This document shows positions 1 through 64,000 of a stretch of 64,000 bases of DNA, piece after piece. Under the pieces are notes generated by a model. The model searched no databases, had not been told where the DNA came from, and saw only the letters and a program-made list of their open reading frames with translations. A program made the position numbers and the translations under genes. This stretch comes from Sphingomonas sp. ATCC 31555 (GTDB lineage: Bacteria > Pseudomonadota > Alphaproteobacteria > Sphingomonadales > Sphingomonadaceae): NCBI RefSeq assembly GCF_000282895.1, contig NZ_ALBQ01000027.1:1-64000 (forward strand), in the 5' to 3' direction. Within the stretch, counting starts at the first letter, position 1. Every line of letters starts with the position of its first letter.

Positions 1-267
1 CGCGCCTTACACCTCGGGAGCGTTTCTACACAGCCTCGACCAAAACCTGCCGGTCGACAAGTCGCGAGGGACGGCATAAATGTCCCACGATCCGGCGTTC
101 GCTTGCGGCGCCTGCCGACCAGATTACGTCGTTAAGCGAAGGACCTGCGAACGGCGGCTATTCCCAAAAGTAGTCGCTGAGTTCAGTAAGGCCTTCAAGC
201 AGCCGCACGGCTGCAGTCCCGTGTTCGGGCGATTGCTTTTCATCTTTCGCCCCCGCTCTGCGCAACA
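1..267. other. No recognisable gene in the left edge
   Basis: I see no protein family, tRNA or clear repeat here. Short open frames exist but none has a convincing ribosome site or composition. The stretch lies downstream of the leftward PepSY gene. Confidence 0.5.
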
Positions 268-1419
268 TCACGCGGTGGCCCGTTGCGGAGCCTTTGAGGC
301 GCGGGAGCGTGCCGAGCGCCGGAGCCACCAGAGGCGTAGCCCGGTTACGAACAGGCCGATGGGCAAGATGCCGAGCACAGCGACCAGTATCCGACCCGCC
401 TGACCGAGCGCTTGGCCGTTGTGAAGCGGGAACTGGAAGCGCAGCACCAAGTCGGCCGTGGACATGCGGGCGGGGGAATGATGGGCGAGAACATGGCCAT
501 CCGCGGGATCGGCGAAAATGACGGTGCTGCCATAGTCGGTTCGCGGGTCGCCGGGCTCCCTGAATGTGAGGCGATGCGGCTGGCCGGCGTCGCCCAGCGC
601 GAAGCTGTCGTAGCGGGCATGTTCGAGCGAGGGGCGAATGGCTGCCTCGACACGGGCCGGCGGGGCGGCGGTCAGGGCTGTTATATGCGGCGTTTGCGGA
701 AATGGCGTAAGGTGCGTGACGGCGCCGATGGCGGCGCGAAACGGTCCCGGCAACGCCATGTAGGCGCCAGACAAGGCAATAATGCCCAGCCCGAGGCCGC
801 CCAGCGCACCGAAAATGCCATGTAGGTCGAACTGCCGCCGAACCGGGGGCGCGCCGGGTTTGAGGCGGAGCGACTGCCGCCAGCGCCTAGGCCGGGGCCA
901 CCAAAGATACAAGCCGATGGCCAAGAGCAGCAGCGTGGCCAATCCCAATACGCCTACGAGCGTCAGGCCGGTCGCACCGGCGAGCAGCTCATAGTGCAGG
1001 CGATAGACGACAGACATGAAGTTGCGCCGCCCCGGTGGCAGCACCCCCCAAGCATATTCACCCCGAATCCGCCCGGTTGCCGGATCAAGCGCGGCGATCA
1101 TGAACCGGGTCTCGCCGCTGGCACCTGGAACTTCATAATAGCCACTCGGCGCGCTGCCGGAGAAGGCGGGGCGGTCGACCCCCACGCCTTTCGCGCTAGG
1201 CCGCTGCTCGCGCAGGCGGAGGGCGAGTTCGGCAAGCGTCAGAGAAGGCGCCGCGCGCTCCACCCGCCACCAATCGCGGTTCAGCAGGAAGTGATCGATC
1301 TCGCGGTGGAATACCAGCAAACTGCCGGTCAATCCCAGAAGGATGAACGCAAGGCCCACGACAAGTCCCAGCCAGCGATGTGCCGCGCGCAAGACCCGTC
1401 GTGGATGCCGTTTGTTCAT
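268..1419 (-). CDS. PepSY-associated transmembrane protein (iron-uptake type)
   Basis: A 383-residue inner-membrane protein of the PepSY_TM family. The N-terminus is basic (RRVLRAAHRWLGLVVG) and leads into a first helix near residues 15-40, followed by a periplasmic region, a helix pair near 145-185 ending in YLWWPRPRRW, a further helix near 205-225 and a last helix near 345-370. Such proteins commonly sit beside TonB siderophore receptors and are proposed to reduce or handle ferric siderophores. I chose the ATG at 1419 because its A is also the last base of the receptor's TGA stop, which implies translational coupling. A TTG one codon upstream is possible but less likely. The family call is firm; the role in iron uptake is inferred from the neighbour. 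Confidence 0.85.
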   Translation of the reverse strand: MNKRHPRRVLRAAHRWLGLVVGLAFILLGLTGSLLVFHREIDHFLLNRDWWRVERAAPSLTLAELALRLREQRPSAKGVGVDRPAFSGSAPSGYYEVPGASGETRFMIAALDPATGRIRGEYAWGVLPPGRRNFMSVVYRLHYELLAGATGLTLVGVLGLATLLLLAIGLYLWWPRPRRWRQSLRLKPGAPPVRRQFDLHGIFGALGGLGLGIIALSGAYMALPGPFRAAIGAVTHLTPFPQTPHITALTAAPPARVEAAIRPSLEHARYDSFALGDAGQPHRLTFREPGDPRTDYGSTVIFADPADGHVLAHHSPARMSTADLVLRFQFPLHNGQALGQAGRILVAVLGILPIGLFVTGLRLWWLRRSARSRASKAPQRATA

Positions 1420-3551
1420 CAAAAGCCGATGGTGATACCCATGCGGACCGTCCGCCCGGGTTGCGGCAGCAGGAAGAAGCCGCCGCTATCGATGATCCGG
1501 GCGTCGAACAGGTTATCGACGTTGATCTGCGCGCGGAGCCCCTTCTGGCCGGTGAAATACAGGGCACCGTCCACCCGGGTATAGCCGGGAAGCGTCAGGG
1601 CATTGTTCGGCAGGGTTGCCTGTCGGCTGGTGGAAGCGAAGACGCCCCCGCCGACGCCGACATTCCAGCTGCGCGTCAGGCGCGTGTCATACCGCCCCCA
1701 GAGGCTCCCGACATGGCGCGCAGCGAGCGGCAGGCGATCGCCAACCAGCGAGGCATCGTTATCGCGCGTCACCTTCGCATCGGTATAGCTATAGGCTGCC
1801 GTGAGCTGCAGCCCGGTCATGGGCGTGCCCTGCAATTCCAGCTCCACGCCTTGGCTGCGCTGTTCCCCAACCGCGATGCTGAAGTTCGGATCGTTCGGAT
1901 CAGTCGTCAGAATATTGCGGCGCTTGAGTTCGAACAGGGCAGCGGTCGCGAACAGCCTGCCTCCCAGCATCTCCAGCTTCGCGCCCACTTCCGACTGCAC
2001 GCCGCGCTCGGGGACGAATAGGCCGCCATCGGCGGACCGACCGAAGCTGTTCGGTACGAACGAGCGGCTCCAGCTGGCGAACAGCGACAGGCTTGGAACG
2101 GGTAGATAGACAAATCCCAGACGAGGCGACCAGGCGTTTTCCGTCTGCCGGTTGAAGACCTGCGTCACATCTTCGTAGCGCGAGCGTACCTCGTCGTAGC
2201 GTAGCCCCGCCAGCAGCCGCACCTGCGGGCCGAGCTCTACGAAATCCTGCAGGTACACCGCCGTGGACTGCGCGCCGTAAGACTGCGCCGGATAATTGCT
2301 GACGAACTGATCGGCGCGCGGCTCTGGCAGGCCATAGATCGGGTTGGCAATCTCCAGCGGCGCCAGGGGGGCGTCGAAAAACTCGTACGGCCCGAAATCA
2401 TAGTCGCTGTAGCTGACACCCACCAACAGTTTGTGCCGCGCCGGGCCGGTGGTCACGCCGGTGCGCAGCTCCGACAGCAGCGTCAGATCCTGCTGCTTGT
2501 CGCTCCCGCGCGAGGCGTTGCGGTTGAGGAAGCGACCGTCGGCGGAAATGGGTTCGCTGAAGTCCGGCCGCACCCCGAAATAGGATTGTCCCGCCTTGTT
2601 GTAGAAGGCGCCACCGCGCAGGCTCGTATCGGCATCGAGGTTCCATTCCAGTTCGGTCCGTCCGCCCCAGCTCCACTGATTGCCGCGCGAGAAGCGCTCG
2701 CCGGTCTTGAAGTCGCGGGGCACGCTCAGGAACACGGCATCGGGATAATAGCCGTCTCCGTCCCGCGCCGCAGTATCGCCGTCGAAGCCATAGCCCTCGA
2801 CCAGCATTTTCACATCCGGGGCGAGGCGCCACGTGCCGACGGCACTGCCGAAGCGATAGGATCGTTCGCGGAAGGTTTGAAGCTGTCCCTCCTGCCCGAT
2901 TGCCCCGGTGACGCGCAGGCCGCCACGCTGCTGGCTGTCCGCCAGATTGGCATCGATCGTCAGGCGGCGCAGGTCGATGTCGCCGGCTTGGCCCGAGATT
3001 TCCGCGAAGGTCTCGTCGACGGGTGTCTTGGTGGCATAGTTGACGAGCCCGCCTACGGCGAACGAGCTGCCATACAGGACCGACGCCGGCCCCTTCAGAA
3101 ACTCGACTCGGGCGATGTTGATCGGGTCGCGCGCCGTGGTGAAGCCGAACTCTCGATAGCCGTTGATGGTGCTTGCGGCCCCATCGGTACGGAATCCGCG
3201 AATGACGTAGGAAGTGGAGAAGGCATAGCCATAGCCGGTCTGACGCTGCACCCCGGCGACCGTGTCACCGGCAGCGTTGAGGTTGGTCAGCCCGCGATCT
3301 GTCAATAGCTTGTCCGTCACCGTTGAGACAGACACCGGCGTTTCCAGTATCGAAGCATCGATGCGCAGCGGCGCGGTGGCAACGTCGCTGACATAGGCTT
3401 GGCTGCGCTGGCCGACGACGACGATCGTTTCTTTCGCGTCACTGTCGCTAGTGGTGGTCTGTGCTGCAGCGGAATGCGCCATGCCCACACCGACTATCGC
3501 CCCAAACGCCAGAACCACCGGCGCATGCCTGTTTGTCACGTCGATCCCCAT
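1419..3551 (-). CDS. TonB-dependent siderophore receptor
   Basis: A 710-residue outer-membrane receptor. A signal peptide ends near AHSAAAQ (about residue 31) and is followed by a short linker (ETIVVVGQRS). The plug domain (about 55-170) includes SYVIRGFRTDG and ARVEFLKGPASVLYGSSFAVGGLVNY, the usual siderophore-receptor plug motif. The 22-strand barrel follows and the protein ends in the aromatic residue F, as barrel assembly requires. Length is normal for the family. It forms a two-gene unit with the PepSY gene. The substrate, probably a ferric siderophore, cannot be read from sequence. I did not find a confident Fur box upstream. Confidence 0.92.
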   Translation of the reverse strand: MGIDVTNRHAPVVLAFGAIVGVGMAHSAAAQTTTSDSDAKETIVVVGQRSQAYVSDVATAPLRIDASILETPVSVSTVTDKLLTDRGLTNLNAAGDTVAGVQRQTGYGYAFSTSYVIRGFRTDGAASTINGYREFGFTTARDPINIARVEFLKGPASVLYGSSFAVGGLVNYATKTPVDETFAEISGQAGDIDLRRLTIDANLADSQQRGGLRVTGAIGQEGQLQTFRERSYRFGSAVGTWRLAPDVKMLVEGYGFDGDTAARDGDGYYPDAVFLSVPRDFKTGERFSRGNQWSWGGRTELEWNLDADTSLRGGAFYNKAGQSYFGVRPDFSEPISADGRFLNRNASRGSDKQQDLTLLSELRTGVTTGPARHKLLVGVSYSDYDFGPYEFFDAPLAPLEIANPIYGLPEPRADQFVSNYPAQSYGAQSTAVYLQDFVELGPQVRLLAGLRYDEVRSRYEDVTQVFNRQTENAWSPRLGFVYLPVPSLSLFASWSRSFVPNSFGRSADGGLFVPERGVQSEVGAKLEMLGGRLFATAALFELKRRNILTTDPNDPNFSIAVGEQRSQGVELELQGTPMTGLQLTAAYSYTDAKVTRDNDASLVGDRLPLAARHVGSLWGRYDTRLTRSWNVGVGGGVFASTSRQATLPNNALTLPGYTRVDGALYFTGQKGLRAQINVDNLFDARIIDSGGFFLLPQPGRTVRMGITIGF

Positions 3552-3637
3552 TCTGATTATGGAGAACGCCTAGCAGCGCTGCGAACGCCAATCAATAGCA
3601 AGTCAAGCGTTGATCAAGCCGCTTTACCCTGTAGTTG

Positions 3638-3982
3638 CTACAGACCCAATGAAGCGCCCGTGATCCCAATTTGGATCGAACGGGGGGTGGTATTGAAGGC
3701 TATTTTTCGAGCGTGTGGGTCGATGAATCCCAGCATTTCCTGCTGCTTCTCGGAGCTACCGCCGACGCTGGCGCTTGCGCAGGCCGATGCCCGTAAAGTC
3801 CTGAGATCGTCGTGCAGGCAACGCGAACAGGCAGCCGCGTGCAGGACGAGCCGATCCGCGTGGATATCGTGCACCGGGAGGAGATCGAAGAGGAAACTCC
3901 TCATGCGGCCCGGCAACATAGCCATGCTGGTCATCGCCATCACGAAAGCCGCGCAGCGGCCTCGTGTACCGGCTCGCATTCT
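3638..3982 (-). CDS. Possible small Cys-containing exported protein
   Basis: An open frame of about 114 residues if the ATG at 3982 is used; the same frame stays open upstream to 4135. It has a basic start, a hydrophobic run (CAAFVMAMTSMAML), then a Cys pair (AAACSRCLHDDL) and SACASASVGG, ending in GITGASLGL. The layout recalls small metal- or copper-linked exported proteins (DUF2946-like) that sit near PepSY and TonB genes. It lies 86 bp upstream of the receptor on the same strand. I do not recognise it firmly, and the neighbouring DNA is decayed, so it may be a remnant or not a gene at all. Confidence 0.25.
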   Translation of the reverse strand, partial: RMRAGTRGRCAAFVMAMTSMAMLPGRMRSFLFDLLPVHDIHADRLVLHAAACSRCLHDDLRTLRASACASASVGGSSEKQQEMLGFIDPHARKIAFNTTPRSIQIGITGASLGL

Positions 3983-4218
3983 GTCGTTCTGGGATGCCGG
4001 CCATGCAGCTGCCGAAAGTCGGCTCCTGGTGAGGGCTGCCGTTCGATCTATCGCTCTGGAACGACCGCTTCGTCCCATTTCCTGCCATTCGAAATCTGTC
4101 CACTGAATGGAGGCTTCCACCCGAAAAGCAGTCATTCAATTCCTGCGCTGTTAGCGATCGCGAGCGAGAAAAACTGGCCATTTGCCGAAAAGTCCTTCTG
4201 GATCGTTCTAGCGAATAG

Positions 4219-4465
4219 TGAACCGCACCGGGTCTGCCGGAGGCATTGGGTTGTGAGTCACGCTGCCATATCGATGTTGCCGGCGGCAGCATAATATTGT
4301 TCTTCGGCTTCGGCAGGCGGGATGTTGCCGATAGGCTCGAGCAGCCGCCGGTGGTTGAACCAGTCCACCCATTCGAGCGTGGCGTACTCGACGGCTTCGA
4401 AGGACCGCATCGATATGGCAGCGTGACTCACAACCCAATGCCTCCGGCAGACCCGGTGCGGTTCA
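4219..4465. mobile_element. Miniature element derived from an IS3-family end, with perfect 58-bp inverted repeats
   Basis: Positions 4219-4276 and 4408-4465 are exact reverse complements over 58 bp, beginning TGAACCGCACCGGG. The 131-bp centre plus the left arm encodes, on the minus strand, the last ~44 codons of an IS3-family transposase (stop at 4258-4260; motif EWVDWFNHRRLLEPIGNIPP). The same end occurs in the fuller element at 42259-43578. Only the orfB-side end is present, duplicated in inverted orientation; the orfA-side end is missing. No target duplication is visible at the borders. Confidence 0.85.
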
Positions 4466-5360
4466 ATCATGGTGCCCACCGAATATTACGAAACTAAGGG
4501 AAGCAGCTATAAGAGTGGGCTCGGCAAGCAGCTGGATTCGCAGATCGTCGTGCAGTGGACGGGAACGGATGTCGTCCCGCAATCCATTTCGATCAATGAC
4601 GCCAAGGCGGCCCAAGAGGCGTTCGGGCGCAAAACGTTGTTGTGGGACAATTATCCGGTCAACGATTATGCGACCACCAGGGACGTCTAACACTCGCGCC
4701 CTATACCCGCCGCGAGCCGGGCCTATCTAGCTAGCGAATTAGCCGGCATCCTTTCCAATCCCATGAACCAGGAAGTGCCGACCCGCGTTGCGATAACTGG
4801 CGTGGCCGCGTTCGCGTGGAACGATCGGGGCTATGACGCCGACCTCGTCTGGCAATATGCCGCTAGCGAGGTCGCCGGCGGGGACGATCGCGCCCCCCAC
4901 TCGCTGCTGGTCTTTTTCGACACGCAGCATCTGGCCCCTACCTTCGGCAGCCACCCCTGGCAGGAACAAGCCCCTGCCCTGAAGGCAGCATTCGACGGCG
5001 TCCGCGCGGCGCTCGAGGGAGGAAACGAAGCTGCTCGTCAGGCTGCACTCAGCGCATTCGTCGATATCGCGGACGATTTCGCCCGCGCGCCGGCTAGCAT
5101 CCGCGCGGCGACCGTAGACCACCGTTTCGTTGAGCAGTCGCGACCATGGCTGGATGCCATGCAAGTCTGGGGACGCGTCTTGCAGCTTACCGCCGCCGGG
5201 CTAGACGCGGCTAACCGTCGCGAGCCCGCCGCCACGCGCTATTTCGCAGAGGCGCAGCAGCTTGCCACAGCAGCCGCCGCGATACCGACGATCAAGGGCG
5301 CGATCCGGTTCGATGGCTTGATCCAGATCGCAGACAGCGTGCTGGACCGCTTCGTGACGG
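4466..5360 (+). pseudogene. GH84 beta-N-acetylglucosaminidase remnant, main part
   Basis: This encodes the back part of a GH84 (hyaluronidase/O-GlcNAcase-like) enzyme: VPTEYY, then VVQWTGTDVVPQSI and TLLWDNYPVNDY near the end of the catalytic barrel, then the helical C-terminal domain (NPMNQEVPTRVAITGVAAFAWNDRGYDAD). The N-terminal half is missing and the sequence starts exactly at the border of the miniature element. Two compensating indels interrupt it. The frame shifts near 4680, so the original frame hits TAA at 4688-4690 while GRLTLAPYTRREPG continues one frame over. It returns at 4729-4735, where TAGC is repeated. The 3' end is cut at 5360 by an IS407-group insertion and resumes at 8265. 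Confidence 0.85.
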
Positions 5361-5734
5361 TGACGTGACCCCTGTCTTTCATCCAGCTGCAACCAGGACC
5401 GACCGTTATTGTCGCGCAGGAGCGCGGGCGAAGCAACGGGCGGGGTTAACCCCGCCCGTTGCTTTTCGAGTTCGGCGGCGAACGCCGCCGGTGTGGCGTA
5501 GCCGAGCGAGGAGTGCGGCCGCTCGGTGTTGTAATCATCGACCCAGCGCGCGAGGATCGAGCGCGCCTGGCGGACCGTGAAGAACAGCGTCTCGTTTAGC
5601 AGCTCGTCGCGCATGCGACCGTTGAAGCTCTCGACGAACCCGTTCTGCGTCGGCTTGCCCGGCGCGATATAGTGCCACTCGACACCGGCATCGCCCGACC
5701 ACGCCAGCACCGCGTTAGAGGTGAGCTCGGTTCC
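5361..5734 (-). pseudogene. IS407-group orfB transposase, C-terminal piece
   Basis: It encodes [12 protein letters not shown], then [20 protein letters not shown] with the catalytic Glu of the DDE triad, then LNETLF and [17 protein letters not shown]. The frame runs on without a stop through the element end into flanking DNA, so the original stop seems lost or lies in another frame. The piece contains a perfect 34-bp palindrome at 5431-5464. Confidence 0.85.
5431..5464. repeat. Perfect 34-bp palindrome without a loop
   Basis: The two 17-bp halves are exact reverse complements, meeting at GTT|AAC (centre GGGGTTAACCCC). It lies inside the C-terminal coding part of the IS407-group orfB. It could form a cruciform or act as a terminator for transcripts entering or leaving the element; on the plus strand it is followed by TTTTCG. 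Confidence 0.85.
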
Positions 5735-5887
5735 GTAGCACATTGGGAACCGATCCCGCGAAGAGCCGGATTGCCTTGTTGAAGGCAAGGGCGCGTAGCG
5801 CCCGCGGGCTTCATCAAGGCGGCCATGACCGGCCAGCAGATCTCTAAAGTGAAGTTGTCGACTCAACACTTTGGAGATTGACCGACC
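5735..5887 (+). ncRNA. Candidate bridge-RNA region of the IS110 element
   Basis: IS110-family elements encode a structured guide (bridge) RNA in a non-coding end. This left end, upstream of the transposase, can form tight hairpins: TTGCCTT/AAGGCAA with loop GTTG (5771-5788) and GGGCGC/GCGCCC with loop GTA (5789-5803). At 5746-5752 it contains GGAACCG, complementary to CGGTTCC of the left target flank (5728-5734). The right non-coding end (7181-7392) is the alternative location. The RNA is inferred, not shown. Confidence 0.35.
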
Positions 5888-7180
5888 ATGACCAAGCGCA
5901 GTTCTAACCCCACCGACGCCGTGCTGGTAGCCATCGATATGTCAAAGCATCGCCAAGAGGTGCTGATCGAACGTCCGGAAGGCGGTCGCCGGCGGCGGAT
6001 GACCGTGATGGCAACCAAGGCGGACTACGATCGCCTCGCAGCGGACCTTGGAGAGATCGGGCGGCGGATTGTCGTCGGCTTTGAAGCGACCGGTAACTAC
6101 CATCGCACCCTGGCGCACCGGCTGCTGGCCGCGGGCTTCGAGCTGCGGTTGATTTCGTCGGTCGCGCTGGCCCGGACCCGTGAGGCGTTGCACAATGGCT
6201 GGGATAAGAACGATTCCAAAGACGCGCAGGTGATCCTGCACATGCTGCGGATCGGCGCCACCCAGCGCTATGTCGACCCGCTCGCCGCCGGCATCAACGA
6301 TCTGCAGGAGATGTCGAAGACGCACGAGGCCATTTCCAAGGCCAAGACCCAGACCTGGCACCGGATCCTGACCCACTACCTGCCGTTGTACTTTCCGGAG
6401 ATCGAGCGCTTCGCTGGCAACAGCCGGTCCGATTGGTTCCTGGCCTTGCTCGAGCGCTTCCCCACGCCAGCGAGCATGACATCACTGGGCCAGGAGGCAT
6501 TCACGAACGAGGTCTGGCCATTAGTCGGTCGCAAGGTCTCCAAGGCCCGGCTGATCAACGATATTTACGCGACAGCCTGTGCTTCCGTGGCCCTGCCGGT
6601 CGACGAAGACAGCGTGGCGATAGCCATGTTCCGCATGGTCATCGCCCAGGCTCGAGGCCTGATCCGCCAACGCGACGAGATCGAGCGAACGGCCCATGCC
6701 TTGCTCAGCGACAACCGCGATTATCAGCTCCTGCGCCTGATTCCCGGGATCGGGCCGATCAACGCGCTGACCATCCTTGCCGAAGCCGGCGATCTTCGCC
6801 GCTTCGCCCACCACCGGCAGTTCCTCAAGTTCTGCGGACTTGATCTCGCGACCTGCCAGTCCGGCACATTCCGCGGTAAGACCAAGCTGTCGAAGTATGG
6901 CAACGCCCGGCTACGCCGCACCTTCTGGATGGCGACTCAGGTTGCCATTCGCCAGCGCGACAACAGCTTCCGCGACAAGCTGGGTCGGTACGTGGCCGGA
7001 CACGGCAACGACCCGGATCGCCGCCGCAAGGCCATGACCGCACTCACCGCCAAGATGGCGCGCGTCGCGCACGCCGTCATCAAAACGGGAACCGAGTACC
7101 GTCCGTTCGTCGAACGGGCGGACACCAGATGGAAGGACCCCTCTCTGCTGTGCCGTGAGGGCGCTACGGCGACCCTGTAG
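5888..7180 (+). CDS. IS110-family transposase (DEDD plus C-terminal Ser domain)
   Basis: A 430-residue recombinase that looks full length. The N-terminal RuvC-like domain has the DEDD acids: D17 (VAIDMSK), E66 (GFEATGNY), D109 and D112 (KNDSKDAQ). The C-terminal Tnp_IS116/IS110/IS902 domain has the helix-hairpin-helix [19 protein letters not shown] and the catalytic-Ser region [17 protein letters not shown]. All key motifs are present, so it may still be active. The ATG at 5888 follows GGAGATTGACCGACC. It is read opposite to the host IS407-group element. Confidence 0.95.
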
Positions 7181-7392
7181 ATAATGTTCGGGCCTTCCAT
7201 CTGGCATCCGCATCTCATTTTAAGGACGGTGAGGACCACGACCGGCTCGGACGCTGGATCCTGTGTTTGCTATGGCCGAGAGCGCTTTCCTTGACGATGG
7301 AAGCCATCTGGATCAGAACCGCATAGCGCTGATCGCCATCGGCGCAACGAGACCTGCTGGCCGTTTTCCGCCGCTGCTTCCCGACCTAGGAC

Positions 7393-7941
7393 GTTGTCGC
7401 TGACAATCATCCTGGGCGCGCCGCGCTCGGCGATTAGAGCGGCCAGTTCGCGCACCACCCGCTTGCCCGAGATCGACGTGTCGAGCACCGCCCGTAAGCA
7501 CTCCCGCGTCACGTCGTCGACGATGTTGAGGATGCGGAACCGGCGACCCGTGGCCATCTGATCATGGACGAAGTCCAGGCTCCAGCGCTGGTTGGGGAGC
7601 GCCAGCACGGGCGCAGGTGCCCGCGCGCCGACGGCGCGCTTGCGGCCCTTCCTGCAACGCACCGTCAAACCCTCTTCGCGGTAAAGCCGCTGGGTCTTCT
7701 TGCGGTTGATCGTGATGCCGTCCCGGCGCAGCAGGATGTGCAGCCGCCGATAGCCGGACCGTCGGCGTTGCTGCGCAAGCTCGCGCAGACACGACCGCAG
7801 GTCGCCATCATCCTCCCGGCACGAGCGATACCGCATGCTCGTGCGATCCGCACCGACGACAGTGCACGCCCGCCGCTCGCTCATCCCCAGCGCCGTCTGG
7901 AGATACGCGACCGCTTCCCGCTTCGCGGCAGGCGTCACCAT
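7393..7941 (-). pseudogene. IS407-group orfB transposase, N-terminal piece
   Basis: It starts MVTPAAKREAVAYLQ and carries the HTH_21 region (RRSGYRRLHILLRRDGI) and the first catalytic Asp of the DDE integrase core (QRWSLDFVHDQ), then runs to GAPRMIVSDN. The second catalytic Asp is the D of SDN, the last part before the IS110 insertion. The gene resumes at 5734 with [12 protein letters not shown], and joining 7393 to 5734 restores the reading frame exactly. Confidence 0.88.
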
Positions 7942-8200
7942 TTTTTGTGAGCAGGTCCTTCAGACCTGCATTGTCGAGCATCGTGTCCGCCAGCAGCCGC
8001 TTGAGTCGGGCGTTCTCCTCCTCGAGCGCCCGCAGCCGCTTCGCATCGGATACCTCCAGGCCACCGAACTTGGCCTTCCAAGCGTAATAGGTCGCGCTCG
8101 ACATACCATGCCGCCGGCACAGATCCGTCACCACCGCGCCTGCTTCGGCTTCCTTCAGGATGCCGATGATCTGCTCTTCCGAAAACTGCTTCCGCTTCAT
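7808..8200 (-). CDS. IS407-group orfA (helix-turn-helix protein), frame-altered
   Basis: It begins MKRKQFSEEQIIGILKEAEAG and continues with a helix-turn-helix (VVTDLCRRHGMSSATYYAWK) and a leucine-zipper-like region, the standard IS407-group OrfA. Normally OrfA ends at about residue 88 with a KKW stop directly after an A-run, and a programmed -1 shift there makes OrfAB. Here the run (7931-7936) has six A/T, the frame reads on to 130 residues, and orfB lies in +1 rather than -1 register. I infer loss of one base from the run. Confidence 0.8.
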   Translation of the reverse strand: MKRKQFSEEQIIGILKEAEAGAVVTDLCRRHGMSSATYYAWKAKFGGLEVSDAKRLRALEEENARLKRLLADTMLDNAGLKDLLTKNGDACREAGSGRVSPDGAGDERAAGVHCRRCGSHEHAVSLVPGG

Positions 8201-8264
8201 CTGTCCGTCCCTTTCCGGGGCCGGACTCTAGCTCCAAATGGAGGAAAAAACGGGGGTCACGTCA

Positions 8265-8321
8265 ACGGATGTACCGACGCTGCTGTGGACGGCGGCGGCG
8301 GAGCGGCCGAAAGTGCCCTAA
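8265..8321 (+). pseudogene. GH84 remnant, last 18 codons beyond the IS
   Basis: When the IS407-group element and one ACGG copy are removed, the GH84 frame continues from RFVT into DVPTLLWTAAAERPKVP and stops at TAA 8319-8321. This short tail is the natural 3' end of the gene cut at 5360. The 145 bp that follow, up to 8466, hold nothing I recognise. Confidence 0.7.
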
Positions 8322-8466
8322 TTAGCCTTGGGGGACAGGTGACAGCGATTGGTCGCACCACCTAAGCAAGTTGGTTCGATGCCCAACGCCGCAATCGTAG
8401 GACGTTGGCAGCCAATGCGGCGCCGGTGCCCCCGTGCTTCCCCCGATTAGCAGCATGGGGCAAGGT

Positions 8467-10077
8467 TCAGGTGCGGCGTAGCCCATCAATCCTCACCACG
8501 GGAACAATGCCGAGCCCGTGGGGTAACGTAATCGTCAAACCAGCAGCGCTCTGCCGGAACGCCACATCGCCACCGCCAAGCAGCCGCGCCCGTGCCACGC
8601 GGCCGGCCTTCGGCCCCAACGCCTGCACGGTCACCGGCGCGCTCGGGGCCTTGAGGAAGAACAGGTACAGCGCGTCGCCCTTGGTGGTGAAGCGCACATC
8701 CTGTTCGGTGAAGCCTTTGAATGCGTGTTCGTTCTGCATCCCCGCGGCAAGCTGGGTCGGCCCTTCGCCATACACCTGCCACGGCCGGCTGCCGAACACG
8801 GCCTCGCCGTTGACCGCCATCCAGGCGCCGATATCGTCGAGGATCTTCTCTTCTTCCGCGTCGATCGTACCGTCGCCGCGCTGAGGTACGGAAAGCAACA
8901 GATTGCCGTTCTTTGACACCACGTCGGCCAGCCGCTGCAGCACGTCGTTCGCCGATTTATACGCCTTGTTGGTATAGAGGCTCCGTTGATAGAACCAATC
9001 GCCCAGGCAGGTGTCGGTTTGCCACGGCTCGTCCCACAGATGGTCGGAAAAGCCACGCTCGACGTCCTGCACCAGGCCGAAACGTGCATAAGGATTGAGC
9101 TTCTTGGCCGTGGCGACGACGTCGACCTTGCCGTGCCACCCGATCGAGCGGTTATAGTAATCGGCCACTGCTGCCAGTCCGATCGGGCCGAACGGCAGCT
9201 CGTAATTGTCAAAATAGCAAAAATCAGGCTTGTACTTGGTCACGAGGTCCACCTGGCGCAGCAACCATCGGCGAGCATAGTCCATGTCCCCCGGGGGCAC
9301 GGTTTCCAGCCACTGGCCGTCATGCTGCTCGTGCCACTTGCCCATTGCCTGCATCGTCTCGATGCCGTCGGGGGCGGGCATATGCTTGCCGGTGTAAAGG
9401 ATCTGAGGGTCCAGTCCCTCCCACCATTTGCCTGCGCCGTCGGCCTTGGTCAGGCGATAGGCGTCGTAGCGCTCGCCCTTGCGCACACCTTCGGCGTCAT
9501 AGCCATACGCGGTCTGGTACCAGTGCCAGCTGTGCGAGGCATGGTTGGAAACGCCGAAGCGCAGCCCGTGCGCGCGTGCCACCTTCTCCCAGGTGCCGAC
9601 CACGTCGCGCTTCGGCCCGACCCGCAGGCTGTTCCAGCCATGATGAGTACTGTCATAGCAGTCGAGATTGTCGTGATGGCAGGCCAGCGATACGAAGTAC
9701 TTGGCGCCTGCCTTGACGAAGCGCTTCATGAGACTGTCGGGGTCCCAACGCTCGGCAGTCCAGCGGTTCTGCACCTCCATGAAGCCGACATCGGCGGGAT
9801 GACCATAGGTCTTGCGATGGAAATCCGAGGCCGGGTGGCCCTGAATGTACATATGCCGCCCATACCAGTCGCCCTGCTCGGGCACCGATTGCGGCCCCCA
9901 GTGCGACCAGATGCCAAACTTCGCATCGCGAAACCAATCAGGGTAGCGGTAGTTCGCCACCAGCGAGGGCCAGTTCGCCTGAACCGGCCCCTGGGCCACA
10001 ACTTGTGCGCGCGCCACTGCCGGCAGGGCGGCCAGCCCCGCCAAAACTTCGCGACGCCGCCACCCTGATCCGATCAT
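8467..10077 (-). CDS. GH29 alpha-L-fucosidase, Tat-exported
   Basis: A 536-residue enzyme expected to release alpha-L-fucose from side chains. A twin-arginine type signal (WRRREVLAGLAALPAVARAQ) is followed by the GH29 barrel: FGIWSHWGPQSVPEQGDWYGRH (about 54-75), FVSLACHHDNLDCYDS (about 128-143) and PDFCYFDN, where D290 is the likely nucleophile. A C-terminal beta domain follows. The start is supported by GGAGG overlapping the stop of the GH31 gene, which lies 2 bp upstream, so the genes are one operon. In this setting the likely substrate is the fucosyl-galactose side chain of xyloglucan; that is inferred from neighbours, since GH29 enzymes vary in specificity. Confidence 0.9.
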   Translation of the reverse strand: MIGSGWRRREVLAGLAALPAVARAQVVAQGPVQANWPSLVANYRYPDWFRDAKFGIWSHWGPQSVPEQGDWYGRHMYIQGHPASDFHRKTYGHPADVGFMEVQNRWTAERWDPDSLMKRFVKAGAKYFVSLACHHDNLDCYDSTHHGWNSLRVGPKRDVVGTWEKVARAHGLRFGVSNHASHSWHWYQTAYGYDAEGVRKGERYDAYRLTKADGAGKWWEGLDPQILYTGKHMPAPDGIETMQAMGKWHEQHDGQWLETVPPGDMDYARRWLLRQVDLVTKYKPDFCYFDNYELPFGPIGLAAVADYYNRSIGWHGKVDVVATAKKLNPYARFGLVQDVERGFSDHLWDEPWQTDTCLGDWFYQRSLYTNKAYKSANDVLQRLADVVSKNGNLLLSVPQRGDGTIDAEEEKILDDIGAWMAVNGEAVFGSRPWQVYGEGPTQLAAGMQNEHAFKGFTEQDVRFTTKGDALYLFFLKAPSAPVTVQALGPKAGRVARARLLGGGDVAFRQSAAGLTITLPHGLGIVPVVRIDGLRRT

Positions 10078-10079
10078 TG

Positions 10080-12950
10080 CTACCTCCGCTGAACCACGAC
10101 AAGACCACCTTGATACCGAACTTCGGTATCAAAGCCATTGTCGTCAGTCACCGGCTTTCCGGCGCTCACCCACTTCACACGCAAGCTGCGGGCTGTGGGC
10201 ATGCCCGACCAGCCCTTGCCCTCGCGCGCGCCGATCGTCAGCGTGCCGGCCTTGTCGTCATAGGTCAGCGGGATGCGGCTGAACGCGCCCGACTTGTACT
10301 GTTCGCTGCGGCCGTCGTCCTCGTAAAGCGAGAACCGGCCGTTCGCGCCAGTATAGACGGTGATGGTCAGCGGGGCATCGCGCTGCTGATCGACATACTG
10401 CGTCACCGGGCCCATCGGCACGATCGCGCCGGCCTTGACGAACAGCGGCATCCTCGTTTCGGGCGCCGCCACCCCTGCGACGGTACCTCCCCGATAGGTC
10501 TTGGCGGTTGCGAAGTCGTACCAGGTGCCTGCGCCCGGGAAGTACACGGTGCGGCTGCGCGCCTTGTACTCGGTCACCGGCGCGACGAGGAAGGAATCGC
10601 CGAACATATATTGGTCGTCGATATCGCGAGCCTTCGCGTCCGCCGGGAAGTCCATTGCCATCCCGCGCATGATGCTGCCGTCCTTCATATAGGTGTCGGC
10701 GCCCAGCGTGTAGATGTACGGCATCAGCCGGTAGCGAAGCTGGTCGTACCACACCATCGACGCGCGCATCGGCGAGCCCTCGGGCGAAATCTCGTAGATC
10801 TCGCGGTACGGGAACTCGCCGTGACTGCGGAACAGCGGGCTGAACGCACCGAACTGGAACCAGCGCAGGTTGAGCTCGCGCCATTCGGCGAGGTCTTCCG
10901 GCTTCGGCGTCTTGGTCGCGAACCGGTCCTCCAGCGCGAAGCCGCCAATGTCGTGCGTCCAATTCGGGATGCCCGACATGGATGCGTTGACGCCGGCCGA
11001 AATCTGCGCGCGCAGATCATACCAGCGGCTGGCGACGTCGCCGGACCAGATTGCAGCGCCATAGCGTTGCAGCCCACCAAAACCCGAACGGGTTAGCAGA
11101 AACGGCCGCACGTCCGGTTTGAAACCGTGCCAGCCTTCGAAGAAGGCACGAGCGTTCATCAACGGATAGCTGTTGAAATACTGCTCCGCCGGCCCAATCG
11201 CGGTCGGCCCCATCGTGTCGATACGCTCTGGAATCGAAAGGTTGGAGTGCATGTCTGGTTCGCTGGCGTCGGCCCACCACGCGTCGGTGCCTAGCACGCC
11301 CAGCTTCGCCTGCACCTGCTTCCAGAAAATCCGCCGTCCTTCGGCCGAATAGGGATCGTAGAAGGTGCTGGCGTAACCCGGCCCCACCCAATCCTTGTTC
11401 CCCTGGCGCAGATTGCCCTGATAAGCGGCGCCGGCCGCATTCAGTTCCTTGTAGTTCTCGGTCGTTGGATAGAATTTCGGCCAGACCGAGATCATGAAGT
11501 TCGCGTGCTGATCGTGGACCTTCTCGATCATCGCCTTGGGATCGGCGAAGCGGGTCGGATCGAAATTGTGGCTGCCCCAGTCGTCGTCGCGCCAGTAGCG
11601 CCAGTCGAGTACGATATTGTCGAGCGGGATGTTCAGCGAACGGTACTTGTCGACCACGCCGGTCACCTCGGCGGCGGTGTCGTAGCGCTGACGCGACTGC
11701 CAGAAGCCATAGACCCATTTGGGCATCATCTCGGCCTTGCCGGTGATCTGGCGATAGCCGGCAATCACGCCGTCCAGCGTGTCGGCGGGCACGAACCAAT
11801 AGTTCTTGGCCTGGCCGACCTCGCTGGTGAACCACACCGAATGGCGGTCCTGCGCGGGCAGCGGGTCATTGTGGAGCAGCGCCATGTAGCCGGCGTTCGG
11901 CTCCCACTCGATGCGGATCTGCACCGGCTTGCCCTTGACCATCGGCAGGTCGAAATTGGCGTACCAGGGGTTCCAGTTCTGCCGCCAGCGATCGAGCACC
12001 AGCTTCCCGTCGGCATAGACTTTGTAGTAGCTCGAGCCATAGAGCTGGAACTTGTGGGTGCCGGTCACCTCCGGCTGGAGGTCGCCGGTCCACACCACCG
12101 TCTGCTTCTGCACCGCGTTGCCGGCGGTGTTCTGGCCGCCCGTCGCCGCGACGGTCTGCGCCTTGGCCGCTTCCGGCCAGTTCTTCTGGTCCTTGATGTA
12201 CTGGTAGTTGATCGTGGCTTCCTGGCGGGTGACCGCCGGTTTGCCGTCGAGGAAATATTCAGCCTTCCAGCCGGGCTTGCCGTCGCTGGAGACCTTCAGC
12301 CCCTCGCCCACCAGCGTGTAGGGCTTGGGATTGCCGAAACGGCTGATGCTCGCATTGTCCCACAGCAGACCGTAGCTGCGCGTCGAGACGACGAACGGCA
12401 CGGCGATGTCCATGTTGTGCTGGGCGAGTTCGACGTCCTCGCCATTATAGTTCATCTGCGCATTCTGGTGCTGGCCGAGGCCGTACAGCCCCTCGTCCGT
12501 GCCGCGGTTGAACTGCTGGCTGATCGAGACGAACGGCTTGCCCTCGACAGTCACCGGCTTGAACGCGGTCTGGCCGGATTCGGCGAGCAGCTCGCGGCCC
12601 TTGGCATCGGTGAAGCGGACACGGCCGGTGGCGAGCTCGACATCGGCGGTGGCGCGCTTGGCCTTCACCAGCACATGGCCATTCGCCTGGGACACCTCGA
12701 ACGCGCCGGCGGCCGGCGGATTGGGCGCCATCAGGCTGGGGGCGAGCGTGCCGGTATCGACGCCCTTGGGCAGCGCCACGACATGGAAGATGCCGTCGCC
12801 GTGCACGGTCACTTCCACCCTGGCGGCAGCGCCGCCGGTCGGTGTGACCACCACCCCGCCGTCGGTGCGGCTATAGCCGTTTTCCTGCGCCGCCTGCGCC
12901 GACGTCATCGCGCTGCCTGCCAGCAGCGCCGCAATCCAAACCCTCTTCAT
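10080..12950 (-). CDS. GH31 alpha-xylosidase-type enzyme with PA14 insert
   Basis: A 956-residue exported glycosidase. The signal peptide is MKRVWIAALLAGSAMTSAQA. Then come the N-terminal beta domain (about 30-225), a PA14 domain inserted at about 228-385 (WTGDLQPEVTGTHKFQLYG), and the GH31 barrel with LDNIVLDWRYW, the nucleophile D561 in WWADASEPDMH and the acid/base D638 in WSGDVASRW. C-terminal beta domains follow. The PA14 insert and motifs match the xyloglucan-side-chain alpha-xylosidases typified by Cellvibrio Xyl31A. I placed the start at ATG 12950, where the signal peptide begins; the open frame upstream is out-of-gene sequence. It sits 35 bp downstream of the GH35 gene. Confidence 0.92.
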   Translation of the reverse strand: MKRVWIAALLAGSAMTSAQAAQENGYSRTDGGVVVTPTGGAAARVEVTVHGDGIFHVVALPKGVDTGTLAPSLMAPNPPAAGAFEVSQANGHVLVKAKRATADVELATGRVRFTDAKGRELLAESGQTAFKPVTVEGKPFVSISQQFNRGTDEGLYGLGQHQNAQMNYNGEDVELAQHNMDIAVPFVVSTRSYGLLWDNASISRFGNPKPYTLVGEGLKVSSDGKPGWKAEYFLDGKPAVTRQEATINYQYIKDQKNWPEAAKAQTVAATGGQNTAGNAVQKQTVVWTGDLQPEVTGTHKFQLYGSSYYKVYADGKLVLDRWRQNWNPWYANFDLPMVKGKPVQIRIEWEPNAGYMALLHNDPLPAQDRHSVWFTSEVGQAKNYWFVPADTLDGVIAGYRQITGKAEMMPKWVYGFWQSRQRYDTAAEVTGVVDKYRSLNIPLDNIVLDWRYWRDDDWGSHNFDPTRFADPKAMIEKVHDQHANFMISVWPKFYPTTENYKELNAAGAAYQGNLRQGNKDWVGPGYASTFYDPYSAEGRRIFWKQVQAKLGVLGTDAWWADASEPDMHSNLSIPERIDTMGPTAIGPAEQYFNSYPLMNARAFFEGWHGFKPDVRPFLLTRSGFGGLQRYGAAIWSGDVASRWYDLRAQISAGVNASMSGIPNWTHDIGGFALEDRFATKTPKPEDLAEWRELNLRWFQFGAFSPLFRSHGEFPYREIYEISPEGSPMRASMVWYDQLRYRLMPYIYTLGADTYMKDGSIMRGMAMDFPADAKARDIDDQYMFGDSFLVAPVTEYKARSRTVYFPGAGTWYDFATAKTYRGGTVAGVAAPETRMPLFVKAGAIVPMGPVTQYVDQQRDAPLTITVYTGANGRFSLYEDDGRSEQYKSGAFSRIPLTYDDKAGTLTIGAREGKGWSGMPTARSLRVKWVSAGKPVTDDNGFDTEVRYQGGLVVVQRR

Positions 12951-12985
12951 GCCCAAACCTCCTGCGTTTCTTCTATTTCTGCCGC

Positions 12986-14617
12986 TCAACGATAGCGGCC
13001 CATGGTAACCTTCAGAACCTGTGGTCGATCGATCAGGTTGAGCCCGTAATCGGTCTGGTCGCCGTTCCAGATTCGCGTCGTCTGCCACTTGCCGTCGACG
13101 AAAGTTCCTTCCTCGGCTCGCAGCATGATGCCGTTGGGAGCGCTGCCTTCCGCTGCCGAGAAGGTGACGCGGACATGGTCGCCCACCACCAGGAACTCGT
13201 TGTCGGAAAGCTGCGCGACGGCCACGCCGCCGATCTTCTCCGCGCCCCAGGGTGCGGGATCGGTCTTGAGGAAGGTCCACTCCTTCATGCCGAACTGCCA
13301 CTCGCCCCAGCTGGCGGTGATCTGCCAGCCGCCCAGCGTGGTGCTGCGCGGCTTGTTGTCGTCCGGCTTGGCCACGCCCCAGGTCGGGCGGGTATAGGCG
13401 ATACGTGCCCAGTCCCGCGCGATGCTGCCCAGCGTGCGATAGGGCAGCGCGAAGGCATCCACCGTCGCCGGATCGAGGTCGCGCGCGCCGAGCGGGAAGT
13501 TGAAATAGCCCGTCGCGTCCATCCCGAACGGCGCGAAGCCGATCGCGCCGCGGCCCAGCGCCTCGTAGAAGAAGCGGGCGAAATCGCGCGCGTTACCGAT
13601 CTCCGGCACCATCAGCGCGTTATCGGGACGGGCATATTTTTCGAGGTAGAGCGAGACGTTCTCGCTGCTGCGATCGTAGAGATCAGGTGCGGCGAAATCG
13701 AGCGCCGGGGCGGCTGCCTTCCAGATGTCCAGCACATCCTGCTGCGGCCCGCCGCTCGCTACACCGCTAGGGTCGGGCACGTTGGAGGGGCCGGCGAGCG
13801 CCGCATTTACATACATCGGCAGCGCCTTCACCGCCTTCCCCGCCGCCGCGATCGCATTGACGTAGCGTGCGACGTACCAGCTGTTGAACGCGCGGTCCGC
13901 CTGCGCGCCGAACGCTTGGCTCCAGGTACCGCGCTTGCCAGTCTTCTTCGCGAGTTCGACCGGGATGGTCTGCCCGAACAGCCGGTTGCCCTCGGCCGAA
14001 TAATCGCGGGGGTTGCGATAGCTGCCGGTTTCGTTCTCCGGTTGGACGAGGATCACGGTGTTCTGCGGATCATGGTCGCGCAAATACTCCATCACTTTGA
14101 CGAAAGCGCGCGTATCGGCCTTCAGCGTCTCCACGCCATGCGCGCTCAGCACACCATGATCCTTGCCGTCGCGCGTCTTCATCCGCGGGAAGCGCTGCGC
14201 GTCCAACTTCACCCAATCGGGGGTGTAGCTATAGCTCGTGTTTTTCCAGGTTCCGAACCACAGCAGGACCACGCGCTTGTCGTGCGCGCGCGCCTGATCG
14301 AGCAGTGTCTGCAAGAAACTGAGGTCGAACTGCCCCTCGCGCGGCTCCACCTGCTGCCAGGCGATCGGCACTTCCACGGTGTTGGCGTGGATGCGGTCCA
14401 GCACCTCCCAGGTGGTGGCCAGCGGCTCGGCGTAGTTGCTCGAATTGTTCACCTGCGCGCCCAGCATCAGGAACGGCGCGCCGTCGACGATCAGCGCATG
14501 GCGCCCGTTCTTCGTCTGAATGTGCGGCACCGGCGTGGCAGTCTGCGCCATCACTGCCAGCGGCGCGCCCGAGAGCAGCGCCGCAAGCGCCGCGCCATGA
14601 ATGCGCAATGGTTTCAT
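12986..14617 (-). CDS. GH35 beta-galactosidase, xyloglucan type
   Basis: A 543-residue exported enzyme. The signal peptide ends at AVMAQ (about residue 25). The barrel has FLMLGAQVNNSSNYAEPL, the acid/base E196 in VQPENETGSY and the likely nucleophile E339 in LMVPEIGNA, followed by a DUF5597-type C-terminal domain. This is the Bgl35A-like subgroup that removes galactose from xyloglucan side chains. The ATG overlaps the TGA of the GH74 gene (ATGA), with GGGGAGAGGAA just upstream, so translation is coupled. Confidence 0.9.
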   Translation of the reverse strand: MKPLRIHGAALAALLSGAPLAVMAQTATPVPHIQTKNGRHALIVDGAPFLMLGAQVNNSSNYAEPLATTWEVLDRIHANTVEVPIAWQQVEPREGQFDLSFLQTLLDQARAHDKRVVLLWFGTWKNTSYSYTPDWVKLDAQRFPRMKTRDGKDHGVLSAHGVETLKADTRAFVKVMEYLRDHDPQNTVILVQPENETGSYRNPRDYSAEGNRLFGQTIPVELAKKTGKRGTWSQAFGAQADRAFNSWYVARYVNAIAAAGKAVKALPMYVNAALAGPSNVPDPSGVASGGPQQDVLDIWKAAAPALDFAAPDLYDRSSENVSLYLEKYARPDNALMVPEIGNARDFARFFYEALGRGAIGFAPFGMDATGYFNFPLGARDLDPATVDAFALPYRTLGSIARDWARIAYTRPTWGVAKPDDNKPRSTTLGGWQITASWGEWQFGMKEWTFLKTDPAPWGAEKIGGVAVAQLSDNEFLVVGDHVRVTFSAAEGSAPNGIMLRAEEGTFVDGKWQTTRIWNGDQTDYGLNLIDRPQVLKVTMGRYR

Positions 14618-16821
14618 TTCCTCTCCCCTGCCGGATCGCCATAGAACAGTCCGCGCCCGTCAGTGCCGAGATATACCCGGCCCGCGATGCGCGGGTCACC
14701 TGAAATCACACGAAATCGCAGGCCCCATTGGTGCCCGTCATCGTTGATCCGCATCCATTTTTTCCCAAGATCGTCGGAGCGCCAGACCGCACGCAGCCCG
14801 TCCATCGTGCCAACGGCAAACAGCGTCGGCACCCGCCCGCTGCCCTTGCCGAGCCCGAACAGATCGACCTGCAGGGCGCCGCTGGCGGGCTGGAACGATG
14901 CGCCTTCATCTGTGCTGCGCCAAAGCTGCCCCCCGAGCTTGAGCCAGAGCTCGCCCGCCACGAACGGCGAAGCGATCAGCGTCGACTGTTGCTCGCGGTT
15001 ATGGATGCGCGCTGCCGACAGGTTCGCCGGCAGGCCGTGGCCTCGCAGCGCCACAAAATGCGCACCGCCATCACGCGAGCCGAGCAGTTGCGCGTCGGTC
15101 ACGGCATAGAAGCGCCCGGGATCGACCTTGTCGGCGGTCGCCCGCGTGTTGCCCGGCAAGCCTTCCACCCGCACCCAGCTTTTGCCGCCGTCGCGCGTCA
15201 GCATAGGTTCGGGCGCCGCCACCAACATCGCGCTGCCGTCCGCCGATACACTGACCGCCGCTTCGCCGTTTAGGTCAGCACGCGCCGGCGGACTGCCCAT
15301 CGCCGGTACCTTCACCGGCACCCAGCTCCGACCACCATCTTCCGACCGACCGAGCGAGGCATCCCGCGGCCGGTTGGCGTAGAGACTGCCGCTGCGCACG
15401 ATCACGTTCGGCTTCAGCCCGGCATAATCGAGGGTGTTGGTGTTCGACAGATACGGGTTCGCGAAAGTCGGCTGCGGCGACGTCGCAAAGTCATCGTGCA
15501 CGAAACCGCCCAGGTCCCCGAAGCCGGAAACCAGATGCGCACCACCCGTCGGGGAACTCAGCGTGATGATCGCCGTCTGCTCGATGCCACGCACCCAGGG
15601 TGCCCATTGGATCGTGGCGGCGCCAAGCGTCGACGTCGCATATACAGTCGCGCCGGTAGTATAGACGATGTGCGCAGGATCGAACGGATCGATCGCAAGA
15701 CCGGTGATCCAGTGGCCGAAGTCGGCACCCTTTCCCTCGTGTAGCAGGAACGGCGACGCCGAAACATCACGGCGGCTTTTGGGCCCCAGATCGGTCCAGT
15801 GCGCCCCGCCGTCGCGCGACAGCCATAGCGTGTCCCCCAGGCGATAGCGATCCAGCGTGCTGATCGCGATGATTCCCGTTGCGGAGGCAGCCACTGCGAC
15901 ACCCAGGATGCCGCCCTCTTGATGATCGGGTGGCGTGACTGCCTGTCCCTTGCCCTCGGGCGAGAAGCGCCACAGCGCGCCTTGCAGCGCGTCGCTCTGC
16001 CCGATGCCATTGGCGTAGCCGACGTAGAGCGTCCCATCCTTGGTGATGGCGGCCTTTACGGCCAGCATTTCCGGCGCGGGCCCGGAAACCGCTATCCAGC
16101 TTTTTCCGCCATCTTCAGAGCGATAGAGATGCATGGCGCCGGGATCTGCGACGCCTGCCCAGATTCGCTTCGAACCCTGATCGGCCGTGCCGCTAGTGGG
16201 ATCGAACACCACGAATGCCACGCCGCCATGGGTCTGGCGCGGCGCCGGCGTGCCTAGCCCCGACAGCGGAAACGACGAAACCTTGTTCCAATGCGCACCC
16301 GCATCATCGCTCCGCCACAGGCCGTCGTGCCGCGATCCGAAGAACAAGGTGCTGGTGCGGTTCGGGTCTACCGCCAGGCGCTCGCCGAGCCCCCGGCCCG
16401 CTTCGTTGCCGCCCATTTCGAACGGCACCGGCGTCACACGCCACGTCTTGCCCCGATCGGCCGAGCGCAGGATCGCCGCCGGCGCGCGTGCGCTCATCCC
16501 TGCAGCCATGTACACGATTGCCGGGTCGCGCGGATCGGGCGCAATGCTCTCAATCCCCATATAGCTGGATACGGCATTGGAATCCTGCAGCGGCACCCAA
16601 CGCATTGCCACCGAATCCCAGCGATAGGCCCCGCCCATGTCCGTGCGCAGATAGGCAAGGCCCCGCTCGGCCGGGCTGAAGACGATGCCCGGCGCATAAC
16701 CCCCGGCACCCACCGTCACATTGGTCCAGCGATAGGGGGTGGCCTTCTGCGCCAGCGCAATAGCAGGCGCGGCCGAAACGGCCAGCACCGCAAGCATGCC
16801 AAGCGACATGAAACGCCCCAT
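14614..16821 (-). CDS. GH74 endo-xyloglucanase
   Basis: A 735-residue exported backbone-cleaving enzyme. The signal peptide runs to AIALAQ (about residue 25). Two seven-bladed propellers follow, built from BNR-type repeats (RSADRGKTW, RSDDAGAHW, RSEDGGKSW, LSRDGGAHW, RSEDGGRSW, RSTDEGASF). The two GH74 catalytic Asp residues are visible: D61 in LRTDMGGAYRW and D436 in GFGDLGGFVHDD. I chose ATG 16821, directly preceded by GGGAGGGAGAGGA, over the longer frame. It is the first gene of the leftward GH74-GH35-GH31-GH29 operon and makes the strongest case that the locus targets xyloglucan. Confidence 0.93.
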   Translation of the reverse strand: MGRFMSLGMLAVLAVSAAPAIALAQKATPYRWTNVTVGAGGYAPGIVFSPAERGLAYLRTDMGGAYRWDSVAMRWVPLQDSNAVSSYMGIESIAPDPRDPAIVYMAAGMSARAPAAILRSADRGKTWRVTPVPFEMGGNEAGRGLGERLAVDPNRTSTLFFGSRHDGLWRSDDAGAHWNKVSSFPLSGLGTPAPRQTHGGVAFVVFDPTSGTADQGSKRIWAGVADPGAMHLYRSEDGGKSWIAVSGPAPEMLAVKAAITKDGTLYVGYANGIGQSDALQGALWRFSPEGKGQAVTPPDHQEGGILGVAVAASATGIIAISTLDRYRLGDTLWLSRDGGAHWTDLGPKSRRDVSASPFLLHEGKGADFGHWITGLAIDPFDPAHIVYTTGATVYATSTLGAATIQWAPWVRGIEQTAIITLSSPTGGAHLVSGFGDLGGFVHDDFATSPQPTFANPYLSNTNTLDYAGLKPNVIVRSGSLYANRPRDASLGRSEDGGRSWVPVKVPAMGSPPARADLNGEAAVSVSADGSAMLVAAPEPMLTRDGGKSWVRVEGLPGNTRATADKVDPGRFYAVTDAQLLGSRDGGAHFVALRGHGLPANLSAARIHNREQQSTLIASPFVAGELWLKLGGQLWRSTDEGASFQPASGALQVDLFGLGKGSGRVPTLFAVGTMDGLRAVWRSDDLGKKWMRINDDGHQWGLRFRVISGDPRIAGRVYLGTDGRGLFYGDPAGERK

Positions 16822-16874
16822 TCCTCTCCCTCCCGCATCCGACAACGTTGCCGGTTTACGATCCGTCGTGGACA

Positions 16875-16887
16875 GGTTAGCGCTACC
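16875..16887. promoter_or_regulatory. TAGCGCTA operator candidate between the divergent glycosidase and esterase genes
   Basis: GGTTAGCGCTACC lies in the 173-bp gap between the leftward GH74 operon and the rightward esterase. The TAGCGCTA core (16878-16885) is a perfect palindrome and resembles operators of LacI-family sugar regulators in alphaproteobacteria, including the xylose-responsive type in Caulobacter. No regulator gene lies in the window. Confidence 0.5.
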
Positions 16888-16994
16888 AGCAGCAGAAAGA
16901 AACCGCTGATCTGAAAATTACTTTTACAGATGGATGCATGCTACAATAGGCGCCAATCCTGTTTGGCATCGCGGACACCGGGGAGGAAAAGACG

Positions 16995-17969
16995 ATGACA
17001 CAGCACCTTGATCGCCGGCACTTGCTGGCCGGTATGGCCGCCGCAGCCGGCGCCGCCGCGCTGCCCGCCCAGGCGTTCCAGGCAGTCGCCGAAGACGTGC
17101 TGCCACTTTGGCCGGATTCGCCGCCAGGCGCCCCGGCGACGTTGCCCACCCCCAAATTCGACCAACGCTCGAAGGATCCGGCGTTTAACGATCGCTGGCT
17201 AACCGGAATCGGCCGCCCATCGCTGACCGTGCGGCGCCCGCCCCAGCCCAATGGCACTGCAGTGATGCTCATTCCCGGCGGCGGCTATGGCTTTCTTGCC
17301 ATCGACAACGAGGGCGAGGAACAGGCCCGTTGGCTCAACGCCATCGGGGTGACTGCGTTCATCCTTCACTATCGCCTTCCCACCGAAGGGTGGAGCAACC
17401 GATCGATCGTCCCGCTCGCAGACGCGCAACGCGCGCTGCGCCTGATCCGCGCTTCGGCCACGCGCTATGGCGTGGATGCCAAGCGCGTACTGACGCTTGG
17501 ATTTTCGGCCGGCGGCCATCTCGCCGGCAGCCTTGCAACTCGCCATGCAGAGCGCGTTTACGCGCCGGTTGACGCGGCCGACCAGCAATCCGCACGCCCC
17601 GATCTCGCCGGCCTGATTTATCCGGTGGTCAGCCTGTCGGCATCGTTCACGCACGGCGGATCCCGCGACAATCTTTTCGGCACTGCCGCCGATCCTAAAG
17701 CGCTCAGCCAGGCTTCGGTGGAGAATCGTGTAACCGGTGACACCCCGCCGCTCTTCCTCGCCCATGCCAGCGACGACGGGCTGGTGCCGATCGCCAACAG
17801 CTTGGCACTGTACCAGGCGGCTCTGGCCACGCAGTGCCCTTCCGAACTCCACGCCTTCGATCAGGGCGGCCACGGCTTCGGCGTTCGCCTGCAAAAAACA
17901 GTACCCGCCGCCGCTTGGCCGACATTGTTCGCAGCCTATGCGCGACGCAGCGGTGTTCTGGCAGCATGA
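16995..17969 (+). CDS. Alpha/beta-hydrolase esterase, Tat-exported (probable acetyl esterase)
   Basis: A 324-residue exported hydrolase. A Tat-type signal (DRRHLLAGMAAAAGAAALPAQA) is followed by an alpha/beta-hydrolase fold: oxyanion stretch MLIPGGGYGF (91-100), nucleophile elbow LGFSAGGHLAG with S171, HASDDGLVP carrying the acid, and GGHGFG with the catalytic His. The family resembles BD-FAE/XynB-like acetyl esterases. Beside GH74, GH35 and GH31 it probably deacetylates plant xyloglucan, whose galactosyl or backbone residues are often O-acetylated. GGGAGGAAAAGACG precedes the ATG. It starts a rightward unit divergent from the glycosidase operon. Confidence 0.85.
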   Translation: MTQHLDRRHLLAGMAAAAGAAALPAQAFQAVAEDVLPLWPDSPPGAPATLPTPKFDQRSKDPAFNDRWLTGIGRPSLTVRRPPQPNGTAVMLIPGGGYGFLAIDNEGEEQARWLNAIGVTAFILHYRLPTEGWSNRSIVPLADAQRALRLIRASATRYGVDAKRVLTLGFSAGGHLAGSLATRHAERVYAPVDAADQQSARPDLAGLIYPVVSLSASFTHGGSRDNLFGTAADPKALSQASVENRVTGDTPPLFLAHASDDGLVPIANSLALYQAALATQCPSELHAFDQGGHGFGVRLQKTVPAAAWPTLFAAYARRSGVLAA

Positions 17970-18760
17970 TCCGTGCGGCGGCGCTGCTCGCCCTTGTGCT
18001 TGCCGGTGGCGCCAATGATCCTAAGCCCGCCTATCGCTCCAGTCCGGAGCGGCGCACGGAGGCGGACGATCGGCAATGGGGTCCCTGGCTTGGCCCCTTC
18101 CGCGCCAAGCTTGTGCCGACCATGATGCAGGACTTCGGCGAGCGTTACCTGTACGCGCCGGCCAACGCCGCGCTGCCGCCGCCTAAAGAGGGCGAGCAGC
18201 GCGTCGTGTTTATCGGGGACTCGATCACCGACGGCTGGGACCTTGCCCAGAGCTTCCCGAACGAGCACTATATCAACCGCGGCATCGGTGGGCAGGTGAC
18301 GGCACAGATGCTGGTACGCTTCGAACAGGATGTGGTAGCACTTCACCCCCGCGCCGTGGTGATTCTGGGTGGCGTGAACGACGTCACGGGACTTCTCCAG
18401 GTCGAAAGCCCCGAGTCTATCGTCGCGAACATCGAAGCGATGGCGGACATCGCTTCCGCGCACGGCATTGCCGTCGTGCTGTGCTCCATCCTGCCGGTGA
18501 ACGACTATAGCGAAGCCGCCCGCGCGGTAGTCAAGGAGCGCCGACCCGCCGTTTTGCGGGCGATCAATGCCCGACTCCGCGCCATGGCCATGCGACGGGG
18601 CTTCGCCTACGCCGATTACGATGCCGCGCTTGCCGATCAGCGCGGCTTTATGCGCGCCGAACTGACACGGGACGGCATTCATCCCCTCGATGCAGGCTAT
18701 GCCTTAATGGTGCCGATTGTCGCGACAGCGATCGTTTCCGCGACCAGCGAAATCAAGTAA
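17966..18760 (+). CDS. SGNH/GDSL-type esterase
   Basis: A 264-residue protein with a short hydrophobic leader (MIRAAALLALVLAGGA). Block I is VVFIGDSITDGWD with S86, block II is GIGGQ with G109, block III is GGVNDV with N139, and block V is DGIHP with D236 and H239, a complete SGNH set. Such esterases occur in xyloglucan and xylan loci as carbohydrate acetyl esterases. The ATG overlaps the preceding TGA (ATGA), so the two esterases are translationally coupled. The longer open frame upstream is read-through of the preceding gene. Confidence 0.87.
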   Translation: MIRAAALLALVLAGGANDPKPAYRSSPERRTEADDRQWGPWLGPFRAKLVPTMMQDFGERYLYAPANAALPPPKEGEQRVVFIGDSITDGWDLAQSFPNEHYINRGIGGQVTAQMLVRFEQDVVALHPRAVVILGGVNDVTGLLQVESPESIVANIEAMADIASAHGIAVVLCSILPVNDYSEAARAVVKERRPAVLRAINARLRAMAMRRGFAYADYDAALADQRGFMRAELTRDGIHPLDAGYALMVPIVATAIVSATSEIK

Positions 18761-18787
18761 GCATCTGATTTTTAAGACATTAAATGT

Positions 18788-18799
18788 GTTAACGATAAC
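18788..18799. promoter_or_regulatory. GTTA-ACGA-TAAC inverted repeat upstream of the receptor gene
   Basis: An inverted repeat GTTAACGATAAC lies in the AT-rich leader between the SGNH esterase and the TonB receptor. It may be an operator for the receptor promoter; no factor is assigned. Confidence 0.3.
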
Positions 18800-18855
18800 G
18801 TAGTTTCATTCGTAAACTTCGGTTTCACATTATTGTTGCGATAAATCGGACTCGA

Positions 18856-18869
18856 TGGTAGCGCAAACA
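18856..18869. promoter_or_regulatory. Imperfect TAGCGC operator candidate before the receptor gene
   Basis: TGGTAGCGCAAACA shares the TAGCGC half of the candidate operator at 16875-16887. It lies about 100 bp before the receptor start, consistent with one regulator acting on both units. Confidence 0.3.
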
Positions 18870-18969
18870 TGGGATGCCGGGACCACACCGGTACCGCCGT
18901 GCAGGCGCTTTCGACGGAGCGCTCCGGCCTTCACCATTCGGGATAGCGCTCCGGCGCAGGAGGGGACCA

Positions 18970-21900
18970 GTGACCTACCGTTTCACATCATCTTTGAATT
19001 CGACGTCCATTGGCGCAGCCCTGCGCGCAGGCGCCTCGCTGGCAACGTTGTCACTGGCAATCCTGCCCGGAACCTCCCTAGCGCAGACGGCAGCAGCCGC
19101 GCCGCAGGGTAGCGAAGCCGCCACGCAGGATGCCACGGCAGGCGACGCAGCACAGGAAATCGTGGTCACGGGCATTCGCGCCTCGCTGCAGAGCGCGCGC
19201 AATCGCAAGCGGGACGCCGAACAGGTTGTCGACTCGATCACCGCGCAGGATATCGGCGCCCTTCCCGACCGATCGGTCTCGGAAGCGCTGCAGCGCGTGC
19301 CCGGCGTTACGCTCCAGCGCACCAACGAAAATCGCGATCCCGCCCGCTTGTCGTCCGAAGGCGGTGGCGTGTTCATCCGCGGCTTGTCCTGGGTCCGCTC
19401 CGAACTGAACGGCCGCGACGTCTTCTCGGCGAACAACGGCCGCGGGCTGTCCTTTGAAGACGTGTCCGCCGACTTGCTCGTCGGCGTCGACGTCTTCAAG
19501 AACCCGTCGGCCGACCTCGTTGAAGGGGGCATCGGCGGCATCATCAACTTGCGCACCCGCAAGCCCTTCGACGCCCCCGGCTATGTTTTTGCCCTGTCCG
19601 GCGACGCCAATTACGCCGATCTGCGCAAGAAGACCTTCTGGTCGGGCAATGCGCTTGCCAGCGGCCGCTGGCAGACTCCGCTCGGCGAAATGGGGCTGCT
19701 GCTCAGCTATTCGCTCAACAACATCGGCAACCGTACTGACAGCATCACGGCAGGTCGCTACGATCGCGGCACACTGACTGCACCGCAGGATGGTCTGGCT
19801 GCGGGCACCAACGTCTTCATCCCCAACGGCATGGGCTTCCGCCGAATCGATTGGCAGCAGAAGCGTACCGCGTTCGACGGTTCGTTCCAGTGGAAGCCGA
19901 GCGACACGCTGCAGTTGACCTTCGAAGCGCTGATTTCGAAAGCGACGCCGCGCGACATCGAATACGCGATCGGCGACTATGACATGCCGGGGTCGGACAA
20001 CTCGACCTACCAGTTCGGGCCGAACCGCGAGTTGCAGTCGGGCGTCATCCAGAACCGCAACCTCAACCTCGACACCCGCGCCGGCAGCCAGGACAAGAAG
20101 ACCCAGGACTTCTCGGGCAACCTGCGCTGGACGCCGAACGAAAACTGGTCCGTCAGCGCCGATCTCCAGTACATCAAGTCCACCGCCAAGGTGTACAGCA
20201 TGACGGCATTCACCGGCGCCAACATCCCGACGACCATCGCGTTCGATTTCAGCAGTGACGATCCGTCGATTACGATGACGCCGACGAACAGCGCCCAGTC
20301 GCTCACCGACAAGAATCTGTACTGGTGGGCTGCCGCGATGGACCACATCGAGGACAATGAGGCAGACGAGTGGGCAACCCGCGCCGACGTCGAGTACACG
20401 TTCACTGACAGCGACTTCCTGAAGTCGTTCCGCGTCGGCGGCCGCTTCACCGATCGCTCCGCCACCACGCGGCAGAGCACCTACAACTGGGGCCTGCTCT
20501 CGGCGCAATATTGGCAGCCGGGCAGCGCGGTGTTCCTCAACCAGACCGGCTATCCAGGCGGTCCGCAGAATGCTGGCCTGCCGAATCAGACGCAATTGGT
20601 GAACTACAACAACTTCTTCCGCGGCAAGGCACCGCAACCGGGCGCGGGTTTCTGGTTCCCGTCGGCAAGCCTCGTGCAAAATGGCACGGCGCACGCGTAT
20701 GACTATCTGAAGAGCACGCTGTCGAACGGCTGGGGCTGGGCGCCGCTGAGCGACGATTACAGCACGAACCCGGGCGGTATCAACGACCAGACCGAAAAGA
20801 CCTATGCCGGCTATGCCCTGATGCGCTTCGGCATGGAACAGAGCCCCCTCGGCCATTTCGACGGCAATATCGGCGTGCGGGTCGTACGTACCGAGACCGG
20901 CTCAAGCGGCACCCCGATCACCATCGGCGCGCCGACCTCGTCGCCTGGCCTTTGCGTTGTCGGCACGCCCATCACCACCGGCCCGCGTGCCGGCCAGACG
21001 GTAAACGCAACCGATTGCGCCAATTATGCAGCGGCATTCCGCTTCGCCGGCGGCACGATCACCCAGCCGACCACGGGCAACGGATCGTACACCGATGTGC
21101 TGCCCAGCTTGAACCTGCGCTTCTTTCTCAAGGAAAATCTGCAGCTTCGTCTTGCCGCGGCGAAGGCGATCGTTCGACCGACCTTCGCGCAGCTCAATCC
21201 ATACGTATCGCTTGGCTATAGCTTTGATTCGGTCACCGGCATCGGCACCGGCACGGGCGTTAACGGGACACTGACGCCGTTCACTGGCAGCGCCGGCAAT
21301 GCGAACTTGAAGCCCACCCGCTCCAACCAGTTCGACGTGAGCCTCGAGTATTACTTCGGTCGATCGAACAGCCTGACGTTCGCCGGTTTCTACAAGGATA
21401 TCTCGAACTATATCTTTGCCGGCCTGACGCAGCAGACCTTTACGTCGAACGGCCAGACGCTGACCTTCGACGTGACGCAGCAGACCAACGGGTCCAGCGG
21501 CAAGATCAAGGGCTTCGAGATCGGCTACACCCAGTTCTTTGACATGCTGCCGGGGGCGCTGGGAGGCCTAGGCTTCAGCGGCAACTACACCTTCGTCGAT
21601 TCGTCGGGTGGCAGGAACACGGCGGTGAACGTGTTCGATCCGAACCAGACAACCAACGCAGGATTGAATCTGCCGTTGGAGGGCTTGTCGAAGTACTCGT
21701 ACAACGCAGCTCTCGTCTACGAAAAGTACGGAATTTCGGCTCGTGCGGCGTATAACTGGCGTTCGCACTATCTGCTGACAACCTCGGCCGCGAACATCAA
21801 CTATCCGGTCTGGTCGGAAAGCTACGGGCAGCTGGACGCATCGATCCTCTATTCGCTCACCAAGAATGTGAAGATCGGTGTACAGGGCTACAATCTGCTC

Positions 21901-22005
21901 AACTCGCGGACCTTCCTCGATGTGGGTGATCCCAGCCTGAAGCCGCGTTACGGCTGGACGGATACCGATCGGCGCTTCGCCTTCCTATTCCGTACGCTCT
22001 TCTAA
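18970..22005 (+). CDS. TonB-dependent receptor, carbohydrate type
   Basis: A 1011-residue outer-membrane receptor of the large Caulobacter/sphingomonad type. I place the start at GTG 18970, with AGGAGG seven bases upstream; the signal peptide then runs to LPGTSLAQ. A TonB-box-like stretch IVVTGIRASL is followed by the plug (VVDSITAQDIGALPDRSVSEALQRVPGV; NPSADLVEGGIGGIINLRTRKPFD). The barrel ends RFAFLFRTLF, with terminal F. The motifs are those of sugar-oligosaccharide receptors rather than siderophore receptors. Its place between xyloglucan enzymes and halogenase-like genes suggests import of xyloglucan oligosaccharides; the substrate is inferred. Confidence 0.93.
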   Translation: MTYRFTSSLNSTSIGAALRAGASLATLSLAILPGTSLAQTAAAAPQGSEAATQDATAGDAAQEIVVTGIRASLQSARNRKRDAEQVVDSITAQDIGALPDRSVSEALQRVPGVTLQRTNENRDPARLSSEGGGVFIRGLSWVRSELNGRDVFSANNGRGLSFEDVSADLLVGVDVFKNPSADLVEGGIGGIINLRTRKPFDAPGYVFALSGDANYADLRKKTFWSGNALASGRWQTPLGEMGLLLSYSLNNIGNRTDSITAGRYDRGTLTAPQDGLAAGTNVFIPNGMGFRRIDWQQKRTAFDGSFQWKPSDTLQLTFEALISKATPRDIEYAIGDYDMPGSDNSTYQFGPNRELQSGVIQNRNLNLDTRAGSQDKKTQDFSGNLRWTPNENWSVSADLQYIKSTAKVYSMTAFTGANIPTTIAFDFSSDDPSITMTPTNSAQSLTDKNLYWWAAAMDHIEDNEADEWATRADVEYTFTDSDFLKSFRVGGRFTDRSATTRQSTYNWGLLSAQYWQPGSAVFLNQTGYPGGPQNAGLPNQTQLVNYNNFFRGKAPQPGAGFWFPSASLVQNGTAHAYDYLKSTLSNGWGWAPLSDDYSTNPGGINDQTEKTYAGYALMRFGMEQSPLGHFDGNIGVRVVRTETGSSGTPITIGAPTSSPGLCVVGTPITTGPRAGQTVNATDCANYAAAFRFAGGTITQPTTGNGSYTDVLPSLNLRFFLKENLQLRLAAAKAIVRPTFAQLNPYVSLGYSFDSVTGIGTGTGVNGTLTPFTGSAGNANLKPTRSNQFDVSLEYYFGRSNSLTFAGFYKDISNYIFAGLTQQTFTSNGQTLTFDVTQQTNGSSGKIKGFEIGYTQFFDMLPGALGGLGFSGNYTFVDSSGGRNTAVNVFDPNQTTNAGLNLPLEGLSKYSYNAALVYEKYGISARAAYNWRSHYLLTTSAANINYPVWSESYGQLDASILYSLTKNVKIGVQGYNLLNSRTFLDVGDPSLKPRYGWTDTDRRFAFLFRTLF

Positions 22006-22020
22006 CAACTCTTCTATCCC

Positions 22021-22056
22021 ATGCCCCCGGACCTCTGGCCCGGGGGCATCCTTTTT
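22021..22056 (+). terminator. Rho-independent terminator after the receptor
   Basis: A perfect 10-bp stem ATGCCCCCGG/CCGGGGGCAT with a 9-base loop is followed by CCTTTTT. It lies 15 bp after the receptor stop, separating it from the halogenase genes. Confidence 0.85.
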
Positions 22057-22115
22057 CCGCCCGCCGATTCCGCCTAAACTCGGCTCTCGATCGGCAGAAT
22101 GGGAACGCTCGCGCA

Positions 22116-23612
22116 ATGCCGCAGCACATCATCATTGCAGGCGGCGGCAGCGCCGGGTGGATGGCCGCTGCATTGTTCGCGCGGTTACGCCCAGCACCGC
22201 TTACCCGCATCACGCTGGTCGAATCGGATGCGATCGGAACGATCGGGGTCGGCGAGGCGACCGTGCCGATCCTTCAAGACTTCAACCGCCTGCTCGGTGT
22301 GCACGAACCAGAGTTCGTCGCCGCTACCCAAGGCAGCTTCAAGCTGGGCATCGAATTCGTCGACTGGGGTCACCTCGGCAACCGCCACTTCCACGGCTTC
22401 GGGGACTTCGGCGCGCCGATCGAGGGCACCGCCCCCCACCATCATTGGCACCGCCTGCGCACCGCCGGACGGGAACAAGATCCGATCGACGCTTGGTCGA
22501 TGCCCGCGATCCTCGCTCGGCAGGATCGCTTTGCGCCGCCCGAGGCGTCGCGTGGAGAAGCCGCTGAATATCGCTACGCCTATCATTTCGATGCGGGCCT
22601 CTATGCCTGCCTGCTGCGTAGCTATGCGCAGTCGCGCGGCGTGGCGCATATGGAAGGCCGCATCGTCGATGTGGAGCGCGATCCGCATAGCGGCGACGTC
22701 GCTGCCCTTCGGCTCGACGGTGATCGCCGGCTGGACGGCGATATCTTCATCGATTGTACCGGTTTTGCGAGCAGACTTCTAGGCGCGGAACTCGGAGTGG
22801 CACTCGTCGACTGGTCCGGCTGGCTGCCGGCGAATCGTGCGATCGCACAGGGGTCTGCCCGGGCCGGCCGCTTCACGCCTTTCACCCGATCAACTGCGCT
22901 TACCGCTGGCTGGCAATGGCGCATCCCGCTCCAGCACCGCACGGGCAATGGCCTAGTCTATAGCAGCCGCTACCTTTCCGATGACGAAGCGGCGCATATC
23001 CTTACCAGCAACCTCGACGGCGACGCGATCGGCGAGCCGCGCCTGCTGCGCTTCACGACCGGCCGCCGCGAGCAGTTCTGGGCCCACAACGTGATTGCTA
23101 TCGGCCTCGCTGCAGGCTTCATGGAGCCGCTGGAATCCACTAGCCTGCAACTGGTCCAGACAGGGCTGGCCCGCCTCGCCGAACTGTTGCCGCACGGCCG
23201 CGTCGCGCCTCCGATCCGGACGGAGTACAACCGCGAGACCATCGCGGAGTATGAGCGAATCCGGGATTTCCTGATCGCCCACTACTGCATTAGCCAGAGG
23301 CCCGAGCCCTTCTGGCGCGACAGCGCCAACATGGCCTTGCCGGACACTCTTACCCACAAGCTCGCGCTTTGGGATGCGATGGGACGAGTACCCATGTACG
23401 ACCTTGAATCGCACGCGGAGCCGAGTTGGGCGGCGATACTGCTAGGCCAGGGCCGAATACCGCAGGGCCACGATCCGGCTGCCGATAGGATGTCGCTCGA
23501 GTCCATGGCCGCGCTCGTCGCCGCGCGCCGCGACACGCTGCAAGCAGCCGCAGCAAGACTGCCGCAGCACGACCATTTCGTACGCCGCACCTGCCACGCA
23601 CAAGCAGCATGA
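22116..23612 (+). CDS. Flavin-dependent tryptophan-halogenase-like protein 1
   Basis: A 498-residue FAD enzyme of the tryptophan halogenase family. It has the N-terminal dinucleotide fold (IIIAGGGSAGWMAAALFARL), GTIGVGEATVP, the conserved Lys region SFKLGIEFVDW and the halogenase signature WQWRIP. These genes are often found directly beside sugar-type TonB receptors in sphingomonads, Caulobacter and Xanthomonas, where their true substrate is unclear. Chlorination or bromination activity cannot be asserted from sequence. Its last bases overlap the next gene (ATGA). Confidence 0.88.
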   Translation: MPQHIIIAGGGSAGWMAAALFARLRPAPLTRITLVESDAIGTIGVGEATVPILQDFNRLLGVHEPEFVAATQGSFKLGIEFVDWGHLGNRHFHGFGDFGAPIEGTAPHHHWHRLRTAGREQDPIDAWSMPAILARQDRFAPPEASRGEAAEYRYAYHFDAGLYACLLRSYAQSRGVAHMEGRIVDVERDPHSGDVAALRLDGDRRLDGDIFIDCTGFASRLLGAELGVALVDWSGWLPANRAIAQGSARAGRFTPFTRSTALTAGWQWRIPLQHRTGNGLVYSSRYLSDDEAAHILTSNLDGDAIGEPRLLRFTTGRREQFWAHNVIAIGLAAGFMEPLESTSLQLVQTGLARLAELLPHGRVAPPIRTEYNRETIAEYERIRDFLIAHYCISQRPEPFWRDSANMALPDTLTHKLALWDAMGRVPMYDLESHAEPSWAAILLGQGRIPQGHDPAADRMSLESMAALVAARRDTLQAAAARLPQHDHFVRRTCHAQAA

Positions 23613-25111
23613 ACGTACCACTTCGCCGCATCGTTATCGCCGGGGGCGGCAGTGCTGGCTGGATGGCGGCTGCCGCGCTGTCTCAGGCGCTGGCCGGCAC
23701 TGGCATTGCCATTACTCTGGTCGAATCCGAAGCCATTGGTACGGTCGGCGTCGGCGAAGCGACCATCCCGCCGATCCACGGCTTCAATCAGATGATCGGT
23801 GTCGACGAGGCCGCCTTTGTTAAGGCGACCGGCGGCACGTTCAAGCTGGGAATCGAGTTTGTGGATTGGTGGCGAAGGGGCGAAGGCTATTTTCATCCCT
23901 TTGGCCGCTATGGCGACGATTTCGGGATGGTGCCCTTCCACCAGCACTGGCTCGCCGCGCGCGCGGAAGGCGATACGACACCTTTGGGAGCCTATTCGCT
24001 GTCCACCCTGGCGGCAATGAACGGTCGATTTGGCCTGCCCCAGGGCGACGCTCGCTCGGTATTCGCCACCTATGGCTATGCTTATCATTTCGATGCCGGG
24101 CGCTACGCCGCCTTTCTTCGCCAGCTTTCCGAAAGCCGCGGCGTGGTGCGCCATGAAGGCCGGATCGGCGACGTGGAGCAGGATCCGGAAACCGGCTTCG
24201 TCCGCACGCTCACGCTGGAAGACGGTCGCACCATCTCGGGCGATCTGTTCCTCGACTGCACCGGCTTCCGCGCACTGCTGATCGGCGACGCGCTGAGCGT
24301 ACCCTATCAGGATTGGTCGCACTGGCTGCCCTGCGATCGCGCGATCGCGGTCCCCACCGCTGCCGTCGCGCCGCCGACGCCCTTCACCCGCGCCACCGCA
24401 CGTGGCGCTGGCTGGCAATGGCGCATCCCACTGCAGCACCGCACCGGCAATGGCCATGTCTTCTGTAGCAGCTTCTGCAGCGAGGCCGAGGCCGAAGCGC
24501 TGCTGCTGGCCAATCTCGACGCGCCAACGGTCGGAGAGCTCCGCCACCTGCGCTTCACCACCGGCCGGCGAACCACGCCCTGGGCAGCCAACGTCGTCGC
24601 GATCGGACTAGCATCAGGCTTTCTGGAGCCGCTGGAGTCGACAAGCCTCCACCTGATCCAGAGCGCGATCACCGCGTTGCTCAGCTGGTTTCCCGACCAG
24701 CAGTTTGATCCGGTGGTGCGCGCCGAATATAATCGGCGGGTGACGCGGGAATGGGATGCGATCCGCGACTTCCTGATCCTCCACTATACCGCCACCGAGC
24801 GCGATGACACGTCATTCTGGCGCCACTGCCGCGCCATCACCGTGCCGGAGACTCTGATCGAGAAGGTGGCGCTGTTCGCTCGCACCGGCCGGCTGCTGGG
24901 TCGCGAGGGAGACCTGTTCATGGACGCAAGCTGGCTGGCGGTTCTGCTCGGGCAAGGCGTGATACCTCGGGGGCATGACTCGCTTGCGAACAGCATGACG
25001 CCCGAGCTTAGGTCCAAAATCCTGGCGGCGATGCGCAAAACCATCGCCGGCGCGGCAGCCGCCCTGCCCCCGCACGCCTCCACCATAGCCCAATATTTGC
25101 ACGCGTGCTGA
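23609..25111 (+). CDS. Flavin-dependent tryptophan-halogenase-like protein 2
   Basis: A 500-residue paralogue of the preceding gene, with the same order of motifs: IVIAGGGSAGWMAAAALSQ, GTVGVGEATIPP, TFKLGIEFVDWW and GWQWRIPLQHRTGNGHVF. The two proteins are clearly homologous along their whole length, so this is a tandem duplication that has diverged. The ATG overlaps the stop of the first copy. It ends the xyloglucan-type locus. Confidence 0.88.
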   Translation: MNVPLRRIVIAGGGSAGWMAAAALSQALAGTGIAITLVESEAIGTVGVGEATIPPIHGFNQMIGVDEAAFVKATGGTFKLGIEFVDWWRRGEGYFHPFGRYGDDFGMVPFHQHWLAARAEGDTTPLGAYSLSTLAAMNGRFGLPQGDARSVFATYGYAYHFDAGRYAAFLRQLSESRGVVRHEGRIGDVEQDPETGFVRTLTLEDGRTISGDLFLDCTGFRALLIGDALSVPYQDWSHWLPCDRAIAVPTAAVAPPTPFTRATARGAGWQWRIPLQHRTGNGHVFCSSFCSEAEAEALLLANLDAPTVGELRHLRFTTGRRTTPWAANVVAIGLASGFLEPLESTSLHLIQSAITALLSWFPDQQFDPVVRAEYNRRVTREWDAIRDFLILHYTATERDDTSFWRHCRAITVPETLIEKVALFARTGRLLGREGDLFMDASWLAVLLGQGVIPRGHDSLANSMTPELRSKILAAMRKTIAGAAAALPPHASTIAQYLHAC

Positions 25112-25195
25112 GAAGGAAGCACACCGCTTCAGCAACCGGAGTGCCGCGCACGCTTGCAGGCGGGCACCAAGCTCCGCTAGGGGCGATCCTGCTGG

Positions 25196-25271
25196 GGGCC
25201 TGTAGCTCAGCGGTTAGAGCTGGCCGCTCATAACGGCTAGGTCGCGGGTTCGAATCCTGCCGGGCCCACCA
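25196..25271 (+). tRNA. tRNA with CAU anticodon, probably tRNA-Ile2
   Basis: A complete cloverleaf with encoded CCA. The acceptor GGGCCTG pairs with CGGGCCC, the D arm is GCTC...GAGC, the anticodon stem is GGCCG/CGGCT with loop CTCATAA, and the T arm includes GGTTCGAATCC. The body resembles tRNA-Ile2 (ileX type, C34 modified to lysidine) more than elongator tRNA-Met, but the anticodon alone cannot separate the two. Confidence 0.85.
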
Positions 25272-25328
25272 GCATGTTTGCTTCCGGGGTTGTGCACGGC
25301 GCAACAAAGCCCTAGGCGGCACGTACGT

Positions 25329-25405
<77 letters not shown>

Positions 25406-25475
25406 CTTCTTTCCTTGCCTGCCACGCGCCAGACGTCTTGGACGCAAGTGTCGTCCAATTTCGGCAGCGCGGAGA

Positions 25476-26270
25476 TCATGCTGGGTCGGCAACGAAGAAG
25501 CCCCACTCGATCCACCGCGCACGGCAGCCGTTCGGGCCGTGCCACATCGTCTCCGCCGCGCCCGCATCGAAGCCATGGCTGGCGGCAACGGCAGCCAGCG
25601 CCGCAGCTGCATCGTTTCCCGCCAACATCGTCGCCAAAAAATCAAATTGTGGAACGCTTAACAGTATGGTGCGCGTCACATAGCCGCTGCGCACCAACGC
25701 GAGGTGAGAGCGCCGGGGCAGTGGCAGCCGCGGCGCCTCTCCGCGCCGCACGGCGTGGAAATAGCCGGCGACCGGAAAGCCATAGCGGCCCAGCGAAAAA
25801 GCCGGCTGCAGGCGCAAGGCGCAGTCGGGCGCGTCTGCGGTCGCTGCCGGGCGACCCTCCTGTCCCTGGGCATCGAACATCTGGAACACAGCATATTCGA
25901 AGCCGGCGAGATCGATCATGAAATCGATCCAGGCCTCGCGCGCACTGCCATCAGGCCTGCTGGCCTCCATCCAGCCAGCGAAGCGGCGGCCGAAATTGTG
26001 GAGGGTGGGTTGATTGGGGGGGGAGTAGCTTAGATAATCGACAACGAAATCGTCAAACAGCGGCTGCCCGAGCGCGTGGCACAGCGCCGGGAACTGCTCG
26101 CGCATGCAGGCGATCATCCGCTGGACATAGCCGCGCTGGTATACGGCCAGACCGTCGGCGGCGCCGAGCCGACCGTCGCTGGCGAACAACGCCTGCGCCG
26201 CGGCCGGATCGGCCTGGGGATCGATCAGCGCCGCATGCATCCGCCGCTGCGCCGCCGCCAGCGCCGTCAC
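25476..26270 (-). CDS. DUF2063 protein, MNIO partner (BufC/MbnC-like)
   Basis: A 264-residue protein of the DUF2063 family, the usual partner of DUF692 iron oxidases. It helps the enzyme bind the leader part of its peptide substrate. The N-terminal helical domain has [28 protein letters not shown], followed by [22 protein letters not shown], then a C-terminal mixed domain. I place the start at GTG 26270, overlapping the MNIO stop (GTGA) with GGAGG upstream. The longer open frame begins inside the MNIO gene. It is the last gene of the leftward MNIO unit. Confidence 0.87.
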
Positions 26271-27166
26271 GCCGCATCCTCCATCCTGTTCGGCATCGCC
26301 AGCGGCACCGCCAAATCCACCGGGTCCGAAACGCCCGCCATGTAGCGTTCGGCCTTGTGCAACTCGACGAGGCAATCATCGAACGCCGGAATGTGATCGT
26401 CCCATTCCAGCAAGGTGGCCGCACCGCCGCTCCGCGCCCAGGCGATACGGAACAGATCCCAGACTTCGGCGCGCACCGGGCGATCGTGCGTGTCGATCAC
26501 ATGCGTGCCGAGATCCTGATGCCCGGCGAGATGCATCTGGACGACACGATCGAACGGGAAGGCGTCGAGATAGGCACGCGGATCGGTGCCGGCGTTGAAG
26601 CAGCTGACATAGACATTGTTGACGTCGAGCAGCAGCCCGCATCCCGTTTCGTGCGCCAGCGCACGCAGGAACGCGGGCTCGTCGATCGTCGATTGGGCGA
26701 AACGCACATAAGCGCTGGGATTTTCGAGGATGAGCGGACGCTCCAGCTGATCCTGGACCTGCCGGACCCGAACGATCACATGCGCCAAGCTCTCCTCGGT
26801 CAGCGGCATCGGCAGCAGATCGTGCGTGTTGTACCCGTTCACCCCCGTCCAGCACAGATGATCGCTGATCCAGGCCGGGCGAACCGCATCGGCGAGCCGC
26901 TTGAGCGAGGCGAGATAGGCGCGGTTCAGCGGATCGGTGCTCCCGATCGACAGCGAGACGCCGTGCAGGACCACCGGATAGCGCTCCGCGACCGCGTCGA
27001 GGACGGCGCGGGGTCGCCCCCCCGAATTCATGAAGTTTTCGGAGATCGCCTCGAACCACAGGTCCCGAGTCGCGCCCGAAAGGATCGCGTCGAAATGAAC
27101 GCTACGAAGCCCCAGCCCGAGCCCCAGCCGCGGCAGCGCCGCCAGTGCGCCGTCAGCTGCAGCCAC
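26267..27166 (-). CDS. DUF692 multinuclear iron oxidase (MNIO)
   Basis: A 299-residue TIM-barrel enzyme of the MbnB/BufB type, which oxidises cysteine, or other residues, in ribosomally made peptides with two or three irons. Characteristic stretches in order: LPRLGLGLGLRSVHFDAIL, HGVSLSIGS, WISDHLCWTGVNGYNTHDLLPMPL, LILENPSAYV, LLLDVNNVYVS, MHLAGHQ, DTHDRPVRAEVW and LLEWDDHIPAFDDC. The His, Asp, Glu and Asn metal ligands of the family appear present. The start is GTG 27166, overlapping the end of the precursor gene by 14 bp, which ties expression of enzyme and substrate. Confidence 0.93.
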   Translation of the reverse strand: MAAADGALAALPRLGLGLGLRSVHFDAILSGATRDLWFEAISENFMNSGGRPRAVLDAVAERYPVVLHGVSLSIGSTDPLNRAYLASLKRLADAVRPAWISDHLCWTGVNGYNTHDLLPMPLTEESLAHVIVRVRQVQDQLERPLILENPSAYVRFAQSTIDEPAFLRALAHETGCGLLLDVNNVYVSCFNAGTDPRAYLDAFPFDRVVQMHLAGHQDLGTHVIDTHDRPVRAEVWDLFRIAWARSGGAATLLEWDDHIPAFDDCLVELHKAERYMAGVSDPVDLAVPLAMPNRMEDAA

Positions 27167-27770
27167 CAGCGCCGCTCATCCCGCTCGACCCACAGGCCGT
27201 CATGTTGTCCCGGGCGTTGTTGTCCTCGGAAATCCACAGATAGCTGGGCCCGGTGCCCGCAAAGGCAGCCGGTGGCGATCCCAGTGCCGCCGGCAGCGGC
27301 TGCTGCGGCCCGATTTTCTGCACGTTCTGCGCCGCGAGCAGCTCCGCCCGCGTCGCTTCCCAGTTCGCTTCGAACACGGCACGCGCGCGCAGCCACACGC
27401 TCTGCCCCTGGTTGGGGCCGTTGGTGCTGAAGCGTTCGGCGTTGATCGGCGTGGCGCACGATCCTTGCGATCGGCAGGCATTGGCGCCGGGATTGTTCAT
27501 TTCCTCGCCAGTGCCGTACAGGCCGCAGCCGCCCTGCCCCTTACACTCGTTCTGCACATGGCAGGTGTGATCGGTTCCCGTCGAGCAATAGCCCTGCCCC
27601 GCACAGGCATTGGGCGTGCCCCCCGGGGGGCCGAGCAGCCCGAAACGATCCGATCCCGCACAGGCGTTCAGCCCCATGCATGCGTGCAGCGGCATCCCCT
27701 CCGGCTGCGGACCGATCACGCTGAAGCCCGGAAAGGCTGGCTCGTCGGCATAGGGATAGGGCGTCGGCAC
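27153..27770 (-). CDS. Cys-rich candidate RiPP precursor with four C-x4-C motifs
   Basis: The protein is about 205 residues from GTG 27770 and is the likely substrate of the downstream MNIO. The N-terminal half has four C-x4-C units: HACMGLNAC, NACAGQGYC, NECKGQGGC and NACRSQGSC, plus HTC; two more Cys lie at the very C-terminus (TACGSSG and GGCS). The NxCxGQGxC repeats resemble Cys-rich proteins seen beside DUF692 genes elsewhere. The start is unsettled. An ATG at 27824 with GAGAGGAACGTTC before it is the best ribosome site, but its fourth codon is TGA (27813-27815). After that TGA the frame is open into the protein. There is no obvious signal peptide from the GTG. Confidence 0.8.
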   Translation of the reverse strand: MPTPYPYADEPAFPGFSVIGPQPEGMPLHACMGLNACAGSDRFGLLGPPGGTPNACAGQGYCSTGTDHTCHVQNECKGQGGCGLYGTGEEMNNPGANACRSQGSCATPINAERFSTNGPNQGQSVWLRARAVFEANWEATRAELLAAQNVQKIGPQQPLPAALGSPPAAFAGTGPSYLWISEDNNARDNMTACGSSGMSGAGGCS

Positions 27771-27846
27771 GGGAACACCGGGAGCGGGCGCGGGCGATGG
27801 GGTCGGCGTAGATCAGGATGCCATGAACGTTCCTCTCGCATGACGA

Positions 27847-29484
27847 TCAGCGTTGCTGGGCTGCAGTCCAATAGGGGCCCACATCGGGCAGGTGCATCGG
27901 GGCGTTGTTGGTGCCGGTCTTGGAGATCGCCACGCCGACATAGTAGATGACGTTCTGCAGCACCTCGACCAGGCCGGTATCGCCCTTGTCCACCTTCACC
28001 GCCTGGGCGTTGGCACGTCCGGACGTAAACAGCGCCTGGACGTGATCGACCACCGCGCTGCCATCGAGCTGCGCGATCAGGGTATTGGCGGCGGCGATCG
28101 CCTTGTTGCCGAAGGCGGTCAGACCCTGGAACGATACCGCCCGATCACCAAGCGAGACATTCTCGAACACGGGCCCCATCATCGAACCGGCATATGCGCC
28201 GCTCGGGATCGGGATCTGTCGGATCGTGCGGATATATTTGTCGAGCACCCAGATCATCGAACGATGCAAGCCTTCGTTGAAGAACAGCTTCTGCTGAGCG
28301 GGCGGCACCAGGTAGATCGTTTCGGTCATCACCAGCATGTACTGAAAGCAGGCGCTGCAGAAATTGGCGATGTCGACATAATATTCGGGGTAATTCGCCG
28401 CTACAGGACTGTCCGGCATGTCCACCAGCACGCCCGCATCGAGCAGCGCCTGCGCGGTGACCGCGGGCTGGATCACGTCCACCGGTGGCGGGGGCTGGGC
28501 CGGGCGTACCTCGCTGGTACCGGCATAGTCTGCGAACTGCGCCTGGAGCGTAAGGAACTTTGCATAGTGCGATTCCTCGCCCTTCGATGGATCGTCGTCG
28601 GGGCCGGGCCCGATATCGGGGATCGGCACGCCTTCCCCCTGATCGCAGATCGTGTCGATCGCAGTTGCGGCATCCTGGATGGATCGGACGGCGATCAGCT
28701 GCGCCGGGCCGACATGGCTGTCCTCCACATTCGGGAAAACGGCCGCCGCCGCGGCGCCCTGCACCGGATCGGTCCAGGAAACGGTTGCCGGCGGTGCCGG
28801 TTTCCACGGATCGAAACCGCCGGACGGGTACAGCGTATCGACATTGTTCGGCGAGTAGTTGTCCGGCTGGATCGCGTTGCCGATCGATCCCTGCTGAAAA
28901 TCGGAATCGGCAAGGAACCGCGTGCTCAACAGGCAGCGTATGTACGAATAGAATTGGCCGATCGTATCCCAATCGCTGTCCTGCGGCGGCGCGTTCCACT
29001 GTTCGGGATATTCGATCTGCAGAAAGTGCCACAGCTGCTCGAAGCTGAGCTTGCCGAGCGGAATCTGCACGGCCGTCTTGCCGTCCGGGCCCGCCGGCCC
29101 TGTCGGGTTATGATAGGGGAGCCCGGTCGGGTAAGCAGCGGGCGCCTTGCCATAAAGCTGCGGCATCACGCCCATCGACCAAAGGACGTTCGACGACAGC
29201 GACATGTGGAGCATTTCCTCCACCGCCACACTCATGATGATGCCGCCCGCCTTGTTGGCATAGAGCTGCGCGTCGCTGATCGTTTCGCCGCTCTCGTTGT
29301 TCCGAACAAGCGAGTAATAGGTATAAAGATAGATCGGAATCGTTGCGAGCTCGATTTCGATCGCAGTCTGTAGATCCACCTTCAGGCGCGCAAGCACCTG
29401 ATCCCGATTCCATGTCGCGTTGATCGTGGCGACGAAGGCCTGCTCTGCGGGCGTAAGCGGCGTGATCGGATCGGCCATATCCAA
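27847..29484 (-). CDS. Ferritin-like (VioB-type) di-iron-fold protein
   Basis: A 545-residue protein with an N-terminal ferritin-like four-helix domain of the type found in iminophenyl-pyruvate dimer synthase VioB. Metal-binding motifs are visible: QTAIEIELATIPIYLYTYYS, IIMSVAVEEMLHMSLSSNVLW (E-x2-H) and GEESHYAKFLTL. The C-terminal part (TETIYLVPPAQQKLFFNEGLHRSMIWVLDKYIR) I do not recognise. It starts at TTG 29484, or at ATG 29478 two codons later; GAGGGGGA upstream fits TTG better. It leads the MNIO unit, with 23 bp between its stop and the RBS-supported ATG of the precursor. Confidence 0.85.
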   Translation of the reverse strand: MDMADPITPLTPAEQAFVATINATWNRDQVLARLKVDLQTAIEIELATIPIYLYTYYSLVRNNESGETISDAQLYANKAGGIIMSVAVEEMLHMSLSSNVLWSMGVMPQLYGKAPAAYPTGLPYHNPTGPAGPDGKTAVQIPLGKLSFEQLWHFLQIEYPEQWNAPPQDSDWDTIGQFYSYIRCLLSTRFLADSDFQQGSIGNAIQPDNYSPNNVDTLYPSGGFDPWKPAPPATVSWTDPVQGAAAAAVFPNVEDSHVGPAQLIAVRSIQDAATAIDTICDQGEGVPIPDIGPGPDDDPSKGEESHYAKFLTLQAQFADYAGTSEVRPAQPPPPVDVIQPAVTAQALLDAGVLVDMPDSPVAANYPEYYVDIANFCSACFQYMLVMTETIYLVPPAQQKLFFNEGLHRSMIWVLDKYIRTIRQIPIPSGAYAGSMMGPVFENVSLGDRAVSFQGLTAFGNKAIAAANTLIAQLDGSAVVDHVQALFTSGRANAQAVKVDKGDTGLVEVLQNVIYYVGVAISKTGTNNAPMHLPDVGPYWTAAQQR

Positions 29485-29612
29485 TGCAATCCCCCTCAGA
29501 TCTGCGTAGACATGAACCCGGCAAAGGTTACTAGGATCACGCCCTCCTTTTCGCCCTATCTTATTATCGAGTTTTGCATCCTACAATCAGGAATCTCGGT
29601 TTATTGGCAAGT

Positions 29613-29642
29613 TACATCACAAATGGTTACTTTTGTGATGTA
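29613..29642. promoter_or_regulatory. Perfect 11-bp inverted repeat in the divergent control region
   Basis: TACATCACAAA and TTTGTGATGTA are exact reverse complements separated by TGGTTACT. The repeat lies near the centre of the 282-bp AT-rich gap between the leftward MNIO unit and the rightward peroxidase/P450 unit. It is a strong candidate for an operator controlling both. The half-sites recall CRP/FNR-type TGTGA but in inverted order. No regulator gene is adjacent. Confidence 0.6.
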
Positions 29643-29766
29643 CTCCGTTGCAAGCCGAGCCAACAACCGGTACGCCTACACCGTCAATATTGCAAATCGC
29701 TGCGTTATTCGTTCCAGAATCGTCGGATCAACGGCGTCGTGCGCTATTCCTGTGGGGGATGGGTGA

Positions 29767-30633
29767 ATGAGCAATCTGGCCGGAAAAGCCTATGGCATGA
29801 ACGTCGTCACGCCGATGCGGCCATGGGTTACCTGGATCAACAATCTATTGTTCATGCTCTCCCGATCGCTTCCGGCCACGCTGTCGGGACTGCTCGGCCT
29901 CGGCTTCATTCATTTCGCGCGCTGGGTGATCATCCGCCGCGATCAATGGCCGCAGCTGGGCCAGCCCCCCTCCGATCTGTCCAACGACTACATGCTGTTC
30001 TGCAGCAACTTCAACGGCACCTGGGACCAGTATATCGATGCCTTCGCCGACGGCATTCCGGGCGGGCTCGATCTATTCTGGTATTCGAGCACGAAATACC
30101 CGAACTCGATTCCGATCACGCCGTTCAAAAACTATATTCGCGCCAATCAGATCGACACCAACTATTATTACAACGCGACCCCGGGGAGCGGGCAGCGCGA
30201 CATCAAGCTGGCGCTGAAGCTGTCGCACGGGCTCGCCGCGATCGCAGCGAAGGCGGGCACGCTCAGCGACGCTGAACTGGCTTCGGCGTTCGAACGGCTG
30301 CTGATCGCCAACCAGGGCGGATTGGGCGCGCCGGGTTATGCGCCGGTGGCAAGCTGCGACACCGCCGCCGCCGATCGGAACCGTGCCGCCGCCGAATTGG
30401 GGCATTGGGGCCGGGACGGCACCGGCCCCATCGCCGCGGATCGCGCCCTGCACCCGATCGCCACCGAAACGGTGATCGCCTCCAGCGCAAATGCGGACGA
30501 GGATGCGCGCGAGTCGGTGCGCACCAAGGTTGCCGCCGTGCTGCGCGCGCCGACGCCGGGCACGCCGGGAACCGAGCCGCCCCCTACCGCCGACGCATCA
30601 GCGGACAAGGAAGGGGAGCGGTCCGATGGCTAA
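29767..30633 (+). CDS. Unknown protein with N-terminal hydrophobic segment, first gene of the rightward unit
   Basis: A 288-residue protein I cannot place in a named family. A hydrophobic stretch near residues 22-50 (NNLLFMLSRSLPATLSGLLGLGF) precedes IHFARWVIIRRDQW, then YMLFCSNFNGTWDQYIDAFADGIPGGLDLFWY. A mixed C-terminal half ends in a Pro/Thr-rich tail. The HFARWVI and SNFNGTWDQYID motifs have counterparts in the next gene (HFTRFVIL, PYIFWTIDFD). I infer a shared fold, perhaps related to the ferredoxin-like halves of DyP enzymes, given the peroxidase downstream. The last 8 bp overlap the next gene. Confidence 0.75.
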   Translation: MSNLAGKAYGMNVVTPMRPWVTWINNLLFMLSRSLPATLSGLLGLGFIHFARWVIIRRDQWPQLGQPPSDLSNDYMLFCSNFNGTWDQYIDAFADGIPGGLDLFWYSSTKYPNSIPITPFKNYIRANQIDTNYYYNATPGSGQRDIKLALKLSHGLAAIAAKAGTLSDAELASAFERLLIANQGGLGAPGYAPVASCDTAAADRNRAAAELGHWGRDGTGPIAADRALHPIATETVIASSANADEDARESVRTKVAAVLRAPTPGTPGTEPPPTADASADKEGERSDG

Positions 30634-31630
30634 TATCGACGTCAGCAGCTATTTCTTCACGGCCGCGGTGCCGGTGTGCAACGAAGGCATTGTCGAGCAT
30701 GACGGCATCAAGAGCTCGCCGATCCATGTCGTGCGCGAAGTGCTGGAGACGCTGCCGACCGCGCTGCAATCGCATGCGACCGAAGAGATCGGGCTCAACA
30801 GCCCCTTCTCCCGCAACCTCAGGACGCATTTCACGCGGTTCGTGATCCTCGACCAGCCCTATTTCAACGGCCGCGACCACAGCGATGCCTTGGTCAACGC
30901 GATTCGGGGAACCAACCTGCTCGAGCCCCAGCCGGTCGATCAGATTACCTGCCCCTATATCTTCTGGACGATCGACTTCGACCTGCTCGATCCCAGCGGC
31001 GCCGGCGAACCGCGCCGCTATCTCGAGGAACTATGGGGCCAGATGGAACCCGAGCTCCGCTCGATCTTCCAATATTGCTACGATTTCGACACGGTGACCG
31101 ATGCGGCGAGCTTCGCGAGCTATATCCAGCGCTGCCAGATCGAAACGACGATGCCGTTCCACGATTACTGGTATGTGCCGCCCAAGCTCAGCTCGATTTC
31201 GATTCTGGGGCTGGCGCTGCTGCCGGGCGCCGGCGCGCTGATGCTGCTGGCATCGCTGGCGGCGTGGATCCTGCGGTGGACCGGCTGGGCCTGGGCGGCG
31301 GGCTTTGCCGGCTGGAGCGGCTGGGCCTGGATGCCCTGGGCGGGGCTCGCGCTGCTCGTGCTCGGGCTGGTGGTCGATTATTACTGGGTGCTCTGGAAGG
31401 GGCGACAGCCCTACCCTGCCGCACCGGGCAGCGACCTGCGCAACGTGCTCAAGGCGCTGTACCTGCAACAGGCCTTCACGCGCTTCGCCATCGCGCAGCA
31501 GCACCGCGACCCTGCCGAATGGGGCGCCGCGTTCCGCGCCTTCCTGACCGCCAACCGGCCCGGCGATCTGGACGGACCGACTCAACCGGCGGGGGTGATC
31601 CGCAGCAAGCTGCCGGGAGACGCGGCATGA
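30626..31630 (+). CDS. Unknown membrane protein related to its upstream neighbour
   Basis: A 334-residue protein. Residues 1-185 form a soluble domain with LRTHFTRFVILDQPYFNGRD, ITCPYIFWTIDFDLLD and IFQYCYDFDTV. Two hydrophobic segments follow (about 190-215 and 225-255, Trp/Gly/Ala-rich), then a C-terminal cytosolic region with LRNVLKALYLQQAFTRF. The start ATG 30626 is preceded by AAGGGGAGCGG and lies inside the end of the previous gene. The stop overlaps the DyP gene (ATGA). Function is unknown; the tight coupling suggests it acts with the peroxidase, possibly anchoring it at the membrane. Confidence 0.8.
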   Translation: MANIDVSSYFFTAAVPVCNEGIVEHDGIKSSPIHVVREVLETLPTALQSHATEEIGLNSPFSRNLRTHFTRFVILDQPYFNGRDHSDALVNAIRGTNLLEPQPVDQITCPYIFWTIDFDLLDPSGAGEPRRYLEELWGQMEPELRSIFQYCYDFDTVTDAASFASYIQRCQIETTMPFHDYWYVPPKLSSISILGLALLPGAGALMLLASLAAWILRWTGWAWAAGFAGWSGWAWMPWAGLALLVLGLVVDYYWVLWKGRQPYPAAPGSDLRNVLKALYLQQAFTRFAIAQQHRDPAEWGAAFRAFLTANRPGDLDGPTQPAGVIRSKLPGDAA

Positions 31631-33330
31631 CCAACGCCACCAATACCGCTCCCGCGGCGACGCTGCTCGACCTTGCCGATATCCAGGGCGGCATCCTGCG
31701 CACCTATGGCGACGGATTTCCCAAAGGGCGCAATTTCTACCTGACCGTGCGCGACGCGCGAAAGGGCCGCGCCTTTGTCGAGGCGTTGCGCCCGAGGATC
31801 ACCACCGCCGCGCGCTGGAAGGATCCGGAGCGGGAAGAGCCGCTGCTGCGGACGCGCAATCCCCGGGTGAAGGACATCGTGCGGGCCGAGGGCGTGCCCG
31901 ACTATCCCGGCCGCGTGCAGCTGATGAAGCCGAAGGTGACGCTCAACATCGGCTTCACCTTTTTCGGACTGCTCGCGCTCGGCGTGCCGACCCGCACCCT
32001 GCGCGGCATGCCCGACGAGTTCATCGACGGCATGGAGGCGCGCGCCGCGCTGCTCGGCGACGACCCGTTCCTCGACAAGCGCGACGCGGTGTGGCGGGAT
32101 TCGCGCGGCGAGAAGCGCGTGCACATCCTTCTGACGCTCTATGCCCAGCAGAAGCCGGACGGCAGCGCCTGCGACGAGCTGGGCCATGAAACCGACGCGC
32201 TCATCGCGCTGTGCGATCAATCGGAAGGGGGCGTGGTGCTGCTCGACGGCGTCGGGCCGAACAATGCGCGATGGCAGGATCTGTCGGCGGTGATGCGCAC
32301 CGACGGGGATCGATGCTGGCCCACCAACAAGGAACATTTCGGCCTTTCGGACGGCTTTGGCGATCCGGTCTTCTCGGGCCAGTTCTCGGGCGAGGCGGAA
32401 CGGGTGCGCGTGGCGGGCGGCGGCAAGCTGATGGCGGATGGCAGCTGGCAACCGCTGGCGACCGGCGAGTTCCTGCTCGGCTATCCCGACGAGGCGCAGG
32501 AAATTCCGGGCGCGGCGATGCCGATCGAGTTCAGCCGCAACGGCACCTTCATGGCCTATCGCAAGCTGCACGAGGCGGTCGGCACCTTCCACGGCTATAT
32601 CGACGATCAGGCCGCGCGCTATGCCCGGGTACGCGCCGTGCCGCACATCGAGGCGGTGGAGACGATCAAGGCCAAGATGGTCGGCCGCTGGGAAGACGGC
32701 GTGCCGCTGATGATCGCCCCCACCTACCCTGCCTGGCAGCAGTTCCGGGCCGAACTCGAACGGGCACGCGCGGCAAAGGACAAGGCCAAGCTCGCCGAGA
32801 TCGCGCTCAAATTCACCAACTTCATCTATGCTTCGGATCCGGTGGGATCGAAATGTCCGGTGACCTCGCACCTCCGGCGCGCCAACCCGCGCGACACGCT
32901 GGGGCCGACGTTCGACGCGAACGGCATGTCGCGCGACGGTTCCGCGATCATCAACCGGCGGCGTATCCTGCGCCGCGGGCTGCCCTATGGCCAGTATGAC
33001 CCGCACGCGCCCACGGACGACGGCGACCATGGCATCATCTTCATGGCGATCTGCACCAGCCTGTTCCGCCAGTTCGAGTTCGTGCAGCAGCAATGGATGC
33101 AATATGGGCTCGATTTCAACGCCGGCAGCGATACCTGCCCGGTGATCGGCAACCATGCGACCGCGGACGATCCCAAGCTGGTCATCCCGGTGGAGGCCGA
33201 TGCCGGGAAGCTGCCGTTCATCTGCGATCGCCTCCCCCAGCTCGTCGAGCCGCGCGGCGGCGATTACTTCTTCCTGCCCAGCATGACCGCGCTGCGGATG
33301 ATCGGCATGGGTATCATCGATCCCACCTGA
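31627..33330 (+). CDS. DyP-type heme peroxidase
   Basis: A 567-residue member of the dye-decolourising peroxidase superfamily. It has DIQGGILRTYG near the start, HFGLSDGFGDPVF with the conserved distal Asp, NGTFMAYRKL, then VTSHLRRANPRD with the proximal His, and RRILRRGLPYGQYD. The C-terminus is complete. It is longer than many DyPs (about 300-450), with insertions between the two ferredoxin-like halves. No Tat or Sec signal is visible, so it is probably cytoplasmic or membrane-associated through its neighbours. The start ATG overlaps the previous stop. Confidence 0.88.
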   Translation: MTNATNTAPAATLLDLADIQGGILRTYGDGFPKGRNFYLTVRDARKGRAFVEALRPRITTAARWKDPEREEPLLRTRNPRVKDIVRAEGVPDYPGRVQLMKPKVTLNIGFTFFGLLALGVPTRTLRGMPDEFIDGMEARAALLGDDPFLDKRDAVWRDSRGEKRVHILLTLYAQQKPDGSACDELGHETDALIALCDQSEGGVVLLDGVGPNNARWQDLSAVMRTDGDRCWPTNKEHFGLSDGFGDPVFSGQFSGEAERVRVAGGGKLMADGSWQPLATGEFLLGYPDEAQEIPGAAMPIEFSRNGTFMAYRKLHEAVGTFHGYIDDQAARYARVRAVPHIEAVETIKAKMVGRWEDGVPLMIAPTYPAWQQFRAELERARAAKDKAKLAEIALKFTNFIYASDPVGSKCPVTSHLRRANPRDTLGPTFDANGMSRDGSAIINRRRILRRGLPYGQYDPHAPTDDGDHGIIFMAICTSLFRQFEFVQQQWMQYGLDFNAGSDTCPVIGNHATADDPKLVIPVEADAGKLPFICDRLPQLVEPRGGDYFFLPSMTALRMIGMGIIDPT

Positions 33331-33378
33331 GCGCCCGCCCGAACCCGATCGCCACCCGCTTGCAGAGGAGACGTCCAG

Positions 33379-34740
33379 GTGCATTGGCTGTTCAACTTGC
33401 CCAGCGCGCTCTGGCGCCGCCTGATGCTCCTCTTCCAGGGCGTGGCGGCGCTGCTCTGGCTGATCGCGCGCGGGATCGGCGCGCTGTTCGGGCGCGGAGG
33501 GACGATCGGCAGCCGCCTGGGCGCGGCGATCGCCAGCCCGGCCGGACAGCGGCAGGTGTTCGCGCTACTCCGGCTGTTCCAGCCCAATCTGGTCCTGAAG
33601 CGGCGGATCATCGCGGCCTATCCCAACAACGGCATCACCGCGATCGCCACCCGCCGCGCGGACGTGGTCGATATCCTCGGTCGCGATGCGGATTTCGGCG
33701 TCGTCTATGCCCCACGCATGGAAAAGATCACCGCCGGCGAAAACTTCTTCCTCGGCATGCAGGATAGCCCCCGTTACACACGCGACACCTCGAACATGCG
33801 GCTGGTGGTGCGCCGCGACGACGTGCCGTCGATCGTCACCCCCTATGTGGCGAATGCCGCGGCCGAGATCGTCGCGATGGTCCCCGGCGTCATCGACGTG
33901 CCCAAGGCGCTGACCCAGCCGGTCGCGGCGGGGCTGCTCGATCGCTACTTCGGCACACCCGGCCCCTCCGAGGCCGCGATCGCAGAGTGGACAACGCTGC
34001 TCTTCTGGTACCTGTTCATCGATCTTCAGGCCGATCCCGCGCTCGATGCACGGGCCGAGGCAGCGGCGGCGGCGCTGCGCAGCTGGATGGACGGACATAT
34101 CGCCGAGCGACGCAGCCAGCCGCACCGCGACGATGTGCTAGGCCGCTGCCTCGCAATGGGCGACGCAGCGATGCCGGGCATGCGCGACCTCGATATCCGC
34201 AATAACCTGATCGGCCTGATGATCGGCGAGCTGCCGACGCTTTCCGCCGCCGCAAACCTCGCGCTCGACGAACTGCTCGATCGCCCCGGCCCCTTCGCCG
34301 CCGCCTGCGCCGCTGCCCGTGACGGCGACGACGCGACGCTTTCGGCGCATATCTTCGAGGCGCTGCGCTTCCGCCCGCTCAATCCGGTCATCTATCGCCG
34401 GGCGATGCACGATACCGCGATCGCGAGCGGCAAGCTGCGCCGCCGCCGGATCGCCAAGGACAGCATCGTAATGGCATCGAACCTCTCGGCGATGTTCGAT
34501 CCGCTGGCGATCCCCGATGCCGCCAGCTTCCGCGTCGATCGCCCCTGGGAAAGCTACATGCTGTGGGGCCATGGCATGCACAGCTGCTTCGGCGGGCACA
34601 TCAACCGCGCGGTGCTGCCTGCCCTGCTCAAGCCGCTGCTCGCCCAACCCAATCTGCGCCGCGCAGCAGGCGTGCGCGGGCGGATCGATCAGGCCGGCAC
34701 GCCCTTCCCGCAGCATCTCCATCTCGAATTCGATAGCTGA
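33379..34740 (+). CDS. Cytochrome P450, N-terminally membrane-anchored
   Basis: A 453-residue P450. An N-terminal hydrophobic region (LFQGVAALLWLIARGIGALF) could anchor it. The K-helix EXXR is seen in IFEALRFRPLNPVIYRRA, and the heme-binding loop WGHGMHSCFGGHINR has the Cys ligand, with W in place of the usual F at its start. The I-helix region (IGELPTLSAAANLALDELL) lacks the usual AGxxT pair. That hints at unusual oxygen activation or peroxide use, which would suit the DyP neighbour. GTG 33379 follows AGAGGAGACGTCCAG. No ferredoxin or reductase gene is nearby. Confidence 0.9.
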   Translation: MHWLFNLPSALWRRLMLLFQGVAALLWLIARGIGALFGRGGTIGSRLGAAIASPAGQRQVFALLRLFQPNLVLKRRIIAAYPNNGITAIATRRADVVDILGRDADFGVVYAPRMEKITAGENFFLGMQDSPRYTRDTSNMRLVVRRDDVPSIVTPYVANAAAEIVAMVPGVIDVPKALTQPVAAGLLDRYFGTPGPSEAAIAEWTTLLFWYLFIDLQADPALDARAEAAAAALRSWMDGHIAERRSQPHRDDVLGRCLAMGDAAMPGMRDLDIRNNLIGLMIGELPTLSAAANLALDELLDRPGPFAAACAAARDGDDATLSAHIFEALRFRPLNPVIYRRAMHDTAIASGKLRRRRIAKDSIVMASNLSAMFDPLAIPDAASFRVDRPWESYMLWGHGMHSCFGGHINRAVLPALLKPLLAQPNLRRAAGVRGRIDQAGTPFPQHLHLEFDS

Positions 34741-34869
34741 CCGTCGCTGCGCGCGCCCCACCATAGCATTTTCACCATGGGCGAAAACGCCCCATATTCT
34801 GGTTGCTGCATGCCCCGATGGGCTGACCGTAAACCGTCAACTCGAAAATGCTCTGCCGGCGAACGGCGC

Positions 34870-36453
34870 TCAGCTCCGCTGGACATGCCCGCCCGCCGCC
34901 GCCTCAGCGAGCGGCAGCTGCAAGGACAGGCTGTCGCTCGCGATGCTGAGGCTGCCGCCGAGCTCGCGCGCAAGGTTCCGAGCAAGACGCAGCGCGAAGC
35001 CGGCCCCCAGCAGCGTCAGATCCTCGGTGCCTTCATCGTCAATCGCCAGCATCGCATCGCCCGGATAGTCGCCAAGGGCGGCAGGCCGGTCGATCCGGAT
35101 CGTCGCAAACCCGCTCTTTTCCCGCTCGAGGCGCAAGGCGAGGCGCTCGCCGCGCGCGCTTGCCGACACCAACGTGGCCAGCAGACGCGCGAGCAGCCGC
35201 TCGACTGCGCGGGCATCGCCCGAGATCAGGGCATCGTCCTCCGGCAGGATCAGCGCCGAACCGCGCAGCGCCAGCAATTCGGCGAGATCGGCGGCAATGC
35301 CCGACAACAGGCTGCGCAGCGCAACCGTGCCCGGCGCCAGCGCCAGCGCAGCGCTTTCGATCCGCGCGGCGAGGTCCAGATCGTCGATCGCACCGAGCAA
35401 CTCGCGCACCTGGCCGCGAATGAACGCGGCGCGCTCGCGGTACGCGGCCGGCACCGGGCCCAGCATCTGCGCCTCGATCATTTCGGCGAAGCCCGCGATC
35501 GCGTTGGTAGGGGTGCGCAGCTCATGCACCAGCTGGCGGAGCAGATCCGCCTCCACGGGCGATTGCCGCAGCGGCTCGGCACGTTCGTCCACCCGGGGGC
35601 GCCGCGCCGTGCCCCGATAGCCGCAGAACCGGCCGCCCAAAGGATCGAAAGTGGGGATGGCAGAGATCAGCCAGTCTCCAGCCGCGCTCGAATCGCCGGC
35701 GATTGTCATGCGCGCGTTGGTGAAAGCGGCCCGACGTCGGAATGCCCCTGCCGCCACCCCGTCCAACCGGCTGCCCCGGTGCACGCCCTGCAGATCAAAG
35801 GAGAGCCCGATCACCGGCGCACGATCCACGCCTTCGACCCAGCGGATGACGCCGGCGACATCGGTTTCGAAGCGGAAATCGCTTGCCTGTGGTACCGGCG
35901 GTGCGGCCGGGATCGATCGATCCGCCCGTTCGCGGCGATGGGCGTCGATCCGCGCAACGATGTCGGCCACAGCGAACAGGCCCGGTGGCGGGGCGACGGG
36001 CGCTACCTCCGGAGCCGTCCGCTGGTCCGCCAGCGTGAAATCCGCGCCGAACGCCGCCAGCGCCCCCACAACCGCGGGCGAAAGATCGCGGCGATGCCGC
36101 AAGACATGACGCCCCTCGGCAGAGAGCTGCGGGAGCAGCGCGATCCATTCTGCATCGTCGATCTGCGCGGTGCGCAGGACGGGCCGTGCGACCGGCAGGA
36201 CATCGACTGCGAGCAGCCGCACCAGCGACGCTGGCGGCCGGGCAAACTCCAGCGCCCGCACGCTCGCTTCGCGCGCTGCAAGCGGTACGCGCCCCCGGAT
36301 GGTTTCGAGGAGACGGAACGCCCGCGGATCAGGCGCTGCGCGCCCGCGCCCAATCAGATCGACGATCTGCCGCCATGCCGATGGCGCACCGGACGGCGAC
36401 TCCACGTCTCCGGCAAGCACCGTTTCCAGCGAATCATCAAAGCGCAACGCCAC
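34870..36453 (-). CDS. Atypical sensor histidine kinase
   Basis: A 527-residue protein without clear membrane segments. A long N-terminal sensory region of unknown fold (1 to about 270) is followed by a PAS-like part. The HisKA helix LLRQLVHELRTPTNAIAGFAEMI carries the phospho-accepting His. A weak HATPase domain follows, with LLGAGFALRLARNLARELGGSLS as G-box. The N-box is degenerate (no clear Asn in RLLARLLATLVSASARG), so ATP binding may be altered. I chose GTG 36453, preceded by GGGGGAAAGGGCG; the longer frame runs into the promoter region. No response regulator is adjacent. Confidence 0.8.
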   Translation of the reverse strand: MALRFDDSLETVLAGDVESPSGAPSAWRQIVDLIGRGRAAPDPRAFRLLETIRGRVPLAAREASVRALEFARPPASLVRLLAVDVLPVARPVLRTAQIDDAEWIALLPQLSAEGRHVLRHRRDLSPAVVGALAAFGADFTLADQRTAPEVAPVAPPPGLFAVADIVARIDAHRRERADRSIPAAPPVPQASDFRFETDVAGVIRWVEGVDRAPVIGLSFDLQGVHRGSRLDGVAAGAFRRRAAFTNARMTIAGDSSAAGDWLISAIPTFDPLGGRFCGYRGTARRPRVDERAEPLRQSPVEADLLRQLVHELRTPTNAIAGFAEMIEAQMLGPVPAAYRERAAFIRGQVRELLGAIDDLDLAARIESAALALAPGTVALRSLLSGIAADLAELLALRGSALILPEDDALISGDARAVERLLARLLATLVSASARGERLALRLEREKSGFATIRIDRPAALGDYPGDAMLAIDDEGTEDLTLLGAGFALRLARNLARELGGSLSIASDSLSLQLPLAEAAAGGHVQRS

Positions 36454-36632
36454 CGCCCTTTCCCCCGCATCGCAAATTTTTGCTTTGCAGCACCTCCATA
36501 GCGGTGGGCGATGGAGGCTGGAAACAGTCCATTTCGGTACGTCGCAATGTGGGACAATTGCGTTGCCGTGTAATTTTATTGTGCTAACAACGCGCGATAA
36601 GAAACGAAGCCCTACAGGAGCCACAGAACACA

Positions 36633-37100
36633 ATGCGATTCGACGAGATCGACGTCCGTATCCTGGGACTACTTCAGGAAAATGGCCGCATGACCAATGT
36701 CGAGCTTGCCGAACGGGTCGGCCTGACGGCACCGCCATGCCTGCGGCGCGTGCGCGCGCTAGAACAGGAAGGCGCGATCAAGGGCTATCATGCTGCGCTC
36801 GACCCTAGCGCGCTGGGCTATAACCTAACCGTCTTTGCCATGGTAAGCCTGAAAAGCCAGGCCGAAAGCGATTTGCGCGCGTTCGAGCAGCTTGTCGCGC
36901 AAATTCCGGAAGTGCGCGAATGCCATATGCTGAACGGCGAGATCGACTTCATCCTGAAGATCGTCGCTCCGGATCTGCAGAGCTTCCAGACGATCCTGAC
37001 GACGCGTCTCACCACCGCACCGAACGTGGAGCATGTCAAAACCTCGCTCACGATCCGCACGGCGAAGGCGCTGCCGGGCGTACCCGTTCCACAGCTTTGA
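36633..37100 (+). CDS. Lrp/AsnC-family transcriptional regulator
   Basis: A 155-residue regulator of normal length. The N-terminal winged HTH (DEIDVRILGLLQENGRMTNVELAERVGLTAPPCLRRVRALEQ) is followed by the C-terminal RAM/AsnC effector domain (VPEVRECHMLNGEIDFILKI-like stretch). It probably senses an amino acid. It is divergent from the histidine kinase across an AT-rich 180-bp gap holding its promoter and is followed by a strong terminator. Confidence 0.92.
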   Translation: MRFDEIDVRILGLLQENGRMTNVELAERVGLTAPPCLRRVRALEQEGAIKGYHAALDPSALGYNLTVFAMVSLKSQAESDLRAFEQLVAQIPEVRECHMLNGEIDFILKIVAPDLQSFQTILTTRLTTAPNVEHVKTSLTIRTAKALPGVPVPQL

Positions 37101-37132
37101 TCGGTGCCCCCACGCCCGCCTGAGAGCATGTG

Positions 37133-37164
37133 AAAAGGGGCGGTCCTTGCGGACCGCCCCTTTT
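37133..37164. terminator. Strong bidirectional rho-independent terminator
   Basis: A perfect 14-bp stem, AAAAGGGGCGGTCC/GGACCGCCCCTTTT with loop TTGC, lies between the convergent Lrp gene and the TPR gene. The A and T tracts allow it to work in both directions. Confidence 0.92.
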
Positions 37165-37193
37165 CTATTGGCGTTCGGAACGCGCGGTGCCGA

Positions 37194-38477
37194 TCAGGAA
37201 AGCGCCGGCAGGTCCAGCGCAACCGTCCACAGCGTGGCGAGGTCGATGGCGGGAGCGCCCTTCACCTGGCCGAACGTGGTGCGGGCTTCGTCCTTGCGGC
37301 CAAGATTGTAGAGCGCCACGCCCTTGTGCAGGTTCACGTCATCGGCAAGAACGCCACCCTTCTGCAGCGCCAGATCATACAGCTCGACGGCCTTGGCGAA
37401 GTCGCCGGATGCCAGATAGGCGTCGGCGGTCTGCGCTGCCGTCTTGCCGTTCGCCGCAGCCTGGGACTGTTTGACGAGCGGCGCGAGCGAACCTTCGGCC
37501 TTCACCTTCGCCTGCGCGGAGGTGTGGATGCGCGTAGCGTCCGCATTGCCGGCCGGAACCTTGCCGTTGCTGCGACCTTCATCGATCACGGCAACTGCCT
37601 CCCATGGCAGACCGGCCGAATTCACCGATTCGGCATATTCGACATAGTCGCTCTGGTCGGCCAGCACCTTGGTGGCACGCAGCAGGCGGAACAGGTCAAT
37701 GCGCTGCGCATTCGTCAGGCGGGTACCAGCCTGATCGGCGCTGCCGCGGAGCATCATCACGCCCCAACGCCAGTTCTTCGCCGTCGGATATTCCTGGATC
37801 ATCTGCTGCAGCCACTTGGCCGTTTCTGCGCGATTGCCGGTGGCATAGACGCGGGGAATGGCGAACTGGTACCAGGCGACGGGCGGCTTCTGGCCGGTGG
37901 CCTTCACTGCCTTGATCGCGCGATCCACTTCGGCGACCGATTCGGTCGGGCGGTTGGTTGCCGCATAGGCGTTCGCCAGCGCGAGCGAGAGATCGAACTC
38001 GTTATTGCCGGCTTCGCGCGCCTTGAGCAGCGCGTCGATCGCCTCCGGATACTTCTTGTCCTTCATCGCCTGATCGCCGGCCATGTAATAATATTGGCGC
38101 TTATAGGCGGCGAGTTCGGTCGGCGGCGTGCGGGGGTTGGCGATCAGGACCGGCAGCGTCTTCATCAGGCCGGGCATGTCGTTCTGGCCGGCCTGCATGC
38201 GCGAGCGCAGATAGGCGGCATAGTATTTCTCGTCGTCGTTCTGGGCGACCTGATCCAGCGCATCGAGCGCAGGACCGGCGGCAGCCCAGTTCTTGGCCTG
38301 TACCGCTTCCATCGCGGGCTGGGCCGCCTTGCGGAAGGCATCGCCCACCTTGAGCGCGTTCGGGTCTTCCTTCGCGGCGCCCTTCTTATCCTTCTGGGCC
38401 AGCGCGGGCGTCGTCACCAGCGCGGTCGAACCCAGCGCGAGCATCGCAGTCAGCGCAAGCTTCGAAACAAACTTCAT
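37194..38477 (-). CDS. Exported TPR-repeat protein
   Basis: A 427-residue protein with a signal peptide MKFVSKLALTAMLALGSTALVTTPALAQ, then helical repeats of TPR type. Examples are AAYLRSRMQAGQNDMPGLMKTLP, YYYMAGDQAMKDKKYPEAIDALLKA, TADAYLASGDFAKAVELYDLALQKGG and LHKGVALYNLGRKDEARTTFGQV. It is likely periplasmic and involved in protein-protein contacts; no specific role can be read. ATG 38477 follows GAGGAGAG. A 256-bp gap separates it from divergent gyrA. Confidence 0.85.
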   Translation of the reverse strand: MKFVSKLALTAMLALGSTALVTTPALAQKDKKGAAKEDPNALKVGDAFRKAAQPAMEAVQAKNWAAAGPALDALDQVAQNDDEKYYAAYLRSRMQAGQNDMPGLMKTLPVLIANPRTPPTELAAYKRQYYYMAGDQAMKDKKYPEAIDALLKAREAGNNEFDLSLALANAYAATNRPTESVAEVDRAIKAVKATGQKPPVAWYQFAIPRVYATGNRAETAKWLQQMIQEYPTAKNWRWGVMMLRGSADQAGTRLTNAQRIDLFRLLRATKVLADQSDYVEYAESVNSAGLPWEAVAVIDEGRSNGKVPAGNADATRIHTSAQAKVKAEGSLAPLVKQSQAAANGKTAAQTADAYLASGDFAKAVELYDLALQKGGVLADDVNLHKGVALYNLGRKDEARTTFGQVKGAPAIDLATLWTVALDLPALS

Positions 38478-38733
38478 GTGAAACTCTCCTCGTCGGCCAG
38501 GCGGCGTTGCGGTCCCTGTAAAGGCGCCTTCATCCCCATTCAAGCACGATGCCCGTGGCGCAAAGAGGCTGAACCACGATTGAATAGGGCCATTGCGCGG
38601 CTGTAACGTCGCTGCGCCCACTTGGCTCCCAATGCTCCCCACGCGCGTGCGTACGCGCGGGCGCGGGGTTGGCAGGAGGCATGCGGGCGGCTAGAGCCAT
38701 ATCAGCGTAACAAAAACCCGAAAGTATGCCGCT

Positions 38734-41487
38734 TTGACCGACGAGACCCTGCTCGCCGACCCTTCTGACATTACCCCGATCTCGATCGTCGACGAGATGA
38801 AGACCTCGTACCTCGATTACGCGATGAGCGTGATCGTGGCGCGCGCCCTGCCCGACGTTCGCGATGGCCTGAAGCCCGTTCACCGCCGCATTCTCTATGC
38901 AGCGCAGGAAGGCGGCTATGTCGCCGGACGGCCCTACCGCAAGTCCGCCCGCCTCGTCGGTGACGTGATGGGTAAATACCACCCGCACGGCGACAGCTCG
39001 ATCTACGACGCGATGGCCCGCATGGCGCAGGATTGGGCGATGCGCGTGCCGCTGATCGACGGCCAGGGCAATTTCGGCTCGATGGACCCCGATCCGCCCG
39101 CCGCGATGCGCTACACCGAAGCGCGCCTCGCCCGCGTGGCGACGGCGCTGCTCGACGATATCGAGAAGGACACGGTCGACTTCGTGCCGAACTATGACGG
39201 TTCGGAAAGCGAGCCGTCGGTCCTCCCTGCCCGCTTCCCCAACCTGCTGGTCAACGGCGCCGGCGGCATCGCGGTCGGCATGGCGACCAACATTCCGCCG
39301 CACAATCTCGGCGAAGTGATCAACGCCTGCCTCGCGTATATCGATAACGGCGCGGTCACCGCCGAAGAGCTGATGGAGATCGTGCCCGGTCCGGACTTCC
39401 CGACCGGCGCGGTGATCCTCGGCCGCTCGGGCTGCCGCTCGGCCTATCAGACCGGCCGCGGCTCGATCCTGGTGCGCTCGCGCCACGAGTTCGAACAGCG
39501 CGGCGAGCGTCGCTCGATCGTGCTCACCGAAATACCCTACCAGCAGGGCAAGAACGCGCTGGTCGAGAAGATCGCCGAGGCCGCCAAGGAAAAGCGGATC
39601 GAAGGCGTTTCCGACATTCGCGACGAAAGCTCGCGCGAGGGCGTGCGCATCGTCATCGACCTGCGCCGCGACGCGACGCCCGAGGTGGTGCTCAACCAGA
39701 TCTGGCGGAACACGCCGGCGCAATCGAGCTTCCCGGCCAACATGCTCGCGATCCGCGGCGGCCGCCCGGAACTGCTCAACCTGCGCGACATCATCGAGGC
39801 CTTCGTCAAGTTCCGCGAGGAGGTCATCACCCGCCGCTCGAAGTTCGAGCTGGCCAAGGCGCGCGACCGTGCGCACATCTTGCTCGGCCTGGTGATCGCG
39901 GTCACCAATCTCGACGAGATGGTGAAGATCATCCGCGGCTCGTCGAGCCCGGCGGCTGCGCGCGAGGCGCTGCTCGCCCGCGAATGGCCGATCGCCGAGA
40001 TCGCGCCGTATATCCGCCTCGTCGAGGCGGTGGACACCGAAGTGACCGGCGATACCTATCGCCTGTCCGACACCCAGGTCCGCGCGATCCTCGACCTGCG
40101 CCTGCACCGCCTCACCGCGCTGGGTCGCGACGAGATCGGCGACGAGCTCAAGGAACTCGCCGATTCGATCGCCGAGCTGCTCGAGATTCTTGGCAATCGC
40201 GCCAAGCTCTACGAAGTGCTGCGCGGCGAGCTGGTCCTGATCCGCGACACCTATGCCACCCCGCGCAAGACCGAGATCGCCGCTGCCGCCGACGGCATCG
40301 ACGACGAGGACCTGATCGAGCGCGAGGACATGGTCGTGACCGTCACGGTTCAGGGCTATATCAAGCGCACCCCGCTCGATGCCTTCCGCGCCCAGGCGCG
40401 CGGCGGCAAGGGTCGCGCCGGCATGGCGACCAAGGACGAGGACGCGATCACCGAGTTGTTCGTCACCTCGACGCACACGCCGGTGCTGTTCTTCTCCACG
40501 CTCGGCCGCGTCTATCGCATGAAGGTGTGGAAGCTGCCCGAGGGCGGCCCCGCCACCCGCGGCCGGCCGATGATCAACCTGCTGCCGCTCGCCAATGGCG
40601 AGACCATCTCCACCGTGCTCCCGCTGCCGGAGGACGAGGCGGAATGGGGCAAGCTCCACGTCATGTTCGCCACCGCCAAGGGCAATGTCCGCCGCAATTC
40701 GATGGATGCGTTCACCAACGTGCCGTCGAACGGCAAGATCGCGATGAAGTTCGAAGGCGAGGACGAGGACGATCGCCTGATCGGCGTGGCGCTGCTCGAC
40801 GAAAGCGACGACGTGCTGCTGGCGACGCGCATGGGCAAGGCGATCCGCTTCCCCGGCGAGGACGTGCGCGAGTTCCAGAGCCGCGCCTCCACCGGCGTGC
40901 GCGGCATCCGGCTGTCCGAGGGCGACCAGGTCATGTCGCTGTCGATCCTGCACAAGGCAGGCATCAAGGACCAGGACGAGCGCGAGGACTATCTCCGCCA
41001 TGCGCCCTGGAAGGGCGAGGATGCCGATCGCGCGCCGCGCCGCATGGACGATGCGCGCTATGAGGAGCTGAAGGCGAGGGAGCAGTTCATCCTCACCGTC
41101 TGCGCCAATGGCTATGGCAAGCTCAGCTCGGCCTATGAATATCGCCGCACGGGTCGCGGCGGCCAGGGCATCACCAATATCGACAACATCGCCCGCAACG
41201 GGCCGGTGGTGGCGAGCTTCCCGGCGACCAAGGGGCATCAGCTGATGCTGGTCACCGATCAGGCCAAGATGATCCGCATGTCGCTGGGCGATCTGCGCGT
41301 GATCGGCCGGAACTCGGCGGGCGTGCGGCTGTTCAACGTCGCGCAGAACGAGCATGTCGTCTCGGCGGCACGCATCGAGGAAACCGAGGACGAGGCCGAG
41401 GTGAACCTGGGCGATGGCGCGGTTGCGGGCGAAGCGACGCCGGACGCGGTGCCGGGCGAAGACCTCGCCGACGGCGGCGAGAGCTGA
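38734..41487 (+). CDS. gyrA: DNA gyrase subunit A
   Basis: A 917-residue type IIA topoisomerase subunit that introduces negative supercoils with GyrB. N-terminal motifs include [39 protein letters not shown]. The quinolone-resistance region reads [15 protein letters not shown], with Ser and Asp at the positions equivalent to E. coli S83 and D87, so no classical resistance change. The catalytic Tyr lies in AMRYTEARL. The C-terminal beta-pinwheel blades include the GyrA-box-like [10 protein letters not shown], and the tail is acidic. The only in-frame start near the family N-terminus is TTG 38734; no strong ribosome site precedes it. Confidence 0.97.
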
Positions 41488-41490
41488 GCC

Positions 41491-41844
41491 ATGGCCGACA
41501 TGCCCCTCACCGCCTACAAGATCCTGACGCAGGAGCAGATGGACGCGCTCGAGCACGAACGCGTCTTCCTTGGTGCGCCGATCGACTTGGCTGACGGCTA
41601 TATCCACCTCTCCACCGCCGAGCAGGCGCAGGAGACGCTGGAGAAGCATTTCGCGGGTCGGACGGACCTGTGGCTCGCCGCCGTGGATCTGGCGGCGCTG
41701 GGGGACACGGTGCGCTGGGAACCCTCGCGCGGCGGCCAGCTCTTCCCCCACCTCTACGGCCCGCTGCCGCTCGATGCGGTAACGGCCTATAGCGAAGTGC
41801 ACCACGAGCCGGACGGCACCCTCCGCCTGCCGGTGGCGGGGTGA
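41491..41844 (+). CDS. DUF952 protein
   Basis: A 117-residue protein of the DUF952 family (AYKILTQEQMDAL, DGYIHLSTAEQAQETLEKHFAG, LWEPSRGGQLFPHLYGPLP-like ending). The family fold resembles ADP-ribosyl-transferase/RNA 2'-phosphotransferase-like proteins, but its function is unknown. It starts 3 bp after the gyrA stop, so it is probably co-transcribed with gyrA. Confidence 0.88.
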   Translation: MADMPLTAYKILTQEQMDALEHERVFLGAPIDLADGYIHLSTAEQAQETLEKHFAGRTDLWLAAVDLAALGDTVRWEPSRGGQLFPHLYGPLPLDAVTAYSEVHHEPDGTLRLPVAG

Positions 41845-41864
41845 ACATGCCGTAAAATCATTGC

Positions 41865-41893
41865 TTGACGGAGCCGACCCCGGAACGTAATTG
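41865..41893 (+). promoter_or_regulatory. Promoter candidate for tRNA-Glu
   Basis: TTGACG (41865-41870) and TAATTG (41888-41893) are separated by 17 bp and end about 20 bp before the tRNA. This is a plausible sigma-70 type promoter. Confidence 0.5.
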
Positions 41894-41912
41894 GCCGCCT
41901 CCGCCAAGCAAT

Positions 41913-41988
41913 GGCCCCTTCGTCTAGCGGTCTAGGACGTCGCCCTCTCACGGCGAAAACACGGGTTCGAGTCCCGTAGGGGTCACCA
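41913..41988 (+). tRNA. tRNA-Glu(CUC)
   Basis: The acceptor GGCCCCT pairs with AGGGGTC (one G-U pair). The anticodon stem is TCGCC/GGCGA with loop CTCTCAC, giving anticodon CTC. The T arm is GGTTCGAGTCC and CCA is encoded. Mobile DNA begins within 300 bp downstream. Confidence 0.95.
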
Positions 41989-42034
41989 GCCTTTTCAAAG
42001 GCTTAGCCACTGAATGGCTGCACGAACGCGGAAG

Positions 42035-42056
42035 TTACTGCAAATTTACTGCAAAA
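42035..42056. repeat. Tandem 11-bp direct repeat after tRNA-Glu
   Basis: TTACTGCAAAT and TTACTGCAAAA follow each other directly, 47 bp after the tRNA. From 41989 to 42258 I see no gene. The stretch may be a scar of an integration at the tRNA 3' end, but no second tRNA end copy was found. Confidence 0.5.
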
Positions 42057-42297
42057 CCGTAGCTGGAAATCGGCGGACTTTCGCGGATTGTTCTAGGACC
42101 CGTGGCGTTCGCATCCGCAGCTGGTAGAGCGCTGGCGAATGCCTGATTCGCACCCCAAACTCAATTTTTCCACCTTCGTTCGGCGCACTCGCCGGCCATC
42201 ATCGTTGGGCGCATCGCTCCCGGCAGCTGGCGACCAAAGCCGGTCGTTCATATCCGCCTGAACCGCGCCGGGATTGCCGGAGGCCATTGGATGTGAG

Positions 42298-43206
42298 TCA
42301 CGCCGCCATATCGATCTGCTCAGCGGCAGCATAGTAGTTCGCTTCGGGTTCGGCAGGCGGGATGTTGCCAATGGGCTCGAGCAGTGGGCCATGGTTGAAC
42401 CAGTCGACTCATTCGAGGGTGGCGTATTCGACGGCTTCGAAGCTGCGCCATGGCCCGCGTCGATCGATGACCTCAGCCTTATACAGGCCGTTGATCGTCT
42501 CGGCCAAGGCATTGTCATAGCTGTCTCCGACGCTGCCGACCGAGGGCTCGATGCCGGCTTCTGCGAGGCGTTCGGTGTATTGGATGGAAACGTACTGGCT
42601 GCCGCGGTCCGAGTGGTGGACAAGGCCAGCATCTCGCGCGGGACGACGATCGTGCAGCGCCTGCTCGAGCGCGTCGAGGACGAAGCCGGCATGGGCGCTC
42701 CGGCTGACACGCCAGCCGACGATCCGACGCGCATAGGTGTCGATGACGAACGCCACGTAGACGAACCCCGCCCAGGTCGCCACGTAGGTAAAGTCCGACA
42801 CCCATAGCATGTTCGGCGCCGGAGCACGGAACTGGCGCTTCACCCGATCGAGCGGGCATGGTGCCGTCTTGTCGCTGACGGTGGTGCGCACCGGCTTGCC
42901 GCGGATCACGCCTGCCAGACGCATCGCACGCATCAGCCGGGCAACGGCGCATCGGGCGACGTCGAATCCCTCGCGGCGCAGCTGCCGCCAAATCTTGCGG
43001 ACGCCATAGACGCGGAAATTCTCCTCGAACACGCGGCGCACCTCCGGTCGGAGCACGTCGTCCCGCCGCGCGCGAGCCGACCGCTTGGTCGGCTCTATCC
43101 TTCTGGCAACATGGGCATGGTAGGTGGAGGGGGCGATCGGCAGTACCCGGCAGATCGGCTCGACCCCGTACACCACGCGGTGCGCGTCGATGAACGACAC
43201 CATCAC
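42298..43206 (-). pseudogene. IS3-family orfB transposase with premature stop
   Basis: The reading frame should give 302 residues. It has the HTH_21 region (NFRVYGVRKIWRQLRREGFDV) and the DDE core: D in VSDFTYVATW, D in VHHSDRGSQY and E in DNALAETING. At 42409-42411 a Trp codon is TGA (ATLE-stop-VDWFNHGPLLEPIG), removing the last 38 residues. The catalytic triad is intact, but the conserved tail is lost. Confidence 0.88.
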
Positions 43207-43528
43207 TTCGCTCGGCGGTCGAGCTCCGCCATCGCAAAATAGGCGGACGCCTTACGAAGGATCTCGTTCGCCTGGCGCAGCTCGCGATTCTCGCGCTCCA
43301 AGGCTTTCATCCGCTCCGCGACGTCACTCGGCACACCACCGCGCATACCGCTGTCCACCTCGGCTTTCTTCACCCATTCGTTGAGCGTCTGCCCGGAACA
43401 GCCGATCTTCGCCGCGATCGATACTACCGGCGCCACCGCGACGGGTGATCCTTCTCGTGTTCCAGCACCATCCGAACCGCGCGGGCGCGCACCTCAGGCG
43501 AGAACCTGTTCGTCGTTTTGCTCGTCAT
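43203..43528 (-). pseudogene. IS3-family orfA with frameshift
   Basis: It starts [20 protein letters not shown] and reads into DHPSRW, then a one-base loss near 43436 puts the ribosome on a nearby TAG. The rest ([20 protein letters not shown], then a coiled-coil [18 protein letters not shown]) is open in the shifted frame. The intact family reads through [13 protein letters not shown]. Confidence 0.85.
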
Positions 43529-43578
43529 AAACCCTTCCTCTCAGGAGTTGGGGCCTCCGACAAACCCGGCGCGGTTCA

Positions 43579-43726
43579 ATGCCTGCAGCCAACGGAAGCC
43601 CTGGTCGGCGTCGACTGGCTTCCACCCTGGGATACGTACGACCACGGCTTCGGCCAACGCTAGCTCCTCGCGAAGAGCGTCGCGATATCGCTCCCATCGA
43701 GCCTGGACCGGCGATCGTTCAATCAT
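43579..43726 (-). pseudogene. Small unknown gene truncated by the IS3 element
   Basis: An open frame starting at 43726 (MIERSPVQARWERYRDALR, then EELALAEAVVVRIPGWKPVD) runs into the element end at 43578, so only about 49 native codons remain. The family is not recognised. From here to 43848 I see nothing else firm; a short minus-strand stretch ELLVRDGAIMPSGAID ends at 43797. Confidence 0.45.
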
Positions 43727-43847
43727 GGTTCTAGCATGCCCGCCGCTGCCATCAGCGACAACCCTTTACGAGTTCACGACCTAAACACCTAGTCGATAGC
43801 GCCGCTGGGCATAATGGCCCCATCGCGGACGAGCAGTTCGGGCGCGG

Positions 43848-44531
43848 TCATCCCGGCCGCGACGCCGGCTTACGCAACGCCTTGCGAACGCCCGGCAACA
43901 TGCGGCCGACGATGATATCGACACCCCGCGCGTTCGGATGCATCCCGTCCGCCTGAAGCAGTGCCCGATTGCCGGCCACCCCGTCGAGGAAGAACGGGTA
44001 GCGCGCTACCCCATGCTTCTTGGCGAGCGCGGGGTATATGCCGTCGAAGGCACGCACATATTCCGGCCCCAGGTTCGGCGCAGCCCGCATGCCGGCGAGC
44101 AACACGGGAATGCGCCGATTGTGCAATTCGGTGAGGATCGCATCGAGATTGGCTCTGGTCTGCGAGACGGGAAGGCCGCGAAGCATGTCGTTCGCACCAA
44201 GTTCGACGATGACGAGATCGGGCGCCCTCCCCAATCCGCGCAATCCCCACCGCAGACGTGCGCGGGCCTGCGCGGCCGTATCGCCAGCGACGCCGCCGTT
44301 GCGGACCGTCGCTGCCACGCCTGCGCGGCGCAGCGCCGCTTCCAGCTTGGCGGTAAATCCCGAGGCGGGCGGAAGGCCATAGCCGGCGCTGAGGCTGTCC
44401 CCGAACGCCCAGATCACCGGCGCGCGCGGCGCGGCATCGGCGCTCGGCGCAAATGCCAGGAGCGGGAGCATCGCGAGATGGACAATCCCCCGCAACCCTC
44501 CATATCGCTTCAGGCGTGACCATGGCATCAT
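43848..44531 (-). CDS. TesA-like SGNH arylesterase/lysophospholipase
   Basis: A 227-residue exported SGNH hydrolase. The signal peptide lies near residues 10-32 (GIVHLAMLPLLAFAPSADA). Block I is WAFGDSLSAGYGLP, block II is NGGVAGDTA, block III is ELGANDMLRG and block V is ADGMHPN, all catalytic residues present. It resembles periplasmic TesA/EstA enzymes. The start is ATG 44531 or 44528, overlapping head-to-head with the ABC ATPase start at 44522, the same divergent order as E. coli tesA-ybbA-ybbP. Confidence 0.9.
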   Translation of the reverse strand: MMPWSRLKRYGGLRGIVHLAMLPLLAFAPSADAAPRAPVIWAFGDSLSAGYGLPPASGFTAKLEAALRRAGVAATVRNGGVAGDTAAQARARLRWGLRGLGRAPDLVIVELGANDMLRGLPVSQTRANLDAILTELHNRRIPVLLAGMRAAPNLGPEYVRAFDGIYPALAKKHGVARYPFFLDGVAGNRALLQADGMHPNARGVDIIVGRMLPGVRKALRKPASRPG

Positions 44532-45223
44532 CCCCTTCCGATAGCGTGCTGATCGATGCGCGCAATGTTTCGCTGTCGCTGGGGAAGGCACCCGCCCGGG
44601 TGGATATCCTTCGCGGGATCGACTTGCGGGTGTCCGCGGGCGAAAGCATCGCGCTGCTCGGCCCCTCGGGATCGGGCAAATCGTCGCTGATGGCAGTGCT
44701 CGCCGGGCTGGAGCACCCGAGCGGCGGCACTGTGTCGGTCGCCGGGCTGGATTTCACCGCGCTGGACGAGGATGCGCTGGCCGTGGCGCGGCGCGGACGG
44801 ATCGGCATCGTGCTGCAGGCCTTCCACCTGCTGCCGACGATGACCGCGCTGGAGAATGTCGCCGTGCCGCTGGAACTGGCCGGCACGCGGGATGCCTTCG
44901 CGCGGGCCGAGGCGGAACTCGCCGCGGTCGGCCTCGCGCACCGGATCGGCCACTACCCCGCGCAGCTTTCCGGGGGCGAGCAGCAGCGGGTCGCGATCGC
45001 CCGGGCGCTGGTCGGGCGCCCCGCCCTGTTGTTCGCCGACGAGCCCACCGGCAATCTCGATACCGCCACCGGTACCGCGATCATGGACCTGCTGTTCAAA
45101 CGGCACGCCGCCAGCGCGACGACGCTGTTCGTCATCACCCACGACCCCGCCCTGGCAGCGCGATGCGCGCGGGTCGTCACGCTCGCGGACGGGCGCATCG
45201 CCAGCGATCGGCAGCGGGCGTGA
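44522..45223 (+). CDS. ABC transporter ATP-binding protein (YbbA-like)
   Basis: A 233-residue ATPase of the MacB/LolD type. Walker A is GPSGSGKS, the Q loop follows in VLQAFHLLPTMTALENV, the signature is LSGGEQQR, Walker B is ALLFADEP with TGNLD, and the switch His is in VITHD. I chose ATG 44522 (MASSPSDSVL) because the longer frame overlaps the divergent esterase heavily. The stop overlaps the permease GTG (GTGA), so the pair forms one transporter. Confidence 0.93.
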   Translation: MASSPSDSVLIDARNVSLSLGKAPARVDILRGIDLRVSAGESIALLGPSGSGKSSLMAVLAGLEHPSGGTVSVAGLDFTALDEDALAVARRGRIGIVLQAFHLLPTMTALENVAVPLELAGTRDAFARAEAELAAVGLAHRIGHYPAQLSGGEQQRVAIARALVGRPALLFADEPTGNLDTATGTAIMDLLFKRHAASATTLFVITHDPALAARCARVVTLADGRIASDRQRA

Positions 45224-47715
45224 GCATCGCCTGGCGGCTGGCGCTGCGCGACCTGCGCCGCGGAGGGCGCGGGCTGGTGCTGCTGATCGCGTGCCTCTTC
45301 CTCGGCACCGCGGCGCTGGCCGGGATCGGCAGCCTCGCCGCCAGCATGATCGCGGCGCTCGATGCGAACGGGCGGCAGATCCTGGGCGGCGATGTCGAGT
45401 TTACCGTCTCCCAGCGCCGCGCGACCGTGGCGGAGCTTGCCGCCTTCGCAGAAGCAGGCCGCGTGTCCGAGACGGTGTCGATGCGCGCGATGCTGCGCAA
45501 ACGCGCCGACGCGCCGGCAATGCTGATCGATCTGCGCGGAACGGATGCGGCATGGCCGCTGGTCGGGCGCTTCCGGCTCGCCGCGGGGGCGCTGTCCGGC
45601 CGCCCACGGGGTCGGGAGATCGCGATCGCGGCAGCAGCCGCCGATCGGCTGGGCGTGAAACCCGGAGACAGCGTGCGGCTGGGCTCGGCATGGCTGCGGG
45701 TGATCGGGATCATCGCCGAGGAACCCGATCGGCTCGGCGCGGGGTTCACGCTCGGGCCTCCGGCACTGGTCGATCTCGCGGGGCTCGACGCGACCGCGTT
45801 GGTGCAGCCCGGCAGCCTGTACGAAAGCCATTATCGCATCGCGCTGGCGAGGCCCGCAGAGGCAGCCGAGGTGCAGAAGCGCCTGCTCGCCCGTCTGTCC
45901 GGCGCGGGCTGGACGGCGCGGACCAGCGACCGTGCGGCCGGCGGGCTACGGCGCGGCATCGACCAGTTCGGGCAGTTTCTGATGCTGGTCGGGCTAGCCG
46001 CGCTCGCCATTGCCGGCGTCGGCGTGGGGAGCGGCGTCGCGGCCTATCTTGCGGGCAAGACCCGGATCATCGCGACGCTCAAGGTGCTCGGCGCGACCTC
46101 CCGCACGATTGCGGCGATCTTCCTTGCGCAACTGGGGGCAGTCTCGGCGCTCGGGATCGGCAGCGGCCTGCTCGTCGGCGCGGCCGTGCCCCGGCTGCTG
46201 ACGACTTTCGTCGGTGCGTCGCTGCCGGTGCCGCCGCGCCTTGCGCTCTATCCGGTGCCGCTGGCGACCGCCGCTTTGCTGGCGCTGCTCGTCGCCCTGC
46301 TGTTCGCGCTGCCGGCGCTCGCCCGTGCGCGCGACGTGCCGGCGGCGACCCTGCTGCGCGACGCGCTCGGCATCGGGCGTCGGCCCTCGGCGATCGTGCT
46401 GGGGCTGATGGCGCTGCTGGTGGCGGCACTGGTCGCGCTCGCTGTCCTGACCGCATCGGACCGGCTCCTAGCGCTCGGCTTTGTCGGGGCGGTGGCGGCG
46501 CTCATCGCGCTGTTGTGGAGTTTCGGCCTCGCCATCCGGTTCGCTGCTTCGAAGCTCCCAAGGGCGCGCACGCCGTTGCTCCGAATGGCGATCGCAAACC
46601 TGCATCGGCCCGGCGCGCAAACCGATCGGCTGGTGGTCGCCTTGGGTCTCGGCTTCTCGCTGTTCGTCGCGCTGGCGGTGATCGATGCCAGCCTCGCCGC
46701 CGAACTGCGCAATGCCGCACCGGCCAAGGCGCCCCGCTTCTTCGCGATCGACCTGCAGCCGGAAGATGCCGCGAGGTTCGCCCATGCTGTCCGAAGCGTG
46801 GCACCCGGTGCCACGATCGAGGCGCTGCCGTCGCTGCGCGGATCGGTCGTCGCGCTGCGCGGCCAGCGGGTCGCCGACATGAAGACGCTGCCCGAAGGCG
46901 CCTGGGTGCTGCGCGGCGATCGCACCCTCACCTGGTCGGCCACGCTCCCCCCACGCAACACGGTCGTCGCGGGACGATGGTGGCCGGCGGACTATCGCGG
47001 CCCCCCGCTCGTCTCGCTGGAAGACAAGGCGGCCGCGTCGCTAGGGCTGAAGGTCGGGGACAGCATCACCGTGTCGGTGCTCGGCGTCGACGTGCCGGCG
47101 CGGATCGCGGCCTTGCGGAAGATCGACTGGGGCGGGCTCGGGCTCAACTTCGCCATCGTCTTCTCGCCCGGCTATATCGAGGAAGCGCCGCACGGCCTGC
47201 TCGCCAGCGTCTACGCGGACCCAGGGCGCGACGGCGCGGTCATGCGAAGCGTCGGCATCGCCCTTCCCTCGGTTACGCTGGTCCGCGTCGGCGACGTGAT
47301 CGGCCAGCTCGGCACGGTGCTCGGCCAGATCGCGGTGGCGATCCGCGCGGCGGCGGCGGTGACGGTGGCAGCCGGCGTGGCGGTGCTGATCGGTGCCGTT
47401 TCTGCCTCGTCCCGCACACGGCGCTACGATGCGGTGATCCTCAAACTGCTCGGCGGCAGCCGCCGCCAGGTGCTGGGCGCGCAGGCCCTCGAATATGCCC
47501 TGCTCGCCGCAGCCCTGGTGCTGGTAGCGGTGGGCGTGGGCACAGGCGCGGGATGGTATGTCGTGACCCAAGTGTTCGCCATCGCCTGGGCCCCGCGCTG
47601 GGACATCGTCGCCGCGACGGTGGCAGCCGCCGTCGCGGCGACTCTTGGCATGGGGATCGCCGGCAGCCTCCCTGCCCTTCGCGCCCGACCCGCTGCGGCA
47701 CTTCGCGACCTGTAG
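45220..47715 (+). CDS. ABC transporter permease, FtsX-like (YbbP-like)
   Basis: An 831-residue permease. The first helix lies near residues 20-45 (LVLLIACLFLGTAALAGIGS). A large periplasmic domain follows, then an FtsX module (about 245-395) with MLVGLAALAIAGVGVGSGVAAYLAGKTRIIATLKVLGA, a middle region with more helices, and a second FtsX module at the C-terminus (VTVAAGVAVLIGAVSASSRTRRYDAVILKLLGGSR). It is expected to act with the ATPase in lipoprotein or envelope-factor export. The substrate is unknown. Confidence 0.92.
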   Translation: MSIAWRLALRDLRRGGRGLVLLIACLFLGTAALAGIGSLAASMIAALDANGRQILGGDVEFTVSQRRATVAELAAFAEAGRVSETVSMRAMLRKRADAPAMLIDLRGTDAAWPLVGRFRLAAGALSGRPRGREIAIAAAAADRLGVKPGDSVRLGSAWLRVIGIIAEEPDRLGAGFTLGPPALVDLAGLDATALVQPGSLYESHYRIALARPAEAAEVQKRLLARLSGAGWTARTSDRAAGGLRRGIDQFGQFLMLVGLAALAIAGVGVGSGVAAYLAGKTRIIATLKVLGATSRTIAAIFLAQLGAVSALGIGSGLLVGAAVPRLLTTFVGASLPVPPRLALYPVPLATAALLALLVALLFALPALARARDVPAATLLRDALGIGRRPSAIVLGLMALLVAALVALAVLTASDRLLALGFVGAVAALIALLWSFGLAIRFAASKLPRARTPLLRMAIANLHRPGAQTDRLVVALGLGFSLFVALAVIDASLAAELRNAAPAKAPRFFAIDLQPEDAARFAHAVRSVAPGATIEALPSLRGSVVALRGQRVADMKTLPEGAWVLRGDRTLTWSATLPPRNTVVAGRWWPADYRGPPLVSLEDKAAASLGLKVGDSITVSVLGVDVPARIAALRKIDWGGLGLNFAIVFSPGYIEEAPHGLLASVYADPGRDGAVMRSVGIALPSVTLVRVGDVIGQLGTVLGQIAVAIRAAAAVTVAAGVAVLIGAVSASSRTRRYDAVILKLLGGSRRQVLGAQALEYALLAAALVLVAVGVGTGAGWYVVTQVFAIAWAPRWDIVAATVAAAVAATLGMGIAGSLPALRARPAAALRDL

Positions 47716-47749
47716 CGGCGGGCCGCCGAAGCGAGTAGGAGCGCTGCCC

Positions 47750-48088
47750 ATGAACCGCAGACAATCGAAGAAAGATCCGTATGGCGAGTTGCTCCGCGCG
47801 GAGGAGCCGCCCGAAGCACCGGTGTTGTGCTGGCTGTGCGGGCGGCCGATGGGCAAGACGACCGTCTGGCACCACCCGGTACCCAAGAGCCGCGGCGGGC
47901 GCGATGTCGTGCCGATGCACGCGATCTGCCAGCAGACGCTGATCGCCAACTTCACCAACGCCGAACTCCAGCGCCACGGCACCGATGTCGAGGCGCTGCT
48001 GGCGAACCCCAACGTCCGAAAGTTCGTCGACTGGGTGGCGAACAAGGATCCCGATTTCACCGCGACCATCGCCAAGAAGCAGCGCTGA
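47750..48088 (+). CDS. Small HNH-domain protein
   Basis: A 112-residue protein with a zinc-knuckle-like CWLCGRPMG and WHHPVPKSRGGRDVVPMHAICQQTLIANF, an HNH-type His/Asn/His arrangement with one Cys pair. Such short HNH proteins are common and usually uncharacterised. The start ATG 47750 is preceded by GTAGGAGCGCTGCCC. Its position 34 bp after the permease suggests read-through transcription rather than shared function. Confidence 0.82.
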   Translation: MNRRQSKKDPYGELLRAEEPPEAPVLCWLCGRPMGKTTVWHHPVPKSRGGRDVVPMHAICQQTLIANFTNAELQRHGTDVEALLANPNVRKFVDWVANKDPDFTATIAKKQR

Positions 48089-48309
48089 ACCGCACGGCGC
48101 CGACTTCCTCGGCAGCAACCATCGCGCCGCCGGCGCCTTGTTGTTTTTGTGGATCCCAGCGCGATGACCGGCTTTGTCGCGAGCTATCGTTCTCCGGGGC
48201 CGCGTGGCCATCGAGCTCAGAGGCTGGCGACCGATATTCGAGGTGGAAGGAGTACCGCGTTGCCAAGCCGAGAACAGCCAAGCCATAGCGGGCGCAGGAC
48301 CCGTTAGAC

Positions 48310-49236
48310 ATGGTGTGGATAGAGGGTGGCAGCTTCACCATGGCGTCCTAACGCTTCTATCCCGAGGAAGCGCCCCTCCGCCGCGTTGCCGTCGATGGTT
48401 TCTGGATGGATCGCACCCCAGTCACCAATCGCCAATTCGCAGCGTTCGTCGACGCGACGGGGTACATTACCGTGGCCGAGGTCCCGCCCGACCCCAAGGA
48501 TTATCCCGGAACGCCCCCGGAAATGCAGCGTGCCGGATCGCTGGTGTTCCACAAGACCGCTCATCCCGTAGACACCACCAACCCCGGCAACTGGTGGCGC
48601 TTCGAATTCGGTGCGAACTGGCGCCATCCCCTGGGCCCCGACAGCGACATCGAAACGCTTGCGCTGTGGGATCATCCTGCGGTGCACATCGCCTATGCCG
48701 ATGCCGAAGCCTATGCCGCATGGGCCGGCAAGGATCTGCCGACCGAGGCCGAGCATGAGTTTGCCGCCCGCGGCGGACTGAACGGCGCGGACTATGCCTG
48801 GGGCGACGACCTGGCCCCGGGCGGAGCGATGCTCGCGAATTACTGGCAGGGGCTGTTCCCCTTCGCGAACCAGATGCTGGACGGGTGGGAGCGGACATCC
48901 CCCGTGGGCGCTTATCCCCCCAACGGGTTCGGGCTGGTCGACATGATCGGCAACACATGGGAATGGACGCGGGACTGGTGGCGCGAGCGGCCGGAAAGCG
49001 CGAAGAAGAAATCGCGCAGCGCCTGCTGCACCCTCTCCAATCCGCGAGGGGGCAAGCTGAAGGAAAGCTTCGATCCGCTGCAGCCGGGCGTCCGCATCGG
49101 CGGGAAGGTGCTGAAAGGCGGATCGCATCTGTGTGCGCCGAAGTACCGCCAGCGCTATCGGCCGGCCGCGCGCCATCCCGAAATGATCGATACCTCGACC
49201 TCGCACATCGGCTTCCGCTGCGTCCTTCGCCCTTGA
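48310..49236 (+). pseudogene. SUMF1/formylglycine-generating-enzyme-like gene with early stop and lost catalytic Cys
   Basis: From ATG 48310 the frame reads MVWIEGGSFTMAS, then TAA (48349-48351), then RFYPEEAPLRRVAVDGFWMDRTPVTNRQF and a normal FGE-sulfatase domain to the end (WAGKDLPTEAEHEFAARGG, GNTWEWTRDWW, GFRCVLRP). Restart at ATG 48406 would lose the first beta elements. The active-site stretch is LCAPKYRQRYRPAAR; relatives have a second Cys in place of the R after KY, so one of the two copper-binding Cys is missing. Both changes point to a dead or repurposed enzyme. No sulfatase gene is nearby. Confidence 0.8.
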
Positions 49237-49240
49237 AGCC

Positions 49241-49277
49241 GCAAGCTCCCTAGCCCCAGTGGGGAGAGGGAGCTTGC
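49241..49277. terminator. Long hairpin after the SUMF1-like gene
   Basis: GCAAGCTCCCT pairs with AGGGAGCTTGC, and inside it CCCC pairs with GGGG around an AGT loop. There is no T-run, so it is a weak intrinsic terminator or another RNA or DNA structure. Confidence 0.5.
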
Positions 49278-49345
49278 GCTTGGTCGACCGGGAACCCGCC
49301 TAGCCGACAAGGCTTCGGCGGGTGCAGCCGCGCGGCTGCGGGCGA

Positions 49346-49505
49346 TCAGAACCCGTAGCTCAGCCGGGCATAGCCGAAGCGCCCCGGGACATCGTAGGTG
49401 GTCGGATCATAGTTGTTCAGGCTGCACGAGAAGCAGGCCGGCGGATCCTGGTCGAACACATTGTTCACGCCCAGGCTGAGCCCGATGAAGAACGTATCAT
49501 TCATG
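49346..49505 (-). pseudogene. C-terminal remnant of a TonB-dependent receptor
   Basis: The minus strand reads NDTFFIGLSLGVNNVFDQDP, PACFSCSLNNYDPTTYDVPG, then RFGYARLSYGF and a stop. This is a typical last barrel hairpin (GVNNVFDQDPP) with terminal F. The other ~95% of the gene is absent. It marks a deletion next to the amino-sugar locus. Confidence 0.8.
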
Positions 49506-49543
49506 ACACATAGTGGCGGCAACGAAGCAATGTCCCCTCAAGG

Positions 49544-50422
49544 CTATCCCCTTGCCTTGATTGCGTCGCGCAGGTTTGGATTGGCGGCCAGTGCGGCTTT
49601 CACAGTTGCAAGATCGGCGCCCATCGCGATCAGCACGGCGGCCTTGATGTCGTGATCGGCGCGGTCGAGCGCTTCGCCCGCGAGATCGAGGTCGACGCCG
49701 GCAAGATCGGCAACCATCTGGCGGCCGCGCGCCAGCAGCTTCGCGTTCGACATGCGCATATTCACCATGCGGCCGCGATAGACCAAGCCGCGGCGCAGCA
49801 TGATCGCGGTGGACAGAAGGTTCAGGATGGCCTTCTGCGCGGTCCCTGCTTTCATCCGTGTCGAGCCGGCGACGATCTCGGCGCCTGTATCGGCGAACAG
49901 CGGATGTTCGACGGCATCCAGCAGCGGCGTGTCCGGATTGTTGGCAATGCCGATCGTCAGCGCGCCGGCCGCTCGCGCCATCCGCAGCGCGGCGACGGTG
50001 TAGGGGGTGCGTCCACTCGCGGCGAGACCGAACACGACGTCCTCCGCCGTCAGCCGCGCGTCGCGGATCGCCTGTGCGCCGGCCTCTGCATCATCTTCGG
50101 CGCCCTCCACGGCCTCGGTGAGCGCGACAAGCCCGCCGGCCATGATGAAATGCAGCCTCGCCTGGGGCCAGTTGAAGGTGGGATACAGCTCCACCCCGTC
50201 CTGCACCGCTACCCGCCCGGAGGTGCCCGCACCGACATAGACCAGCCGGCCGCGCTGCCCCAGCCGCTGCGCCGCCGCTTCTGCTGCCGCCGCGATCGGC
50301 CCTGTCAGCGCCCGCAGGCTGGCGATCGCGGCCATCTGCCCCTCGACCATCGCCGCCACCGCCAGCGGTGTCGGCCATTGATCGATATCTTCATAGCTGG
50401 GGTCGATCGCTTCGGTGCCCAT
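49544..50422 (-). CDS. murQ: N-acetylmuramic acid 6-phosphate etherase
   Basis: A 292-residue SIS-domain enzyme that cleaves the lactyl ether of MurNAc-6-phosphate to GlcNAc-6-phosphate in cell-wall recycling. Visible motifs are GRLVYVGAGTSGRVAVQDGVELYPTF, AVEGAEDDAEAGAQAI, DVVFGLAASGRTPYTVAAL, GIANNPDTPLL, EIVAGSTRMKAGTAQKAILNLLSTA and GRMVNMRMSNAKL. Length is normal. It follows the symporter on the same strand by 16 bp, so the two are probably one unit. Confidence 0.95.
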   Translation of the reverse strand: MGTEAIDPSYEDIDQWPTPLAVAAMVEGQMAAIASLRALTGPIAAAAEAAAQRLGQRGRLVYVGAGTSGRVAVQDGVELYPTFNWPQARLHFIMAGGLVALTEAVEGAEDDAEAGAQAIRDARLTAEDVVFGLAASGRTPYTVAALRMARAAGALTIGIANNPDTPLLDAVEHPLFADTGAEIVAGSTRMKAGTAQKAILNLLSTAIMLRRGLVYRGRMVNMRMSNAKLLARGRQMVADLAGVDLDLAGEALDRADHDIKAAVLIAMGADLATVKAALAANPNLRDAIKARG

Positions 50423-50438
50423 GGCGGTGCGTCCTAAC

Positions 50439-51998
50439 TTACTGCGTGTTTGCGCTCGGCGAGCGCGGCGCGATGCACACCAGGAAGGCGATCAGCGTAC
50501 CGATGCAGAGCTGGTAGGGGAAGGCCAGGCCGCGCAACGCACCCGGCAGCCCGATCGCGCGCGCCACCGCCGGCTGGAGGAGGCAGACGGTGGCGAACCC
50601 CGCGAGCAGCGCGGCGATCACCGATCCGGTGGTGCCTCGGGTAGTGAACACGGCGGCGAAATAGACGCCCAGCAGCCCGGCATAGGCGAACACCATCACC
50701 TGCAGCGCGAACTCCAGCAGCCCCATGTTCGATCGGTGCTGCCAGAAATAGGAAGCCACGGCCATCGCCAACATCGCCAGTCCGATCAGCCCCATACCCG
50801 CCCTGCCCGCGCCGACGTAATGATGTTCCGATGCGCCGCCGCGCCGCTGGCGCCAGGGCCGGTAGAAATCCTGGATCAACACCGAGGACATGGCGTTGAG
50901 CGCCGAATTGGTCGTTGCCACCGCCGCCGCCATGATGCCGACGGTGACCAGGCCGCGCAGCCCTGCCGGCAGCTGGGTCAAGATATAGTGCATGAAGATG
51001 CTGATCTTCTCGCCGCCGAACTGCTGCCCGGCCTGGGCCGTCGCGCCGCCCATCAGATCGGGCCGATCGTAGAAGACGTAGAGCAGCAGCCCGATGGTGA
51101 TGAACAGCGCCACCACCGGCACAGTGGCGAAGACCGACAGATACAGTCCGCGCGCGCCAGTGCGCGCGTCGCGGCAGGCGAGCAGCCGCTGCGTCATATC
51201 CTGGTCCATCCCGGCCGAAGCGGTGTGGAGCAAGGTAACTCCGGTGACGATGGCCAGCAGCGAGAACGGCTTGCTCAGATCAGTCGAGAAATCGAACAGG
51301 CGCAGCTTGTTCACACCTTCCGGGGTCTGCGCCAGCCCCTGCAGGATCTCCGCATTGGTGGCGGGGATGGAGAGCCGCAGGAACACCAGCACCGCGATCG
51401 CCGATCCCAGATAGATGACGAACTGGATCAGATCGTTCCACAACACCGAGCGAAGTCCGCCGACAAAGGTGAACAGGAAGCTGGCGGCCACCACCACCGC
51501 GGCGGCGATCAGGATGCTGGTAGCGCTGACCGTCATCGTCGCGACCATGGCGAGCGCAATCGCGGCAAGGTAGATGCGCGCGCCGCCGGCAAACACGCGC
51601 CCTACGAGGAACATGCCGCCGGCCCAACGGGTCGCCCGCATGCTGAAGCGTAGCGTGAGCAGTTCGTAGGCAGTCGTCACCCGCGCGGCATAGAAGCGCG
51701 GGATCAGCACCCGGGCGACGAAGATCGCGCCGAGCAACACGCCCAGGTTCGAGGCGAGGTAGCTATAGTCCCCGCGATAGCCATAGTCCGGCGCACCGAG
51801 AAAAGTGGCTGCGGATTGCGTCGCGGAGAGCACCGATACCGCCGCCAGCCAGGCAGGCACGGTGCCGCCGGCGAGAAAATACTCGTGCGCGTTCTCGGTA
51901 TGGCGCGGCATGAACGCCCAACCGCCGATCAGCAGGACCGCAAGATAAGCCGCAATCACGATCCAGTCGGCCAGGGTGAAGGAGAGAGCCATCGTCAT
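50439..51998 (-). CDS. Sodium:solute symporter (SSS family), probable amino-sugar importer
   Basis: A 519-residue inner-membrane transporter with about 13 helices. It has AWLAAVSVLSATQSAATFLGAPDYGY, TTAYELLTLRF, FTFVGGLRSVLWNDLIQFVIYLG and ASAGMDQDMTQRLLACRD, all typical of the SSS family. I placed the start at ATG 51998; upstream sequence is in the divergent promoter gap (51999-52185). With murQ downstream, import of MurNAc, anhydro-MurNAc or GlcNAc-type sugars is likely but inferred. Confidence 0.9.
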   Translation of the reverse strand: MTMALSFTLADWIVIAAYLAVLLIGGWAFMPRHTENAHEYFLAGGTVPAWLAAVSVLSATQSAATFLGAPDYGYRGDYSYLASNLGVLLGAIFVARVLIPRFYAARVTTAYELLTLRFSMRATRWAGGMFLVGRVFAGGARIYLAAIALAMVATMTVSATSILIAAAVVVAASFLFTFVGGLRSVLWNDLIQFVIYLGSAIAVLVFLRLSIPATNAEILQGLAQTPEGVNKLRLFDFSTDLSKPFSLLAIVTGVTLLHTASAGMDQDMTQRLLACRDARTGARGLYLSVFATVPVVALFITIGLLLYVFYDRPDLMGGATAQAGQQFGGEKISIFMHYILTQLPAGLRGLVTVGIMAAAVATTNSALNAMSSVLIQDFYRPWRQRRGGASEHHYVGAGRAGMGLIGLAMLAMAVASYFWQHRSNMGLLEFALQVMVFAYAGLLGVYFAAVFTTRGTTGSVIAALLAGFATVCLLQPAVARAIGLPGALRGLAFPYQLCIGTLIAFLVCIAPRSPSANTQ

Positions 51999-52185
51999 CG
52001 CAATCCATGCTGGCGAGCAAGGCCGGCCCGACCGCCTGTGCGGGTGAACCGGTAGCGCGCCGTCCACGGGAAGACGCTCCGTCGCGGATCCGACATTCCG
52101 CTTCCCCCCTCGCCAAGCAGGTCGCACATCCGGCCGACGGCTGTAAAGCAGCGCCCATGGCGATCCGTTATGGCGACCCGCCATC

Positions 52186-53586
52186 GTGGAATGGGCCGCT
52201 CCCAGGTGCCATGCTATGGCTGGGAGGATGGCGGGCACGACGATCCCGGACGCGCGGAAGCGCCGTTTTCACCGCGCCCTGCGGCGGGGGTGCTTGACGG
52301 CGTGTACGGCGATCCTCGCCGCGTCGGCCGCAGGGGCGGCACCTGCGCCGCCCTCGGCCTGCCCGGTCCTGCGCGAGGCTCCGCGCGCGCAACACGATCC
52401 CCGCTTCACCGCCCTTGACGAGACGGTGCGCAGCGGCGTGGGTTCGCTCTATGCCGGCGCCGTGCTTCTCGTCGCGCGGGATGGCCAGGTGGTGCATCGC
52501 GCCGCGTTCGGCGATGCTCAGCGCCTGGCTTCCAAACCCGGCGGCGAACTTCAGGCGCTCGCCACGCCGCGTGCGATGACCGTCGATACCCTGTTCGACA
52601 TGGCCTCCATCACCAAGGTCGAAGCGACTACCGCCGCGATCCTTCACCTCGTCGGTACCGGGCGCCTGTCGCTCGACGCGCGCTTGGGTACGTTGCTGCC
52701 CGCCTTCGATGGCACGGACAAGGCCACCATCACCGTGCGGCAACTGCTCACCCACCGCGCCGGGCTGTGGGAGTGGCAGCCAACCTGGCTACACCGCGAT
52801 GAATCGGGAAGCGTGCTGCCGTATCTGGCGGCGCTGCCGCTGCGGTACCCGATCGGCGCGCGCTTCGCCTATTCGGATCTCGGCTTCATGCTGCTGGGCG
52901 CGATCGTCGTCCAGGTCGGCGGCATGCCGCTCGAACGTTACGTCGCGCATGCCCTCTATCGCCCCATGGGCATGCGCCAGACCGGCTTTCTGCCGAGGCC
53001 CGAGCAGCGCAGGCGCGCCGCCGCCACCTCGGCGGGCGACGCGTATCAACGGCGCATGGCGGAAACCGGCAAACCCTATCCCGCCGCGCCGTACCCCCCG
53101 GCCCAGCCCTTCTCCGGCTATCGTACCAACATGCTGGTCGGCGAGGCGAATGACGCCAATGCGGCGCTCGGCTGGGGCGGAGTGGCGGGCCATGCGGGGC
53201 TGTTCTCCACCGCGACCGATCTCGCCCGCTATGCGCAACTGCTGATGAATGGCGGCTGCCATGGCCGCTGGCGGCTTGCTCCCGCCAAGACGATCGCCGC
53301 GTTCCTGCAGACGCCGTTCGACCTCGATCAGGCACTGGGCTTCCACAAGACCGAACTCGCCGGCATCGCCGCGCCGTTTTACGGCCATTCCGGCTTCACA
53401 GGCACCTGGTTCGCCTTCTCGCCGTCGCTGGGGCTCAGCGTGGTCCTGCTAACCAATCGCGTGCACCGGCCCGAAGGCGAACCCTATCCCGCACTGGGCA
53501 AGCTCCAGGAAGCGGTGCTGCGCGGTGCAGTGGCGGCTGTGGCACGCAATGATCCAGGCGATAGGAGGGAGCACGCATGGCGTTGA
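52186..53586 (+). CDS. Beta-lactamase-fold serine hydrolase (YbbE-like), exported
   Basis: A protein of up to 466 residues. A signal-like hydrophobic segment lies near residues 34-52 (RGCLTACTAILAASAAGAA). The class C beta-lactamase/DD-peptidase fold has SxxK in MASITKVEATT, YxN-like FAYSDLGFML and HSGFTG as the third motif. Members of this group accompany murQ and muropeptide genes in other bacteria. The start could be 52186, 52216 or 52228; none has a convincing ribosome site. It is divergent from the symporter/murQ pair and overlaps the next gene by 10 bp. Confidence 0.85.
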   Translation: MEWAAPRCHAMAGRMAGTTIPDARKRRFHRALRRGCLTACTAILAASAAGAAPAPPSACPVLREAPRAQHDPRFTALDETVRSGVGSLYAGAVLLVARDGQVVHRAAFGDAQRLASKPGGELQALATPRAMTVDTLFDMASITKVEATTAAILHLVGTGRLSLDARLGTLLPAFDGTDKATITVRQLLTHRAGLWEWQPTWLHRDESGSVLPYLAALPLRYPIGARFAYSDLGFMLLGAIVVQVGGMPLERYVAHALYRPMGMRQTGFLPRPEQRRRAAATSAGDAYQRRMAETGKPYPAAPYPPAQPFSGYRTNMLVGEANDANAALGWGGVAGHAGLFSTATDLARYAQLLMNGGCHGRWRLAPAKTIAAFLQTPFDLDQALGFHKTELAGIAAPFYGHSGFTGTWFAFSPSLGLSVVLLTNRVHRPEGEPYPALGKLQEAVLRGAVAAVARNDPGDRREHAWR

Positions 53587-54641
53587 ATCTGGGCCTGATC
53601 GAAGGCTTTTTCGGCAAGCCCTGGAGCTGGGCCGATCGAACGACCGTGCTCCGCACGCTGGCGGGGGCTGGCTATCGGTTCTACCATTATGGCCCCAAGG
53701 CCGATCCGTTCCTGCGCCGCCGCTGGCGCGAGCCGCATCCGCCCGAACAGTTCGCCGCCATCGCTGCCTTCGCCGCCGAGTGCCGCGCGCTCGGCGTCCG
53801 CTTCGGCGTGGCGCTGACTCCCGTCGGCAGCACGCATCCGTTCGGCGAGGACTCGCGCGCGGCGCTGCGCTACAAGCTCGGCCAGCTCGACGCGCTGGGG
53901 ATCCAGGATCTGGCGATCCTGTTCGACGATCTGCCGGCAGAACTGCCCGATCTGGCGCGCGGCCAAGCCGAACTCGTCGATTTCTGCGCCAACAACAGCC
54001 GCGCGAGCCGCATTTTCTTCTGCCCCAGCTTCTATTCGGACGATCCCATCTTGGAGCGCGCCTGGGGTCGGCGGCCACCGGCCTATCTTTCCGAACTCGG
54101 CCGCTATCTTGATCGCCAGGTCCGCGTCTATTGGACCGGAGAGGAAGTGGTCTCGCGCGAAATCGGGGTCGCCCATCTCAAGCGCGTGCAGGACGAACTC
54201 GGCCGCAAGGTCTGCCTGTGGGACAATTATCCGGTGAACGACGGCGTGCGCATGTCGCAATTCCTGCACCTGCGCGCCTTTACCGGGCGGCCCGCCGCGA
54301 TACGCCACCATGTCAGCGGCCATGCGATCAACCCCGCGTCGCAGCCGCTGCTTTCCTGCATCCCTGCGCTCACGCTGGCCGCCAGCTATCGCCAGGGTAG
54401 CCGCTATGCCTATGGCGAGGCGTTCCTGGATGCGGCCACTTCCGTGCTGGGCAGCGAGTTCGCCACGGTGCTGCGCCGCGACATCCTGCCGCTGCAGGAT
54501 ACCGGGCTGGACAATCTCGGCCCGCGCCATGCCGAGCTGCGGACGCGCTACGGCGCCATCGATCATCCCGCGGCGCGGGAGATCACCGACTGGCTCGACG
54601 GGCGCTTCCGCACGACGCTGGAAGAAGTGCAGACCCAGTAG
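53577..54641 (+). CDS. GH84-like beta-N-acetylglucosaminidase domain enzyme
   Basis: A 354-residue protein equal to the catalytic barrel of GH84. It begins LGLIEGFFGKPWSW, has YHYGPKADPF, the catalytic Asp pair in LAILFDDLP, VYWTGEEVVS and CLWDNYPVND. No signal peptide is visible, so it should act in the cytoplasm on imported GlcNAc-containing fragments. The missing N- and C-terminal accessory domains make it shorter than secreted GH84 enzymes. GGAGG precedes ATG 53577. It shares WDNYPVND with the broken GH84 gene at 4466. Confidence 0.88.
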   Translation: MALNLGLIEGFFGKPWSWADRTTVLRTLAGAGYRFYHYGPKADPFLRRRWREPHPPEQFAAIAAFAAECRALGVRFGVALTPVGSTHPFGEDSRAALRYKLGQLDALGIQDLAILFDDLPAELPDLARGQAELVDFCANNSRASRIFFCPSFYSDDPILERAWGRRPPAYLSELGRYLDRQVRVYWTGEEVVSREIGVAHLKRVQDELGRKVCLWDNYPVNDGVRMSQFLHLRAFTGRPAAIRHHVSGHAINPASQPLLSCIPALTLAASYRQGSRYAYGEAFLDAATSVLGSEFATVLRRDILPLQDTGLDNLGPRHAELRTRYGAIDHPAAREITDWLDGRFRTTLEEVQTQ

Positions 54642-54652
54642 GGGAGGATCGG

Positions 54653-55537
54653 ATGACGCAATTCTTCCTCGGCGTGGATGCGGGCGGGAGCAACTGCCGC
54701 TGCCGCCTGGTGGACGCTGCCGGCCGAGTGCTCGCGACGGCGCAGGCCGGGCCGGCCAATGCCGGGCTCGGGCTGGAGTCGCTCTATGCCACGCTGCGCG
54801 ACGTGACCGCGCAGGCGGTGCACGCGGCGGGCCTCGACGACACGCAGGTCGCCGGCATCCGCGCAGCGATGGGCATTGCCGGCATCTCGCGGCCCGGCGT
54901 GCTCGCCGCGCTGGAGGGTTTCGGCTTTCCCTTCGCGGAGACCCTCTACGATACCGATGCCGGCATCGCCAATCTGGGCGCCCATGGCGGGGGAGACGGC
55001 GCGATCCTGATCATCGGCACCGGCAGCGTCGCCCAGGTGCGGGTGAACGGCGAGAATTTCCGCATCGGCGGCTATGGCTTCCCCATTTCGGACGAAGGCA
55101 GCGGCGCGGCGCTGGGCCTAAGCGCGATGCGCCACGCGCTGCGCGCGCTCGACGGCCGCACCCGTGCGACGCCGCTCAGCACCGCCGTTACCGAGCGCTT
55201 CGGCCATGACACCGCCCGCGCGATCGCCTGGATGGATCAGGCGACACCGCGCGATTATGGCAGCTTCGCGCCACTTGTAATGGCCTATGCCGAAGCGGAC
55301 GACGCTATCGCCCGATCGATCGTGGAGGACGCGGTGGGCCATATCGAGCGGTTTATCGAAACGATCTTCGAACGCGGCGCGACCCGCTGCGCGCTGCTCG
55401 GCGGCCTCGCGCCGAAAGTGCGGCCCTGGCTGCGGGCGCGCACCGTTGCCCGGCTTAGCGACCCGCTCGGCGATGCGCTGAGCGGCGCCCTCTATCTCGC
55501 GGGTCTGCCCGCCCCGCTTCAGGAGAAGCTGCAATGA
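54653..55537 (+). CDS. BadF/BadG/BcrA/BcrD-type N-acetylglucosamine kinase
   Basis: A 294-residue actin-fold kinase. It starts FFLGVDAGGSNCRCRLVDAAGR (phosphate 1 loop), has AAMGIAGI, YDTDAGIANLGAHGG, AILIIGTGSVAQVRVNG (phosphate 2) and GGYGFPISDEGSGAALGLSAM, the glucosamine/GlcNAc kinase signature. It would phosphorylate GlcNAc released by the preceding GH84-like enzyme. GGGGAGG precedes the ATG by 5 bp. It ends overlapping a short Tat-signal stub. Confidence 0.92.
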   Translation: MTQFFLGVDAGGSNCRCRLVDAAGRVLATAQAGPANAGLGLESLYATLRDVTAQAVHAAGLDDTQVAGIRAAMGIAGISRPGVLAALEGFGFPFAETLYDTDAGIANLGAHGGGDGAILIIGTGSVAQVRVNGENFRIGGYGFPISDEGSGAALGLSAMRHALRALDGRTRATPLSTAVTERFGHDTARAIAWMDQATPRDYGSFAPLVMAYAEADDAIARSIVEDAVGHIERFIETIFERGATRCALLGGLAPKVRPWLRARTVARLSDPLGDALSGALYLAGLPAPLQEKLQ

Positions 55538-55677
55538 TCCAGCGTCGTCAGTTCCTCACCGCCGCCGGCATAGCGGCGCTGGCACCGATCGCCCGGCCCG
55601 CAGCAGGTGTGCTGCCGTCGCCGCCAGCCGCCCCGCCTCTCCTTGCCTCCAACGCCCTCGCGCTACTGCTTGGGTGA
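55534..55677 (+). pseudogene. Truncated gene: Tat signal stub only
   Basis: A 47-codon frame starts at ATG 55534, overlapping the kinase stop (ATGA). It encodes RRQFLTAAGIAALAPIARPA, then a Pro/Ala/Leu stretch and TGA at 55675-55677. It is a complete twin-arginine signal with nothing to export; its 3' end overlaps the 3' end of the convergent S9 peptidase gene. I infer that the body of an exported enzyme, probably a glycosidase of this operon, was deleted. Confidence 0.55.
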
Positions 55678-57759
55678 CGCGCCAAGCGCTCCGGCAAGGA
55701 AGCCGTCCGTGGCGGCATAGGCCTTCACCCAGCTTTCGTAGCGGAAGAATTCGTGCCGCTCGCCGGGCAGCATCAGCGTGTCGAGCTTGACCCCGCGCGC
55801 GGTCAGCGCCTCGGCGAGCCGCACCGACTGGGCGAAATCGACATTGCGGTCGTCGTCCCCGTGCACCAGCAACACCGGCGAGCGCCAGCGATCGAGCGCG
55901 GACGCCGGCGAGGATTGCCAAGCGGTCTCGCGCCAACGCGCCTGCACCTCGGGCGGCAGCATCGGCGGTGGCGTGCGGACGAGGTCGTGCACGCCGTGCA
56001 GGTCGACGCCGGCGGCGAAGATGGCGCTATCCCGCGCCAGCCCCAGCGCGGTCAGATAGCCGCCCCAGCTGCCGCCCCACAGGCCGATGCGGCGCGGATC
56101 GACATCGCGCCGCGCCGCCAGCCAGCGGGCGGCGGCCAGCACGTCGCGATATTCGCTGGCACCCTCCCGTCCGGTCTCCGCCGCCTCGCGAAAGGCGCGG
56201 CCATAGCCGGTGCCGCTGCGATAATTGATCGCCAGCACATCGAAGCCATCCATCGCCAGGTGCTGATTGAGCAGGTAGGCGTTGGCATAATAGGGCATCA
56301 GGTGAAAGGCGGGCAGCATCTGCCGCCGCGGGCCGCCATGGAGGAAGATAAGGGCCGGGTGCGGCCCCTTGCTCCCGCCGCGCGCTTTGAACAGCGTGGC
56401 GTGGACGGTGACGCCATCCTCGGCGGCGAAGCGCACCGGCTCGGGCGCGACGAAGTCGCCGGTTTCGGCCGGATCGCCGCCCGCGACCATCGGGACAAGC
56501 CCACCGCCAGCCTTTACCAGCGCCGCATGGGGCGGCACGCGGACGCCGCTGGCCACCACCGCCAGCGCATCACCGGCAATTGTGGGGAAGCCTTCGATCC
56601 CGTCTCCCGCCGTCAGCTGCCGCGCGGCGCCGCCCGCCAGCGGGCGCTGCCATAGGTGTCGCCGCTCCACATCGCCGAAATTGCCGGCATAGATCAGCGT
56701 GCGGCGGTCGGCCGAAAGGGTGAAATTCTCCACCTCGGCCTCGCCCGGCGTCAGGTCGACGGCGGTGCCGCCGCGCGCCGGCGCCGCCATCACATGCACC
56801 CAGCCGCTGGCCTCCGATGGGAACAGCAGCCGGTCGTCGGCGCTCCAGAACAGGTTGGCGGTGCGGGTGCCGTAATAGCGCCCGCCAGCGCCCGGTGTCG
56901 CGCGCCAAGCGGTGTGCGCCTTGCCCGTCGCGAGCTCCACCACCCGCACGCTCCAATAGGAGGCCTCGGTGCCGGTCGCGCCGAACGGCGGCGCGACGGT
57001 GCGGATAAAAGCGAGCGACCGCCCGTCCGGCGAAAAGATCGGCGAGACGTCCTGCGTCATCGCCGGATCGGGGTAGGAAAGCGCCGCGCTCGCCAGATCG
57101 AACAGCGCGACCAGACCGTGATCGCGCCGCCGGCTTACGAACAGGAGTCGCTTGCCATCGGGGGACCAGGAGAGGTCCTCGATCGTCCCGGGCAGTTGCG
57201 CAAGCTTCGTCGCCGCGCCGCCAGACACCTCCGCGAGCAGCAACGTTCCGCCCGAAAGGAACGCCACGCGGCTGCCATCGGGCGAGAAGACAGGCGAATG
57301 GCCCTCCCCCAGCACCCGCGGTATAGCCTCGCCGGCGGTGGCGCGGACCCACACCGTCTGGGTGCCGCCCCGCGCGGCGTGGCCGCTGTTGGGCGGGGGG
57401 AGATCGGGGAATTCACCGTCGCCGCCTTGCGTCCAGGCAATCGTCGCGCCGTCCCGGCTGAGCGCCAGATGGTGGAGGTCGACGCCGTCGTCGCGGCGGG
57501 TGTCGGTCAGGCGACGCGGCGACTGGCCAGGGCCCGGCGACACCCAGAGCGTGCGCACTCCCGCACGCATCTCCACCCACGCGAAGACCGGCCGCTCACT
57601 TGCGCCGACCAGCCCCACGCTCATCGGCAGACCGAGCAGGCGGGCAATGGCTGCTTCGTGGTCCGGCGGCGTCGCGCCAGCGCCGATCGTGAGCAGCGCA
57701 GCGCCCAGCAGCAGCGTGGGGCGCAGGAACAGGCGAGCGGAAAGGGAGCGTCTCGACAT
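55663..57759 (-). CDS. S9-family prolyl-oligopeptidase-like peptidase, exported
   Basis: A 698-residue enzyme. A signal peptide (LFLRPTLLLGAALLTIGAGA) is followed by a beta-propeller built from WD40-like/TolB repeats (SPVFSPDGSRVAF, DLSWSPDGKRLLF, SPIFSPDGRSLAF) and an alpha/beta-hydrolase domain. That domain has the nucleophile in GLWGGSWGGYLT, the acid in LLVHGDDDRNVDF and the His in PGERHEFFRYES. It is likely periplasmic and cleaves short peptides. It runs leftward after the carboxypeptidase gene, separated by 77 bp. Confidence 0.92.
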   Translation of the reverse strand: MSRRSLSARLFLRPTLLLGAALLTIGAGATPPDHEAAIARLLGLPMSVGLVGASERPVFAWVEMRAGVRTLWVSPGPGQSPRRLTDTRRDDGVDLHHLALSRDGATIAWTQGGDGEFPDLPPPNSGHAARGGTQTVWVRATAGEAIPRVLGEGHSPVFSPDGSRVAFLSGGTLLLAEVSGGAATKLAQLPGTIEDLSWSPDGKRLLFVSRRRDHGLVALFDLASAALSYPDPAMTQDVSPIFSPDGRSLAFIRTVAPPFGATGTEASYWSVRVVELATGKAHTAWRATPGAGGRYYGTRTANLFWSADDRLLFPSEASGWVHVMAAPARGGTAVDLTPGEAEVENFTLSADRRTLIYAGNFGDVERRHLWQRPLAGGAARQLTAGDGIEGFPTIAGDALAVVASGVRVPPHAALVKAGGGLVPMVAGGDPAETGDFVAPEPVRFAAEDGVTVHATLFKARGGSKGPHPALIFLHGGPRRQMLPAFHLMPYYANAYLLNQHLAMDGFDVLAINYRSGTGYGRAFREAAETGREGASEYRDVLAAARWLAARRDVDPRRIGLWGGSWGGYLTALGLARDSAIFAAGVDLHGVHDLVRTPPPMLPPEVQARWRETAWQSSPASALDRWRSPVLLVHGDDDRNVDFAQSVRLAEALTARGVKLDTLMLPGERHEFFRYESWVKAYAATDGFLAGALGASPKQ

Positions 57760-57836
57760 GGCCCGACTATGCGCGGCGCGCGGCGGTACGGCCAGATGCC
57801 TGGTGGCTATGCCCCACCTATTGCCCGGTTATGCGA

Positions 57837-59267
57837 TCAATGGGCGGCGGCGATCGCCACCAGCGCCGCATCGATCGCCGAGGTCGCGCTGGTGCCGCCG
57901 GGTATGTCGTTGGCATACGCCGCGAACGCCAAGGTTCGCCCGCTCGCAGCGGTCAAATATCCGGCGAGCGCGCTGGTAGCATTCAGCGACCCGGTCTTCG
58001 CCCATACCCTGCCCGCGAGCGGCGTGCCGGTGAAGCGCCGGGCGAGCGTCCCGTCGCTCGCGGCGACCGGAAAGGTCTCACGCCATGCCGCTCCCCAAGG
58101 CTGGGTGGCGGCCCAGCGCAGCAACGCCACGGTCGCACGCGGCGTCACGCGGTTGTAGCTGGACATGCCGGCCCCATCGGCCAATTCAACCGCGCCCTTG
58201 GCAACCTTGGCGCGGGCAAGCAGCGCATCGACGACGGCGTGCCCGTCGGCCACCGAGCCGCTCGAGCCAAGCCGCCGCAGCAACAGCTCGGCATGAAGAT
58301 TCTGGCTCACTTTGTTGGTATGGCGCAGATCCTCACTCAGGGGCGCTGGCGTGAGCCGCGCCAGCACGGTCGCCTCTGACGGCGCTGCAAGGGGTGCGTC
58401 GCCACGATTTGCAGGATCGTCGGCCGGTACAAGGGAGCGATGCCGCACGGCGATCCGCCCCTTCACCTTCACGCCTGCCGCACGCAGCAGCTGCGCGAAG
58501 CGCCAAGCCGCGCGGTGTGCCGGATCGTCGACGCCCACCGACAGTGCCACAGGAAGGTTTCCCTCGGCGATGCTGCCGGTCAGGCGCAGCAGATCGCTAC
58601 CCGGCACACGTTCGAACGACAGCGTTCGCGGGCTGCCGACCGGGCCGGTCGTGGCGCTATTGTCGATCCGATAATAGCCGTCGCCCGTAACCTGCGGCGG
58701 CGTGCCAGCCGCGCCCGGCGCGATGGTCAGCGTCACGACATTGTCATCCAGCGTCAGCGCGGAAATGGCCGTGCCGTACACGCCCGCCATGTTGTTCCAG
58801 CTCATGCCTAATGGCCAGCGCTCATCGGGAAACGCGGTGTCGTCGCCCACCACATCACCCACCGCCCGCACCTTCTGCGCCACCGCTGCCGCCAGATCCG
58901 CCAGGCAATCGACACGGCAATCGGGCGCAGAGGACAGGCGCGCGTCGCCATGGCCCGCCAGGACGACCGCGGGCGTGCCGCGGCCCTCGAGGCGCACCGT
59001 TGCGCCGCCCGCCCCATCGGGAACCGCGACGTCCAGCGTCTCGAAGGCGGCGGCGGTGGTGAACAACTTGGTGTTGGATGCGGGGATAAAACGCTCGTCC
59101 GGCCGCAGCGCGACGATCTCGCGCCCCTCCGCATCGATCACGACCAGCCCGATGCGCGTGCCCTCCGGCGCCCTGGCCAGGGCCTCCGTCACCCCCGGCG
59201 GCAGCGGCGGCGGCACATCGGCGGGGGCCCCCGCCAGCATCAGGGCAACCAGCGCTGGCCAGCTCAT
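57837..59267 (-). CDS. D-alanyl-D-alanine carboxypeptidase/endopeptidase (PBP4, S13)
   Basis: A 476-residue exported DD-peptidase. A short signal (LVALMLAGAPADV) is followed by SxxK in FIPASNTKLFTTAA, a large inserted domain with DDTAFPDERWPLGMSWNNMAGVYG, SxN in MSSYNRVT and KTG in VWAKTGSLNATSALAGYL. It trims or opens peptidoglycan cross-links in the periplasm and can release D-Ala. Its start overlaps the LysR stop (ATGA), linking it to the D-amino-acid operon. Confidence 0.92.
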   Translation of the reverse strand: MSWPALVALMLAGAPADVPPPLPPGVTEALARAPEGTRIGLVVIDAEGREIVALRPDERFIPASNTKLFTTAAAFETLDVAVPDGAGGATVRLEGRGTPAVVLAGHGDARLSSAPDCRVDCLADLAAAVAQKVRAVGDVVGDDTAFPDERWPLGMSWNNMAGVYGTAISALTLDDNVVTLTIAPGAAGTPPQVTGDGYYRIDNSATTGPVGSPRTLSFERVPGSDLLRLTGSIAEGNLPVALSVGVDDPAHRAAWRFAQLLRAAGVKVKGRIAVRHRSLVPADDPANRGDAPLAAPSEATVLARLTPAPLSEDLRHTNKVSQNLHAELLLRRLGSSGSVADGHAVVDALLARAKVAKGAVELADGAGMSSYNRVTPRATVALLRWAATQPWGAAWRETFPVAASDGTLARRFTGTPLAGRVWAKTGSLNATSALAGYLTAASGRTLAFAAYANDIPGGTSATSAIDAALVAIAAAH

Positions 59268-60148
59268 CGGCGTTCGATCTCCTCGCTCAACATCGTCAGG
59301 AATTCCGCCACAAGCATCGACGGCGGTCGATCGAGCAGGTGGATGGCGTGGACATCGAACGTGATCGACGGGCGCAGCGGCCGCATCGATAACCCAGGCG
59401 CCATCGATGCGGCCGCCGTGAAATTGTCGACGATCGCCAGCCCGACGCCCGCGCGCACGAGCGCCGCCGCGATGTAGAAGGTCCGTGCCACCACCACTTC
59501 GTTCAGCACCAGGCCGAGCCGGTCGATTTCTTCGGACAGCAGCTTGCCGATCGGGCCGCTGCCTTTCAGCGAGATCACCGGTCGGACGACCAGTTGCGAC
59601 AGTTCCAGCCGCGGCGGTGCATCCGGCATGTCGCGCTCGCGGTACAGGACGACCAGTTCGCCCTCGCCCAGCCAGCTATGGGTTAGCGCCACGCCGCGCG
59701 GCGGCTCGCTGGCGATCGCGATATCGCTCTCGCGCTCGTACAGCTTGCGCAGCAGATCGTCGTGATGGACGGTCTGAAGGTCGAAGCGGACATCGGGCCT
59801 TCGCACGAGGAAGCGCGACACCGCATCGGGCAACACCCCCAACCCCAGGCTGGGCAATGCCGAGATCCGCAGCGTCGTCCCCGCCCCGACGCGCAGGTTG
59901 CGCCCCGCCTCGCGCAACGCGCGCACCCGCTCCTGGATGTCGGCGACGTCCGCAAACAGCGCGTGCGCGTCCTCGGTAGGGAGCAGACGCCCGTTGGAAC
60001 GCTGGAACAGTTCGAACCCCAACAGGCTCTCCGCGTGGCGGAGCGTCTTCGATACCGAGGGCTGCGAGACGTTCAGTGCGCGAGCGGCTGCAGAGACGGA
60101 TCCGTTGACGTACACGGCGTGGAAAATCTCGATATGGCGCAGGTTCAT
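59264..60148 (-). CDS. LysR-family transcriptional regulator
   Basis: A 294-residue regulator. The HTH is MNLRHIEIFHAVYVNGSVSAAARALNVSQPSVSKTLRHAE and a periplasmic-binding-like effector domain begins near residue 90. It lies within the leftward D-amino-acid operon, between the symporter (24-bp gap) and the carboxypeptidase. It probably controls the operon in response to a D-amino acid or cell-wall peptide. Confidence 0.92.
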   Translation of the reverse strand: MNLRHIEIFHAVYVNGSVSAAARALNVSQPSVSKTLRHAESLLGFELFQRSNGRLLPTEDAHALFADVADIQERVRALREAGRNLRVGAGTTLRISALPSLGLGVLPDAVSRFLVRRPDVRFDLQTVHHDDLLRKLYERESDIAIASEPPRGVALTHSWLGEGELVVLYRERDMPDAPPRLELSQLVVRPVISLKGSGPIGKLLSEEIDRLGLVLNEVVVARTFYIAAALVRAGVGLAIVDNFTAAASMAPGLSMRPLRPSITFDVHAIHLLDRPPSMLVAEFLTMLSEEIERR

Positions 60149-60172
60149 GGATGCAGCCTAGCGCCCCCGCCC

Positions 60173-61417
60173 CTATTCGGCCACCGGCCCGCGAAAGCGC
60201 GCGGCGTCCAGTTCGTCCTCCCCCCGCGCCACCAGCGTAGCGACGGCCAGATTGGCCGAAGCGGAGGGCACGGTGCGGGTCATGTCGAGCAGCCGGTCGA
60301 ACGGCAGCACCAGACCCACCACCAACGCAGTCTGCTCCGCACCTACGCCGACCGCAGAAAGCATCGCCGCCAGCATAAACAGCGATGCCGACGGCACCGG
60401 CGCGGTACCGAACGCCGCCAGCGCCCCGGTCAGCAGCATCGTGACCAGCATCGTCGCGTCTGGCACGATGCCTAGGGCCTGAAGCGCGAACTGGCCGAGC
60501 AGCCCGACATACATGGCGGTGCCGTCCTTGCCGATCGAGGCGCCGAGCGGCAGCACGGTGGAGGCAACTCCGCGCGACACGCCCAGATTGTCCTGCGCCA
60601 CGCGTAGCGCCACCGGCAGCGTCGCGGAGGACGACGCCGTCGAAAAGGCCACTACCAGCGCGTCGGCAATGCCGCGGAAGAAACGGACGACCGGCAGCCG
60701 GGCGACGAGGCCGATCAATACGGCATGTACCCCCAGCATCTGGACGAGCGACGCCAGCACCACCGCCAGCGCCAGCCAGCCGACATGGACGAACACGGCT
60801 GCGCCGTTCACTGCTACTGCTTGGGCAATCAGTGCGAGAACGCCGAAGGGCGTCACCTCCATCACTGCGCGAACAATATGCAATAGCACCGAAGAAAGCC
60901 CTTGCAACAGCGCGACGACCGGCTTGCCGGCCTCGCCTGCCATCACGCTGCCGGCCCCGAGGAGGACGGCGACGAAAATGATCGCCAGCATGTCGCCCCG
61001 TCCCAGCGCCTCAACGATGTTCAGCGGCACGATCGACAGTAGCTGCTCGGCTGGCGTGACCGGCGGCCCCAGCGGATGCGGCACCACGCCGCCCAGCGAC
61101 ATGCCGACGCCGGGGCGCAGCACCAGCCCCATCGCCATTCCGATCGATACCGCCACAAGGGTAGTGGCTGCGAACAGCCCCACGGTGCGCAGGCCGATCG
61201 ACCCCAGCCGCCGCGGATCGCCGAGCGTCGCAATCCCCGCCGAAATGGTGACCAGCACCACCGGCACCACCAGCATCTTGATCAGCCGGACGAACAGTTC
61301 GCCCACCAGCCGGACCGCGCCTGCGCCCTCCGGCCAGATCAGTCCGAGCGCGACGCCCAGCAGCAACCCACCGACCACCCGCTTCCACAGCGGGATCGCG
61401 AACCAGCCCCGGATCAC
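60173..61417 (-). CDS. Dicarboxylate/amino-acid:cation symporter (DAACS)
   Basis: A 414-residue glutamate/aspartate-type symporter. It has LVGELFVRLIKMLVVPVVLVTISAGIA, the serine-rich hairpin FSTASSSATLPVAL, PLGASIGKDGTAMYVGLLGQF and the last helix with DRLLDMTRTVPSASANL. The start is GTG 61417, sharing GTGA with the DgcA-like stop. In this operon D-glutamate, glutamate-like or N-acyl amino acids are likely substrates. Confidence 0.92.
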   Translation of the reverse strand: MIRGWFAIPLWKRVVGGLLLGVALGLIWPEGAGAVRLVGELFVRLIKMLVVPVVLVTISAGIATLGDPRRLGSIGLRTVGLFAATTLVAVSIGMAMGLVLRPGVGMSLGGVVPHPLGPPVTPAEQLLSIVPLNIVEALGRGDMLAIIFVAVLLGAGSVMAGEAGKPVVALLQGLSSVLLHIVRAVMEVTPFGVLALIAQAVAVNGAAVFVHVGWLALAVVLASLVQMLGVHAVLIGLVARLPVVRFFRGIADALVVAFSTASSSATLPVALRVAQDNLGVSRGVASTVLPLGASIGKDGTAMYVGLLGQFALQALGIVPDATMLVTMLLTGALAAFGTAPVPSASLFMLAAMLSAVGVGAEQTALVVGLVLPFDRLLDMTRTVPSASANLAVATLVARGEDELDAARFRGPVAE

Positions 61418-62412
61418 GCGCAACCCGCGCTTCCCCAAAAGCCGGGGGCCGGCGCCGTCAGGATTCCGTTCGCGTCGCGTGCGCCGCCGGGGCGATCTTC
61501 GGCCAGCCAGAGCGGCCCGTCGAGATCGACAAAGGCCGCTTCCCGCGCCACCAGCATCGCCGGCGCGATCCCCAGCGACGAACATACCATGCAGCCCACC
61601 ATCAACCCGAACCCCCGCGCCTGTGCCGCTTCCGCCAGCGCCAATGCTTCGGTCAAGCCGCCGGTCTTGTCGAGCTTCACGTTGACATGGCTGTACAGAC
61701 CCGCGAGCCGATCCAGGTCTGCCCGGGTGTGGAGCGCCTCATCGGCGCAGATCGGAATCGCGCCCGCCAGCGCCGCAAGCCCCTGATCCTCGCCCGCCGG
61801 CACCGGCTGTTCAAGCAGGTCGACACGGTGCTCGCGCAGCAGCGGCAGCCGATCGGCGATATCCTCCACCCGCCAGCTCTCATTGGGATCGACGATCAGC
61901 CGCGGCGCGGGCGCAACGGCGCGAACCGCCGCGATCTGGGCTGCGGCTCCGTCCCGATCGACCTTGATCTTGAGGAGCGGAACCTGCGCTACATCGCCTG
62001 CAGCCCGCGCCATCGCCTCCGGCGTGTCGATCCCGATCGTGATGGCAGAGGCGATCGCATCGGCAGGTGCAACGCCGGCGAGCGCCGCGACGCTGGTCCC
62101 CGCCAGCCGGGCTTCCAGGTCCCACAATGCACAATCGACCGCGTTGCGGGCGGCGCTCGCAGGCATCGCTTGGAGGATGTCCGCACGCGTCGCCCCTTCC
62201 TCGATCAGCGCGCGCACCCGCTCGACCTCCGCGATCGCGCCTTCGACCGTCTCGCCATATCGGGGATAGGGCACGCCCTCGCCCCAACCCTGCGTTCCGC
62301 CTTGGCAGATCGTCACCGTCACCACATCGGCGGCCGTTTTGACGCCGCGGGAGATGCGGAACGGCGTTCTCAGCGCAAAGCGGTCGTGACGAGCGGCGAG
62401 GGTGCGGCGCAT
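61414..62412 (-). CDS. Enolase-superfamily dipeptide epimerase / DgcA-like N-acetyl-D-glutamate racemase
   Basis: A 332-residue muconate-lactonizing-subgroup enzyme. It has GWGEGVPYPRYGE, ARNAVDCALWDLEARLAG, LLKIKVD (the K-x-K catalytic motif), the metal ligands in LIVDPNES, LEQPV and ICADEALH, and NVKLDKTGG. Alone it would be called L-Ala-D/L-Glu epimerase. Directly after a DUF1611 gene it matches the DgcN-DgcA pair that converts D-glutamate through N-acetyl-D-glutamate. ATG 62412 gives a 43-bp overlap with the DgcN-like gene. Confidence 0.9.
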   Translation of the reverse strand: MRRTLAARHDRFALRTPFRISRGVKTAADVVTVTICQGGTQGWGEGVPYPRYGETVEGAIAEVERVRALIEEGATRADILQAMPASAARNAVDCALWDLEARLAGTSVAALAGVAPADAIASAITIGIDTPEAMARAAGDVAQVPLLKIKVDRDGAAAQIAAVRAVAPAPRLIVDPNESWRVEDIADRLPLLREHRVDLLEQPVPAGEDQGLAALAGAIPICADEALHTRADLDRLAGLYSHVNVKLDKTGGLTEALALAEAAQARGFGLMVGCMVCSSLGIAPAMLVAREAAFVDLDGPLWLAEDRPGGARDANGILTAPAPGFWGSAGCA

Positions 62413-63416
62413 GATGTCTCCAGCAGCAGGTCGATGATCGCCTCCGATCCGAAGCGATAAGGGTCCGTACAGGGCAGTCCCAGCGCATCCTCGGTCTCGC
62501 GACACAGCCGCCGGGCGGCAACCTCCTCCAGCTTGGCGGTATTGAGCGCCACGCCGACAGCGCGCACGTCAGGGCTGGTCAGCCGCGCCACGCGCAAATT
62601 GGTTTCCAGGCACTCGGCAAGCCCCGGCATCGGAAAATGCGGCAGGCCCCGCATGTGCGGGCGCACCGGATCGTGGCAAAGCACCAGCGCCGTCGGCTGC
62701 GCACCATGGAGCAGCCCAGTCGAAACGCCGGCAAAGGCAGGGTGGAACAGCGATCCCTGCCCTTCGATCAGATCCCAGCCATCGTCCTCGCGCGCCGGTG
62801 CCAGCGTCTCGATGGCCCCGGCGATGAAATCGGCGATCACCGCGTCGAGCGGCACCCCGCCCCCCGCAATCAGGATGCCGGTCTGGCCGGTGGCGCGGAA
62901 ATCGGCTTTGATCCCCCGCTCCCGGAGCGCGTCGCGCAGACACAGCGTCGCGTACATTTTGCCGACCGAGCAGTCGGTACCGACCGTCAGCAGCCGGTTG
63001 CCCGCGCGCCGCCGCCCGTTGCCGACCGGCAGGTTTGTCGGCGCATCGCGCACGTCGAACAGCGCAACGCCGGCCTCGGCCGCCGCCGTGACCAGTTCGG
63101 GCACGTCGCGCAGCCGCTCGTGGAGCCCGCACGCGATGTTCAGCCCAGCGCGGATCGCGGCCAGCGCATCACCGATCATCCAGTTGGGGAAGCGACCGCC
63201 CGGATTGGCAATGCCCAGCACCAGCGTCTGCGCGCCGGCAGCACGGCCGGCGGCGGCATCCATCCGCGGCAGACCGAGCGTGAACGGGCAATCGTCGTGC
63301 CGCCATTCGCCAACGCAATCCTCACGGCGAAACGCGGCCAGACCGCGCGATGTCTTGAGGCCGATCTCGTCATCGGAATGGCCGAGATAGAGGAGGTAGG
63401 GAGCGGGAATGGTCAT
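62370..63416 (-). CDS. DUF1611 protein, DgcN-like D-glutamate N-acetyltransferase
   Basis: A 348-residue protein of the DUF1611 family: LYLGHSDDEIGLKTSRGLAAF at the N-terminus, then VLGIANPGGRFPNWM. A P-loop-like LLTVGTDCSVGKMYATLCL comes at the start of the C-terminal domain, followed by GQTGILIAGGGVPLDAV, LIEGQGSLFHPAF and ALVLCHDP. In DgcN-DgcA systems this protein acetylates D-glutamate before racemisation. ATG 63416 (MTIPAPYLLYLG) fits the family N-terminus. Confidence 0.88.
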   Translation of the reverse strand: MTIPAPYLLYLGHSDDEIGLKTSRGLAAFRREDCVGEWRHDDCPFTLGLPRMDAAAGRAAGAQTLVLGIANPGGRFPNWMIGDALAAIRAGLNIACGLHERLRDVPELVTAAAEAGVALFDVRDAPTNLPVGNGRRRAGNRLLTVGTDCSVGKMYATLCLRDALRERGIKADFRATGQTGILIAGGGVPLDAVIADFIAGAIETLAPAREDDGWDLIEGQGSLFHPAFAGVSTGLLHGAQPTALVLCHDPVRPHMRGLPHFPMPGLAECLETNLRVARLTSPDVRAVGVALNTAKLEEVAARRLCRETEDALGLPCTDPYRFGSEAIIDLLLETSCAAPSPLVTTALR

Positions 63417-63486
63417 GATGCGGCATGATAGGAGCGCCGGTGCGAGCGCCGCCAATCGCTCTCCGGTCGCCGCCTATAACGCGCGG

Positions 63487-64000
63487 CTATTGGTCGCACC
63501 CGCTCGGCCGGGGGCGCAGCAGCGCGCGTCCCGCCGCGGCGCCCGTCGCCGCGCCGTCCGCCAGTGCGAGCTGCCCGTTGACGAACAGCGCCGCCACGCC
63601 GACGCTGGTCACGCGCGGATGCAGGTAATCGGCGCGCGGCGCATAACGCTTCGGATCCAGCACCACGACATCGGCATGATAGCCCTTTCGCAGATAGCCG
63701 CGCTGGGGGATGCGATACATGTCGGCGATGGCCCCGGTAGAACGGCGGATGAACTGCGCCAGGCTGATCACCTTCCGCTCGACGACATAGGTCCGATAGA
63801 GCCGCGGGAAAGTGGCGTATTGGCGCGGATGCCCGTTCGATCCGTCGGAGGACGTCACGACCCAGGGCTGCTTCATGATCAGATCGACGTCGCGATCGGC
63901 CATGTTGAAGCTGGCTACGTCGGTGCCCGCCGGCCCTGTGCCCGCCGCATCGGGCGTACGCAGGATGCGGATCGCCGCATCGATCGGAGTCAGCTGCCAC
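63487..64000 (-). CDS. N-acyl-D-amino-acid deacylase (D-aminoacylase), C-terminal part
   Basis: The gene runs off the right edge; 171 residues are visible. Motifs are VASFNMADRDVDLIMKQPWVVTSSDGSNGHPRQYATFPR, including the catalytic/metal Asp of the amidohydrolase barrel in SSDGS, then RKGYHADVVVLDPKRY and HPRVTSVGVAALFVNGQLALADG. It hydrolyses N-acyl-D-amino acids. It is the first visible gene of the leftward operon with DgcN, DgcA, the symporter and LysR, 70 bp upstream of DgcN. Confidence 0.92.
   Translation of the reverse strand, partial: WQLTPIDAAIRILRTPDAAGTGPAGTDVASFNMADRDVDLIMKQPWVVTSSDGSNGHPRQYATFPRLYRTYVVERKVISLAQFIRRSTGAIADMYRIPQRGYLRKGYHADVVVLDPKRYAPRADYLHPRVTSVGVAALFVNGQLALADGAATGAAAGRALLRPRPSGCDQ

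Follow-up and report, generated by a model that had tools for sequence, protein, structure and literature searches.

A head-to-head fusion of two IS3-family right ends beside a truncated GH84-like gene in Sphingomonas sp. ATCC 31555

When two insertion sequence ends face each other as a perfect inverted repeat, is the unit that they enclose a mobile MITE or the residue of a rearrangement? The question arises at positions 4219-4465 of a 64,000-nucleotide stretch of Sphingomonas sp. ATCC 31555 (contig NZ_ALBQ01000027.1, positions 1 to 64,000 of the forward strand; hereafter the window). An initial annotation read the 247-bp unit found there as MITE-like, formed by inverted duplication of one IS3 end and movable in trans by an intact relative of the transposase. 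The arms themselves were placed and measured correctly. They occupy 4219..4276 and 4408..4465 on the plus strand, are 58 nt each and 100% complementary, and are separated by 131 nt. Exact inverted repeats within 2.5 kb were also sought in 20 mononucleotide shuffles of the window, where the longest measured only 15-19 nt; a chance origin of the 58-nt arms is therefore excluded. The real window has just one other exact inverted repeat of at least 20 nt within 2.5 kb, an overlapping, G+C-rich one of 26 nt at 5431-5464.

The unit is built from two pieces of the same kind. Positions 4219..4408 on the minus strand are the last 190 bp of an IS3-family element on its right, orfB side, with the terminus at 4219. 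The right arm is a second right end, with its terminus at 4465 and the fusion point at 4408. The spacer between the arms (4277..4407, minus strand) is the tail of orfB, present once, and the match to the IS3 OrfB tail (residues 246-301) runs from 4261 to 4428. Unit positions 1-190 and 190-247 match the right end of an IS3-family copy on contig C43 of the same genome on opposite strands, with 1 base common at the join. Two right ends are therefore fused head to head, and the unit consists of 190 bp of one right end plus 58 bp of a second, reversed, with 1 bp shared. The unit carries IS3-type terminal sequence and OrfB sequence, as an IS3-family remnant does. A complete IS3 element has a left end, a right end, orfA, and orfB; the unit has two right ends and only the tail of orfB within its 247 bp.

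The genome is available as a draft of 62 contigs and 4,046,117 bases. Within it, the nearest relative of the unit is the right end at C43:15821-16010, which is 99% identical over unit positions 1-190. Over window positions 4218-4408 the two agree at 189/191 positions, where position 4218 belongs to the flank and lies outside the unit, and the second arm (unit 190-247) is identical to the C43 right end at 57/58 positions (98%). The initial annotation had derived both arms from the orfB-side end of a related full-length IS3-family copy of 1320 bp in the window (42259..43578, minus strand). It was right that the arms are orfB-side IS3 ends, inverted and with exact termini, but the 42259 copy reaches 84% over unit 1-184 and 49/57 in the second arm, and descent from it is ruled out by the 99% for C43.

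The lack of divergence between the arms had been taken as a sign that the duplication is recent or kept by gene conversion. The arms are identical, but this shows only a common origin in one subtype, and 58 bp is too short for dating the event. Gene conversion between the arms is not needed as an explanation. At the one arm position that differs in C43, both arms hold the base found in 18/18 other right ends compared. C43 alone deviates there, and the shared base is therefore not evidence of conversion.

The C43 element spans C43:13227-16010, with 2784 bp between its termini, and its orfB is split by an IS30-family element; the IS30-family transposase gene, a 482-aa ORF, lies within it at 2747-4195 of locus L007 (C43:11500-16199). 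A copy of 1321 bp in a relative (genome G023, locus L008) has an OrfA frame with HTH_Tnp_1 and a 301-aa OrfB frame with HTH_21 and rve, and this OrfB matches NF033516 ("IS3 family transposase") with a score of 301 bits, where the cut-off is 160. Used as a query against the Sphingomonas sp. ATCC 31555 genome, it found the 42259 copy, whose orfB is broken by a single in-frame TGA, the C43 copy, split in two, and the OrfB tail in the unit, together with one distant protein (32%) on C13. This search found no intact orfB of this subgroup in the assembly, and the intact IS3 relative that the initial annotation called for is not supplied by either related copy. The absence is not decisive on mobility, because some Haloquadratum MITEs appear to have moved with no functional matching transposase found (PMC3119063).

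Both outer edges of the unit are exact IS termini. A degenerate pattern for the terminus has five exact matches in the genome, two at the unit, one at the 42259 copy, and two at the C43 copy. Target duplications are 3 bp long in this family, and the unit has TAG on its left and ATC on its right, with no duplication of 2-9 bp at its edges. This absence is weak evidence, because a 3-bp duplication is also absent in 8/13 distinct full-length family copies and present in 5/13. The 13 are those whose retrieved locus includes both ends, and two come from the same genome and eleven from relatives; loci from relatives with one recognisable end (L009, L014, L018, L021, L022, L028, and L029) were left out of the count.

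The decayed 3' remnant of a GH84-like beta-N-acetylglucosaminidase gene (4466..5355, plus strand; assigned by a match to NAGidase, PF07555) is cut exactly at the right edge of the unit, at about codon 340. Ten of 40 other genomes of the genus match the remnant over query positions 1-888 or 1-890 of 935 at 69-72% identity, and in all ten of these near-full-length matches the alignment begins at base 4466. In these congeners the open frame extends a further 348 to 500 codons upstream from the point matching 4466. In the window, it stays open for 74 codons, and the remnant carries an internal stop. A search of the draft assembly did not recover the first ~339 codons; its sole other match to the gene, at 53592-54386, spans residues 180-455 and belongs to a paralogue of 32% identity. 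Because the assembly is a draft, the missing 5' half could sit in a gap. The paralogue ORF (53577-54641) belongs to an apparent amino-sugar cluster at 49544-55537, whose neighbours we take by eye to be a MurQ-like etherase, a transporter, a beta-lactamase-like protein, and an N-acetylglucosamine kinase-like protein.

A cluster of IS remnants occupies 5201-7941. It contains an integrase-core (rve_3) transposase fragment (5201-5869), an IS110-family transposase gene (5888-7180), and an IS3-type ORF below the NCBIfam cut-off (7270-7941). The stretch from ~5358-5361 to 5400 recurs at 85-94% identity in 13/40 other genomes of the genus and is probably another IS end.

The left flank is not conserved among 294 other genomes of the genus. 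An empty left site was sought there with two candidates scored per genome, and 23 of the 294 gave short partial matches to 3979-4218, none reaching 4218. Against Pfam, four frames of the left flank gave one match only, which fell below its cut-off, and an ORF scan at the left-flank matches in six related loci found no frame longer than 200 aa.

In the initial annotation, a single-copy rearrangement without further occurrences would have refuted the MITE reading, and the searches returned just that. No second copy of the 247-bp unit was found in its own genome. Eleven of 60 relatives match the unit (12/61 with its own genome included), and none of the matches in the eleven extends beyond 190 bases of the 247. 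The junction was also placed in the middle of a 117-base query, which, with two candidates scored per genome, matched 92 of 295 genomes of the genus, the unit's own included. Among the matches listed, only its own genome covers all 117 bases, and over all 92 the best E-value is 7.2e-56 there against 5.3e-23 for the best of the other matching genomes. Of 72,556 plasmid records, 2261 match and none has a place covering 80% of the query. The junction pattern had no exact match in the GTDB 220 genome contigs, from which the unit's own record may be missing. Neither several dispersed copies nor insertion polymorphism, by which a MITE is recognised, was seen in these collections, in which this is the only strain of its species. 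A literature search on Sphingomonas MITEs and insertion sequences found no relevant report.

Taken with the truncated gene, the unit is probably a dead rearrangement scar, produced by a deletion between two oppositely oriented IS copies. We infer the presence of the two copies and the order of events as follows. Two oppositely oriented copies of one IS3-family element would have been present, each with its right end pointing away from the other copy. One would have occupied the left site, and the second would have lain within or next to the GH84-like gene. A deletion whose breakpoints overlapped by ~1 bp would then have taken most of both copies, the intervening DNA, and the 5' half of the GH84-like gene, so that 190 bp from one right end and 58 bp from the second were left fused to each other. 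Transposase-driven adjacent deletion at the IS ends combined with an internal deletion would be an equivalent route. There is precedent in three E. coli evolution populations, for which PMC11708052 reports that 14/83 IS events were accompanied by one; all 14 involved IS150 (IS3 family), 0 showed target duplication, and all are explicable as adjacent deletions. Counting against the deletion are the draft assembly and a left flank without a counterpart reaching 4218. The genomes compared, which include no close strain, also yielded no intermediate that retains both full copies in inverted orientation.

A mobile origin would order the events differently. A MITE with two right ends would have formed elsewhere and been inserted into the GH84-like gene by a transposase acting in trans, and a later deletion at its left edge would have taken the left target copy together with the 5' half of the gene. 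The exact termini at both ends suit this history. So do two-right-end versions of IS2 (IS3 family), which are reported to form minicircles with both ends as donors (PMC3299598), and the Haloquadratum MITEs that seemingly moved with no functional matching transposase found (PMC3119063). We consider it unlikely, with no second copy in its own genome, 60 relatives, 294 other genomes of the genus, plasmids, or GTDB contigs, no target duplication at the unit, and no intact orfB of the subgroup in the assembly. There is a slim chance that the unit is a natural two-right-end IS3-family mini-element that could move in trans, seen at its founding copy before any spread. Were the unit mobile, it would be a natural experiment on whether transposition in this IS3-family group needs no more than two right ends.

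A strand switch during replication could instead have duplicated 58 bp of the right end in inverted form within one IS copy, with a later adjacent deletion at the new terminus bringing in the GH84-like gene. Arms that are identical to each other and of one subtype are what this would leave. Such a switch would also be expected to carry on past 4465 into an inverted copy of the left flank, and the flanks are not complementary beyond the arms (62/200 positions). It therefore needs a second event ending exactly at an IS terminus, and with only 1 bp common at the switch point the whole sequence seems rather improbable. A plain fold-back duplication is ruled out, as the complementarity goes no further than the IS termini. 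Long inverted repeats are prone to error and the draft assembly is in 62 contigs, which would suit an assembly or chimaeric-read artefact. Both outer edges are exact IS termini, however, and the collapse of repeats would be expected to route via whole copies and not through a 1-bp junction inside orfB, making an artefact highly improbable.

The locus is an ordinary case of insertion sequences eroding genes and leaving confusing palindromes behind. It also carries a caution, that perfect inverted IS ends by themselves do not make a MITE. The initial annotation is partly supported. The origin of the arms in IS3 ends is right, and the MITE reading is not supported for a single-copy unit with no target duplication, a right edge that coincides with a gene's missing 5' half, and an assembly in which its subgroup has no intact orfB.

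Among known systems, the unit belongs with the IS3-family insertion sequences (NF033516) found in the genus and on plasmids of Sphingomonas, Sphingobium, and other alphaproteobacteria. Its ends and spacer correspond to the orfB-side end of such an element, but a left end and a whole transposase gene are both missing, and it has two right ends. Like the bacterial MITEs described in PMC10969869 and PMC3119063, it is short, has IS-related terminal inverted repeats, and is too short to encode a transposase. Unlike them, it is single-copy where searched, has no target duplication, and gives no sign of movement, although a target duplication of the parent IS length is described in PMC3119063 as present "often", not always. 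The PATEs of Haloquadratum, which according to PMC3119063 are without terminal inverted repeats and related to IS605-type elements, were rejected as a parallel. One-ended transposition of IS801 was set aside, since PMC3189936 compares it with IS91, which belongs to a different family and has a different mechanism. The IS150 deletion scars of E. coli (PMC11708052) resemble the unit in that an IS terminus is joined to a truncated flank with no target duplication. The unit differs from those scars in that most of the IS is gone as well and a second right end stands on the other side.
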